DNA of 43,513 nucleotides. Origin: Syntrophobacterales bacterium. Lineage in GTDB: Bacteria; Desulfobacterota; Syntrophia; Syntrophales; UBA2192. The stretch lies in the NCBI GenBank assembly GCA_018053845.1, contig JAGPKU010000009.1:10293-53805 (forward strand). The letters run 5' to 3'. The notes below the pieces were generated by a model. It was given only the letters and a program-made list of their open reading frames with translations, was not told the origin of the DNA and did no database searches. Positions 1-43,513 of the stretch are shown piece after piece. Made by a program: the position numbers and the translations under genes. The first letter of the stretch is position 1. Each line of letters begins with the position of its first letter.

Positions 1-11
1 TTCTTCCCGTC

Positions 12-1001
12 TCATTCTTCCCGCCCGTCGCTTCTGCCCCGCGCGAGGTGGTTGTACGCCTTGATGATCTCCGAGACCAGGGGATGCCGCACCACGTCGA
101 TCTCCGAGAAGTAGACGAAGCAAATCCCCTCCGTGCCGCTCAGGATCTGCTCCACCTCCACGAGACCGGACGTCCTGCCGGCCGGGAGGTCGATCTGGGT
201 CACGTCCCCCGTGACGACGGCCCGGGACCCCCAACCGAGCCGGGTGACGAACATCTTCATCTGCTCCGATGTCGTGTTCTGCGCCTCATCGAGGATGATG
301 AAGGAATCGTTGAGCGTCCGGCCGCGCATGAAGGCCAGCGGCGCCACCTCGATGATGCCCTTTTCGATGAGGGCCTGCGCCTTGTCGAATTCCATCATGT
401 CGTACAGGGCATCGTAGACGGGCCGCAGGTAGGGGTTCACCTTCTCCACCAGGTCCCCCGGCAGGAACCCCAGCTTCTCCCCGGCCTCCACGGCGGGCCG
501 CGTGAGGACGATCCGGTTGACGCGCCGGTCCATGAGGTACGAGACGGCCATGGCCATGGCCAGGTAGGTCTTTCCCGTTCCCGCCGGCCCGATGCCGAAG
601 ACCATATCGTGCCTGCGGATCGCGTCGATGTAGTGCTTCTGGGCGATGCTCTTGGGCGTGATGACCCTTTTCTTCGAGGAAATGTAGACCTTGTCGAGGA
701 AGATCTCCTCGAGGCGCACGGCGCGGTTCTCGGAGAGGATCCGGTGTGCGAACCCCACGTCCGTGGAGTAGACGGGGAACCCCTTCAGGATCAGCTGATA
801 GAGCTGGCCGAGGAGGTTCTCCACGAGTTCGACGGCGTGCGCATCGCCGACGAGGGTCACCTTGTCCCCCCGGGCCGAGATGCGGACCGGCTCGAGCCTC
901 TCGACGAGACGCAGGTTCCGGTCCTCGCCCCCGAGCAGGGTCTTGAAGGCGTTGGGATCGGGAAAGGTGAGCTGTTTGGTGGTTTCGTTCCTCACCGGCA
1001 T
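12..1001 (-). CDS. phoH: PhoH-like ATPase
   Basis: 329 aa, the usual length for PhoH-like proteins. There is a Walker A motif GPAGTGKT at residues 138-145 and a Walker B/DEAQN motif at about 238-242, inside the conserved PhoH P-loop domain. The N-terminal 100 residues resemble the KH-like region of this family. PhoH-like proteins are cytoplasmic ATPases linked to RNA metabolism and are often encoded next to ybeY; the precise reaction is not established. The gene ends 11 nt from the window edge, so the next operon member is not visible. The ATG at 999-1001 has only a weak upstream purine stretch. It lies 160 nt downstream of the M20 peptidase gene on the same strand. The family assignment is secure; the role is inferred. 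Confidence 0.95.
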   Translation of the reverse strand: MPVRNETTKQLTFPDPNAFKTLLGGEDRNLRLVERLEPVRISARGDKVTLVGDAHAVELVENLLGQLYQLILKGFPVYSTDVGFAHRILSENRAVRLEEIFLDKVYISSKKRVITPKSIAQKHYIDAIRRHDMVFGIGPAGTGKTYLAMAMAVSYLMDRRVNRIVLTRPAVEAGEKLGFLPGDLVEKVNPYLRPVYDALYDMMEFDKAQALIEKGIIEVAPLAFMRGRTLNDSFIILDEAQNTTSEQMKMFVTRLGWGSRAVVTGDVTQIDLPAGRTSGLVEVEQILSGTEGICFVYFSEIDVVRHPLVSEIIKAYNHLARGRSDGREE

Positions 1002-1161
1002 CGATTCCAGGTCTGCAGGACGCTGATTCCCGTCCGGTCTGCTTCCCCCTCCTGGATCCGGAGGTGAGCAGGGTGGGGGGTGAGAGGGTGGGAAATGCGC
1101 AGAGCCTGCGATCGACGACCGATCCGTCCAACCTCCTTACCCTCTGACCCTCTCAACCTCT
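1002..1161 (-). repeat. Intergenic purine-rich octamer repeats with inverted copy
   Basis: On the minus strand, directly after the M20 stop codon (about 1129-1161), there are three to four degenerate 8-bp units of the form GAGGKTNA. On the plus strand at 1071-1092 there is a G-rich inverted counterpart with four or more G-tracts (GGG, GGGGGG, GGG, GGG). GAGAGGGT on one side pairs with ACCCTCTC on the other, so the transcript could form a long-range hairpin and the plus strand fits a G-quadruplex pattern. No T-run and no open frame were seen. The function is unknown. Confidence 0.5.
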
Positions 1162-2403
1162 TCATTTCTGCAGGAACAGGTGTGCGTAGACCTTCGCGTT
1201 GCCCACCATGTTTTCGATCAGGCAGTACTCGTTGGGCTGGTGGGCCATGTGGCAGTAACGAGACCAGACGGCGGCCGGGTAGCCGTACTTCCGGAAGACG
1301 GCGGCCACGGTCCCGCCCCCGACGCCCCGGGGCGTCGCCGTCACGCCGTAGACGTCCCTTACGGCCTCTTCCAGGGCCCGGACCACCGGCGCGTCGTGCG
1401 CCGTGGGCGGCGGGGCGTCGGACTTCTGCACCGGCTCGAGTGCGATCGACACGCCGAATTGGCTCTCCGTCTGATCCGCCATGCCGCGGATCGTCGCCAG
1501 CACGTCGTCGACGGGGTACACGGGAAGGATCCGGCAGTCGAGGTAGAAGACGTCCTCGCCGGGGATCGTGTTGACGTTGGGGACGTTGGCCTCCCTCTTC
1601 GTCGGTTCGAAGGTGCTTTCGGGGGGGTCATAGAGGGGGTCGCGGGCCCCGTAGATCCCGGCCAGACCGTCGAGCCGCACCACGAGGTGCGCCGCGGCGC
1701 GAAAGGCGTTCCTCCCGAGGGCGGGGCGGCTGGCATGGCACTGCCGGCCCGAGACCCGGATCCGCAGCCACAGGACGCTCTTTTCCGCCACCTCGATCAT
1801 GGACCCCTCCTCGTTGCCCGCATCGGGCACGACGATGAGATCCGTCCTGCGGAACCAGTCGGGCCGGGCCTCGAGGACGTAATCGAGGCCGTAGCCGCTG
1901 CCGGTCTCCTCGTCGGCGGCCAGGAGGATCCCGATCGTCGATTCGGGGACGTTCCCCTCGTCCAGGAAGGCCTTGGCGGCGAAGAGGGACGCCACGAGAT
2001 CCTGCTGGTTGTCCTCGGTGCCCCGCCCGAAGACCTTTCCGTCACGCACCCAGCACGCGTAGGGGTTTCGCTCCCAGAGCTTCATCTCCCCGGGCGGCAC
2101 GATGTCCGTGTGCGTCATGACCCAGACCGTGCGGCTTGCGTCACGGCCCGGGATCCGCGCCGCGAGGTTGGGCCGCACGCCGTCGGAGACCCTCGCATCG
2201 GGTGCGTTGCAGCTCTCCACCTCCGCAAACCCCATCCCCCGGAGCACCTCGGTGAGAAAGGCAGCTTTTTTCATCTCGCCGTCCCCCCCGTTCTCCGGGG
2301 CCAGGGCGGGGATGGCCGTGAGGTCGGCCTGCAGCCGGATCATGTCGGACACGTAGCCGTCGATCCGTCTGCAGATCCGTTCGAACACGCTCTCGTCGAT
2401 CAT
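1162..2403 (-). CDS. M20 family metallopeptidase (ArgE/DapE-like)
   Basis: 413 aa, a cytoplasmic zinc hydrolase of the M20/ArgE/DapE family. Visible metal-site motifs are HTD (residues 98-100), GRGTEDNQ (about 127-134) and DEETGS (164-169, containing the Glu-Glu pair used as general base and ligand). The central part is the lid/dimerisation domain of this family. Members remove acyl groups or cleave small peptides; DapE, ArgE, CPG2-like or dipeptidase activity cannot be separated by eye. The ATG start lies 9 nt after the stop codon of the upstream M16 gene, with GGGGAG just before it. It therefore looks like the last gene of the peptidase operon that begins near 5.6 kb, which suggests a role in peptide turnover. 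Confidence 0.9.
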   Translation of the reverse strand: MIDESVFERICRRIDGYVSDMIRLQADLTAIPALAPENGGDGEMKKAAFLTEVLRGMGFAEVESCNAPDARVSDGVRPNLAARIPGRDASRTVWVMTHTDIVPPGEMKLWERNPYACWVRDGKVFGRGTEDNQQDLVASLFAAKAFLDEGNVPESTIGILLAADEETGSGYGLDYVLEARPDWFRRTDLIVVPDAGNEEGSMIEVAEKSVLWLRIRVSGRQCHASRPALGRNAFRAAAHLVVRLDGLAGIYGARDPLYDPPESTFEPTKREANVPNVNTIPGEDVFYLDCRILPVYPVDDVLATIRGMADQTESQFGVSIALEPVQKSDAPPPTAHDAPVVRALEEAVRDVYGVTATPRGVGGGTVAAVFRKYGYPAAVWSRYCHMAHQPNEYCLIENMVGNAKVYAHLFLQK

Positions 2404-2412
2404 GTCTCCCCG

Positions 2413-3837
2413 TTACGGTATCCGCTTTACGGTCCCGAAGGACTTGAGCGGTTCATCGAATCGACCCTCGTCGCCGAGGACGAAAACCGTCCGGCGGTCC
2501 GGGTCCAGGTACTTCTCCGCAACCTTCAGCACGTCTTCCCGGTTGACCGCGTCGATCTTCGCCGGGTACTCGGTCAGAAATTTCACGGGCAGCCCCTGGA
2601 ACTCGAGCGCCATGTGCTGGAAGGCGATCATGTGGGACGACGTGAAGGAAAAGATGTAGCTGTTCACGATGGCGCGCTTGGCCAGGTGGATGTCCTGGGC
2701 CGGCATCCTCGATTCCCGGGCATCCTTCAGGATGGCCTGAAGGACGCTCAGGACCTGCCCCGTGGACTCCGTTTTCGTCATGGCATAGGCCCCGAAGGTC
2801 CCGTAACCCTGCCGGCCCTCGTAGAAACTTCCGGCGCTGTAGGCCAGCCCCCGGCTGCTCCGCACCTCCTGGAAGATCCGGGAGCGGAACCCGCCGCTGC
2901 CCAGGATGTGATCGAGGACCGTGAAGGGGTAGAAATCGGGGCTTTCCTTTCCCGGCCCGATCGTGCCGATGATCACCGTGGACTGGGGACCCTTCCGGGG
3001 ATAGTAATACAGGGGCGCCTGCTCCCGGGGCTTCGGATGCGGTGCGGTGCCGAAATCCCCCTCGTCGTCCCAATCGCCGAAATGCCGCTCGACCAGCGCC
3101 AGGGCCTCTTCCTTCGAGAGATCGCCCGTGATGGCGATCCGCAGGTTGCGGGGGAAGAAATGGGCCCGGTGGAACGCCGCGACATCCTCCCGGCCGATGG
3201 AAGCGATGGTGGCGATCTCGGGCAGCCGGCCGCGGGGATTGCCGGCGTAGAGCACGCGCCGGTACTCCCGGAAGGCGAGCCGCTGCGGCTGGTCGAACAC
3301 GCGGCGCAGCTCCTCGATCTTGAGATTCCTGGCCTGCTCGACCTTCGCCTCCTCGAAGGCGGGGCGGCGGAGGATATCGGCGAAGATCCCGAAGGCCTTC
3401 TCGAGATCCTTCTTGAGGACCGACAGGCTGCCCGTGCCGTATTCCATGCCGAGGTTGACGGAGACCGGCGCCGCCAGGTATTCCAGCTGCTCGTCCACCT
3501 GGTCGCCGCCGAGCTTGCCCGCGCCGCCCGTCCGCATCGCGTCTCCCGTCAATTCCGCGAGACCGGCCTTGCCTTCCGGCTCGAACACGGAACCCGCACC
3601 CACGATGAAGGAGACCTGGACGAGCGGCAGCTCGCGGTCCTCCAGGGTGTAGAGGGTGAGGCCGTTCTCCAGGACGACCCGTTCGGGCTTCGGCGGGGAA
3701 AACCGGATCTCCCCGTACGTCAGCCGGTCCGGGTCGGGCCAGGGCGGCGCGGCCGGCCCCCCTTTCGCATCGTCGGCGGGGCACAGTCCGGCGGACAGCA
3801 GCACGAGGGCGAGACTGAGGGCCAGGGCTTTTTTCAC
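2413..3837 (-). CDS. M16 peptidase-like protein, non-catalytic partner
   Basis: 474 aa with a Sec signal peptide (a Lys pair, then a hydrophobic stretch to about residue 20), so it is periplasmic or envelope-associated. The body is an M16 (pitrilysin/insulinase, PqqL-like) two-lobed fold. The inverted zinc motif HxxEH is missing: the equivalent segment reads GLAELTGD. It is therefore probably the inactive half of an M16 heterodimer, as in mitochondrial processing peptidase or the Sphingomonas M16 pairs. The start is GTG (3835-3837), and the GTGA overlap with the stop of the upstream catalytic M16 gene implies translational coupling and 1:1 synthesis. The family is clear; the substrate is unknown. 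Confidence 0.92.
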   Translation of the reverse strand: MKKALALSLALVLLSAGLCPADDAKGGPAAPPWPDPDRLTYGEIRFSPPKPERVVLENGLTLYTLEDRELPLVQVSFIVGAGSVFEPEGKAGLAELTGDAMRTGGAGKLGGDQVDEQLEYLAAPVSVNLGMEYGTGSLSVLKKDLEKAFGIFADILRRPAFEEAKVEQARNLKIEELRRVFDQPQRLAFREYRRVLYAGNPRGRLPEIATIASIGREDVAAFHRAHFFPRNLRIAITGDLSKEEALALVERHFGDWDDEGDFGTAPHPKPREQAPLYYYPRKGPQSTVIIGTIGPGKESPDFYPFTVLDHILGSGGFRSRIFQEVRSSRGLAYSAGSFYEGRQGYGTFGAYAMTKTESTGQVLSVLQAILKDARESRMPAQDIHLAKRAIVNSYIFSFTSSHMIAFQHMALEFQGLPVKFLTEYPAKIDAVNREDVLKVAEKYLDPDRRTVFVLGDEGRFDEPLKSFGTVKRIP

Positions 3838-5360
3838 GGCTTCACCTGTTTCCGCAGAACGGCCACGGTGCGGTTTTCCTCGGTCAGGTATTTCTTCGCC
3901 GTCTCGAGGATGTCCTTGGGGGTGACCTTCTCGATCATCTCGATGTAGCGGGTCATGTACCGATAGTCGCCCGCGATGATTTCATAGTAGGAAAGCCGGC
4001 TCGCGAGGCCCGCGTTCGAGTTGAGCTCGCGGATGAACTCCGCCCGGAGCTGGTTGATGATCTTCTCGAGCTCCCGCTTCTGCACGGGCTCCGTCTTGAG
4101 CCTCTCGATTTCCTCGTAGACGGCCTCTTCCAGCTCGTCCGGCCCGTGGGGGTGGCGCGGGGTGCCCGAGACCATGAACAGGTTGGCGTACCGCGCGCCG
4201 GGCATGCCGTTGACGGCGCTCACCTCCTCGGCCAGCTGCTTCCCCTGCACGATGGCGCGGTGGAACCGCGAGGTGCGACCCTTCGACAGCAGCGCCTCGA
4301 TGACGTCGAAGACGTAGTCCTCGAAGGAGGGCAGGGTGGGTTTGTGCCAGCCGATGATGAGGTGGGGGTTCGCGTCCGCCGCAAGCGTCACCCGCTTCTG
4401 GCCGTTCTGGGGCGGCTCCTCGGTCACGCGGCGCGGCACCGGGGGGTGCGCCGGGATGGGCCCGAAATACCGCTTCACCAGCTCCAGGGTCCCGGCCGCG
4501 TCGATGTCCCCCACGACGGCGATGACCGTGTTGCCCGGCGCGTGGTATTGCCTGAAAAAGGTTTCGAGGTCATCGGGGGACAGAAAGGCGATGTCCGAGG
4601 GCCACCCGATGACGGGGCGCCGGTAGGGGCTGGCGGTGAAGGCCGTCGCCAGGAACAGCTCCATCAGCTTGCGGGCGGGCACCGATTCGTACGTCTGCCT
4701 GCGCTCCTCCATGACGACATCGCGCTCCGTGTAGAACTCCCGCAGGACGGGGTTCGTCATCCGGTCGGCCTCGATGCGGGCCCAGAGCTCGATCCGGTTC
4801 GAGGGGAGGCTGACCTTGTAGGTCGTCACGTCCTGTCCCGTCGAGGCGTTGAGGCCCACGGCGCCGTTTTCGGTGTAGAGCCGGTCGATCTCGTTTTCGA
4901 CGACCCACTCCCGGGCCTCGCTCTGCAGCTCCTTGAGGGCCTGCGCGAGGCGCTTGAGCTCCGACTCGTCGGCCCCGGCCCCTTTCATCCGTTCCCGGTC
5001 GAGCGCGGCTCCCGCCTCCCGGATCCGTTTCAGCACCCGCTGCTCCTCCCCGAAATTCTTCGTCCCGATGGTCGTGGTGCCCTTGAAGAGCATGTGCTCC
5101 AGCAAGTGCGCCGCGCCGCTCCGGCCTTCGGCCTCGTCGGCGGCGCCCACGAGGTGACGGATGTACAGCGCGACGGTGGGGCTCGTGTGCCGCTCGACGA
5201 GCAGGACCTTCAGGCCGTTTTCCAGGGTGACCCTCTGGACCCGGTCCTCGAGGCTGTAGGCCCCGAGACGGGCGGGGGAAAGGGCGATGAGGGCCGCCGC
5301 GGCGAGGGCCGCAAACGGGCCGAGGGCGGCTCGCGTCGGACGCTTTCTCGATCGAATCAT
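3834..5360 (-). CDS. M16 zinc peptidase, catalytic subunit
   Basis: 508 aa. The chosen ATG (5358-5360) gives a typical Sec signal peptide (basic N-terminus, then an Ala/Leu-rich core to about residue 34). It also overlaps the upstream stop as ATGA; the frame stays open further upstream but that extension is Arg/Pro-rich and unconvincing. The inverted zinc-binding motif HLLEH is at residues 85-89, inside the conserved GAAHLLEHMLFKGT context of M16 proteases. The protein probably works in the periplasm as the catalytic half of a heterodimer with the next gene, which lacks this motif. Both genes sit between a small membrane protein and an M20 peptidase, so envelope peptide degradation or precursor processing is the likely role. 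The substrate cannot be read from sequence. Confidence 0.94.
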   Translation of the reverse strand: MIRSRKRPTRAALGPFAALAAAALIALSPARLGAYSLEDRVQRVTLENGLKVLLVERHTSPTVALYIRHLVGAADEAEGRSGAAHLLEHMLFKGTTTIGTKNFGEEQRVLKRIREAGAALDRERMKGAGADESELKRLAQALKELQSEAREWVVENEIDRLYTENGAVGLNASTGQDVTTYKVSLPSNRIELWARIEADRMTNPVLREFYTERDVVMEERRQTYESVPARKLMELFLATAFTASPYRRPVIGWPSDIAFLSPDDLETFFRQYHAPGNTVIAVVGDIDAAGTLELVKRYFGPIPAHPPVPRRVTEEPPQNGQKRVTLAADANPHLIIGWHKPTLPSFEDYVFDVIEALLSKGRTSRFHRAIVQGKQLAEEVSAVNGMPGARYANLFMVSGTPRHPHGPDELEEAVYEEIERLKTEPVQKRELEKIINQLRAEFIRELNSNAGLASRLSYYEIIAGDYRYMTRYIEMIEKVTPKDILETAKKYLTEENRTVAVLRKQVKP

Positions 5361-5584
5361 GACGGGCGCAGGGACTCCTTCCATCGTCTCCGGAAGCGGA
5401 AGAACGAGTAGAGAACGCCGGTGCCGCTGATCAGGACGATGAAATTGGCGGCGAAAAAGACCATGATGAATTCTGCGGGGTTCTGCAGGCCGTAGGCGGA
5501 AAGCAGCAGGGAGATGCCCCAGAGGAGAAAAAAGGCCGAAAGCACGCCGATGAGGATTTCTCTGAGCCACAGCAACAACGTCAT
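5357..5584 (-). CDS. Small membrane protein, first gene of the M16 operon
   Basis: 75 aa from the ATG at 5582-5584, preceded by GAAGG three bases upstream. Two hydrophobic segments are visible (about residues 5-25 and 32-55), followed by an Arg-rich tail, so it is a small integral membrane protein with positive charges probably on the cytoplasmic side. No known family was recognised. Its TGA overlaps the ATG of the M16 catalytic gene (ATGA), so the two are translationally coupled. In-frame starts at 5653 and 5680 are possible, but a good promoter lies at 5652-5680, which would make them leaderless or untranscribed. A membrane tether or assembly factor for the peptidase pair is a guess from context only. 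Confidence 0.65.
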   Translation of the reverse strand: MTLLLWLREILIGVLSAFFLLWGISLLLSAYGLQNPAEFIMVFFAANFIVLISGTGVLYSFFRFRRRWKESLRPS

Positions 5585-5651
5585 GAACCTTCGCGCCGCA
5601 TGACCGGATTCTTCGCGCATCCCCGCCGGAACGGGCATCCGAAGTTCGTGC

Positions 5652-5680
5652 ATTATGACGGATCGGGCGGGAAAATTCAA
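5652..5680 (-). promoter_or_regulatory. Putative sigma70 promoter of the peptidase operon
   Basis: On the minus strand, TTGAAT (5675-5680) and CATAAT (5652-5657) are separated by 17 bp. It overlaps the stop codon of the radical SAM gene and lies about 70 nt before the small membrane protein start. It would give the membrane protein, M16 pair and M20 genes their own transcript. Confidence 0.5.
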
Positions 5681-7044
5681 TCCCTTTCAGCGGGGCCGCC
5701 CGCCGATGCGGCCTGCCTCGTGCGGTTCTTCAGTGCCTGGACGTCCCCGGGGCCGAACGTGCGGCTCAGGCAGGGAAGCAACGAATTGTTCTGAAACAGG
5801 GGCTCGCCGGCGATGTCGTAGCGTGCATGACGCCGGGCTTCGTCCCAGAGGGCCGTGCCGGGAATCGGCGAATACTCGGCGAGCAGGGGCCGCGCCCCGA
5901 CGTCCCGGACCAGATCGATGCCGCAGGCCACCTCCCGGGCGTCCTGTCCCGGCAGGCCGCAGAGGAGGTAGACCCCGATGTCCCCGGCTCGGTAGCCCGC
6001 CTCCCGCAGGTAGGCGACGGCCCGCCGGAGCTCCTCGGACGTCACCTTTCCCCCCGTCGACACCTGCCGCTCGGCCCGGGCCGTTTCGAAGCCCAGGCGG
6101 ATCGTGCGGAACCCGGCCCGGAACATGAGCGAGGCGAGCCGGGGCGAGATCTCCCGGGCGTGCAGGCCGTTGGGACAGTGAAACCGGCACGCGATCCCCC
6201 GGCGCAGGATCTCCTCGAGCATGGGGACGGCCCGCCGGGGCGCGTCGACGAGCAGGGCATCGTCGTAAAAGGCGAAATCGACGATTCCGCGGCGCCGGTG
6301 CCAGTGCTCGATCTCGTCGACGACCCGGACGGGGTCCCTCGTGCGGAAGGGGCCGCCGAGCAGCGCCGAGGCGCAGTAGCTGCAGCGAAAAGGGCATCCC
6401 CGGGAGGTCAGCAGGGGCACCGAGTCCAGTCGGGCCGCGAGATCCAGGGCGGGGTAGGGGTAGCTGTCGAGATCCCCGACATCGACGTCGAACGCGACGG
6501 GACAGCCGGCAAACTCACCGAGGGCGGGCGGCAGGGCCGACTCCCCGGGGCCGGCCAGGACGCAGTCGGCCCCGGAGCAGGCCCGGGCGTGATTTCCGCA
6601 CAGGGTCGCGTAGGTCCCGCCGAGGATGACCGGCACCCCGGGCCATGCGGCGCGGATCTCCCGGATCGCCTCGATCACGCCGGGATACCAGTAGGTCATC
6701 ATCGAACCGACGAGGACCGCATCGGGTCTGGCGCAGGCCGCCAGAAGCCTGCGGAACCGCTCCGGCGTCATCCCGTAGCGCCGGTAGCGCTTCCCGATGA
6801 GCCGCAAGGCCTTCGGCCTGGGGATCTCCTCGCTGACGAACTTGCCCTGCCCCCAGGCGCCGCGCCTCGGGGCTTTGCGCCGCCCGTCGAGGTCGGGGTC
6901 GAGACAGTCGATCACCCGCACGCCGCAACCCGCCCGGCGCAGCAGCGCGGCCAGGATGTAGAGCCCCAGCGGCTTCACCCAGAAATCGTAGGCGGCGAAA
7001 TCGTGGATCCAGGGGTTCACGAGCAGAAAGGTCTTCATCCCCAT
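5677..7044 (-). CDS. B12-binding-type radical SAM protein
   Basis: 455 aa from the ATG at 7042-7044, with GAGG ten bases upstream; ATG at 7038 is an alternative. The N-terminal 180 residues resemble the cobalamin-binding-like domain of the BchE/HpnP/MiaB-like radical SAM group, with alternating beta strands and a VILGGTYAT segment. The radical SAM cluster motif CPFRCSYC is at residues 217-224, followed by the expected beta/alpha barrel. The classical DxHxxG cobalamin motif was not seen, so B12 binding is uncertain. Such enzymes methylate unactivated carbons or rearrange lipids, tetrapyrroles or peptides; this substrate cannot be named. The next operon genes encode a small membrane protein and peptidases, which hints weakly at an envelope role. 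Confidence 0.85.
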   Translation of the reverse strand: MGMKTFLLVNPWIHDFAAYDFWVKPLGLYILAALLRRAGCGVRVIDCLDPDLDGRRKAPRRGAWGQGKFVSEEIPRPKALRLIGKRYRRYGMTPERFRRLLAACARPDAVLVGSMMTYWYPGVIEAIREIRAAWPGVPVILGGTYATLCGNHARACSGADCVLAGPGESALPPALGEFAGCPVAFDVDVGDLDSYPYPALDLAARLDSVPLLTSRGCPFRCSYCASALLGGPFRTRDPVRVVDEIEHWHRRRGIVDFAFYDDALLVDAPRRAVPMLEEILRRGIACRFHCPNGLHAREISPRLASLMFRAGFRTIRLGFETARAERQVSTGGKVTSEELRRAVAYLREAGYRAGDIGVYLLCGLPGQDAREVACGIDLVRDVGARPLLAEYSPIPGTALWDEARRHARYDIAGEPLFQNNSLLPCLSRTFGPGDVQALKNRTRQAASAGGPAERD

Positions 7045-7119
7045 CCCGGCGCATCCTCGTCGGCACGCCCCGACGTCCGCCCCCCGGCGTGTGAAGGCGG
7101 GCGGTTGCGGCGCGGGCGG

Positions 7120-7148
7120 AGTATAGCAGTGCCGGCCTCTGCGGGCAA
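7120..7148 (-). promoter_or_regulatory. Putative sigma70 promoter for the radical SAM gene
   Basis: On the minus strand, TTGCCC (7143-7148), a 17-bp spacer and TATACT (7120-7125). It lies 76 nt upstream of the chosen ATG in the divergent intergenic region shared with dtd. Confidence 0.5.
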
Positions 7149-7174
7149 GTCCCGCAGGATTCTCCAGAAAAGGC

Positions 7175-7203
7175 TTGAAGGGGAAAGGGATAATTGCTAA
7201 CAT
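7175..7203 (+). promoter_or_regulatory. Putative sigma70 promoter for dtd-guaB
   Basis: TTGAAG (7175-7180), a 17-bp spacer and TAACAT (7198-7203), 57 nt upstream of dtd and divergent from the promoter at 7120-7148. Expected to drive dtd, the DUF1285-like gene and guaB. Confidence 0.4.
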
Positions 7204-7259
7204 GCCGCAACGACCGACAGGGGGTACCGGACGGCCGAAGCCTTCCGCCGTGCGGCCTG

Positions 7260-7703
7260 ATGAAAGCCGTCATCCAGAGAGTCGACAGCGCCTCGGTGAG
7301 TGTCGACGGGAGCGAGATTTCCCGTATCGGCGCGGGGCTCCTCGTCCTGCTCGGCGTCGAGAAAGGCGACGCCGAGAAGGATGCCGATTTTCTCCTCGAC
7401 AAGATCATCCACTTGCGCATCTTCGAGGACGGCGAGGGAAAGATGAACCGTTCCCTGGCGGACATCGCGGGCGAGCTTCTCGTCGTGTCGCAGTTCACCC
7501 TGCTGGCGGACTGCCGCAAGGGGCGAAGGCCCTCCTTCACGGATGCCGCGGACCCGGAGAAGGCCGAGACCCTCTACCGATACCTGTTGTCCCAGGCCCG
7601 GGAGAAGATCCCCCGCGTCGCCGCGGGGCGGTTCCAGGCCATGATGAAGGTCGGGCTCGTCAACGACGGGCCCGTGACGATTCTGCTGGACAGCCGGCGA
7701 TGA
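7260..7703 (+). CDS. dtd: D-aminoacyl-tRNA deacylase
   Basis: 147 aa, the standard length for bacterial Dtd. It hydrolyses D-amino acids (and Gly mischarged on tRNA-Ala) from tRNAs in the cytoplasm, a chiral proofreading step. Both family signatures are visible: SQFT at residues 77-80, followed by [13 protein letters not shown], and NDGPVT at 135-140 with the cross-subunit Gly-Pro pair. The ATG at 7260 begins the canonical MKAVIQRV start; an upstream in-frame start at 7194 would add 22 non-conserved residues and is rejected. It is followed by the DUF1285-like gene after 13 nt, so the two are probably cotranscribed. Confidence 0.97.
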
Positions 7704-7716
7704 GAGACGGGAGACG

Positions 7717-9712
<1,996 letters not shown>

Positions 9713-9742
9713 GCGACGGGCACCCGATGCACGGGCATGCAG

Positions 9743-9774
9743 AGCGGGGCCGTCCACCGGCGGCCCCGCTTTTT
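9743..9774 (+). terminator. Intrinsic terminator after guaB
   Basis: A perfect 10-bp stem (AGCGGGGCCG at 9743-9752 with CGGCCCCGCT at 9761-9770), an 8-nt loop and a T-run at 9770-9774. It starts 30 nt after the guaB stop and separates the guaB and dnaE transcripts. Confidence 0.85.
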
Positions 9775-9787
9775 CATGCCGCTGCGA

Positions 9788-9817
9788 TTGATTTTGTGCG
9801 ATGCCGTGGTGTATGAT
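9788..9817 (+). promoter_or_regulatory. Putative sigma70 promoter for dnaE
   Basis: TTGATT (9788-9793), an 18-bp spacer and TATGAT (9812-9817), just after the guaB terminator and 63 nt before the dnaE ATG. Confidence 0.45.
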
Positions 9818-9880
9818 GCGCGGAGGGAAGCAGCGGCCGGAAGAAAACATTCTCCATTCATTTCCATTGGTTAGGAATTC

Positions 9881-12800
9881 ATGAAGCACGTCGATTTCGT
9901 CCATCTTCACCTTCACACCCAGTACAGCCTCCTCGACGGCACCATCCGCCTGGGCGACCTGTTCAAGAAGGCCCGGGAGTACAGGATGCCCGCCGTGGCC
10001 ATCACCGATCACGGCAACATGTACGGCGCCGTCGACTTCTACCAGCAGGCCTACAAGGCGGGGATCAAGCCCATCATCGGCTGCGAGCTCTACGTGGCCC
10101 CCAGGAGCCGGTTCGACAGGACCTCGGAGGGCCCGGGGGAGACGGCACGCCACCTCATCGTCCTGGTCAAGAATCTCCAGGGCTACCGCAACCTGATGAA
10201 GCTCACCTCGACGGGGTTTCTCGAGGGGTTCTATTACCGCCCGCGGATCGACAAGGAACTTCTGGCGAAGCACAGCGAGGGGCTCATCGCCACGAGCGCA
10301 TGCCTGCACGGCGAGGTTGCGCACTGGATCCTCAAGGGGGAGATGGAGAAGGCCCGGGCGACGGCCCGGGAGTACCGCGAGATCTTCGGCTCTGGGAATT
10401 ACTACCTGGAGATCATGGAGAACGGCATCCCCGAGCAGTCGACGGTCAACGAGAAACTGATGGAAATTGCGAAGGACCTGTCCATTCCGCTCGTGGCGAC
10501 CAACGACTGTCACTACCTCGATCGTGCCGACCACGAGGCCCACGAGGTCCTGCTCTGCATCCAGACGGGAAAGACCATGGATGACCCGGGGCGCATGCGC
10601 TTCGCCACGGACGCCTTCTATCTCAAATCACCCGACGAGATGAAGCAGCTCTTCTCGTACTGCCCCGAGTCCATCGCCAACACTCTGGTCATCGCCGAGA
10701 AGTGCAATCTCGCGCTGGACTTCAAGCAGGTGTACCTGCCGCATTTCGAGATCGGCCAGGGCAAGTCCCTCGACGAGCACCTCGAGGACATGGCGAAGGC
10801 GGGTCTCGAGCGCCTCCTGCCGAAGATCCTCAAGGGCCGGGACCCCTCGCTGCGGCAAACATACGAACAGCGCCTGGCCCGGGAACTCGACATCATCAAG
10901 TCCATGGGGTTTGCCGGATACTTCCTTATCGTCTCGGACTTCATCCGGTACGCGAAGAGCCGCGATATCCCCGTCGGCCCCGGCCGCGGCTCCGCGGCGG
11001 GGAGCCTCGTGGCCTACGCCATCGGGATCACCGAGATCGACCCGATCCGCTATGGCCTGTTCTTCGAGCGGTTCCTGAATCCCGACCGCAAGAGCATGCC
11101 CGACATCGACACCGACTTCTGCATGGAGGGCCGCGACGAGGTCATCCGTTACGTCTCGGAGAAATACGGCAGCGACCGCGTGGCGCAGATCATCACCTTC
11201 GGGAAGATGCAGGCCAAGGCCGTCATCCGCGACGTGGGCCGGGCCCTGAACATGCCCTACGGGGAAGTGGACCGCATCGCCAAGCTCGTCCCGAACGTCC
11301 TCAACATCAAGCTCGAGGATGCCATCAAGCAGGAACCCCGGCTCCAGGAGGAGCAGAAGAAGAACGAAAAGGTCCGACGGCTCCTGGCGCTGTCGCGCGC
11401 CCTCGAGGGCCTCAACCGCCACTCCTCGACCCATGCGGCCGGGGTCGTCATCTCCGACAGGCCGCTCGTCGAGCGCGTCCCCCTCTGCAAGAGCCCCAAC
11501 GACGACATCGTGACGCAGTTCTCCATGAACGACCTCTCGGCGGCGGGCCTCACCAAGTTCGACTTCCTCGGTCTCAAGACCCTTACGGTGATCCGCGACA
11601 CCCTGAAGTTCATCGAGGCGGGAAGGGGCGTCCACCTCGACATCTCCGACATCCCCCTGGACGACCGCCAGACCTTCCAGCTGCTCTGCAAGGGGGAAAC
11701 GGACGGTGTCTTCCAGCTGGAAAGCCGCGGGATGAAGGAGATCCTCGTGGGCCTCAAACCCGACTGCTTCGAGGACATCATCGCGCTCATCGCCCTCTAC
11801 CGCCCCGGCCCCCTGCAGAGCGGGATGGTCCAGGAATTCATCGCCCGCAAGCAGGGCAAGACGAAGAGCACCTACGAGGTGCCCCAGCTCGAGCCGATCC
11901 TGAAGGAGACCTACGGGGTCATCCTCTACCAGGAGCAGGTGATGCAGATCGCCAGCGCCCTGGCGAACTATACCATGGGCGAGGCCGATACCTTCCGAAA
12001 GGCGATGAGCAAGAAGAATTCCGCCGAGATGGAGAAGGAAAAGCCCAAGTTCCTGGCCGGGGCGCTGAAGAACCGGATCCCCGAGGCCAAGGCGAAGAAG
12101 ATCTTCGACCAGATGGAGACCTTCGCCGGCTACGGGTTCAACAAGTCCCACAGCGCGGCCTATGCGATGATCTCCTACCAGACCGCCTACCTGAAGGCAC
12201 ATTACCCGGTGGAGTTCATGGCCGCCCTGCTGACCAGCGAAAAGGGGAACCGCGACAAGGTCATCAAGCACATCAGCGTCTGCAAGGATATGGGGATCCC
12301 CGTCCTTCCGCCCGACATCAACCAGTCGGCCCTCGACTTCAGCGTCGACGGGGGAAACATCCGCTTCGGGCTGGCCGCCGTGAAGAACGTGGGGGAGAGC
12401 GCCATCGAATCCATCATCGAATCGAGGAACAAGGAAGGACCCTTCAAGTCATTTCTCGATTTCTGCTCACGCGTGGACCTCAGGAAGATCAACAAGCGGG
12501 TCGTGGAGAGCCTCATCAAGTGCGGGGCCTTCGATTCGTTGCGATACGGGCGGCGCCGGCTGATGGAGGGCTTCGAGCGCGTCATGGACGCCGGCCAGAG
12601 GCGCCAGGATCAGAAGTTCAGCGACCAGGCGGGGCTCTTCGACGGCCCCGACAGCCCGTCGGCCGACCCTGCGGTCTCCGAAAAGGACCTCTTGCCGGCC
12701 GTGGAAGAGTGGGACCACGGCGAGGTCCTGCTCTACGAAAAGGAAACCCTGGGGTTCTACATCACGGGGCACCCGCTGCTGCGGTACGCGGAGAAGCTCA

Positions 12801-13348
12801 AGCTCATCACCGATGCCGATTCCGAGCGGATCGCCGAGATGCACGACAAGGACAGCGTCACCGTGGCGGGGATCGTGAGTCACAAGCGCGAGGTTCCGAC
12901 CCGGCGAAAGGAAATGATGGCCTACGTGACCATCGAGGACCTCAAAGGGTCCTACACGGGGATCGTGTTCGCCGATACGTACCGCAATTTCAGGGAGCTG
13001 CTCGACTCTGACGCGCCGCTGCTCTTCAAGGGGACCCTCGACGTGACCGAGGAGAGCAGCCGGCTGGTGATTGCGGAAGTCCATCGACTGGCGGATTACG
13101 ACGGCATCTGCTTTAACTCCATCCATGTCACCTTCGATGCCGGAAGGATGGAAGACGACCGGCTAGAGCAGCTCCGCGAGATCTGCCGCAGGCACCCGGG
13201 AAAGCATGATTGCTACCTGCACATCCTGCTTCCGAACCAGAGCGAGACGGTCGTTTACCTGGGAGATGCGTCGAGAATCAATATCTCGCAGCCCCTGAAA
13301 GAGGAGGTCGAGCGTCTCCTCGGTCCTGGAACGACCCGTTTTCATTGA
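9881..13348 (+). CDS. dnaE: DNA polymerase III alpha subunit
   Basis: 1155 aa, matching DnaE1-type replicative polymerases (about 1150-1170). The order is an N-terminal PHP domain with the HLHLHTQYSLLDG signature (about residues 8-20), then the palm with the catalytic acidic motif MPDIDTDF (Asp408 and Asp410). Fingers, a helix-hairpin-helix/tandem region and a C-terminal OB fold (about 985-1070, VTVAGIVSHKRE) follow. There is no 3'-5' exonuclease insertion, so it is DnaE and not PolC. It is the catalytic subunit of the chromosomal replicase. Its TGA overlaps the ATG of the next gene by one base (TGATG). Standard product; identification is secure. Confidence 0.99.
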   Translation: MKHVDFVHLHLHTQYSLLDGTIRLGDLFKKAREYRMPAVAITDHGNMYGAVDFYQQAYKAGIKPIIGCELYVAPRSRFDRTSEGPGETARHLIVLVKNLQGYRNLMKLTSTGFLEGFYYRPRIDKELLAKHSEGLIATSACLHGEVAHWILKGEMEKARATAREYREIFGSGNYYLEIMENGIPEQSTVNEKLMEIAKDLSIPLVATNDCHYLDRADHEAHEVLLCIQTGKTMDDPGRMRFATDAFYLKSPDEMKQLFSYCPESIANTLVIAEKCNLALDFKQVYLPHFEIGQGKSLDEHLEDMAKAGLERLLPKILKGRDPSLRQTYEQRLARELDIIKSMGFAGYFLIVSDFIRYAKSRDIPVGPGRGSAAGSLVAYAIGITEIDPIRYGLFFERFLNPDRKSMPDIDTDFCMEGRDEVIRYVSEKYGSDRVAQIITFGKMQAKAVIRDVGRALNMPYGEVDRIAKLVPNVLNIKLEDAIKQEPRLQEEQKKNEKVRRLLALSRALEGLNRHSSTHAAGVVISDRPLVERVPLCKSPNDDIVTQFSMNDLSAAGLTKFDFLGLKTLTVIRDTLKFIEAGRGVHLDISDIPLDDRQTFQLLCKGETDGVFQLESRGMKEILVGLKPDCFEDIIALIALYRPGPLQSGMVQEFIARKQGKTKSTYEVPQLEPILKETYGVILYQEQVMQIASALANYTMGEADTFRKAMSKKNSAEMEKEKPKFLAGALKNRIPEAKAKKIFDQMETFAGYGFNKSHSAAYAMISYQTAYLKAHYPVEFMAALLTSEKGNRDKVIKHISVCKDMGIPVLPPDINQSALDFSVDGGNIRFGLAAVKNVGESAIESIIESRNKEGPFKSFLDFCSRVDLRKINKRVVESLIKCGAFDSLRYGRRRLMEGFERVMDAGQRRQDQKFSDQAGLFDGPDSPSADPAVSEKDLLPAVEEWDHGEVLLYEKETLGFYITGHPLLRYAEKLKLITDADSERIAEMHDKDSVTVAGIVSHKREVPTRRKEMMAYVTIEDLKGSYTGIVFADTYRNFRELLDSDAPLLFKGTLDVTEESSRLVIAEVHRLADYDGICFNSIHVTFDAGRMEDDRLEQLREICRRHPGKHDCYLHILLPNQSETVVYLGDASRINISQPLKEEVERLLGPGTTRFH

Positions 13349-14133
13349 TGTCTCGGCCCCTGGGGTTGACCCCGCATCGGCACAGACGACTTCATGGTGC
13401 AGCCTTGCCACCGTACATCGAAAGGACCTATCGAGATTTTTTATCCCCCTGTCATTATTCGCGTTTCTCTTTAAAGATCAGCGAGACGGATCTCTACGTC
13501 CTCGCCGATTCCGATCTGACCGCGCTTGCCTCCGAGGCGGTGCACCGTTACCGCTCCCAGATCGAGGAATACATCCGGATCCGTCCGGAATTCAGGACCT
13601 CCCTCGTTCCGCTTTCCGGCGATTCCCTTGCCCCCGACATCGTCCGGGAGATGCTTGACGCCTCCCGCAGGGCCGGCGTTGGACCCATGGCCTCGGTGGC
13701 GGGTGCCGTCGCGGAATTCGTGGGGAGATGCCTGCTGGAGAAAAGCGAGAATGTAGTGGTTGAAAATGGCGGCGACATCTATATGAATGTAAAAGAAGAT
13801 ATTGCTGTCGGGATATTCGCCGGCACATCGCCGCTGAGCGGAAGGATCGCCCTGAAGATCCGTTCCGGCCAGACGCCCCTGGGTCTCTGCACATCGTCGG
13901 CAACGGTAGGGCACTCCTTGAGCTTAGGCGTTGCCGATGCGGTCTGCATCAAGTCGAAATCGGCGGCGCTGGCCGATGCTGCGGCAACGGCGGCGGGAAA
14001 CGTTGTGCGCAGCAGGAAGGATATACGAAAGGGGCTCGCAAAGGCCATGTCCATCGACGGGGTTCTCGGCGTACTCATCGTAGCGGGGGATGCGCTGGCG
14101 GTCCAGGGAGACATGGAGATCGTCAAACCATGA
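13348..14133 (+). CDS. UPF0280 (ApbE-like) family protein
   Basis: 261 aa. The sequence from YIERTYRDF onward matches UPF0280, a family related in fold to the ApbE flavin transferase. Features are a Gly/Ala-rich MASVAGAVAEFVG segment, VVENGGDIYM (the ENGGD segment common to ApbE-type folds) and a TSSATVGHS segment. Biochemical function is not established for the family. The ATG at 13348 overlaps the dnaE stop codon (TGATG) and has no clear ribosome site, so translation probably depends on reinitiation after dnaE. The first 20 residues are basic and poorly conserved, and a later non-ATG start is possible. It is the last gene before an AT-rich, gene-free interval. Confidence 0.85.
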   Translation: MSRPLGLTPHRHRRLHGAALPPYIERTYRDFLSPCHYSRFSLKISETDLYVLADSDLTALASEAVHRYRSQIEEYIRIRPEFRTSLVPLSGDSLAPDIVREMLDASRRAGVGPMASVAGAVAEFVGRCLLEKSENVVVENGGDIYMNVKEDIAVGIFAGTSPLSGRIALKIRSGQTPLGLCTSSATVGHSLSLGVADAVCIKSKSAALADAAATAAGNVVRSRKDIRKGLAKAMSIDGVLGVLIVAGDALAVQGDMEIVKP

Positions 14134-14205
14134 CGCGAGAATCATGCAATACTAAAGTTTACATAACATATCTTATCAGACATACTGTTTGACGCACCTC
14201 CTTGT

Positions 14206-14286
14206 GTTAATGGCGCGGCCCCGCAGTTTACCTGTCGGTCACCCTGCCTGGCGGCAGGCTGAGATCGCAGCGCTTTAACGTTAAGC
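14206..14286. repeat. Imperfect palindrome with attC-like end
   Basis: GTTAA (14206-14210) and TTAAC (14275-14279) are inverted ends, with GCGC matching GCGC just inside. A central hairpin CCTGCC-TGGC-GGCAGG (14243-14258) is flanked by TCA/TGA. The right boundary reads TTTAAC followed by GTTAAGC (14280-14286), which fits the integron core consensus GTTRRRY. The left side has no matching RYYYAAC, so it is not a canonical attC site. No integrase or cassette array is visible. It could equally be a structured remnant of another element. Confidence 0.3.
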
Positions 14287-14305
14287 CAAGTTTCAATATT
14301 TTCAT

Positions 14306-14508
14306 TCATATCATTGCATTTAAAATAATATCTAAATTTATGAGACCAAATTCTTTGCCTTTCAGAACATTTCTTATAATTACAATTGTTCTTTCATAAC
14401 AGTCACTTATTGATATATGATGAACCGATTATTTTATTATTATGATAATCTACTTTCATATATATCAACAACTAATTGCATATATTGCATTTCTTTAATT
14501 GCTGACAT
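14306..14508 (-). pseudogene. Possible broken AT-rich small gene
   Basis: On the minus strand an ATG at 14506-14508 has a good ribosome site (AGGGG, five bases upstream). It opens a 22-codon frame (MSAIKEMQYMQLVVDIYESR...) that ends in TAA at 14440-14442. In another frame, 14306-14428 stays open for 40 codons (containing CYERTIVIIRNVLKGKEFGL) and ends in TGA. The two pieces are separated by an AT-only tract with several stop codons, as expected for a frameshifted gene of about 70 codons. Codon use is AT-rich, unlike every neighbour. No family was recognised. The first piece may alternatively be a genuine 22-residue peptide. Confidence 0.3.
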
Positions 14509-14629
14509 GTAGTCCCCTTTCGAGCGAACAAAAACATCGAAGCCCGCCCAGGGTATGGTCCGAGGGGAATCAAAGACAGGAAGATTCGGTTCAGATCCGT
14601 GATTTTCTGCAGAACAATCGCAACGGACC

Positions 14630-15589
14630 TTAAAGGCCCACTTCGGCGAGCTTTTTGATCAGCTCGGTCTGCCTGGCGTTGAGCCTCTTGGGGACGTCGA
14701 CGAAGATCCGCACGTACTGGTCCCCCCGACCTTCGCCTTTCAGATGGGGAACCCCGAAGCCCTTCATGCGGATCTTGGTGTTGCTCTGGGTTCCCGGGGG
14801 AACCTTCATTCGCTTGGGCGGTCCGCCCAGGGTGGGCACATCGATCGTCGTTCCCAGGCAGGCCTGGGAGAAACTGACGGTTTTCTCCACATACAGATCG
14901 TCGCCGTCACGCGAGAATATGGGATGCGGGAGCACCTGGATGTTGAGGTACAGATCCCCGGCAGGCCCCCCGTACGGCGACCGGAGCCCCTTGCCGGCGA
15001 GGCGCAGCTTCTTGCCGGAGGAAATCCCTGCAGGGATCTTCACGCTGACCTCCTCGGTGATGTCGCCCTTTCTCAAGGAGAGCTTCTTCTCGGCCCCGAG
15101 AACCGATTCCTCCAACGAAATCGTAAGGTTATACTCTATATCCTGATCCTTGGAAGGGGCTTGCTCCCGATGGCCGTAGGCCTGTTCCCCGAAGATGTCC
15201 CCGAAGGGATCCGCACGGCGCTGCGTGTAAACGCGCCTCTTGCCGCCCTGGCCCCCCGCGCCGCCGAACCAGGTGAACTCCCCCCCTAGGTTCCCGAAGC
15301 CGAACCCCCGCAGGATGTCGTTGATGTCGAAGTTGCGGAAGATGTCTTCCTGGGAAAACTTCTGCCGGAAGGCATCTGTCCCGAACTCATCGTATTGTTT
15401 ACGTTTTTCAGGGTCGCTGAGAACGGCGTAGGCCTCGCTGATCTCCTTGAACTTCTCTTCGGCCCGCTTCTTGTCGGTGGGGTTGCGGTCGGGATGGTAC
15501 TTCAAGGCGAGCTTGCGGTACGCTTTCTTGATGTCCTCGATGCCGGCACCCTTGTCCAGTCCAAGGACCTTGTAATAATCGTCGGCCAT
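14630..15589 (-). CDS. CbpA-like DnaJ family co-chaperone
   Basis: 319 aa. An N-terminal J domain with the HPD motif at residues 32-34 stimulates DnaK ATPase. A Gly/Phe-rich linker follows (about 85-120), then two DnaJ C-terminal substrate-binding domains (about 150-310). The Cys-rich zinc-finger repeats (CxxCxGxG) of true DnaJ are absent, so this is a type II (CbpA/DjlB-like) J protein. It lacks dnaK or grpE neighbours here. The gene stands alone after iorB with its own likely promoter at 15628-15656. It converges on the AT-rich island at its 3' end. Family placement is secure; in vivo clients are unknown. Confidence 0.95.
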
Positions 15590-15627
15590 GCTCTTTCTTC
15601 GCGCCTGTGGGTTTGGGATACGCCGTT

Positions 15628-15656
15628 AAGTTAGGGATCGATCCGCGTCCCGTCAA
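15628..15656 (-). promoter_or_regulatory. Putative promoter for the cbpA-like gene
   Basis: On the minus strand, TTGACG (15651-15656), a 17-bp spacer and TAACTT (15628-15633, weak). It lies in the 86-nt gap after iorB. A heat-shock sigma element was not evident. Confidence 0.35.
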
Positions 15657-15675
15657 TAGCCCGCCGGCCCATCGA

Positions 15676-16263
15676 TCAGGCGGCCCGACCCAGGTCGAAG
15701 GCCCTGAGATTCGCCTCGACGATCTTTTCCGGCAGCATCTCCGTGAGGACCCGTTTCCAGTCGCCGGCGTCGACCCCGGGAATGAAACGGGACACGGCGC
15801 CCAGCATGACGGTGTTGACGGCTCTGCGGTTTCCCGCCTTCGCGGCGAGTTCGGGGCCGCTCACCACTTTCACGTTTTCCGCACCGAGGCGGGCCCGCAG
15901 GATTTCGTAGATGTCCTCGGGGTAATCCGCCTCGCCGAGGCTGACCGAGGGAGGATAGATCTCCTCGTCGTTCACGAGCACGAGCCCGCCCGGCTTGAGA
16001 TAATCGAGGTACCGGAGCGATTCGAGTTTCTCGAAGGAGACGATGATGTCGACGTCCCCCCTCTTGGCAAGGGGCGAGTACACCTTCCGGCCGTACCGGA
16101 CGTGGCTCGTGACGCAGCCGCCGCGCTGGGCCATGCCGTGCACCTCGCTCTTCTTGACGTCGTGGCCCTTCCCCATCATGACCTTGCAGATGATGTCGCT
16201 CGCCAGAAGGATCCCCTGTCCCCCGACACCGGCCAGCAGCAGGCTCTTCACGCTGTTTTCCAT
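15676..16263 (-). CDS. iorB: Indolepyruvate:ferredoxin oxidoreductase, beta subunit
   Basis: 195 aa from the ATG at 16261-16263, four nt after the iorA stop; a GTG at 16275 in the same frame would overlap iorA but has its ribosome site too close. It is the gamma-type 2-oxoacid:ferredoxin oxidoreductase domain, with a Gly-rich GVGGQGILLASDI motif near the N-terminus and HGMAQRGGCV about residues 43-52. With IorA it converts aryl pyruvates (indolepyruvate, phenylpyruvate) and CoA to aryl acetyl-CoA, CO2 and reduced ferredoxin. The reaction is reversible and in some anaerobes runs toward amino acid synthesis. The pairing with iorA supports the assignment strongly. Confidence 0.95.
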   Translation of the reverse strand: MENSVKSLLLAGVGGQGILLASDIICKVMMGKGHDVKKSEVHGMAQRGGCVTSHVRYGRKVYSPLAKRGDVDIIVSFEKLESLRYLDYLKPGGLVLVNDEEIYPPSVSLGEADYPEDIYEILRARLGAENVKVVSGPELAAKAGNRRAVNTVMLGAVSRFIPGVDAGDWKRVLTEMLPEKIVEANLRAFDLGRAA

Positions 16264-16267
16264 GACC

Positions 16268-18058
16268 CTATGCACCCTCCCGCATGATCGCTTCCTGCCG
16301 GCAGAGCTGTGCGCAGAGGCTGCAGCCCGTGCACAGGTCCGCGTCGATCACGGCGATCCCCTTCTGTTTCTTGCGCTCCGGTCTCGGGGGCATGCCCGAC
16401 TTCTCGAAATCCTTCCAGGAAATGGCCGGGCATCCGCAGCTCAGACAGACCTTGCACCCGATGCACAGGTCGGGGTCCGTGAAAAAGGGCTTGGCCCGGT
16501 CGGCCTTCTTGCTCATCAACAGCACGCAGGGCGAACGGGAGATGATCAGCGAGGGCCCGTCCTTCGCGAGCTCACGCTTCAGCACGTCCGTCGTGTTCTT
16601 GTAGTCAAGCGGGTCGATGACCTCGACGCTGTCGATGCCCAGGACCTTTCCCAGGGCCGCGAAATCGAGCTCCCGGGTCTTCTCCCCCTGCAGGGTGTAC
16701 CCCGTCGCGGGGTGCTCCTGCATGCCCGTCATCGCCGTCGTGCGGTTGTCGGCGATGATGAAGACGGCGTCGCTGCGGTTGTAGGCCGTGTTGAGCAGCG
16801 TCGTGATCCCCGAGTGGATGAAGGTCGAATCGCCGATGACCCCGACGACCTTCCCCTTCCCTTTCGGCCCCAGCGCCTTGCTCATCCCGTGGGCGATCCC
16901 GATGCTCGCGCCCATGCAGATGCAGCTGTCCATGGCCGACAGGGGCTTCATGTAGGAGAGGGTGTAGCAGCCGATATCGCCCGAGACGAAGGCCTTGGTC
17001 TTGCCCAGGGCGTAGAAGAGCGCCCGGTGCGGGCAGCCGGGGCACAGGTTCGGCGGCCGCGGCGGGATGGTCTGCAGCGTGACGGCCGCGGCGGACGATC
17101 TCCCGGTCACGCCCTGCTCGATCACGCCGGGGTCGAACTCGTTGGTGTAGGGAAAAACGGCCTTGCCGGATACCGCAATCCCCATGGCCCTCACCTGCTC
17201 CTCGATGAAGGGGTCCAGCTCCTCGACGACGTAGAGCGTTTTGACCCTCGAGGCGAAGTCGCGGATCATCTTCTCGGGCAGGGGGTGAACCAGGCCGAGC
17301 TTCAGGTAGGAGTACTCCGGGAAGGCATCCTTGGCGTAGTTGTAGGGCATGCCCGCCGTGATGATGCCCACCTCGGGGGAGCCCATCTCCACCCGGTTGC
17401 CCGGGAAGGTCTCCGCCCACTCGCGGAGAGCCTGCATGCGCTTCTCCACCTCGACGCGCCGGGCACGCGCGTTGACGGGGACCATGACGTACTTGAGGGG
17501 CAGGTGACGGATGTCGGTCCGGTCCCCGACGGCCGACTGCTCTTCGGTCCGGACGACGCTCTTGGAGTGGGACACGCGGGTCGTCGTGCGCAGGAAGACG
17601 GGCGTGTCGAATCGCTCGGAGAGCTCGAAGGCGAGCTTGATGAAGTCCTTGGCCTCCTGGCTGTCGGCGGGCTCCAGCATGGGGATCTTGGCGAACTTGG
17701 CGTAGTTGCGGTTGTCCTGCTCGTTCTGCGAGCTGTGCAGCGAGGGGTCGTCGGCCGTGATGATCACGAGCGCCCCGTTGGTTCCCGTGTAACTGACGGT
17801 GAACAGGGGGTCGGCCGCCACGTTGACGCCCACGTGCTTCATCACCGCCATGGCCCGGGCCCCGGCGAAGGCGGCCCCGATGGCCACCTCGAGCCCCACC
17901 TTCTCGTTGGGCGACCACTCGGCGTAGACCCCTTTGTACTGGGCGAAGGCCTCCAGGATCTCCGTGCTCGGCGTCCCGGGGTAGCCCGCGCCGAAGGTGG
18001 CGCCGCACTCCCAGGCGCCCCGTGCGATCGCCTCGTTTCCCGACATCAGTTCCAGCAT
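16268..18058 (-). CDS. iorA: Indolepyruvate:ferredoxin oxidoreductase, alpha subunit
   Basis: 596 aa, typical IorA length. The N-terminal pyrimidine-binding domain carries GAGYPGTPSTEI (about residues 23-34). A middle transketolase-like region follows, then a thiamine diphosphate domain with CPGCPHR (about 340) and GDSTFIHSG (about 406). At the C-terminus are two 4Fe-4S ferredoxin motifs, CIGCKVCLSCGCP and CTGCSLCAQLC. The complex is cytoplasmic, oxygen-sensitive and specific for aryl pyruvates. GGAG stands 7 nt before the ATG. It follows the TPR membrane protein gene by 19 nt and is followed by iorB. Its presence points to aromatic amino acid catabolism or to their synthesis from aryl acids, and may connect with the Phe-attenuated operon at the window's right end. 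Confidence 0.96.
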   Translation of the reverse strand: MLELMSGNEAIARGAWECGATFGAGYPGTPSTEILEAFAQYKGVYAEWSPNEKVGLEVAIGAAFAGARAMAVMKHVGVNVAADPLFTVSYTGTNGALVIITADDPSLHSSQNEQDNRNYAKFAKIPMLEPADSQEAKDFIKLAFELSERFDTPVFLRTTTRVSHSKSVVRTEEQSAVGDRTDIRHLPLKYVMVPVNARARRVEVEKRMQALREWAETFPGNRVEMGSPEVGIITAGMPYNYAKDAFPEYSYLKLGLVHPLPEKMIRDFASRVKTLYVVEELDPFIEEQVRAMGIAVSGKAVFPYTNEFDPGVIEQGVTGRSSAAAVTLQTIPPRPPNLCPGCPHRALFYALGKTKAFVSGDIGCYTLSYMKPLSAMDSCICMGASIGIAHGMSKALGPKGKGKVVGVIGDSTFIHSGITTLLNTAYNRSDAVFIIADNRTTAMTGMQEHPATGYTLQGEKTRELDFAALGKVLGIDSVEVIDPLDYKNTTDVLKRELAKDGPSLIISRSPCVLLMSKKADRAKPFFTDPDLCIGCKVCLSCGCPAISWKDFEKSGMPPRPERKKQKGIAVIDADLCTGCSLCAQLCRQEAIMREGA

Positions 18059-18077
18059 CGTTCCGCTCCGTCTTTGT

Positions 18078-18767
18078 CTATCCCAGCTGTGCGATCTTGC
18101 GTTTCAGGAGTGTCGCCGCCGCGGGGTCTTTGGTCTTCTCCAGCGCCTTCCTGTAGTAATCCAGCGCCTTGCCGCGGTCGTTCATCTCCTCGTGGATGCG
18201 CGCGAGGTTCCGGTAGCTGATCCCCTCGTGCACGGCCCCGGGGTTCATCGAGGCGACCCGGCCGAAGGCCTCCAGGGCCTTCTCGTACTCCTTTTTCGCC
18301 TCGTGGGCGTAACCGATCCCGAACCAGGCGTAGATCGCCCGGATGTCCCCGCCTGACGCCCGATCGAGGAAGTCCCGGTAAACCTGGATGGACCGGTCAT
18401 ACTCGCCCGCGCCGAAGTAGAGGCTTCCCAGCTCGTAGCGGGCGCTCTGGGCGGCATGGGTCGAGGGGTACTTCTCCACGAGATCCGCCAGCGCCTTGAC
18501 GGCTTCGGGACCGGCCGTGCCCGTGCCCATGGGGTTTGCCTTCATCGCCCGGATGCGCGCGTCGAAATACAGCCTGCCCGCGTCGGTTTCCTGGGACGAC
18601 GTGTAATAGAAATACCCGCCGGCCAGGATGATCGCCAGGACGATCGCCCCGCCTGCGGCCACGAGGGTTCGCCGGTTCGCGGCGCCATACCCGATGATCT
18701 TCCCCATGGCCTCCTGAAAGGCATCGGGCTGTTCCAGGTCCTTCTTGTCCAACTTTGCTGCAACCAT
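18078..18767 (-). CDS. TPR-containing membrane-anchored protein (YfgM-like)
   Basis: 229 aa. A short cytoplasmic N-terminus (about 35 residues) is followed by one hydrophobic helix (about 36-56) and a periplasmic domain with tetratricopeptide-type helical repeats (about 100-225; ARYELGSLYF, YAWFGIGYAH, SYRNLARIHE). The plan resembles YfgM/ancillary SecYEG translocon subunits and related tetratricopeptide proteins, which hold client proteins at the membrane. It lies just upstream of iorA on the same strand, but no functional link is obvious. GGAG precedes the ATG by nine bases. A specific partner cannot be named. Confidence 0.8.
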   Translation of the reverse strand: MVAAKLDKKDLEQPDAFQEAMGKIIGYGAANRRTLVAAGGAIVLAIILAGGYFYYTSSQETDAGRLYFDARIRAMKANPMGTGTAGPEAVKALADLVEKYPSTHAAQSARYELGSLYFGAGEYDRSIQVYRDFLDRASGGDIRAIYAWFGIGYAHEAKKEYEKALEAFGRVASMNPGAVHEGISYRNLARIHEEMNDRGKALDYYRKALEKTKDPAAATLLKRKIAQLG

Positions 18768-18790
18768 GATCCCGTTCTCCGGTGTCGATC

Positions 18791-18815
18791 AAAAAATGAT
18801 CGGGCATCGGCCCGA
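18791..18815 (-). terminator. Weak intrinsic terminator between the thioesterase and TPR genes
   Basis: On the minus strand, a perfect 6-bp stem TCGGGC/GCCCGA (18800-18805 with 18810-18815) with a 4-nt loop is followed three bases later by six T (18791-18796). It may end the hom-apgM-thioesterase transcript, although the stem is short. Confidence 0.4.
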
Positions 18816-18850
18816 CGTGCTGTTCTCCGAACCGTCCCGCACCGCCCGGC

Positions 18851-19273
18851 TCACCCGCCGGGCCCGCCCTCCTGCATCGCCTTGAAGATCTCCCCCACCC
18901 GGGCCGGGGCCCGCACGATCTTTCCCTCCCGGTTCAGGAAGGCATGGAGCGTGGAGCCCTCCGCGAGCAGCCGCTCTCTGCCCTCGTCCCAGATCTCGTA
19001 GGCGAACTTCACGCTGGCTCGCCGGAAGTACTCGATGCGGGTCTCGACGAGCACGACGTCGTCGTAGCGCGCCGGGTAGAGATAGTGGCATGCCAGCTCC
19101 GTCAGGGGGAGGAAGAACCCCTCCTTCTCCATCTCGCTGTACACGAGCCCCGCCTCCCGCATGAGCTCCGTGCGGCCGATCTCGAACCAGCGGATGTAGT
19201 TCGTGTGGTAGACGATCCCCATCGCGTCGGTGTCGGCGTAGATGACCCGGATCTTAACGGCGCCTGTCTTCAA
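18851..19273 (-). CDS. YbgC-like acyl-CoA thioesterase
   Basis: 140 aa, a hotdog-fold thioesterase of the 4-hydroxybenzoyl-CoA thioesterase/YbgC type. The active-site block YADTDAMGIVYHTNYIRWFE (about residues 10-29) contains the catalytic Asp and the conserved helix start. These enzymes hydrolyse acyl-CoA or aryl-CoA thioesters in the cytoplasm; in enteric bacteria YbgC sits with tol-pal, but that is not the context here. The likely start is TTG (19271-19273), with GGAG eight bases upstream, overlapping the 3' end of the apgM-like gene by 20 nt; no suitable ATG exists. The substrate is undefined. Confidence 0.88.
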   Translation of the reverse strand: MKTGAVKIRVIYADTDAMGIVYHTNYIRWFEIGRTELMREAGLVYSEMEKEGFFLPLTELACHYLYPARYDDVVLVETRIEYFRRASVKFAYEIWDEGRERLLAEGSTLHAFLNREGKIVRAPARVGEIFKAMQEGGPGG

Positions 19274-20483
19274 CGAACCGTCTCCAGTCGCCGATGAACC
19301 CCTCCATCAGCAGGCATCCCGGGGTCACGACGAGCCCCCCCCGGCGCGCCGCTTCCTCGCTGTACCCCTCGGGCCCCCGCACGTTGTCGTCCCGCCGGGA
19401 GCACAGGACGGCAAAGGGGCTCGGCTCGGCCGTGTGGGTCTTTTTCGCGATCGGCGTGGGGTGGTCGCTCAGCACGAGGACGCGGTAATCGCCGTGACGC
19501 CCGATCCCCTCGAGCACGGTGCCCACCACCTTGCCGTCGAAATCCTCGATGGCCTTCACCTTCCCCTCGAGGTTTCCCTCGTGCCCCATCTCGTCGGGGG
19601 CCTCCACGTGGACGAACACGAAGTCCTTTTCCCCGAGCGCCTCGAGGGCCCTGCGGGCCTTGCCGACGTAGTCCGTGTCGATGTAGCCCGTGGCCCCCGG
19701 CACCCGGAGGATCTCGAGGCCCGCGTAGACCCCGAGGCCGTTGAGGAGATCCACGGCCGATATCATGCCCCCGCTGAGGCCGTACTTCACCGACAGGGGA
19801 TCCATCGCGGGCTTGCCGCCCTGTCCCCAGAGCCAGACGGAGGTCGCCTGCCTCTTCCCCAGGCCGGCCCGCCGGCGGTTCACGGGGTGGTCCTTCAGGA
19901 TCGCCCGGGTGCGCAGCATGACGCCGAGCACGTCTTCGGCGCCCTTCCCCTTCGGGAGCCACGCCGCCGTCGGCTGTCCCGTGATGTCGTGGGGCGGCGT
20001 GGTCTCCACCTCGGGCCCGCCGCCCTTCCAGACGAGCAGGTGGCGATACCCCACGCCGGGGTGGAATTTCAGCGTCTCCGTCCCCATTTCGCGGTCGATG
20101 TCCCGAATGATCTCCCGTGCCTCGTCGGAGGTGATATGCCCCGCCGTGAAGTCGACCATGACGGGGTCGGGCCCCTCGCCGAGGGTGACGAGGTTGCAGC
20201 GGAAGGCCAGGTCCTCCGGCTCCAGGTGCACCCCCATGCTGGCCGCCTCGAGCGGGCCGCGTCCCGTGTAGCAGACCGCGGGGTCGTAGCCGAGCACGGA
20301 GAGGATGGCCACGTCGCTTCCCGGTTTCATACCTCTCGGGACCGTGTCGATGAGCCCGAGGGTCCCCTCGCGGGCGATCCGGTCCATGTTCGGGGTCTTC
20401 GCGTGGGCCAGCGGGGTCTTCCCGCCCAGACTCTCGATCGCCCAGTCGGCCATGCCGTCACCGAGCAGCACCACGTATTTCAT
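19254..20483 (-). CDS. apgM: Archaeal-type cofactor-independent phosphoglycerate mutase family protein
   Basis: 409 aa, in the alkaline-phosphatase superfamily ApgM group. The N-terminal metal site LLGDGMADW (about residues 6-14) is followed by TPNMDRIA. A later LSDHPTPI segment holds the second metal-binding Asp-His. The textbook activity is interconversion of 2- and 3-phosphoglycerate. However, its ATG overlaps the stop of hom as ATGA, and members encoded beside hom have been annotated as predicted functional analogues of homoserine kinase. Both roles are possible; no separate thrB is seen in the window. The family is certain; the reaction is open. Confidence 0.88.
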   Translation of the reverse strand: MKYVVLLGDGMADWAIESLGGKTPLAHAKTPNMDRIAREGTLGLIDTVPRGMKPGSDVAILSVLGYDPAVCYTGRGPLEAASMGVHLEPEDLAFRCNLVTLGEGPDPVMVDFTAGHITSDEAREIIRDIDREMGTETLKFHPGVGYRHLLVWKGGGPEVETTPPHDITGQPTAAWLPKGKGAEDVLGVMLRTRAILKDHPVNRRRAGLGKRQATSVWLWGQGGKPAMDPLSVKYGLSGGMISAVDLLNGLGVYAGLEILRVPGATGYIDTDYVGKARRALEALGEKDFVFVHVEAPDEMGHEGNLEGKVKAIEDFDGKVVGTVLEGIGRHGDYRVLVLSDHPTPIAKKTHTAEPSPFAVLCSRRDDNVRGPEGYSEEAARRGGLVVTPGCLLMEGFIGDWRRFVEDRRR

Positions 20484-21799
20484 TTCAGCCTGTCGTCCTC
20501 GATGCGGATCCGCACCGTCTTGCCCTTCAGGACGGCCAGACGGTCGATCTCCTTCAGGGCCACCCGCACGTCCCTCTCCCTCGCCTCGTGCGTCGTCATG
20601 ACCACGGGCACGGACCCCGACTTGTCGATCGCCCTGCCCTTCTGGATGACGGCGGCGATGCTGATGTTGTGCTTCCCGAGGATCCCCGAGATCTTCGACA
20701 GCACGCCGGGCCGGTCCAGGGCGGAGAACCGGAAGTAGTAATTGGTCACGATCTCTTCCATGGGCATCAGGTCGATCTCCTCGATCCCGTCCTCCGAGAG
20801 CGTGCGCGACGGGACACGCCGGGAAATCCCCTTCTGGATGTCCCGCGCGATGTCGATCAGGTCGGCCACGACGGCGCTCGCCGTCGGCATCATCCCCGAC
20901 CCCTGACCGTAGAGGAAGACGGAACCCGAGGCGTCGCCGCGGATGTGCAGGGCGTTGTAGTTGCCGTTGACGCTCGCCAGCAGGTGATCGAAGGGGATCA
21001 TGGTGGGGTGGATCCTCGCCTCGACGGCGTCCCCCCGCTGGATCGCGATGGCCAGCAGCTTGATCTTGTAGCCCAGTTCCCGGGCGAACTCGATGTCCTG
21101 CTGGCTCACCCCGGTGATGCCCTCCCGGTAGATCTCCGCGAGGTCGACCCGCTTGCCGTAGGAAAGCGCGAGCACGAGGCCGAGCTTGTGCGCCGTGTCG
21201 ATCCCCTCCACGTCGAAGGTGGGGTCGGCCTCGGCGAAGCCGAGCGCCTGCGCCTCCCGGAGCACCGCCTTGTAGTTCTTGCCCTCGTCGCTCATCTTGG
21301 TGAGGATGAAGTTCGTGGTCCCGTTGAGGATGCTGAAGATGGAGCGGATCCGGTTGGCCGCCAGGCTCTCGCGCAGCGTCTTGATCACGGGGATGGTGCC
21401 CCCGACGCTGGCCTCGAAGCCGATGTTGACCCCGTGCCGCTCGGCGGCCTTGAAGATCTCGTCACCGTAGGTGGCCAGCAGGGCCTTATTGGCCGTCACC
21501 ACGTGCTTGCCCCGGCGGATGGCCTCGAGGATGAAGCCCTTCGCCGGTTCATACCCCCCGACCAGCTCGATGACGATCGAGATCTCCGGGTCGCTCAGGA
21601 CGGCCCGTGCGTCGCGGGTCAGGATCTTTCGGTCCACCGCCACCGGGCGGGGCGTTTTCAGGTCGAGGTCGGCGATTTTCCGGATGACGATCCTCGCCCC
21701 GAGACGCTTCTCGATCAGACCGCCGTTTTCCGCGAGAAGCTTCACGGTTCCCGAGCCGATGTTGCCGAAGCCGATCAGGCCGGCCTGGATGGTCTTCAT
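20480..21799 (-). CDS. hom: Homoserine dehydrogenase
   Basis: 439 aa. An N-terminal Rossmann domain with GLIGFGNIGSGTV (about residues 8-20) binds NAD(P)H. The catalytic domain carries KHVVTANKALLA, with the conserved Lys, and ASVGGTIP. A C-terminal ACT domain (about 355-430) suggests feedback control, usually by threonine. It reduces aspartate semialdehyde to homoserine for threonine and methionine synthesis. AGGAG stands 7 nt before the ATG. A consensus promoter lies 64 nt upstream. The gene is translationally coupled to the apgM-like gene by an ATGA overlap. Confidence 0.97.
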   Translation of the reverse strand: MKTIQAGLIGFGNIGSGTVKLLAENGGLIEKRLGARIVIRKIADLDLKTPRPVAVDRKILTRDARAVLSDPEISIVIELVGGYEPAKGFILEAIRRGKHVVTANKALLATYGDEIFKAAERHGVNIGFEASVGGTIPVIKTLRESLAANRIRSIFSILNGTTNFILTKMSDEGKNYKAVLREAQALGFAEADPTFDVEGIDTAHKLGLVLALSYGKRVDLAEIYREGITGVSQQDIEFARELGYKIKLLAIAIQRGDAVEARIHPTMIPFDHLLASVNGNYNALHIRGDASGSVFLYGQGSGMMPTASAVVADLIDIARDIQKGISRRVPSRTLSEDGIEEIDLMPMEEIVTNYYFRFSALDRPGVLSKISGILGKHNISIAAVIQKGRAIDKSGSVPVVMTTHEARERDVRVALKEIDRLAVLKGKTVRIRIEDDRLK

Positions 21800-21811
21800 G
21801 CGCTGGCTCCT

Positions 21812-21850
21812 GTCTGCACCGCCTGCGGCGCGGGCCGCCGTGCAGGACGT
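21812..21850 (-). other. Structured leader upstream of hom
   Basis: On the minus strand the leader can fold as CTGCAC (outer arm) with GTGCAG, enclosing GCGGC with GCCGC. It sits between the promoter at 21863-21890 and the hom start. No leader peptide with Thr or Met runs and no T-tract were seen, so classical attenuation is not supported. Confidence 0.35.
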
Positions 21851-21862
21851 TCGAAGGCTCCG

Positions 21863-21890
21863 ATTATAGTGAAAATCGTTGTCTTGTCAA
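21863..21890 (-). promoter_or_regulatory. Consensus sigma70 promoter for hom-apgM
   Basis: On the minus strand, TTGACA (21885-21890) and TATAAT (21863-21868) match consensus exactly, with a 16-bp spacer. It lies just after the recG stop codon, so hom-apgM-thioesterase should be transcribed independently of recG. Confidence 0.75.
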
Positions 21891-21908
21891 AAGAAATCCA
21901 AGGCGGCG

Positions 21909-24383
21909 TCAGCCCGTCCGGGCCAGATCGAGACGGCTCTCCCACCTCCACAGCAGGACCTCCCGCAGCAGCGCGTGCTCCGGCCTCTGGAGGCGGGGGT
22001 CTTTCTCCGCCAGTCGGAACGCCTCCGCGCGCGCATCGCCCAGCAGCCTGCCGTCGCGCAGGATGTCGGCCACGCGGAAATCGGGGATGCCGGATTGGCG
22101 CGTCCCCATCATCTCCCCGGGTCCCCGGATCTCGAGGTCCGCCTCCGCGATCCGGAAGCCGTCCTGGGTCTGCTCCATGATGCCGAGGCGCTTGCGCGCG
22201 TTCTCGGATCCCCGGGAGCCGGTCATCAGGATGCAGTAGGAGGGAATGTCGCTGCGGCCCACCCGCCCCCTGAGCTGGTGGAGCTGCGCGAGGCCGAACC
22301 GCTCGGCATGCTCGATCACCATCAGGGAGGCCCGGGGGATGTCGATGCCCACCTCGATCACGGTGGTGGCCACCAGGATGTCGAGGGCACGGCCGTTGAA
22401 GGCCTGCATGATCCGCTCTTTTTCCTGCGCCTTCATCCGGCCGTGGATCAGCCCGACACGGAGCTCGGGAAACACATCCCGCTGCAGGTGCTCGGCCATG
22501 CGGGTGGCGTCCCTGAGATCGAGGGCCTCCGACTCCGAGACGAGGGGGTAGACGATGAAGACCTGGTTGGACTTCGCGATCTCCTTCCGGATGATCTCGT
22601 AGACCCGGGGCCTCTCCCGCTCGTAGAAGACCTTCGTCCGGACGGGCGTCTTCCCCGGGGGCATCTCGTCGATGACCGAGATGTCCAAATCCCCATAGAC
22701 GGTCATCGCGAGCGTTCGGGGGATGGGGGTCGCCGTCATGACCAGCACGTCCGGGTTGGCGCCCTTGGCGCGCAGGGTGGCGCGCTGCACGACCCCGAAG
22801 CGATGCTGCTCGTCGACGACCACGAGGCCCAGCTTCCGGAAGTCCACCCCTTCCTGGATGAGGGCGTGGGTGCCCACGACGATGTGGACCTCTCCCGCCT
22901 CGATCTGCCGCGCGATCTCCCTCTTTTCCGGGCTGCGCAGGCCGCCCAGCAGCAGGGCCGTCTTGAGGCCCAGCGACTCCGCCCACCGCCCGACGTTGCG
23001 GTGATGCTGTTCCGCGAGGATCTCCGTCGGGGCCATGAGGGCCGCCTGGTAGCCGTTCTCGCAGGCCGTCAGCATGGCCGCCATGGACACGACCGTCTTA
23101 CCGCTGCCCACGTCGCCCTGCAGCAGACGGTGCATCGGAGACGGCCGCGCCATGTCCCCCTGGATCTCCGCGATCACGCGGCTCTGTGCCGCCGTGAGCC
23201 CGAAGGGCAGGATGGACAGGAACCGGCCCGTCAGTTCCCCCCCCGTCTTGAAGGCGATCCCCTCGTCGAGGACGTTTCCCGCATGCTTCAGGGCCATGGC
23301 GAGCTCGAAATAGAACAGCTCGTCGAAGATGAGCCGGCGATGGCCTTCGGAACGCATGGCGTTGAGTCGGTTCACGTCCTCCTCCGGGCCGGGGAAATGC
23401 ACGGCGCGGACGGCCTCGATGATGTCGATCAGGCCCTGCCGCTCGCAGATGTCCCGCGGGATCGGCCCCGGCATGTAGCGGGCGTAGTCCTCGACGGCGT
23501 GCAGGAGAATCCGGCGCAGGTGCTTCTGCCCGAGCCCCTCCGTCTCGGAGTAGATCGGGACGATCCGCTTGAAATGCAGATGGCCTTCCTCCCCCTCCTC
23601 GAGGATCTCGTAATCGGGATGGATCATCTCGGGCTCGAACCGGTAGACCCGCATCTCGCCGGTCAGGATGACCCGGCTGCCCGGCTTGAAGACGTTGCGC
23701 AGATAGGCAAAGCTGCCCTTGAACCACTTCGCCTTCAGGGCCGCCGAGTCGTCCCGGATCACCGCCTCGAAGACCTTCCGCTTGCGGTACGGCTGGATGT
23801 CGGCCCGGACAACGGTGCCGACGACGGTTTCCTTCCTCCCCGCCTCGGCACGGGCGATGGGCTTGATGTGACGGCGGTCCTCGTACTTCCGGGGCAAAAA
23901 CAGGAGGAGGTCCTCGACGGTTTTGAGCCCCTTGCGTTCGAGGAGCCGGCCGATCTTGGGTCCCACCCCCTTGACGAACTGGGCCGGCCGGGTGAGCTTC
24001 TCCACGGCCTCCTCGAGCGAGGCGAGGGCCTCCCGCGGGACACCCTGCGGCACGGCACGGCCGTCGTCGTCCCCGGAGCCGGCAAGTTCCCCCTTCAGGG
24101 CGTCGATGCAGGCGAGGCCCTCGGAGACCCGCCTCTTTCGGTCCTCCGGGGATGCGGCGTCGAAGCCCGAAACGATCCCGTCGAGCGCCGCCAGCCGCAT
24201 CGCCATGCGGCCGGCGCGCTCGGTGTCCGTCACCTTCTGAGGGAGCACGTCACGCAGGCCGGCGATCTTTTTCCGGAGCGGCTCTTCGAGATTGCGCACG
24301 AGGGTCAGGTTCCGAAAGTCATTGCCGGCGGAAAAGCGCAGGGGGGTCTCGATCTTCTCCAAGGCCTGTTTCAGGGTTTCCAT
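21909..24383 (-). CDS. recG: ATP-dependent DNA helicase RecG
   Basis: 824 aa, longer than E. coli RecG (693). The extra length is an N-terminal helical extension of about 130 residues, as in several non-enteric RecG proteins. A wedge/OB domain follows (about 195-330), then the helicase core with Walker A GDVGSGKT (about 424-432), the DEQH box (about 524) and C-terminal motifs IV-VI ending in QLRGRVGRS. It reverses stalled forks and migrates branched DNA. It is read from the ATG at 24381-24383, with GAGG upstream. It stands alone between the purM promoter region and the hom operon. Confidence 0.97.
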   Translation of the reverse strand: METLKQALEKIETPLRFSAGNDFRNLTLVRNLEEPLRKKIAGLRDVLPQKVTDTERAGRMAMRLAALDGIVSGFDAASPEDRKRRVSEGLACIDALKGELAGSGDDDGRAVPQGVPREALASLEEAVEKLTRPAQFVKGVGPKIGRLLERKGLKTVEDLLLFLPRKYEDRRHIKPIARAEAGRKETVVGTVVRADIQPYRKRKVFEAVIRDDSAALKAKWFKGSFAYLRNVFKPGSRVILTGEMRVYRFEPEMIHPDYEILEEGEEGHLHFKRIVPIYSETEGLGQKHLRRILLHAVEDYARYMPGPIPRDICERQGLIDIIEAVRAVHFPGPEEDVNRLNAMRSEGHRRLIFDELFYFELAMALKHAGNVLDEGIAFKTGGELTGRFLSILPFGLTAAQSRVIAEIQGDMARPSPMHRLLQGDVGSGKTVVSMAAMLTACENGYQAALMAPTEILAEQHHRNVGRWAESLGLKTALLLGGLRSPEKREIARQIEAGEVHIVVGTHALIQEGVDFRKLGLVVVDEQHRFGVVQRATLRAKGANPDVLVMTATPIPRTLAMTVYGDLDISVIDEMPPGKTPVRTKVFYERERPRVYEIIRKEIAKSNQVFIVYPLVSESEALDLRDATRMAEHLQRDVFPELRVGLIHGRMKAQEKERIMQAFNGRALDILVATTVIEVGIDIPRASLMVIEHAERFGLAQLHQLRGRVGRSDIPSYCILMTGSRGSENARKRLGIMEQTQDGFRIAEADLEIRGPGEMMGTRQSGIPDFRVADILRDGRLLGDARAEAFRLAEKDPRLQRPEHALLREVLLWRWESRLDLARTG

Positions 24384-24542
24384 GTCCCTCTTCCCTCACC
24401 GGCCCCCGCCGTGCCGCGGCGGCCGTCCCCGATGCCGGGCCCGCTGCGAGCCCGGGCCCGATCGAGATGGAACGTCCCGATATGTCTATCAAAATTCCTT
24501 CCCCGGCACAAGGCTCGAGTTGACCCGTCGGCCAGGAACGAA

Positions 24543-24571
24543 TTGACAAGCCCGCAACTTTCGGATATGGT
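24543..24571 (+). promoter_or_regulatory. Putative sigma70 promoter for purM-purN
   Basis: TTGACA (24543-24548), a 17-bp spacer and TATGGT (24566-24571), 72 nt before the purM ATG in the divergent recG/purM gap. No purine riboswitch was recognised in the leader. Confidence 0.6.
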
Positions 24572-24643
24572 GCCTGCGACTGTCCGCCGAGCGGGTTCTG
24601 TCTGTCCATTCCGCTTTTTTTGCCGCGCAGCCGAGGGGTGCAT

Positions 24644-25687
24644 ATGGGGGGCGATGTTTCGTACAGGGACTCCGGCGTCGACATCGACAAGGGGAACCGG
24701 TTTGTCGATGTGATCAAGCCGCTCGTCAAGACCACCTTCCGAAAGGAGGTCATGGGCGGCCTCGGGGGGTTCGGGGGTCTGTTCCATCTCGACAAGGTCA
24801 AGTACAGGGACCCCGTCCTCGTGGCCTCCACGGACGGCGTGGGCACCAAGCTCAACGTCGCCCGCATGATGAACCGCTACAACACGATCGGCATCGACCT
24901 CGTGGCGATGTCCGTCAACGACGTCATCGTCCAGGGCGCCGAGCCGCTGTTCTTCCTCGATTATATCGCGTCGGGCTCCGTCGACATCGAGATCGGCAGG
25001 CAGCTGATCGAGGGCGTCGTCAAGGGCTGCCGGGACGCGGGCTGCGCCCTGCTGGGGGGCGAGACGGCCGAGATGCCCGGCTTCTACGGCGAGGGGGACT
25101 ACGAGCTCGTCGGGTTCTGCGTCGGCATCGTCGAGGCGGACAAGCTCATCGACGGCTCCCGGGTCGGCATCGGCGACAAGATCATCGGCCTGGCCTCGAG
25201 CGGCATTCACAGCAACGGGCTGTCGCTGGCCCGCAAGGTCTTCTTCGACCGCTGCGGCCTGCAGGCCAACGACCCCGTGGAGGGCCTGCTGCTGCCCGTG
25301 GGCGAGGAGCTGCTCACGCCGACGCGGATCTACGTCAAGAGCATCCTCAATCTCAACAAGAACTTCAGTCTCAAGGGGCTCGTCCACATCACGGGCGGCG
25401 GCTTCTACGACAACATCCCCCGCATCCTGCCCGAGCGCTGCGCGGCCGTGATCCACCGGGGAAGCTGGCCGGAGCTCGCCGTCTTCCAGGCCATCCGGAA
25501 ACACGGCCCGATCGAGGATGCCGAGATGTTCCGCGTCTTCAACATGGGGATCGGGATGATGGTCATCGTCGACGGAGAGGCGGCCCCGGAGGTCCTCGAG
25601 CGCCTGGGGGCCCTGGGAGAGAAGGCCTACCTGATCGGCTCGATCGAGAAGAGAGCGCCGGAAGGCCCGCCCGTCATCATCGCCTGA
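24644..25687 (+). CDS. purM: Phosphoribosylformylglycinamidine cyclo-ligase
   Basis: 347 aa. It closes the imidazole ring of AIR using ATP in purine synthesis (step 5), in the cytoplasm. The DGVGTK motif is at residues 64-69. Other family blocks are present: GIDLVAMSVNDV, GGETAEMPGFY and the C-terminal HITGGGF. The ATG at 24644 has GAGGGG six bases upstream and starts the usual YRDSGVDID region; an in-frame TTG at 24620 is rejected. purN follows after 23 nt, a common arrangement. Identification is secure. Confidence 0.98.
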   Translation: MGGDVSYRDSGVDIDKGNRFVDVIKPLVKTTFRKEVMGGLGGFGGLFHLDKVKYRDPVLVASTDGVGTKLNVARMMNRYNTIGIDLVAMSVNDVIVQGAEPLFFLDYIASGSVDIEIGRQLIEGVVKGCRDAGCALLGGETAEMPGFYGEGDYELVGFCVGIVEADKLIDGSRVGIGDKIIGLASSGIHSNGLSLARKVFFDRCGLQANDPVEGLLLPVGEELLTPTRIYVKSILNLNKNFSLKGLVHITGGGFYDNIPRILPERCAAVIHRGSWPELAVFQAIRKHGPIEDAEMFRVFNMGIGMMVIVDGEAAPEVLERLGALGEKAYLIGSIEKRAPEGPPVIIA

Positions 25688-25710
25688 CCCGGGAGGGCCG
25701 GAGTGCATCC

Positions 25711-26376
25711 ATGACGAGAATCGTGAACCTGGGCGTCCTCGTGTCGGGGAGCGGCTCCAACCTGCAGTCCATCATCGACAACATCGAAAAAGGGGCCCTG
25801 CCCGCGAAGATCGGCGTCATCGTCAGCAACAACCCCGCGGCCTTCGCCCTCGAGCGGGCGCGAAAGCACGGGATTCCGGCCGTCGTGATCGAGCACGCGG
25901 GCTTCGCCGACCGCGAGGCCTACGACCGACACGTCGTCGACACGCTGCAGGCCCGCGGCGTGGAGCTGGTGGTGCTGGCCGGGTTCATGCGGGTCCTTTC
26001 CCCCCTTTTCCTGCGCGCCTTCCCGATGCGGGTCATGAACATCCACCCGGCCCTTCTGCCCTCGTTCCCCGGCACGCACGGCCAGAAGAAGGCCTTCGAC
26101 TACGGGGTGAAGTTCTCCGGCTGCACGGTCCATTTCGCCGACGAGGGCGTGGACACGGGCCCCATCATCATCCAGGCCGTCGTTCCCGTCTACGACACGG
26201 ATACCGAGGAAACCCTCTCGCGGCGCATCCTCAAGGAAGAGCACCGGATCTACCCGCAGGCCATCCGTCTCTACGCCGAGGGGAAACTGCACGTCGAGGG
26301 GCGCAAGGTGCGCGTCCTGGGCCACCCGGAGCCGGAAGACAGCCCCCGGCACAACCCGCCCGTCACCGATTTTTGA
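25711..26376 (+). CDS. purN: Phosphoribosylglycinamide formyltransferase
   Basis: 221 aa. It transfers a formyl group from 10-formyl-tetrahydrofolate to GAR (purine step 3). The N-terminal SGSGSNLQSII phosphate-binding loop is present. The catalytic set is Asn110 and His112 in NIHPALLPSF and Asp148 in DTGPII, matching the classical Asn-His-Asp triad. The C-terminus is about ten residues longer than E. coli PurN and Pro-rich. GGAG precedes the ATG by eight bases. It is the second gene of a purM-purN operon. Confidence 0.98.
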   Translation: MTRIVNLGVLVSGSGSNLQSIIDNIEKGALPAKIGVIVSNNPAAFALERARKHGIPAVVIEHAGFADREAYDRHVVDTLQARGVELVVLAGFMRVLSPLFLRAFPMRVMNIHPALLPSFPGTHGQKKAFDYGVKFSGCTVHFADEGVDTGPIIIQAVVPVYDTDTEETLSRRILKEEHRIYPQAIRLYAEGKLHVEGRKVRVLGHPEPEDSPRHNPPVTDF

Positions 26377-26535
26377 TGGATCCTCGAGGCCGTTGCCCTG
26401 CACCCGGGCCGTGCAGCGACTTGCACGGATCGCGCAGAGCCTGTTTGCGCGAGCGGAGAGCCGACGCAGAGAGTTTCGAGCCGGCTGCCGGGCTTCGCGG
26501 CGGCCGTGGAATCGACCGGGGCCCGATCATCGCAT

Positions 26536-26564
26536 TTGACAAGGGGGGCCTCTTTCAGCAAAAT
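26536..26564 (+). promoter_or_regulatory. Putative sigma70 promoter for the FAD protein-PFK pair
   Basis: TTGACA (26536-26541), an exact 17-bp spacer and CAAAAT (26559-26564), 45 nt upstream of the oxidoreductase start. It separates this pair from purMN. Confidence 0.55.
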
Positions 26565-26609
26565 GAGACATCCTCGAAGGGCCCCCGCCGGGGGCCGGGA
26601 ACGCAAACC

Positions 26610-28058
26610 ATGTACGACGTGATCGTCATCGGCAGCGACCTCAGTTCCCTCGTCGCCGCGCTGCTTGCCGCCCGCTACGGCCGCAAGACCCTGCTGGTCT
26701 CCGAGTCCGGCCTCGAGGACGGCCTCGTGCGTTCGGGCTACCACTTCAACGTCGATCCCTTCCCCTGGAGCGGTTTCGCCCCGGGGCAGATCTTTTCTCG
26801 GCTGCTCTCGGAGCTCAACATCCCCCTGCCGGAACCCTCCCGCGTCTCGCCGCTGAACCCGGCCCTGCAGGTCATCCTGTCCGAGCACCGCATCGACTTC
26901 TTCTTGGACCGCGACGCCCTCCTGCGGGATCTCGCCCGGGAGTATCCCGGCGATGACCGGCAGATCCACGCCCTGTACCAGTCCGTCGCCAAGGTGGGCG
27001 AAACCCTCGAGCGCGCGGTGCGCGAGACCCTCGAGACCCGGGACCGCTCCCTCAAGGGCCTGATGAAGAGCTGCCTCGACATGCCCTTCGTCATGGGCGA
27101 GATCTGGAGGCTCGAGCAGAAGATCCGTTCCGCCGCAAAGCAGCCCTCCCTCGGTGCGGTCTTCGACTCGGAGCTCACCCTGCTGTCGAACCTGCACGTC
27201 AACCACGCCAAGCCCCTTTGCTCGGCCTACCTGCTTTCGCTGCCCTGGCGGGGGCTCTACTATCATTTCGGGGGCAAGCAGCGGATGCTCGGGCAGCTCC
27301 GGAAGCGCTACGAGGAGCTGCGCGGGGAGACCCTCCCGGATTGTTCGGTCGTCGCGGTCCGGGCGGGCGGCAGGATCGAGGTGGACATCCGGTCGAGGCG
27401 CAAGACGGCCGGCCTGCTCGCGCAGCAACTGGTCATCAGCGCAAAGTCCCCGGCCCTGGAAAAGGTCTTGTCCTCGAACGGCAGGCTCTCCCGGCTCGCC
27501 CGCCGGCTCCGGAAGGTCGAGATCCGCCGGTATCCCTTCACCCTGCACCTGGGCGTCGACAACCGGGGGCTTCCCGACCGCATGGGCGAATACATCATCC
27601 ACGTGCCCGAGCCCCCCGCAGGGGGGGAGTGCCCGTGGCTGTTCCTCGAGGCGAGCGTGGCCGACGACACGGCCCTGGCGCCCCAGGGGAAGAGGACGCT
27701 GGCGGTCACGGCTCTGTTGCCCCGGTCCCCCGTCGGGATGCCGGACGGGGAGCTCCGGGCCGCCGCCGAGGGCATGCTGCAGTCGCTGGAAGGGTTCCTG
27801 CCCTTCCTGCGGGAGAACATCGATTTCATGGATCTCGACGGCTCCATCGACATCGCACGGCGTTACCAGCAGGTCGTGAACCCCCGATACCGGTTCACGG
27901 GCCTTTCCCTGCCCGGCCTGATGAGCTTCCCGGTCCGCTCCCCGCTCCCGAACGTCTTTCTGACCGGGGGGATGATCTTTGCGGGCCTCGGGTTCGAGGG
28001 GGAGGTCCTCTCGGGCATGAAGGCGGGACACCTTGCAGCGAAAGATGCGGAGAGATGA
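26610..28058 (+). CDS. Phytoene desaturase/amine oxidase-like FAD oxidoreductase
   Basis: 482 aa. The overall plan is that of NAD(P)/FAD-binding CrtI/amine-oxidase-like proteins: an N-terminal beta-alpha-beta (YDVIVIGSDLSSLVAALLAARYG), a long middle substrate region and a C-terminal FAD-closing block (NVFLTGGMIFAGLGFEGEVLSG). The dinucleotide loop, normally GxGxxG, reads GSDLSS, so FAD binding may be weak or altered. The ATG at 26610 has only a weak ribosome site. The stop overlaps the ATG of the phosphofructokinase gene (ATGA), indicating coupling. No carotenoid genes are nearby. I do not assign a substrate; a redox role linked to carbon metabolism is a guess from the coupling. Confidence 0.7.
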   Translation: MYDVIVIGSDLSSLVAALLAARYGRKTLLVSESGLEDGLVRSGYHFNVDPFPWSGFAPGQIFSRLLSELNIPLPEPSRVSPLNPALQVILSEHRIDFFLDRDALLRDLAREYPGDDRQIHALYQSVAKVGETLERAVRETLETRDRSLKGLMKSCLDMPFVMGEIWRLEQKIRSAAKQPSLGAVFDSELTLLSNLHVNHAKPLCSAYLLSLPWRGLYYHFGGKQRMLGQLRKRYEELRGETLPDCSVVAVRAGGRIEVDIRSRRKTAGLLAQQLVISAKSPALEKVLSSNGRLSRLARRLRKVEIRRYPFTLHLGVDNRGLPDRMGEYIIHVPEPPAGGECPWLFLEASVADDTALAPQGKRTLAVTALLPRSPVGMPDGELRAAAEGMLQSLEGFLPFLRENIDFMDLDGSIDIARRYQQVVNPRYRFTGLSLPGLMSFPVRSPLPNVFLTGGMIFAGLGFEGEVLSGMKAGHLAAKDAER

Positions 28059-29353
28059 AGAAGACACAGCCGGATTTCAAGATCGAGAGCCTCGGCAGAC
28101 CCAAGATCCCCTCGCCGCTCACGGTGGGCTACTTCAAGAGCGACGACGAGAGGGTCCTGAGCGACATCACCGTCGATGCGCGGCAGACGCGGCCCCTGCC
28201 GTCGGTATCCCTGGAGGTGGCCGGTCCCCGGGAGACGATCTACTTCGAGCCCCAGAAGGTCAAGGCGGCCGTGGTCTCCTGCGGCGGCCTGTGCCCCGGG
28301 ATCAACGACGTGCTGCGCGCCCTGGTCATGGAGCTCCATTTCCGCTACGGGGTCCGGAACATCATCGGGGTGAAGTACGGCTTCCAGGGCCTGATCCCGC
28401 GATACGGCCACGAATTTCTGGAACTGACCCCCGATGTGGTCAAGGACATCCAGGATCTCGGGGGCAGCATCCTCTCCTCGTCGCGGGGCAATCAGGACAT
28501 CGTCGAGATGGTGGACTCCCTGGAGAGGATGAACATCAATCTCTTCTTCGTCATCGGCGGGGACGGCACGATGCAGGCCGCCCAGCTGATCACCGAGGAG
28601 ACGGCCCGCCGGAAATTGAAGATCGGCGTGATCGGCATCCCCAAGACGATCGACAACGACCTCGTCCTCATCCAGAAGAGCTTCGGGTTCGACACGGCCA
28701 TCTCCGAGGCCGTCAAGACGATCCAGTGCGCCCACGTGGAGGCGAAGGGCGCGCCCATGGGGATCGGCCTCGTGAAGCTGATGGGGCGCCAGTCCGGTCA
28801 CATCGCCGCCTCGGCGGCCCTGGCCCAGGGGGATGCGAATTTCGTCCTCATCCCCGAAGTGCCGTTCGACCTCGACGGGGAAAACGGGTTCCTGCGCCAC
28901 CTCGAGAAGCGGATGCTCGCCCGGCATCATGCCGTCATCATCGTGGCCGAGGGCGCGGGGCAGAACCTCTTCGACCGGACAGGCCCGGTCCGCCGTGACG
29001 CCTCGGGCAACATCCGGCTCAACGACATCGGGGTCCTGCTGAAGGACCGGATCGAAGAGTACTTCCGGAAGAGACGCATCGAGATCAACCTCAAGTACAT
29101 CGACCCGAGCTACATCATCCGCAGCGTGCCCGCCAACGCCAGCGACAGCATCATGTGCGGCGTGCTCGCCCAGTACGCCGTCCACGCGGGGATGGCGGGA
29201 AAGACGGGCATGCTCGTGGGTCTCGTCAACGACGCCTACGTGCACCTGCCGTTCCGGGCCGTGGCCGCCCGGCGGAAGATGATCGACCCCCGGGGCAACA
29301 TCTGGATGCTGGTCCTCGAGTCGACGGGGCAGCCCGTCACGATGAAAAACTAA
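28055..29353 (+). CDS. pfkA: ATP-type 6-phosphofructokinase (long, TP0108/plant-like clade)
   Basis: 432 aa. The phosphofructokinase core has [10 protein letters not shown] (about 76-85), GGDGT (168-172) and PKTIDND (196-202). Gly in GGDGT is associated with ATP use, whereas PPi-dependent enzymes have Asp (GGDD). The Lys in PKTIDND is shared with PPi enzymes and the ATP-dependent trypanosome-type clade. ATP is therefore the most likely phosphoryl donor, but this is an inference from two residues. The length includes an N-terminal extension of about 70 residues, as in that clade. Its ATG overlaps the stop of the upstream FAD protein. It would commit fructose-6-phosphate to glycolysis. Confidence 0.92.
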
Positions 29354-29360
29354 AAAACGC

Positions 29361-29389
29361 TTGCATTCTCCCCGTCCTTGGTTTAGATA
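29361..29389 (+). promoter_or_regulatory. Weak putative promoter for rpmB
   Basis: TTGCAT (29361-29366), a 17-bp spacer and TAGATA (29384-29389), 32 nt before the rpmB start. The -10 match is poor. Confidence 0.3.
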
Positions 29390-29421
29390 AGCGGACCGAT
29401 TCTTTTCGCGAGGTGTCTGTT

Positions 29422-29616
29422 ATGGCCAGAGTCTGCGATGTCTGCGGCAAGGGCCCGGTGGTGGGTCACAACGTCAGTCACGCCAACAACAAAACGAAAC
29501 GCGTCTGGTACCCCAATCTCCAGAAGCTCCAGGTCGTGGACAGCAAAGGGTCCGTGAAGCGGATGAAGGTCTGCACCCGCTGCCTGCGATCGGGCTCCGT
29601 GCGCAAGGCCCTATAG
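29422..29616 (+). CDS. rpmB: 50S ribosomal protein L28, zinc-binding form
   Basis: 64 aa, the usual size. The first Cys pair CDVC (residues 5-8) and the second pair CTRC (near residue 53) form the zinc ribbon of the C+ paralogue of L28. The core [19 protein letters not shown] is the family signature. GAGGT lies eight bases before the ATG. It is a structural protein of the large ribosomal subunit. The TAG stop abuts the stop codon of the convergent downstream gene in the palindrome CTATAG. Confidence 0.98.
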
Positions 29617-30393
29617 GCCGCCGTCGAACCCCGACGCCGCGATTGCCCGAAGCGTCGCCGACAGGAAGCGTTCGTGGTCGGCGACGCTTTCGATTCCCCT
29701 CTCCAGGAGATCCCGCACGCCCTGCCGCACCGAGTCCCCGGCGTCCCCCCCGAAAAACTTCCAGAGGAACAGGTCGACCCGGCCCTCGAGGCTCACCGAT
29801 CGCCGCAGGATTTCCCGCCGGTAGGCCGCCAGCCCCTGCAGCACCGCATCCCGCGCGAGCCGGCCCGACATCGCGTAGGCCCAGCTGAGCGTGTCGATGA
29901 GCCCATCGATGCGGTCCTCGAGGGTCGCCTCCACGGCCCGGGAGAAGAGATCCATGACCCCCGGGTTTCGCCGGTGAATCACCAGGTCGACGGCCATCTC
30001 GATGATGAGGTGTGAGCGGTAGAGCGCCTCGTCGCCGTCGATGGGCGAGCCGAGCCGCCGGTGCATCCCCATCATGTCCCCGGCGAGCGCGGCCCCCTTG
30101 AGAAAGGCGTAGCCCCCCGACTCGTTCTCGGAACGGTCGTGGCCGTGGTGCGTGATGCGGCCATGGTGGGACAGGTCGTCGACGAGCAGGTGAAACTGGA
30201 TGAACCGGACCCTTTCGCGTCCGGGCGGCAGGCCGCCGAGCCTCTCCATCCGGTGCGTCATCTCGGGCGTGATCTCCCGGTGAATGGGAAGGATGTCGGG
30301 CATCACGTTGTAGAGGAGGATGTCGAGGTTGTCGAGTCCCAGGCGGGCCCCGGCATATTCCTTCAGCAGCCAGGTGTGCGCGTTGATCAGCAT
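29611..30393 (-). CDS. Histidine-rich hypothetical protein
   Basis: 260 aa from the ATG at 30391-30393. It starts with [15 protein letters not shown] and has clusters of His and Asp: [14 protein letters not shown] (about 29-42), then [20 protein letters not shown] (about 67-86), as in metal-dependent hydrolases. A faint resemblance to the zinc-dependent phospholipase C superfamily is possible but unproven. The C-terminal half is alpha-helical. No signal peptide or membrane segment is seen. It converges with rpmB (stop codons side by side) and is divergent from recJ. I do not name a function. Confidence 0.75.
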
Positions 30394-30744
30394 CTTTCCA
30401 GCGGACCGAAACCGCCGAAGCCCCCGGTCGGTGGGTCTTCTCGGCCATATTCTTTCGGAAACGAGGGTTCCGCGCGGCAAGACCTTCCGCGTGCCGTCGC
30501 CCCGCGCAACGGAAGGGAAGCGGGCGATGCCAAAAGCCGCCGTCCGGTCGACACGCCCGCATGCCGCACCGGGATCGGGCCCTGCGGAAATCCTGCGATA
30601 CCCGTAACATCGGCGCGGCCGAAGATCAAGAGCCAATAATTCTTCCCTTGACAGGAAGCCTGACACTGCTAATATAAATGCCGTCCCTATCCCTGGCGCC
30701 CACGACGCAGGCCTGCCATCGGGCCCGCGGAAGAAAACGGTTCT
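30394..30744. other. Divergent intergenic region before recJ
   Basis: A 351-nt region between the divergent histidine-rich hypothetical and recJ. It holds the recJ promoter at 30648-30675. The remainder is normal-GC sequence with no convincing open frame, RNA gene or repeat; frames running through it have Arg/Pro-rich shadow composition. A minus-strand promoter for the hypothetical gene was not clear. Confidence 0.5.
30648..30675 (+). promoter_or_regulatory. Putative sigma70 promoter for recJ
   Basis: TTGACA (30648-30653), a 16-bp spacer and TAATAT (30670-30675), about 70 nt before the recJ ATG. Confidence 0.55.
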
Positions 30745-32469
30745 ATGCTGCCGACGACACGCTGGAAACTCTCCGAGGTCAAAGAGGATATCCGCGCTCT
30801 GTTCGCAGAAGAATTCAAGCTGAACCCCATCGTTTCCCAGATTCTCGTCAACCGCAGCATCACCGACCTCGAAACGGCGCGGCGATTCCTGAACCCTTCG
30901 CTCCACGATCTGCACAGCCCCTTCCTCATGAAGGACATGAAGGAAGGCGTGGCAAGGCTCATCCGTGCGGTCCAGGGCGGCGAGAAGGTGGCGATCTACG
31001 GCGATTACGATGCCGACGGCATCACCTCCCTGGCGATCCTGTACCGGTTTCTCCGCGAGATCCACGAATGCGTCCTGTACTACATCCCCGACCGGGTCGA
31101 CGAGGGCTACAGCCTGAATCGAAAGGCCATCGACCGCCTCAGGGCGCAGGACGTGCGGCTCATCGTCACGGTCGACTGCGGGGTGTCGGACCGCGAGGAG
31201 ATCGAATACGCCCGCACGCAGGGCATCGACACGATCGTCCTGGACCACCACGAGGTCCCGGCGACGCTCCCCGCGGCGGCGGCGGTCATCAATCCCAACC
31301 GCGGTGACTGCCCCTTCCCGTTCAAGCACCTGGCCGGTGTCGGCATCGTCTTCAATTTCCTCATCGCGCTGCGCGGCGCCCTGCGCAACATCGGATTCTG
31401 GGCGCGACGTCCCTACCCGAATCTCAAGGACTACCTCGACCTCGTCGCCCTGGGCACGATCGGCGATCTGTCGCCGCTGGTCGACGAGAACCGGATCTTC
31501 GCCCGGATCGGCCTCGAGCTGCTCAACGAGGATCGCCGGGTGGGCCTGAAGGCGCTGCGGGACACGGCCGGCCTGGGCAACACGGTGATCGACTCCGGCG
31601 TGGCGTCCTTCGCCCTCATCCCCCGGATCAATGCCGCGGGCCGGGTGGGCGCCCCCGACGACGCCGTGAGGCTTCTCCTGACGGAAGACCCCGTCGAGGC
31701 CCAGCGGATCGCCTCCAGGCTCGACGCGTGCAACCGGGAGCGACAGCGCCTGGAGAAGACGATCTTCGACGAGATCATGGCCCGGATCGACTCCATGGGG
31801 GACGCGAGGGAAAAGGGGGCCCTGGTCCTGGCCTCGCCGGAGTGGCACCCCGGCGTGATCGGGATCGTCGCCTCGCGGGTCGTCGACCGCTTCTACCGCC
31901 CCACGATCCTCATCAGCCTCAAGGACGGCATCGGCAAGGGCTCGGGGCGCAGCATCGCCGAGTTCAATCTCTACGAAGGCCTCAAGCTCTGCGACCCCCT
32001 GCTCATCTCCTACGGCGGGCATCGATACGCCGCGGGGATCTCGGTCAAGGAGGGCGACATCGAAAAGCTCAGCGAGGTGCTGGGGGACATCGTCAAGGAA
32101 GGGCTGGTCGTCCAGGAACTGGTCCAGGAGACCCACATCGACGCCCAGTGCAGCCTGAGCCGGATCACCTACGATCTCGTCTCGCAGTTCGACCGCCTTG
32201 CCCCCTTCGGGATCCGGAACCCCGAACCCATCTTCTGCTCACGCAACGTCCAGGTCTCCTACCCCACCGTCGTGGGCAACAAGCACCTGAAGATGCGGGT
32301 GTACGGCGACGGGGTCTCCTGCAGCTCCATCTGGTTCAACCGGGGCGATTACGCACAGGACATCGAGGGGGTCCGCCTGGACATCGCCTTCACCCCCCAG
32401 ATCAACACCTGGAACGGCTCCTCCAACATCCAGCTGAAGGTGCGCGACATCGCCGCCGCCTCCGCCTGA
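30745..32469 (+). CDS. recJ: Single-stranded-DNA-specific exonuclease RecJ
   Basis: 574 aa, typical RecJ. It is a 5'-3' single-strand exonuclease with Mg/Mn ions for recombination and mismatch repair. Visible DHH-superfamily motifs are DYDADG (residues 87-92), VDCGVSD (about 149) and LDHHEVP with the DHH triad (about 167-169). A DHHA1 domain (GKGSGRSI and SYGGHRYAAG) and a C-terminal OB domain follow. The start is the ATG at 30745, with a distant purine-rich site. It stands alone, converging with the M28 peptidase gene. Confidence 0.96.
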   Translation: MLPTTRWKLSEVKEDIRALFAEEFKLNPIVSQILVNRSITDLETARRFLNPSLHDLHSPFLMKDMKEGVARLIRAVQGGEKVAIYGDYDADGITSLAILYRFLREIHECVLYYIPDRVDEGYSLNRKAIDRLRAQDVRLIVTVDCGVSDREEIEYARTQGIDTIVLDHHEVPATLPAAAAVINPNRGDCPFPFKHLAGVGIVFNFLIALRGALRNIGFWARRPYPNLKDYLDLVALGTIGDLSPLVDENRIFARIGLELLNEDRRVGLKALRDTAGLGNTVIDSGVASFALIPRINAAGRVGAPDDAVRLLLTEDPVEAQRIASRLDACNRERQRLEKTIFDEIMARIDSMGDAREKGALVLASPEWHPGVIGIVASRVVDRFYRPTILISLKDGIGKGSGRSIAEFNLYEGLKLCDPLLISYGGHRYAAGISVKEGDIEKLSEVLGDIVKEGLVVQELVQETHIDAQCSLSRITYDLVSQFDRLAPFGIRNPEPIFCSRNVQVSYPTVVGNKHLKMRVYGDGVSCSSIWFNRGDYAQDIEGVRLDIAFTPQINTWNGSSNIQLKVRDIAAASA

Positions 32470-32546
32470 GAGACCGTGCCGCAATCGGGAAATGGAACGG
32501 CGGCGGGTCATGCCCGTGAAGCTTGTCCTGGCAGAGGCGGGGAGCG

Positions 32547-32579
32547 GGCATCCGGAGGGTCCGGAACGGACCGGATGCC
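32547..32579. other. Intergenic hairpin between recJ and the M28 gene
   Basis: Outer arms GGCATCC/GGATGCC (7 bp), a 4-nt one-sided bulge and inner arms GGTCCG/CGGACC with a GAA loop. No T-run on either side, so it is not an intrinsic terminator of the usual kind. It could protect 3' ends of both convergent transcripts. Confidence 0.4.
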
Positions 32580-32652
32580 GCATCGCGCATGGCGAGTGCG
32601 GAACCACACAGTCGGCATGAAGACGCCGTGACGGAAGCGGGGGCGGTGCGTC

Positions 32653-33693
32653 TCACCCGCCCTGCGCCGGAACGGTCAGGATTTCGCCCTCCCCGGTCTC
32701 GGAGACGCCCGCCAGCGTGTGGGCGACGTGCACCATGGCCCTCAGCAGCTCGGCCATCCGATCGAAGCGCAGCGTCTCGATGGTGTCACGGGCCGTGTGG
32801 TAATTCGGGTTTCGGTAGAACGCCGTGTCCGTGATCATGACCGCACGATAGCCCATCTTCCAGAAGGACCCGTGGTCCGAGAAGCTGATGCCGGGTACCA
32901 CCGCCGGGGCGGCCAGGGATTCCACCGGAAGGGGCGATGCCCTCCTGAGCGCACCCGCGACCGACGAGACCAGCTCCCGGGAGGGCGGATTGCCCACCAC
33001 CGCGATGAAGTTTCCGCGGTTCGAGTACATCTGTCCCATGCCGGGCAGCGGAAAGGCCTGGCTGCCCTCCTCGTCGGCGTAGTATCCCACCATCTCCAGT
33101 GAAATCATCCCGTGGATCCGCTCGCCCCGCTCGCGCGCCTGAGCCGCATAGACATGGCTCCCCATGCGGGAGGTGTTGAACGCGGGAGGTTCTTCGAGGG
33201 TGAAGAAGATCAGCTTCAGCGTCCGCTCCGGGCGGAAATCCCTCAGGGCGCGGCACAGCTCGAGCAGCACGGCGACGCCGCTGGCGTTGTCGTCGGCCCC
33301 CGGGGTCCCCTCGATCGTGTCGTAGTGGGCGCCGATGATGACGGTCTCGTCGCGCCGCTCACGGCCCTCGATCGTCACGACGAGGTTCTCATAGGGCCTC
33401 CCCTCGAACTCGAAGGTCTGCCGATCCACGGGGACGCCCTGATGCTTCAGGACGGACAGGATGTATTCCTTCGCCCGGGTCAGCCGATCCTCCTCGAAGG
33501 CGCTGCGGGACCCGATCGTCACGCTGAGATGGTGCACATGGTCGTGGAGACGCTTCGCCGACCCGGCGGGCGGGCCCCGGCCGTCGACGGGCCTGACGGG
33601 ATCGGCCATTCGGATCCGGATCACGGGGGCCACCAGGAACCCGGCGACGACGACAAGCAGGATGAGCAGGGCGTAGATCATTTTTCTTCCCAT
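32653..33693 (-). CDS. M28 family zinc aminopeptidase, membrane-anchored
   Basis: 346 aa from the ATG at 33691-33693 (GGAAGG seven bases upstream); a start at 33726 would add 11 residues. The N-terminus is one hydrophobic anchor or uncleaved signal (about 5-24), placing the enzyme on the periplasmic side. The M28 metal-site blocks are present: GAHYDT (first His), GADDNASG (Asp), TLEEP (Glu pair), SLEMVG (Glu in the place of the usual Asp) and SDHGSFW (final His). These enzymes remove N-terminal residues from peptides. The gene stands alone between convergent recJ and the divergent rubrerythrin-like gene. Confidence 0.9.
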   Translation of the reverse strand: MGRKMIYALLILLVVVAGFLVAPVIRIRMADPVRPVDGRGPPAGSAKRLHDHVHHLSVTIGSRSAFEEDRLTRAKEYILSVLKHQGVPVDRQTFEFEGRPYENLVVTIEGRERRDETVIIGAHYDTIEGTPGADDNASGVAVLLELCRALRDFRPERTLKLIFFTLEEPPAFNTSRMGSHVYAAQARERGERIHGMISLEMVGYYADEEGSQAFPLPGMGQMYSNRGNFIAVVGNPPSRELVSSVAGALRRASPLPVESLAAPAVVPGISFSDHGSFWKMGYRAVMITDTAFYRNPNYHTARDTIETLRFDRMAELLRAMVHVAHTLAGVSETGEGEILTVPAQGG

Positions 33694-33839
33694 GGCCGCC
33701 CTTCCGATTGGAGTCAGCCGCGACATTGTTGCACAGGCCGACCGGGTTTTTCAAGCGTGCTCGGCGTTGCGGAAGGGGTTTCCCGCCGGAGCGCGGCGGC
33801 GGGAGGAAATAATCCGTTTCCGGCGGCGAACCGATCTGG

Positions 33840-33845
33840 TATAAT
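33840..33845 (+). promoter_or_regulatory. Extended -10 promoter for the rubrerythrin-like gene
   Basis: TATAAT preceded by TGG (TGn motif); no good -35 element. It lies 51 nt before the start codon. No Fur or PerR box was recognised. Confidence 0.45.
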
Positions 33846-33896
33846 GGCGTACGTCGGCCGACGGGACCGATAATCTCTTCGCAAAGGAGCGACCCG

Positions 33897-34421
33897 ATGA
33901 AACAGGAGGATCGTCTGAATGCTCTCGAGGTGGCGCTGACGAACGAGCAGCGGGAGAGGGAATTCTACCTCAAGAGCGCCGAGCGTTGCCGGAACCCCCT
34001 CGGCAAGGCCATGTTCCAACAGATCGCCGACGACGAGCTGGAGCACTACGAGCGGCTCAAGGAAATCCACGCCCGCTGGACAGCGCAGCAGAAGTGGCCC
34101 GCGTCGCTCCCCGTGAAGGTGAAGGGAACGATCGTCAAGGACATCCTCAAGGATTTCCTGCTGAAGGCGCAATCCGCCGCCCCCGGCGACACCGACGACC
34201 TCAAGGCCGTGCGGACGGCCCTGGACTTCGAGGCGCGGGGCGAGAAATTCTACGCCGAGCTGCGCGACGCATCGGCCGACGAGAAGGAAAAGGCGTTCTT
34301 CGATCTGCTCTCGAAGATGGAACGCCAGCACTACCTTTCGCTCAAGGACACGGAGGACTACTTTTCCGACCCCGAAGGGTGGTTCCGGAAAAAGGAGCAC
34401 CACGGCATTGACGGGGCGTGA
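33897..34421 (+). CDS. Rubrerythrin-like (ferritin-like di-iron) protein
   Basis: 174 aa. Two ferritin-type Glu/His helical pairs are visible: NEQREREFYLKSA with DELEHYERL in the first half, and DFEARGEKFYAEL with MERQHYLSL in the second. They would build a di-iron site for reducing peroxide. The C-terminal rubredoxin domain (CxxC pairs) of classical rubrerythrin is absent, so an external electron donor is needed. A clean AGGAG site precedes the ATG. A 1-Cys peroxiredoxin gene follows after 26 nt, so the two look like an oxygen-defence operon of an anaerobe. An iron-storage role is an alternative. Confidence 0.88.
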   Translation: MKQEDRLNALEVALTNEQREREFYLKSAERCRNPLGKAMFQQIADDELEHYERLKEIHARWTAQQKWPASLPVKVKGTIVKDILKDFLLKAQSAAPGDTDDLKAVRTALDFEARGEKFYAELRDASADEKEKAFFDLLSKMERQHYLSLKDTEDYFSDPEGWFRKKEHHGIDGA

Positions 34422-34447
34422 GAGCCCCGGATGACAAGGAGGTTGCC

Positions 34448-34909
34448 ATGGCAGGAAAATCCCTCGCGGTGGGGAAGAGCGTCAGGGACTTCACGCTCAA
34501 GGATCAGAACGGGCAGGAGTTCAGGCTCTCCGCCCTGAAGGGGAAGAAGGTGCTGCTCTCCTTCCACCCCCTGGCCTGGACCTCCATCTGCGCCAGGCAG
34601 ATGCAGGCCCTCGAGAAAAACGCGAAGGTCTTCGAGAACGCCGGGGCCGTCGCCGTCGGCCTCAGCGTGGACAGCGTCCCGAGCAAGGCCGCCTGGGCGA
34701 AATCCCTGAAGATCAGCAAGACGAGACTCCTGGCCGATTTCTGGCCGCACGGGAAGGTTGCGCACTCCCTCGGCCTGTTCCGCAAGGAGGGCTTCTCGGA
34801 GCGCGCCAACGTCCTTCTCGACGAAAAGGGGAAGGTCGCCTGGATCAAGGTCTACCCGATCAAGGAGCTCCCGAACATCCGGGAAGTGCTGGCGGTCGTG
34901 AAGAAATAG
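34448..34909 (+). CDS. AhpE-like 1-Cys peroxiredoxin
   Basis: 153 aa, thioredoxin fold. The active-site consensus PxxxTxxC is met exactly by PLAWTSIC (about residues 43-50); this Cys is the only one in the protein, so it is a 1-Cys peroxiredoxin needing an external thiol. An Arg expected in the site is probably in the KTRLLADFWP block. A strong AGGAGGT site precedes the ATG at 34448; an upstream in-frame start at 34418 is rejected. It reduces peroxides in the cytoplasm and pairs with the upstream rubrerythrin-like gene. It ends 8 nt from the convergent PaaK-like gene. Confidence 0.9.
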   Translation: MAGKSLAVGKSVRDFTLKDQNGQEFRLSALKGKKVLLSFHPLAWTSICARQMQALEKNAKVFENAGAVAVGLSVDSVPSKAAWAKSLKISKTRLLADFWPHGKVAHSLGLFRKEGFSERANVLLDEKGKVAWIKVYPIKELPNIREVLAVVKK

Positions 34910-34917
34910 GGCGACGG

Positions 34918-36219
34918 CTATTTCCAGCTGCGCTCGTCGACGATCGCCTTGTATCCCTCGGCGAGACTCCCCGGCGGGACCTCCTCGAGACGGTCGACCC
35001 GGACCGTGCAGATCTCTGCGAAATACCGTTCGAACGGGGCAAGGGCCTCCTTGCCCCGTTCGGTTTCCGGCGCCTCGACGCGGACCGTGAGGACGTCCCG
35101 GTTCGCCGTCCGGGTCACGACGACCTGGAACTTCCAGCGCGGGAAGCGCTCGGCGATTTTCCGCAGCTGGCTGGGCGCCACGAACAGGCCCCTGACCTTC
35201 ACGGCCTCCCCTACCCGCCCGGCGATTCCGGCAAGCCTCGGCGAGGTCCTACCGCAGGGACAGCGACCGGGGAGAAGCCTCGCGAGGTCCCCCGTGCCGA
35301 ATCGCATCAGGAAGAAGATGCCGTTGGGCCGCGTGACGACCACCTCGCCCAGTTCGCCGGTCGGAACCTCCCGGCCCGTCTCGGGATCGAGGATCTCGAC
35401 GATGACTTCCTCGCAGAGGTGCCACCCCGCTTTCTCCCGGCACTCGTAGGCCACGTCGCCGACCTCGGTGGCCCCGTACATCTGGTAGGTGTCGATCCCG
35501 TACCTCTTCTCGAATTCCTCCCGGAGCGCGGGGTGGAGCGGTTCCGCTGCGAAGGAGGCCCTGCGGACCCTGAAGTCCTTCCGGAAGTCGTGGCCCGCCT
35601 CCTCGGCCTTCTCGATGACGGCCATGAGAAAGCTCGGGGTGCCGGTGTACCCGGTCACCCCCAGGTCGCGGATCAGCTGGACCTGGATGGCGGCACTCGA
35701 TGCGCCGGAGGGAACGACCGTCGCCCCGACCCTCCGCAGCCCGCCGTGGAAGGTGAGACCGGCTGCGACGAGGTGATAGGAGAACGCGTTGAGGACGACG
35801 TCCCCGGGCCCGAAGCCCGCGGCATGGTAGGCCCTCGCCCAGATCGGGTCCGACTCCGAGAGGTGAGGCTCGTAGACCGGCCCCGGCGAGGTGAAGATCC
35901 GGTCGATCGCGGCCTCCGGGTTGCCCAGGCCCGCGTAGGGAGGGTCATCGATCTGCATCTGGACGATCTTCTCCCGCGAGATGACGGGGAGTCTGCTCAG
36001 CAGATCGAAGGCGCTGCTCTTCACGGGCTTGACGCCCAGCGACTCGATCTGCTTGCCGATGAGCGGGGATTTCCGTGCGGCCAGCCGCATCATGGCCGCC
36101 AGTTCCTTCGCCTGGTCCTCCCGGCGTTTCTCGGGGCTCCTCGTTTCCTTCTCGTCGAAATAGGCTCTCTTTGTTTTCACGTCCCGTAGATCCCTCGGCA
36201 TCCTTGATCTCTTTTTCAC
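34918..36219 (-). CDS. Phenylacetate-CoA ligase-like protein with altered P-loop
   Basis: 433 aa, the length of PaaK. PaaK-type blocks are present: GYTGTPSFLMAVIEKAE, YGATEVGDVAYEC, FGTGDLARLL with CPCGRTSPR, and a C-terminal KVRGLFVAPSQLRKI segment. The adenylate phosphate loop, normally SSGTTGxP, reads TSPGPVYEP, so ATP-dependent ligation may be weak or the enzyme may act differently. A GTG start (36217-36219) is chosen, with GGCGGG seven bases upstream; ATG at 36201 is an alternative. It is the last gene of the Phe-attenuated liv-type operon, 15 nt after livF, suggesting it acts on the imported substrate. The substrate (phenylacetate or another aryl acid) is inferred from family only. Confidence 0.8.
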   Translation of the reverse strand: MKKRSRMPRDLRDVKTKRAYFDEKETRSPEKRREDQAKELAAMMRLAARKSPLIGKQIESLGVKPVKSSAFDLLSRLPVISREKIVQMQIDDPPYAGLGNPEAAIDRIFTSPGPVYEPHLSESDPIWARAYHAAGFGPGDVVLNAFSYHLVAAGLTFHGGLRRVGATVVPSGASSAAIQVQLIRDLGVTGYTGTPSFLMAVIEKAEEAGHDFRKDFRVRRASFAAEPLHPALREEFEKRYGIDTYQMYGATEVGDVAYECREKAGWHLCEEVIVEILDPETGREVPTGELGEVVVTRPNGIFFLMRFGTGDLARLLPGRCPCGRTSPRLAGIAGRVGEAVKVRGLFVAPSQLRKIAERFPRWKFQVVVTRTANRDVLTVRVEAPETERGKEALAPFERYFAEICTVRVDRLEEVPPGSLAEGYKAIVDERSWK

Positions 36220-36234
36220 CCGATTGCCCGCCTT

Positions 36235-37038
36235 TCAGAGCCACCGCTTGCGCCGCTTGTACGCCTTGACGTCCCGGTACGATTTCGCCGTGCCGGCGGC
36301 CCCCATGCCCAGGTAGAATTCCTTGACGTCGGGGTTTTCCCGGAGATCCTCGGCACGACCCTCCATGACGATCTTTCCGTTTTCCATGACGTAGCCGTAG
36401 GTCGCGATCTGGAGGGCCATGTTCGCGTTCTGCTCCACCAGGACGATCGTGGTGCCGTCCTCGCGGTTGATGCGCTCGATGATCTGAAAGATCTCCTTCA
36501 CGATCAGGGGCGCAAGCCCCAGCGAGGGCTCGTCCAGCAGCAGGAGCTTCGGGTGCGCCATGAGCGCGCGGCCGATGACGAGCATCTGCATCTCGCCGCC
36601 GCTGCAGTACCCGGCCAGCGTCTTGCGTCGCTCCACGAGGGCCGGGAAATAGTGGTAGACCTTCTCCAGGTCCTGCCGGAAGGGCTTCCCCCACCGCGTG
36701 GCCGTGCCGACGCGGAGGTTTTCCTCGATGGTGAGGTACTTGAACGGCTGGCGGCCCTCGAGGACCTGGATGATCCCCGCACGGGTGATCGTCTCGGGGG
36801 GGTGGTTGTGGATCGGCCGGCCGTCGAAGAGGATGCTGCCCTCGGTCACCTCGCCGTTCTCCGGCTTCAGGAGCCCCGAGACGGCCTTGAGGGTCGTCGT
36901 CTTGCCCGCCCCGTTGCTGCCCAGCAGCGAGACGATCTGCCCCCGCTCGACGGCAAGCGAGACGCCCTTGAGGACCTGGATCACGTCGGAGTAGACGACG
37001 CTGATGTTGTTGATGACGAGCAGCTTGCCTTCAGCCAT
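36235..37038 (-). CDS. livF: Branched-chain-type ABC transporter ATP-binding protein LivF
   Basis: 267 aa. Walker A GSNGAGKT (residues 40-47), signature CSGGEMQ (variant of LSGGQ) and Walker B LLLLDEPSLGLAP are all present. It hydrolyses ATP with LivG to drive the LivHM permease of the hydrophobic amino acid transporter (HAAT) family at the inner membrane. A basic C-terminal extension of about 25 residues (ending YKRRKRWL) exceeds E. coli LivF and may interact with the neighbouring ligase, a guess. GAGG stands a few nt before the ATG. It is separated from livM by an 82-nt G-rich gap. Confidence 0.95.
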   Translation of the reverse strand: MAEGKLLVINNISVVYSDVIQVLKGVSLAVERGQIVSLLGSNGAGKTTTLKAVSGLLKPENGEVTEGSILFDGRPIHNHPPETITRAGIIQVLEGRQPFKYLTIEENLRVGTATRWGKPFRQDLEKVYHYFPALVERRKTLAGYCSGGEMQMLVIGRALMAHPKLLLLDEPSLGLAPLIVKEIFQIIERINREDGTTIVLVEQNANMALQIATYGYVMENGKIVMEGRAEDLRENPDVKEFYLGMGAAGTAKSYRDVKAYKRRKRWL

Positions 37039-37056
37039 ATTTCCTCTTCCGTTGTT

Positions 37057-37121
37057 CCCGGTCCCCGAGACCCGGTCCCCGGGCCCCTCATCCCGTTTTC
37101 CTGTCCCCTGCCCCCGGACCC
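37057..37121 (-). repeat. G-quadruplex-like gap between livM and livF
   Basis: The coding (minus) strand of this gap has G-runs with short loops: GGGG, GGGG, GGG, GGGG and GGG (37087 down to 37057), plus GGG, GGGGG and GGGG at 37121-37105. GGGGACCGGG occurs twice. Such RNA could fold as a quadruplex and dampen expression of livF and the PaaK-like gene. No terminator is present. Function is inferred. Confidence 0.45.
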
Positions 37122-38191
37122 TAATAGGAGAACGGCCACAGCTTGAAGCTCGACTTCACGATTCTCCACACCTCCGCCAGTCCCCGCGGCTCGAAGAGGA
37201 TGAAGAGCACGATGGCCAGGCCGAAGACGAACTCCCGCAGCGGGGCGAGCGTCAGCTCCACGCCGGCGACGCCGCCCATGTTCATGATCGTGTCGGTGAC
37301 CCATCGCAGGCCCTCGTTGAGCAGCGTGATGAAGACGGTGCCGAAAATCGCCCCGGAGATGCTTCCGAGCCCCCCGATGATCACCATCGCGATGTACTCC
37401 ACGGAAAGGCCGAGGTTGAAGGGTTCCGCCGTGATGCTGATCATGTAGTAGCCCCACAGGGCGCCGGCCACCCCGGCATAGAACGAACTGACGGCAAAGG
37501 AAAGCAGCTTGTACGGGAAGATGGGGATCCCCATCCCCTCCGCGGCCCGGTCGTTGTCCCGGATGGCCACGAAGGCGCGCCCGTAGCGTGTCCGCATGAG
37601 GTTCACGGCCCCGAAGATCATGACGGCCGCCGTGGCGTAGATCACGAAGAAAAAGCCGACGTCCCCGGCCACCGGGATCCCGAACAGCGACGGTGCGGGC
37701 AGCGTGATCCCCATGGTCCCCCCGGTGACGCTCTCCCAGTGGACGAGGACGTACTCGATGATGAACTGGCCCGCCAGCGTCGCGATCGTCAGATAGAGCC
37801 CCTTGAGCCTGCCGGAGGGAATCCCGAAGACCATGCCGACGACGGCGGTCGCAAGCCCCGCCAGCGGCACGACGGCCAGGAAGGGCACCCCGTAGGTCAC
37901 GGCGAGGATCCCCGCCGCATACGCGCCCACCCCGAAGAAGGCCCCGTGGCCCAGGGAGATGAGGCCCGTGTACCCCACGAGGATGTTGAGCCCGAGGGCC
38001 GCGATGGACGAAATCCCGATGAGGTTCACCACGTAGAGCAGGTAGGGCGTCGACAGCCAGGGGACGAGGACGAAGAGCGACGTGAGCCCCGCGGCGGCCC
38101 AGACCCTTCCGAAATCGGTCTCGAAGACGGCCAGCTCCTCCCGGTAGTGGATCTTGTAGTTCCCGCAGGGTCGGAAGCGAAGGGTTCTCAT
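37121..38191 (-). CDS. livM: Branched-chain-type ABC permease LivM
   Basis: 356 aa from the ATG at 38189-38191, with GGAAAGG nine bases upstream; GTG at 38197 is a poorer choice. It is a polytopic inner-membrane protein with about eight to ten hydrophobic helices and the family motif GHGAFFGVGAYAAGIL. A second motif, YGRAFVAIRDNDRAAEGMGI, is the cytoplasmic EAA-type loop that docks the ATPase. It pairs with LivH to form the channel for the imported substrate (amino acid or aryl acid). It follows livH with an 18-nt gap. Confidence 0.95.
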   Translation of the reverse strand: MRTLRFRPCGNYKIHYREELAVFETDFGRVWAAAGLTSLFVLVPWLSTPYLLYVVNLIGISSIAALGLNILVGYTGLISLGHGAFFGVGAYAAGILAVTYGVPFLAVVPLAGLATAVVGMVFGIPSGRLKGLYLTIATLAGQFIIEYVLVHWESVTGGTMGITLPAPSLFGIPVAGDVGFFFVIYATAAVMIFGAVNLMRTRYGRAFVAIRDNDRAAEGMGIPIFPYKLLSFAVSSFYAGVAGALWGYYMISITAEPFNLGLSVEYIAMVIIGGLGSISGAIFGTVFITLLNEGLRWVTDTIMNMGGVAGVELTLAPLREFVFGLAIVLFILFEPRGLAEVWRIVKSSFKLWPFSY

Positions 38192-38209
38192 AGGCACCGG
38201 CCTTTCCCG

Positions 38210-39088
38210 TCACACGCGTTCGATTTCGACAAGCCCGAAGAGCCCGTAGGGCTTCACCAGGAGGATGAACACCAGCGCGACGTAGGGCACGATGTCCCGC
38301 AGCGACGGCGAGAGGTACCCCCCCGTGAAGGTCTCCAGCAGCCCGATGATGAGGCCGCCGATGATGGCCCCGCCGATCGAGTCGAGCCCGCCGAGGATGA
38401 CGACGGGGAACACCTTGAGCCCGATCGAGGAGAGTTCGTGGACGTTGATGCCGTTGATGATCCCCAGCACGATCCCGCTGATGCCCGCCACCATGGCCGC
38501 GATGCCCCAGGAAAGGGCGAACACGCGCCTGACGTGGACCCCGAGGGAGAGCGCCGCCGCCTGGTTGTCCGCCACGGAGCGCATGTAGATGCCCTGCGAG
38601 GAGAACTTGAAAAACAGGCCGAACATCAGCAGGAAGAGGCTCCCGATGATGACGGCCGCCACGTAGACGGGGGGCACCTGGACGATGCCCCATTGGATCC
38701 CGAGCCACTCCGGCAGGAACTCCGGGTAGTTGTAGAGGTTTCCGCCCCACACCAGCAGCATCCCGCCCTTGAACATGGCGGCGAGCCCCACGGTGAGCAT
38801 GATGACCTGGATCAGCGGCTCGCCGATCAGCGGTCGCAGGAAGATCCGTTCGATGACGAACCCCAGGACGAAGGCCCCCGCCAGCGTGACGACGAAGGCG
38901 AGCGCCACGGGGAGCTTCGCCCAGGTGACGAGGGCCAGAAACAGGAAGGCCCCGAAGGCAAGGATCTCGCCGTGGGCGAAGTTGAGCACGCTCGACGATT
39001 TGAAGATCATGACGAAGCCCATGGCGGACAGGCCGTAGAGAAATCCGATGCTCACGCCGTTGAGCAGCAGCTGCAGAAAGAAATCCAT
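38210..39088 (-). CDS. livH: Branched-chain-type ABC permease LivH
   Basis: 292 aa with about eight membrane segments. The N-terminus (FLQLLLNGVSIGFLYGLSA) and the loop FKSSSVLNFAHGEILAFGA match LivH. The cytoplasmic coupling loop is YMRSVADNQAAALSLGV. It forms the translocation pore with LivM. AGGGG lies eight bases before the ATG, 10 nt after the acyl-CoA ligase stop. The order ligase-livH is unusual compared with enteric liv operons, where no ligase is present. Confidence 0.95.
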   Translation of the reverse strand: MDFFLQLLLNGVSIGFLYGLSAMGFVMIFKSSSVLNFAHGEILAFGAFLFLALVTWAKLPVALAFVVTLAGAFVLGFVIERIFLRPLIGEPLIQVIMLTVGLAAMFKGGMLLVWGGNLYNYPEFLPEWLGIQWGIVQVPPVYVAAVIIGSLFLLMFGLFFKFSSQGIYMRSVADNQAAALSLGVHVRRVFALSWGIAAMVAGISGIVLGIINGINVHELSSIGLKVFPVVILGGLDSIGGAIIGGLIIGLLETFTGGYLSPSLRDIVPYVALVFILLVKPYGLFGLVEIERV

Positions 39089-39098
39089 GCGGGTCCCC

Positions 39099-41072
39099 TC
39101 ATTGCACGTCGTGGATTTTCACCGTCGTTTCGATCTTCCCCACCTGGCCGTCGCGGTAGCGGACCTGGCTCTTCACTTCGAGTTCCCGGAGGTTGCGGTA
39201 CATGGCCTCGATGAGGTTGAGATACAGTCCGTAGACGAAGCGACGACGGACCTTGCCGGTCCTCGTCAGCTCCTCGTCGTCTGCGTCGAGCAGCTTGTAG
39301 AGCAGGATGAGCTTGCGGATCCTCATGTAATCCGGCAGCCGCTCGTTGACCGCCCGCACCTCGCCGAGGATCAGCTCCTCCACCTTCGGCTGCTGGGAGA
39401 GGTCCGTGTAGGTCGTGTAGGGGATCATCCGCTCCTCGGCCCAGTTTCCCACGTTGCCCATGTCGATGTTGATGAAGGCCGAGAGGTAGGGCCGTCCCTC
39501 GCCGAAGATCACCGCCTCCTTGATGAAGGGGCTGAACTTGAGGCGTGTCTCGATGAAATCGGGGGAGAAGGCGGCGCCGGACTTGTTGCGGATGATCTCC
39601 TCCTTGCGCCCGATGATGACGAGGTGCCCGTCGGCATCCAGGTAGCCCGCGTCGCCCGTGCGGAGCCATCCGTCCCGGAAGGCCTCCTCGGTGGATTTGA
39701 AGTCGTTGTAGTAGCCCGCAAAGTTCGAGGGGCTCTTCACGAGAACCTCCTGGTCCTCGGCGATCCGCACCTCCGTCCCCGGCAGGGCCTTTCCCACCGT
39801 CTCGGGCTTCACCTCCCCGTCGGGCTGCACCTGGAAGATGCCGCCCGCCTCGGTGAGGCCGTAGCACTGCTTGAGGTTGAGGCCGCAGGCGCGGAAGAAG
39901 CGGATGACCTCGGGGCTGATCGGGTGCCCGCCCGTGTAGGCGCTCTTGAGGCCGAGGCAGCCCACGCGGTCCATGAGAGGACGGAACACGAGCGACGACG
40001 CCGCCCGCCGCATCGCGCGCAGGGCGGGCGACGGGGCCTGCTGCGCGGCCTCCGCGTCGACGGCCCTCCGGCCGATCCGCTCGGCGAGCCCGAAGAGCGT
40101 CCGCTTCACGAGCCCGGCATCGGCCATCCGGACGCGGATCTTCGAGGCCAGGTCCTCCCAGAATCTCGACGAGGTGACGATGACGTCGGGGCCGATCTCC
40201 CGGAAGTCCGTCTCGATCGTCTCGGCCGTCTCGGGGAAGTTCATCGACAGGCCGCCCACCAGGGCGATGCCCGCGCCCCACATCTGGTCGACGATCCAGG
40301 CCGGCGGCGTGATCGAGAGCCAGTTGGAGCCGATGCCGATGGGTGCGGCCTCGATCCACTTGCGCGCCATGGACGTGAAATTCCGGTGCGTCAGCATGGC
40401 CAGCTTCGGCAGCCCCGTCGTCCCCGAGGTCTGGATCATCACGGCCACGTCCTCGGGCCGGCCGCGCCAGAGCTCCGACGGGAAGAGCTGGGGCTGCTCC
40501 TGCTCGAGGGCGTCGCCCCGCTGCAGCAGTTCCCGGAAGCTCTGCAGCCAGGGGTCGCCGCGGTAGTTGCGCATCCCCGTGGGGTCCACGTAGACGACGG
40601 ACCGCACGAACCCCAGCCGGGAGCGGGTCTCGAGGAGCTTGTCGACCTGTTCCTGGTCCTGCGCGACGACCACCGTCGGCCGGAACCGCTTGAGCGCCTC
40701 GGCCAGCTCGTCGGCGATCGACGAGGTGAAGAGGTTCACCGTGACGCAGCCTGCGGCCTGGGCCCCCAGCTCGCTGTAGAGCCACTCGGGGTGGTTGTTC
40801 ATGACGATGGCGACGGAATCCCTCCGGCGCACTCCGAGCGCGAGAAGGCCGAGCGCCGTGCGCCTCACGAAACGGAAATAGTCCTCCCAGTTGACCGTCT
40901 GCCAGATGCCGTAGGCCTTCTCCCGGATCGCGACGTGCGCCGGCCCCAGACGCTTGGCCTGCTCGGCCAGGATCTGGGGGAGGGTGAACTTGCCATAGGC
41001 ATCGAGCGTGGCCCCGTCGGGCTTCACCGGCCCGGCGCCGTTTTGATGCCCCCTGCGACCCGAGCCGATCAT
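39099..41072 (-). CDS. AMP-forming acyl/aryl-CoA ligase inside the ABC operon
   Basis: 657 aa from the ATG at 41070-41072, which overlaps the livG stop (ATGA); the frame extends to 41273 but only as livG shadow. It belongs to the long-chain acyl-CoA synthetase group of ANL enzymes. The phosphate loop TSGTTGLPK is at 215-223, YGLTEAG at 404-410 and RTGD at 471-474. The C-terminal TRTGKVRR near residue 600 replaces the usual PKTxxGK with a Lys still present. It activates a carboxylate as acyl-AMP, then acyl-CoA, in the cytoplasm. Its place between livG and livH suggests it traps the imported substrate as a CoA ester. Confidence 0.9.
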   Translation of the reverse strand: MIGSGRRGHQNGAGPVKPDGATLDAYGKFTLPQILAEQAKRLGPAHVAIREKAYGIWQTVNWEDYFRFVRRTALGLLALGVRRRDSVAIVMNNHPEWLYSELGAQAAGCVTVNLFTSSIADELAEALKRFRPTVVVAQDQEQVDKLLETRSRLGFVRSVVYVDPTGMRNYRGDPWLQSFRELLQRGDALEQEQPQLFPSELWRGRPEDVAVMIQTSGTTGLPKLAMLTHRNFTSMARKWIEAAPIGIGSNWLSITPPAWIVDQMWGAGIALVGGLSMNFPETAETIETDFREIGPDVIVTSSRFWEDLASKIRVRMADAGLVKRTLFGLAERIGRRAVDAEAAQQAPSPALRAMRRAASSLVFRPLMDRVGCLGLKSAYTGGHPISPEVIRFFRACGLNLKQCYGLTEAGGIFQVQPDGEVKPETVGKALPGTEVRIAEDQEVLVKSPSNFAGYYNDFKSTEEAFRDGWLRTGDAGYLDADGHLVIIGRKEEIIRNKSGAAFSPDFIETRLKFSPFIKEAVIFGEGRPYLSAFINIDMGNVGNWAEERMIPYTTYTDLSQQPKVEELILGEVRAVNERLPDYMRIRKLILLYKLLDADDEELTRTGKVRRRFVYGLYLNLIEAMYRNLRELEVKSQVRYRDGQVGKIETTVKIHDVQ

Positions 41073-41929
41073 CGGGCACCCCCTGCCCGCACCGGGTCGC
41101 CGCCCCCGTCGGGCCGCTCCCCGAGGTAGGCGCGGACGACCTCGGGGTTGTGCTGGATCTCCTCCGGCGTGCCCTCGGCGAGCTTCACGCCGAAGTTGAG
41201 GACCATGACCCGCCGGGAGATGCTCATGACGATCGACATGTCGTGCTCGACGAGGAGCATGGTCTGCCCCCACGATTCGGAGAGCTCCAGGAGAAAGCGG
41301 ACCATGTCCTCCTTCTCTTCCAGGTTCATCCCGGCGAAGGGCTCGTCCAGGACGAGCAGCTTCGGCTCGAGGGCGAGCGCGCGCCCCAGCTCCACGCGCT
41401 TGCGCATCCCGTAGGGCAGCGACCCCACCGGTTTCTTGCGGATCGCCTGGATCTCGAGGAAGTCGATGATCTCTTCGACGAGCCGCCGCTGCCGGATCTC
41501 CTCGCTTCTGGCCTTGGCGGAGAAGAGGGACGCCGCGGCCAGGCCGTAGCGGCAGTGCAGGTGGCGGGCCAGCAGGAGGTTCGCCAGGACCGTCATCCCC
41601 GGGAAGAGCTCGATGTTCTGGAAGGTCCTCCCGATGCCGTGCTCGATGTGCCGGTGCGTGGGCAGGCCGGAGATGTCCCTGCCGTTGAAGAGGATCCGGC
41701 CTTCCTGGGCCTTGTAGTACCCCGTGATGCAGTTCAGCAGGCTCGTCTTCCCGGCGCCGTTGGGGCCGATGACGGAGACCAGCTCGCCCGTGGAGACCCT
41801 CAGGTCCACCTTGCTGACCGCCGTGATTCCCCCGAATCGAAGGGTCAGCCCCTCCACGGCGAGCTCCGCCTCGCGCTGCGCCGGCGTTCTCGATGCGAAG
41901 ATGGACGGTTCGCCCCGATAGGCCTTCAT
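41069..41929 (-). CDS. livG: Branched-chain-type ABC transporter ATP-binding protein LivG
   Basis: 286 aa. Walker A GPNGAGKT (55-62), a signature-region variant LPYGMRKRVELGRAL and LLVLDEPFAGMN are present, as in the LivG subgroup. It works with LivF to power the permease. GGAG stands 7 nt before the ATG, 10 nt after livK. Its stop codon overlaps the start of the acyl-CoA ligase as ATGA, so ATPase and ligase are translationally coupled. The long N-terminus (about 22 residues before the first strand) is atypical but not otherwise remarkable. Confidence 0.95.
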   Translation of the reverse strand: MKAYRGEPSIFASRTPAQREAELAVEGLTLRFGGITAVSKVDLRVSTGELVSVIGPNGAGKTSLLNCITGYYKAQEGRILFNGRDISGLPTHRHIEHGIGRTFQNIELFPGMTVLANLLLARHLHCRYGLAAASLFSAKARSEEIRQRRLVEEIIDFLEIQAIRKKPVGSLPYGMRKRVELGRALALEPKLLVLDEPFAGMNLEEKEDMVRFLLELSESWGQTMLLVEHDMSIVMSISRRVMVLNFGVKLAEGTPEEIQHNPEVVRAYLGERPDGGGDPVRAGGAR

Positions 41930-41939
41930 GCGCCGTCTC

Positions 41940-43145
41940 CTACTTGAGATGCCGGATCTTCTCTTTGCCGGGCGTGTAGAAGTCCGTCAGCGGCTTGAAG
42001 GAACCGTCCTCGCGGACCTGGACGATCCGGCCCCGGAAGGACGCCTCGTGGTTGGTCTTCGTGTACGTCACCGGGGGCACGATCCCGCCGAAGTCCTCGT
42101 TCACGAAGGACTCCATGGCCCGGTTGATCGTCTCGCGGTCCACCTTCCCGTGGTTCTGCCGGGCGCGCAGGGCCGCCCGCTCCACGATCATGGCCACGAC
42201 GACCCCTTCCCAGTAGGCGGCATCGAAGCGGCTCACGGTCTTGTAGCGCTTCCAGAGCTCCTTGAGCGTCGCGATGCCGGTCCCCCGGTCTCCGGGAAGC
42301 CCGCCGGGGAACTGCATCTTCAGACGGTCGCGGATGAGCCCTTTGCCCAGCTTGAAGAAATCGGGGTCCGTCGAGGTCCAGGTGCCGAAGAACTGCGGGT
42401 TGTACTGGATGCGGTCGGCGCTCTTGAAGGCCGTCACGATGGTGGCCGGCAGCATCTGCATGAAGACGTACTCGGCCCCGTTCTTCTTGAGGCGCAGAAG
42501 CTCCGTCGTCAGGTCGACGGTCTTCGGCGGGAACTCCTCGATGGAGACGATGTGGATGCCGTTGGCCTTCGCGTACTCCTGGCTCGGCTTGTGGATGGAG
42601 CGGCCGTAGGCGTTGTTGTAGGTGAGAAGCCCCACTTTGGGCGGCTCTGCCCCCTTGTGGACGGACTTGATGTACTCGAGGACGGCCGCGCAGTCGAGCC
42701 GATAGCTTCCGAAGGGCAGGTACATGTAGTCGACGGGTTTCTCCAGCAGCTCCCAGCTCGTGGAGTAGTTGAGGGTCGGGATCTTGTAGCCTTGGACGAG
42801 GGGTTTCGCGGCGAGACCCTCGCCCGCCCCCCAGGTGAGGATCATGTCGACCTTGTCCTGGATGGCGAACTTCTTGACGGCCGCCACGGCCTCGGGCACC
42901 TTGTACCCCGTGTCGACGAGAATCAGCTCGACGGGTCGGCCCCCGATGCCGCCCTTGACCTCGTTGACGTAGCGGAGGTAGTCCTGCGTCCCCTTCGCGT
43001 GATACTGCCCCCACGTCGATGCCGGGCCGGTGAGGTTGATGGCCGCCCCCACCTTGATCGGCGATTCCGCCCGCGCCGAGACGGGCGGCGTACAGAGCGC
43101 CGCCGCCAGGAGCCCCGCCATGACGATCGTGATCGAACGCTTCAT
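41940..43145 (-). CDS. livK: Branched-chain-type ABC substrate-binding protein LivK
   Basis: 401 aa with a Sec signal peptide (MKRSITIVMAGLLAAALC..., cleaved near SARA-ES). It is a periplasmic binding protein of the LivJ/LivK (Peripla_BP_6) type: IKVGAAINLTGPASTWG at the mature N-terminus and LILVDTGYKVPEAV match the family. The ligand is probably a hydrophobic or aromatic amino acid or an aryl acid; it cannot be read from sequence. AGGGAGG at 43154-43160 is the ribosome site. It is the first structural gene after a Phe-rich leader peptide and two terminator hairpins, so its transcription is probably controlled by charged tRNA-Phe. Confidence 0.95.
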   Translation of the reverse strand: MKRSITIVMAGLLAAALCTPPVSARAESPIKVGAAINLTGPASTWGQYHAKGTQDYLRYVNEVKGGIGGRPVELILVDTGYKVPEAVAAVKKFAIQDKVDMILTWGAGEGLAAKPLVQGYKIPTLNYSTSWELLEKPVDYMYLPFGSYRLDCAAVLEYIKSVHKGAEPPKVGLLTYNNAYGRSIHKPSQEYAKANGIHIVSIEEFPPKTVDLTTELLRLKKNGAEYVFMQMLPATIVTAFKSADRIQYNPQFFGTWTSTDPDFFKLGKGLIRDRLKMQFPGGLPGDRGTGIATLKELWKRYKTVSRFDAAYWEGVVVAMIVERAALRARQNHGKVDRETINRAMESFVNEDFGGIVPPVTYTKTNHEASFRGRIVQVREDGSFKPLTDFYTPGKEKIRHLK

Positions 43146-43168
43146 CGTGCTTTCCTCCCTGGAAAATG

Positions 43169-43193
43169 AAAAGGGCCGTCATCGTCACGGCCC
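43169..43193 (-). terminator. Second terminator-like hairpin T2 before livK
   Basis: On the minus strand, a 7-bp stem GGGCCGT/ACGGCCC (43187-43193 with 43173-43179), a 7-nt loop and TTTT (43169-43172), then TT-rich sequence. It lies between T1 and the livK ribosome site. Its 5' arm (GGCCGTG, 43186-43192) can pair with the 3' arm of T1 (CACGGCC, 43207-43213), so T1 and T2 can be coupled. Confidence 0.45.
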
Positions 43194-43199
43194 GCGTCG

Positions 43200-43237
43200 A
43201 AAAAAAGGCCGTGGGCAGCTTCGGTCTGCCCACGGCC
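43200..43237 (-). terminator. Attenuator terminator T1 in the livK leader
   Basis: On the minus strand, a perfect 12-bp stem (GGCCGTGGGCAG at 43226-43237 with CTGCCCACGGCC at 43207-43218), a 7-nt loop and seven T (43200-43206). It sits downstream of the leader stop codon and 55 nt before livK, on the operon strand, so it must be bypassed for expression. Confidence 0.85.
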
Positions 43238-43274
43238 CGGTCGATCAACTGCAGTCAGGCGCTATGGGCAGACC
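43223..43274 (-). promoter_or_regulatory. Antiterminator pairing (segments 2:3) of the Phe attenuator
   Basis: GGTCTGCCCA at 43265-43274 (end of the leader ORF) is a perfect 10-nt complement of TGGGCAGACC at 43223-43232 (5' arm and loop of T1), so the two pairings exclude each other. In the leader, GGGCAG at 43314-43319 can instead pair with CTGCCC at 43266-43271, and CTTC with GAGG extends it past one bulge, giving the 1:2 pause hairpin. Confidence 0.75.
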
Positions 43275-43339
43275 TCCCGAAAGAAGCCGAAAAAGCCGAA
43301 AAAAGCGAAGAAGCTGCCCGCGTCCATGTGCCTGTTCAT
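43262..43339 (-). CDS. Phe-rich leader peptide of the liv-type operon
   Basis: 25 aa from ATG (43337-43339) to TAG (43262-43264), with GAGG six bases before the start. Residues 10-20 read FFAFFGFFGFF: eight Phe of eleven, encoded by five TTC and three TTT. The ribosome would stall here when charged tRNA-Phe is short. The Phe codons follow segment 1, and the stop codon abuts segment 2 of the attenuator, as required for control of T1. Comparable known leaders are E. coli PheL (pheA) and PheM (pheST). Here the controlled genes are a HAAT-type ABC transporter and two CoA ligases. The peptide itself probably has no other function. Confidence 0.85.
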   Translation of the reverse strand: MNRHMDAGSFFAFFGFFGFFREVCP

Positions 43340-43359
43340 CCTTTACCTCTTGATTGAGG

Positions 43360-43389
43360 CTTCTACCCGATCGCGGCAGGTCCTGTCAA
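43360..43389 (-). promoter_or_regulatory. Sigma70 promoter of the Phe-attenuated liv-type operon
   Basis: On the minus strand, TTGACA (43384-43389), an 18-bp spacer and TAGAAG (43360-43365). Transcription would start near 43354, about 15 nt before the leader peptide ATG. Confidence 0.6.
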
Positions 43390-43513
43390 TACTTTTTTTC
43401 CGTCCCCTTGCCGCGCCTCCCCCCGAGGACCCTTTCGGCCCGTTTCTTGCTCGCCTGGATTGTCTGAACCGGCAATCTGTGATAGACATGAACGCCAAGG
43501 TTTTGGAGCCGCT
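43390..43513. other. Right edge, no gene recognised
   Basis: 124 nt upstream of the liv promoter to the window end. An ATG at 43489 on the plus strand opens a frame that runs off the window after eight codons, without a convincing ribosome site. Nothing else is seen. Confidence 0.4.

Follow-up and report, generated by a model that had tools for sequence, protein, structure and literature searches.

Liv-type transporters accompanied by CoA ligases are common among anaerobes, and what they carry is for the most part guesswork. One operon of this kind lies in the window analyzed here (43,513 nt at one end of a contig in the draft genome of a Syntrophobacterales bacterium), and it is preceded by a leader with a run of Phe codons. 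This raises the question of whether such an operon is controlled by phenylalanine, and what the control tells about the transported compound.

The Phe-leader region was read from the sequence at window positions 43169-43389, on the minus strand upstream of livK (Table 1). The promoter, ribosome site, 25-codon leader with eight Phe codons, 10-nt antiterminator, terminator and 1:2 hairpin reported in the first-pass annotation were all located there, the terminator comprising 13 pairs with U7. The eight Phe codons fall within 11 residues (43312-43280). Region 2 (43274-43265) is perfectly complementary, in 10/10 pairs, to TGGGCAGACC (43232-43223), and the 1:2 hairpin is formed by GGGCAG (43319-43314) and CTGCCC (43271-43266). 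The T1 hairpin (43238-43206) has G-C in 10 of its 13 pairs and is followed by the U7 run. A second terminator-like hairpin, T2 (43193-43173 for the hairpin proper), which the first-pass annotation did not mention, lies between T1 and the livK ribosome site. The -10 element TAGAAG is below the threshold of the promoter scanner owing to its last base, and it recurs in relatives.

Table 1. Features of the Phe leader and the operon downstream of it (window coordinates).
Feature	Position	Strand	Remarks
-35 element TTGACA	43384..43389	-	sequence; relatives have TTGAC(A) in the corresponding position
-10 element TAGAAG, weak, 18-nt spacer	43360..43365	-	sequence; TATAAT-like in several relatives
Leader Shine-Dalgarno AGAGGT	43345..43350	-	sequence; SD-like in 56/64 leaders
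Leader peptide ORF MNRHMDAGSFFAFFGFFGFFREVCP*, 25 codons	43262..43339	-	stop TAG 43264-43262
Region 1 GGGCAG	43314..43319	-	pairs with region 2; proposed protector of region 2 in the untranslated leader
Region 2 (A) GGTCTGCCCA	43265..43274	-	antiterminator 5' strand, at the end of the leader ORF
Region 3 (B) GGGCCGTGGGCAGACC	43223..43238	-	T1 5' arm and antiterminator partner (43232-43223)
Intrinsic terminator T1 (13 pairs, loop 7; 3' arm = region 4 (C))	43200..43238	-	U7 43206-43200
Second hairpin T2 GGGCCGTGACGATGACGGCCC (regions 5, 6 = D, E), then U4	43169..43193	-	D complementary to C
livK Shine-Dalgarno GGGAGG	43154..43159	-	sequence
livK-like substrate-binding protein (Peripla_BP_6), first operon gene	41940..43145	-	
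livG-like ATPase	41069..41929	-	
AMP-dependent acyl-CoA ligase (FadD-like)	39099..41273	-	true start perhaps about 60-70 codons inside the ORF, judged from relatives
livH-like permease	38210..39088	-	
livM-like permease	37121..38197	-	
livF-like ATPase	36235..37038	-	
PaaK-like CoA ligase, last gene of the run	34918..36219	-	

The leader folds with an energy of -63 kcal/mol (z -3.4), and 0/200 shuffles are as good. The whole window was scanned on both strands for this design (an ORF in which 11 residues include at least six Phe, with a strong hairpin and T run no more than 110 nt downstream); the livK leader is the only site, and 40 Markov-simulated windows yield no match. The Rfam scan of the leader revealed no leader or T-box family, only sRNA matches under the gathering score. 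A P6 match under that score (window 43192-43237, plus strand) was discarded as an artefact, being the reverse strand of T1.

Judged by this anatomy, the region is in all likelihood a transcription attenuator of the ribosome-mediated kind, which responds to charged tRNA-Phe and governs livK-livG-CoA ligase-livH-livM-livF-(paaK). Leader anatomy and conservation indicate that the ribosome behaviour, the response to Phe and the direction of control are very probably as follows. When Phe is plentiful, the ribosome would pass the Phe codons, reach the stop codon and cover region 2; with region 2 covered, region 3 would pair with region 4 (T1), and RNA polymerase would terminate. When Phe is scarce, the ribosome would stall in the Phe run and cover region 1, the 2:3 pairing would form, T1 would be blocked, and the operon would be read. 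In the untranslated leader 1:2 would form, and T1 would terminate. The points counted against this reading are the weak -10 element, the lack of an Rfam leader family, the invariance of the 2:3 (A:B) pairing and the predicted persistence of T2 in the ON state in 38/43 leaders, the last two considered below.

Conservation was studied in 92 non-redundant upstream regions of livK orthologues, with duplicate loci counted once; 91 of them had enough sequence. The relatives are Syntrophales (Syntrophaceae), mostly represented by metagenome-assembled genomes. Region 2 and T1 are found upstream of livK in 82/91 usable loci, and in these a Phe run precedes them wherever the contig reaches that far. The leader is present across 66-91% LivK identity and also in a second order (G187). 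The leaders start with ATG (59) or GTG (5) and contain from 3 to 8 Phe. On average 5.5 of 13 codons in the leader frame are Phe codons, compared to 2.5 and 2.7 in the other frames, and TTT and TTC are interchanged synonymously (339/93).

The A:B pairing is intact in 99% of the alignment cells and beats shuffles in 78/78 leaders. Its best support comes from the ACC in the loop of T1: these bases take no part in T1 pairing and are almost invariant, as expected from A:B alone. Being nearly invariant, A:B gives no covariation test. Pairing is maintained through changes on both sides in four predicted pairs, of which three belong to T1. The first-pass annotation expected relatives to have conserved Phe runs and alternating stems with compensatory changes in both the 2:3 and the 3:4 stem; the Phe runs and alternating stems are indeed conserved, and the compensatory changes are seen in the terminator (3:4) stem, the 2:3 stem being too invariant to show any. 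The Phe attenuator is thus real as an anatomical and evolutionary object.

Nine livK loci (L103-L109, L111, L112), with 60-65% LivK identity, lack both region 2 and T1. All nine leaderless proteins have Asp in LivK position 106, in the loop beside the expected ligand site of the fold, while all leader-bearing proteins have Gly or Ser here. The leader may go together with one kind of LivK binding pocket; the evidence for this is weak, as it reflects a single split in the LivK family. Five of the leaderless loci (L106-L109, L112) share a recurring upstream TGAATGA..TCATTCA element, possibly a repressor operator.

Three leader designs can be distinguished. Long leaders with both T1 and T2 occur in the genus of the window and in many families, and long leaders with T1 and without T2 in Smithella and its kin. 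The third design, found in 13 sequences, is a short leader that ends in FFFFF, with the stop codon immediately upstream of region 2; the short-leader sequences placed by genome (G187 and G283) belong to another order. The 1:2 pairing beats shuffles in 56/65 long leaders. It is absent from the short type, where region 2 pairs with the linker in 7/13 sequences; such pairing with the linker was rejected for the long leaders, being no better there than in shuffles. Common to the three designs is that region 2 would be covered once a ribosome had reached the stop codon.

The first-pass annotation treated the livK leader as isolated, whereas it turns out to belong to a group of similarly built attenuators found throughout the lineage. 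A search with a covariance model built on the livK leader detects further leaders of the same design in nearly every relative. In the genome of the window itself, the leader MDSTHIRNFRFWFSYYFYGQVCPSLRRT precedes aroF-pheA, and a WWW leader precedes trpE. At this locus (L229, G000:C46:63500-74000) the F/W/Y leader stands before aroF and pheA with more aro genes downstream. Both the aroF and the trpE leader there have tandem terminators, and some 40 relatives also possess the aroF leader. A second acyl-CoA ligase is preceded by a readable Phe leader in three further genomes; in a fourth one (L231) the layout is alike, with the ORF not closed before T1. No Phe leader was found within 1.5 kb directly before pheA or iorA; the mixed F/W/Y leader of the aroF-pheA operon is about 2.5 kb upstream of pheA.

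The leader residues follow the regulated gene: WWW for trpE, F/W/Y for aroF, and pure Phe for livK and the second CoA ligase. This match of leader codons and downstream genes is the strongest argument for a Phe sensor, rather than a U-rich accident, before livK.

Several other loci were noted in the same search. Two near-identical loci of the same genome (L239 and L240, in G000:C21 and G000:C60) carry a WWW leader with T1 and T2 before Phenol_MetA_deg (PF13557) genes, which looks like Trp attenuation of a putative outer-membrane protein. A candidate Ile leader, MESMMLNITAATIIISIIIIGEVPAG, precedes a terminator at L243 (G019:C12:50999-51123, minus strand). In the wider phylum, the weaker matches that were inspected precede livK or the gene for 2-amino-3,7-dideoxyheptulosonate synthase, an enzyme providing an alternative entry to the aromatic pathway; leader-like matches before this gene occur in the distant phylum members L210, L213, L215 and L223.

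The second terminator is frequent among livK leaders, and it is absent from many (the Smithella type and the short type). As the 43 aligned livK leaders had been chosen by a strong C:D duplex, the C:D pairing in that alignment is biased; T2 was therefore counted without this bias, in leaders where a hairpin with a T run comes after T1. Defined so, it is present in 47/81 livK leaders (some hairpins being weak) and in 49/51 other attenuators. The T2 5' arm (D) is complementary to the T1 3' arm (C), and coupling of T1 and T2 is likely, judging by the sequences. One reading that this complementarity suggests is a relay, in which A:B would free C, C would capture D, and T2 could not form; it would need an order of synthesis in which C:D is formed before E is made. 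Equilibrium folding was dropped as a proof of the relay: with A:B enforced, D:E is ahead of C:D in 38/43 leaders, and the C:D relay is favoured in 5/43.

Two alternative explanations concern the leader itself. One accepts T1 as real and takes the U-rich stretch for a protein or small-RNA site, the Phe peptide being incidental. It gains something from the nucleotide conservation of TTTTTTAGCTTT, which exceeds the need of Phe codons, but most leaders have a start codon and a Shine-Dalgarno sequence, and the frame is held across the three designs. Moreover, Phe codons are in twofold excess in the leader frame and change synonymously, and the parallel WWW or F/W/Y leaders keyed to trpE and aroF are hard to reconcile with an untranslated stretch. 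This explanation is very improbable. The other accepts attenuation and sees T2 as a mere backup terminator, similar to T1 by ancestry or by a preferred terminator core; we give it slightly less than an even chance. The lead of D:E over C:D in equilibrium folding and the existence of the Smithella-type and short-type leaders agree with a backup role. Against it, the cores of T1 and T2 change together between leader classes: in 79 leaders with readable cores the variable core position is C-G in 45, T-A in 24, T-G in 7 and mismatched in 3 (Fisher p 5e-11, uncorrected for kinship and mostly reflecting the contrast of livK and aroF leaders). C:D duplexes are also stronger than all 500 shuffles, both overall and within each leader class, and in two lineages D is altered along with C and not with E, so that D at times fits C and is mismatched with E. 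Apart from the attenuators, these genomes have few terminators with the GCCGTGG/CCACGGC core; those with the CCATGG core are found elsewhere too. Finally, a pure backup would stop the ON transcript as well. An efficient T2 would block read-through in the ON state because it stays formed, unless pairing during transcription prevents it; in the species of the window its U run is short (U4).

As for the regulated genes, the order livK-livG-ligase-livH-livM-livF given in the first-pass annotation is the same in 9/9 genomes read, among which one represents a different order of the phylum, and the PaaK-like gene follows livF in 5/9. The parts of a HAAT (liv-type) transporter, namely the binding protein, two permeases and two ATPases, are all recognized by Pfam above the cut-offs, and the NCBIfam models for E. 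coli LivK, LivF, LivG, LivH and LivM all score under their curated cut-offs. Both CoA ligases of the operon are relatives of broad acyl-CoA ligases without a specific equivalog match; the last gene has 171.8 bits with the NCBIfam PaaK equivalog (cut-off 646 bits), and its nearest solved structures are phenylacetate-CoA ligases. The LivK model matches 3lkb with Z 45.1 and rmsd 2.5 over 363 residues. The fold was dropped as a guide to the ligand, as its structural neighbours include binders of amino acids as well as of aromatic acids (among them 3-phenylpyruvate and p-coumarate).

The first-pass annotation suggested that the leader reveals the substrate class of the transporter. This holds in part: by the leader, expression is very probably tied to Phe supply, which does not reveal the identity of the cargo. 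Since attenuation would turn the operon on in Phe shortage, the product of the operon should relieve that shortage. Phe import is the simplest option, and import of an aromatic acid feeding Phe synthesis would agree better than catabolism with the direction in which the operon is controlled. Three features suggest an acid that is taken up and activated: the ligase situated among the liv genes, the second ligase with a Phe leader, and the similarity of the last gene to phenylacetate-CoA ligases. Less certain still than the T1-T2 coupling is the proposal that an aromatic acid, taken up and activated through the operon, can be used for Phe synthesis. Indolepyruvate ferredoxin oxidoreductase would provide a route to Phe by converting arylacetyl-CoA into arylpyruvate. 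This enzyme works in the reductive direction in other anaerobes. It is described in the opposite direction, from arylpyruvate to arylacetyl-CoA (PMC5109826). The iorAB genes are in the window at 15676-18058, outside the livK operon and separated from it by unrelated genes; the ORF at 21796-22986 has no Pfam match. Where a single contig of a relative carries livK and iorA together, iorA is 16-30 kb downstream in 15/16 genomes, and in 14/15 of these the two genes have the same orientation. A need for salvage through a missing pheA was rejected: pheA is present in 54/60 relatives, and salvage would therefore be an option, not a need. The comprehensive scheme, which combines a Syntrophales attenuator set with tandem terminators and a six-segment relay (A:B and C:D for on, B:C and D:E for off) with a pure-Phe member serving aromatic-acid salvage to Phe (import, CoA activation and reductive carboxylation of arylacetyl-CoA by indolepyruvate ferredoxin oxidoreductase), is tentative and, taken as a whole, rather unlikely.

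The same genes allow two other explanations. The transporter may import phenylalanine itself, being ON in Phe hunger, with the CoA ligases as unrelated passengers. Uptake of an amino acid under its own attenuator is the simplest logic, and valine is bound in the top structural neighbour of LivK; at the same time, passengers would hardly be expected inside the liv genes in 9/9 genomes, or under their own Phe leader in three or four, and the LivK fold is undecisive for the reasons given above. We consider Phe import with passenger ligases possible, although doubtful. Alternatively, the operon may degrade an aromatic or fatty acid, with the Phe leader signalling growth state rather than a pathway. 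The broad affinities of both ligases would allow this, but an operon for Phe catabolism would need the reverse of being ON in Phe shortage, and leaders of the same genomes use specific residues matched to their genes; degradation therefore appears unlikely.

The Phe attenuator before livK can be compared with known systems. In enterics, pheA and pheST have a Phe-rich translated leader, a 1:2 protector, a 2:3 antiterminator and a 3:4 terminator with a U run. The livK leader shares with them the short Phe-rich translated leader, the 1:2 and 2:3 pairings and the 3:4 terminator with its U run. It differs in its occurrence in Syntrophales, in its target (a HAAT transporter with CoA ligases), in the location of region 2 at the end of the leader ORF, where a terminating ribosome could cover it, and in the second terminator that follows the first one in many members. 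The phe operon is listed among those controlled by attenuation (PMC10989985), and pheST attenuation has been described in gamma-proteobacteria (PMC1262725).

The his attenuator has AB, CD and EF stem-loops with alternative BC and DE pairings, and uridines follow its last stem-loop only (PMC10989985). Like the livK leader, it is a chain of alternating pairings with the set chosen by ribosome position; unlike it, the livK leader has a hairpin and a U run in both T1 and T2, so that two terminators would be coupled. Conserved complementary triples have been described in the trp attenuators of Actinobacteria (PMC1262725). There, too, conserved complementary segments are shared by antiterminator and terminator over large distances, while in the livK leader complementarity reaches the second hairpin. 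The uORFC-13-1 motif of Acholeplasma, a Phe-coding uORF before aroF (PMC8632094), resembles the livK leader as a Phe-coding leader beside a terminator, and its target is a gene of the aromatic pathway; it differs by its unrelated lineage and sequence, its biosynthetic target and its Phe codons, of which there is at least one and no long run. A literature search, with thin coverage of subscription journals, found no Phe attenuators in this lineage, no tandem-terminator attenuators and no reductive carboxylation of phenylacetyl-CoA. With the Phe attenuator of livK, regulation of a familiar type acts on a new target, and its design is a variant by virtue of the tandem, probably coupled terminators.

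The tandem co-varying terminators are a design feature without description in the literature open to search. In Syntrophales, leaders of one common design precede trpE, aroF, livK and further genes. Throughout an entire order of syntrophs, whose members are mostly known from assembled genomes alone, the conserved Phe attenuator very probably links one liv/CoA-ligase operon to the supply of Phe, and it makes a vague liv annotation testable.
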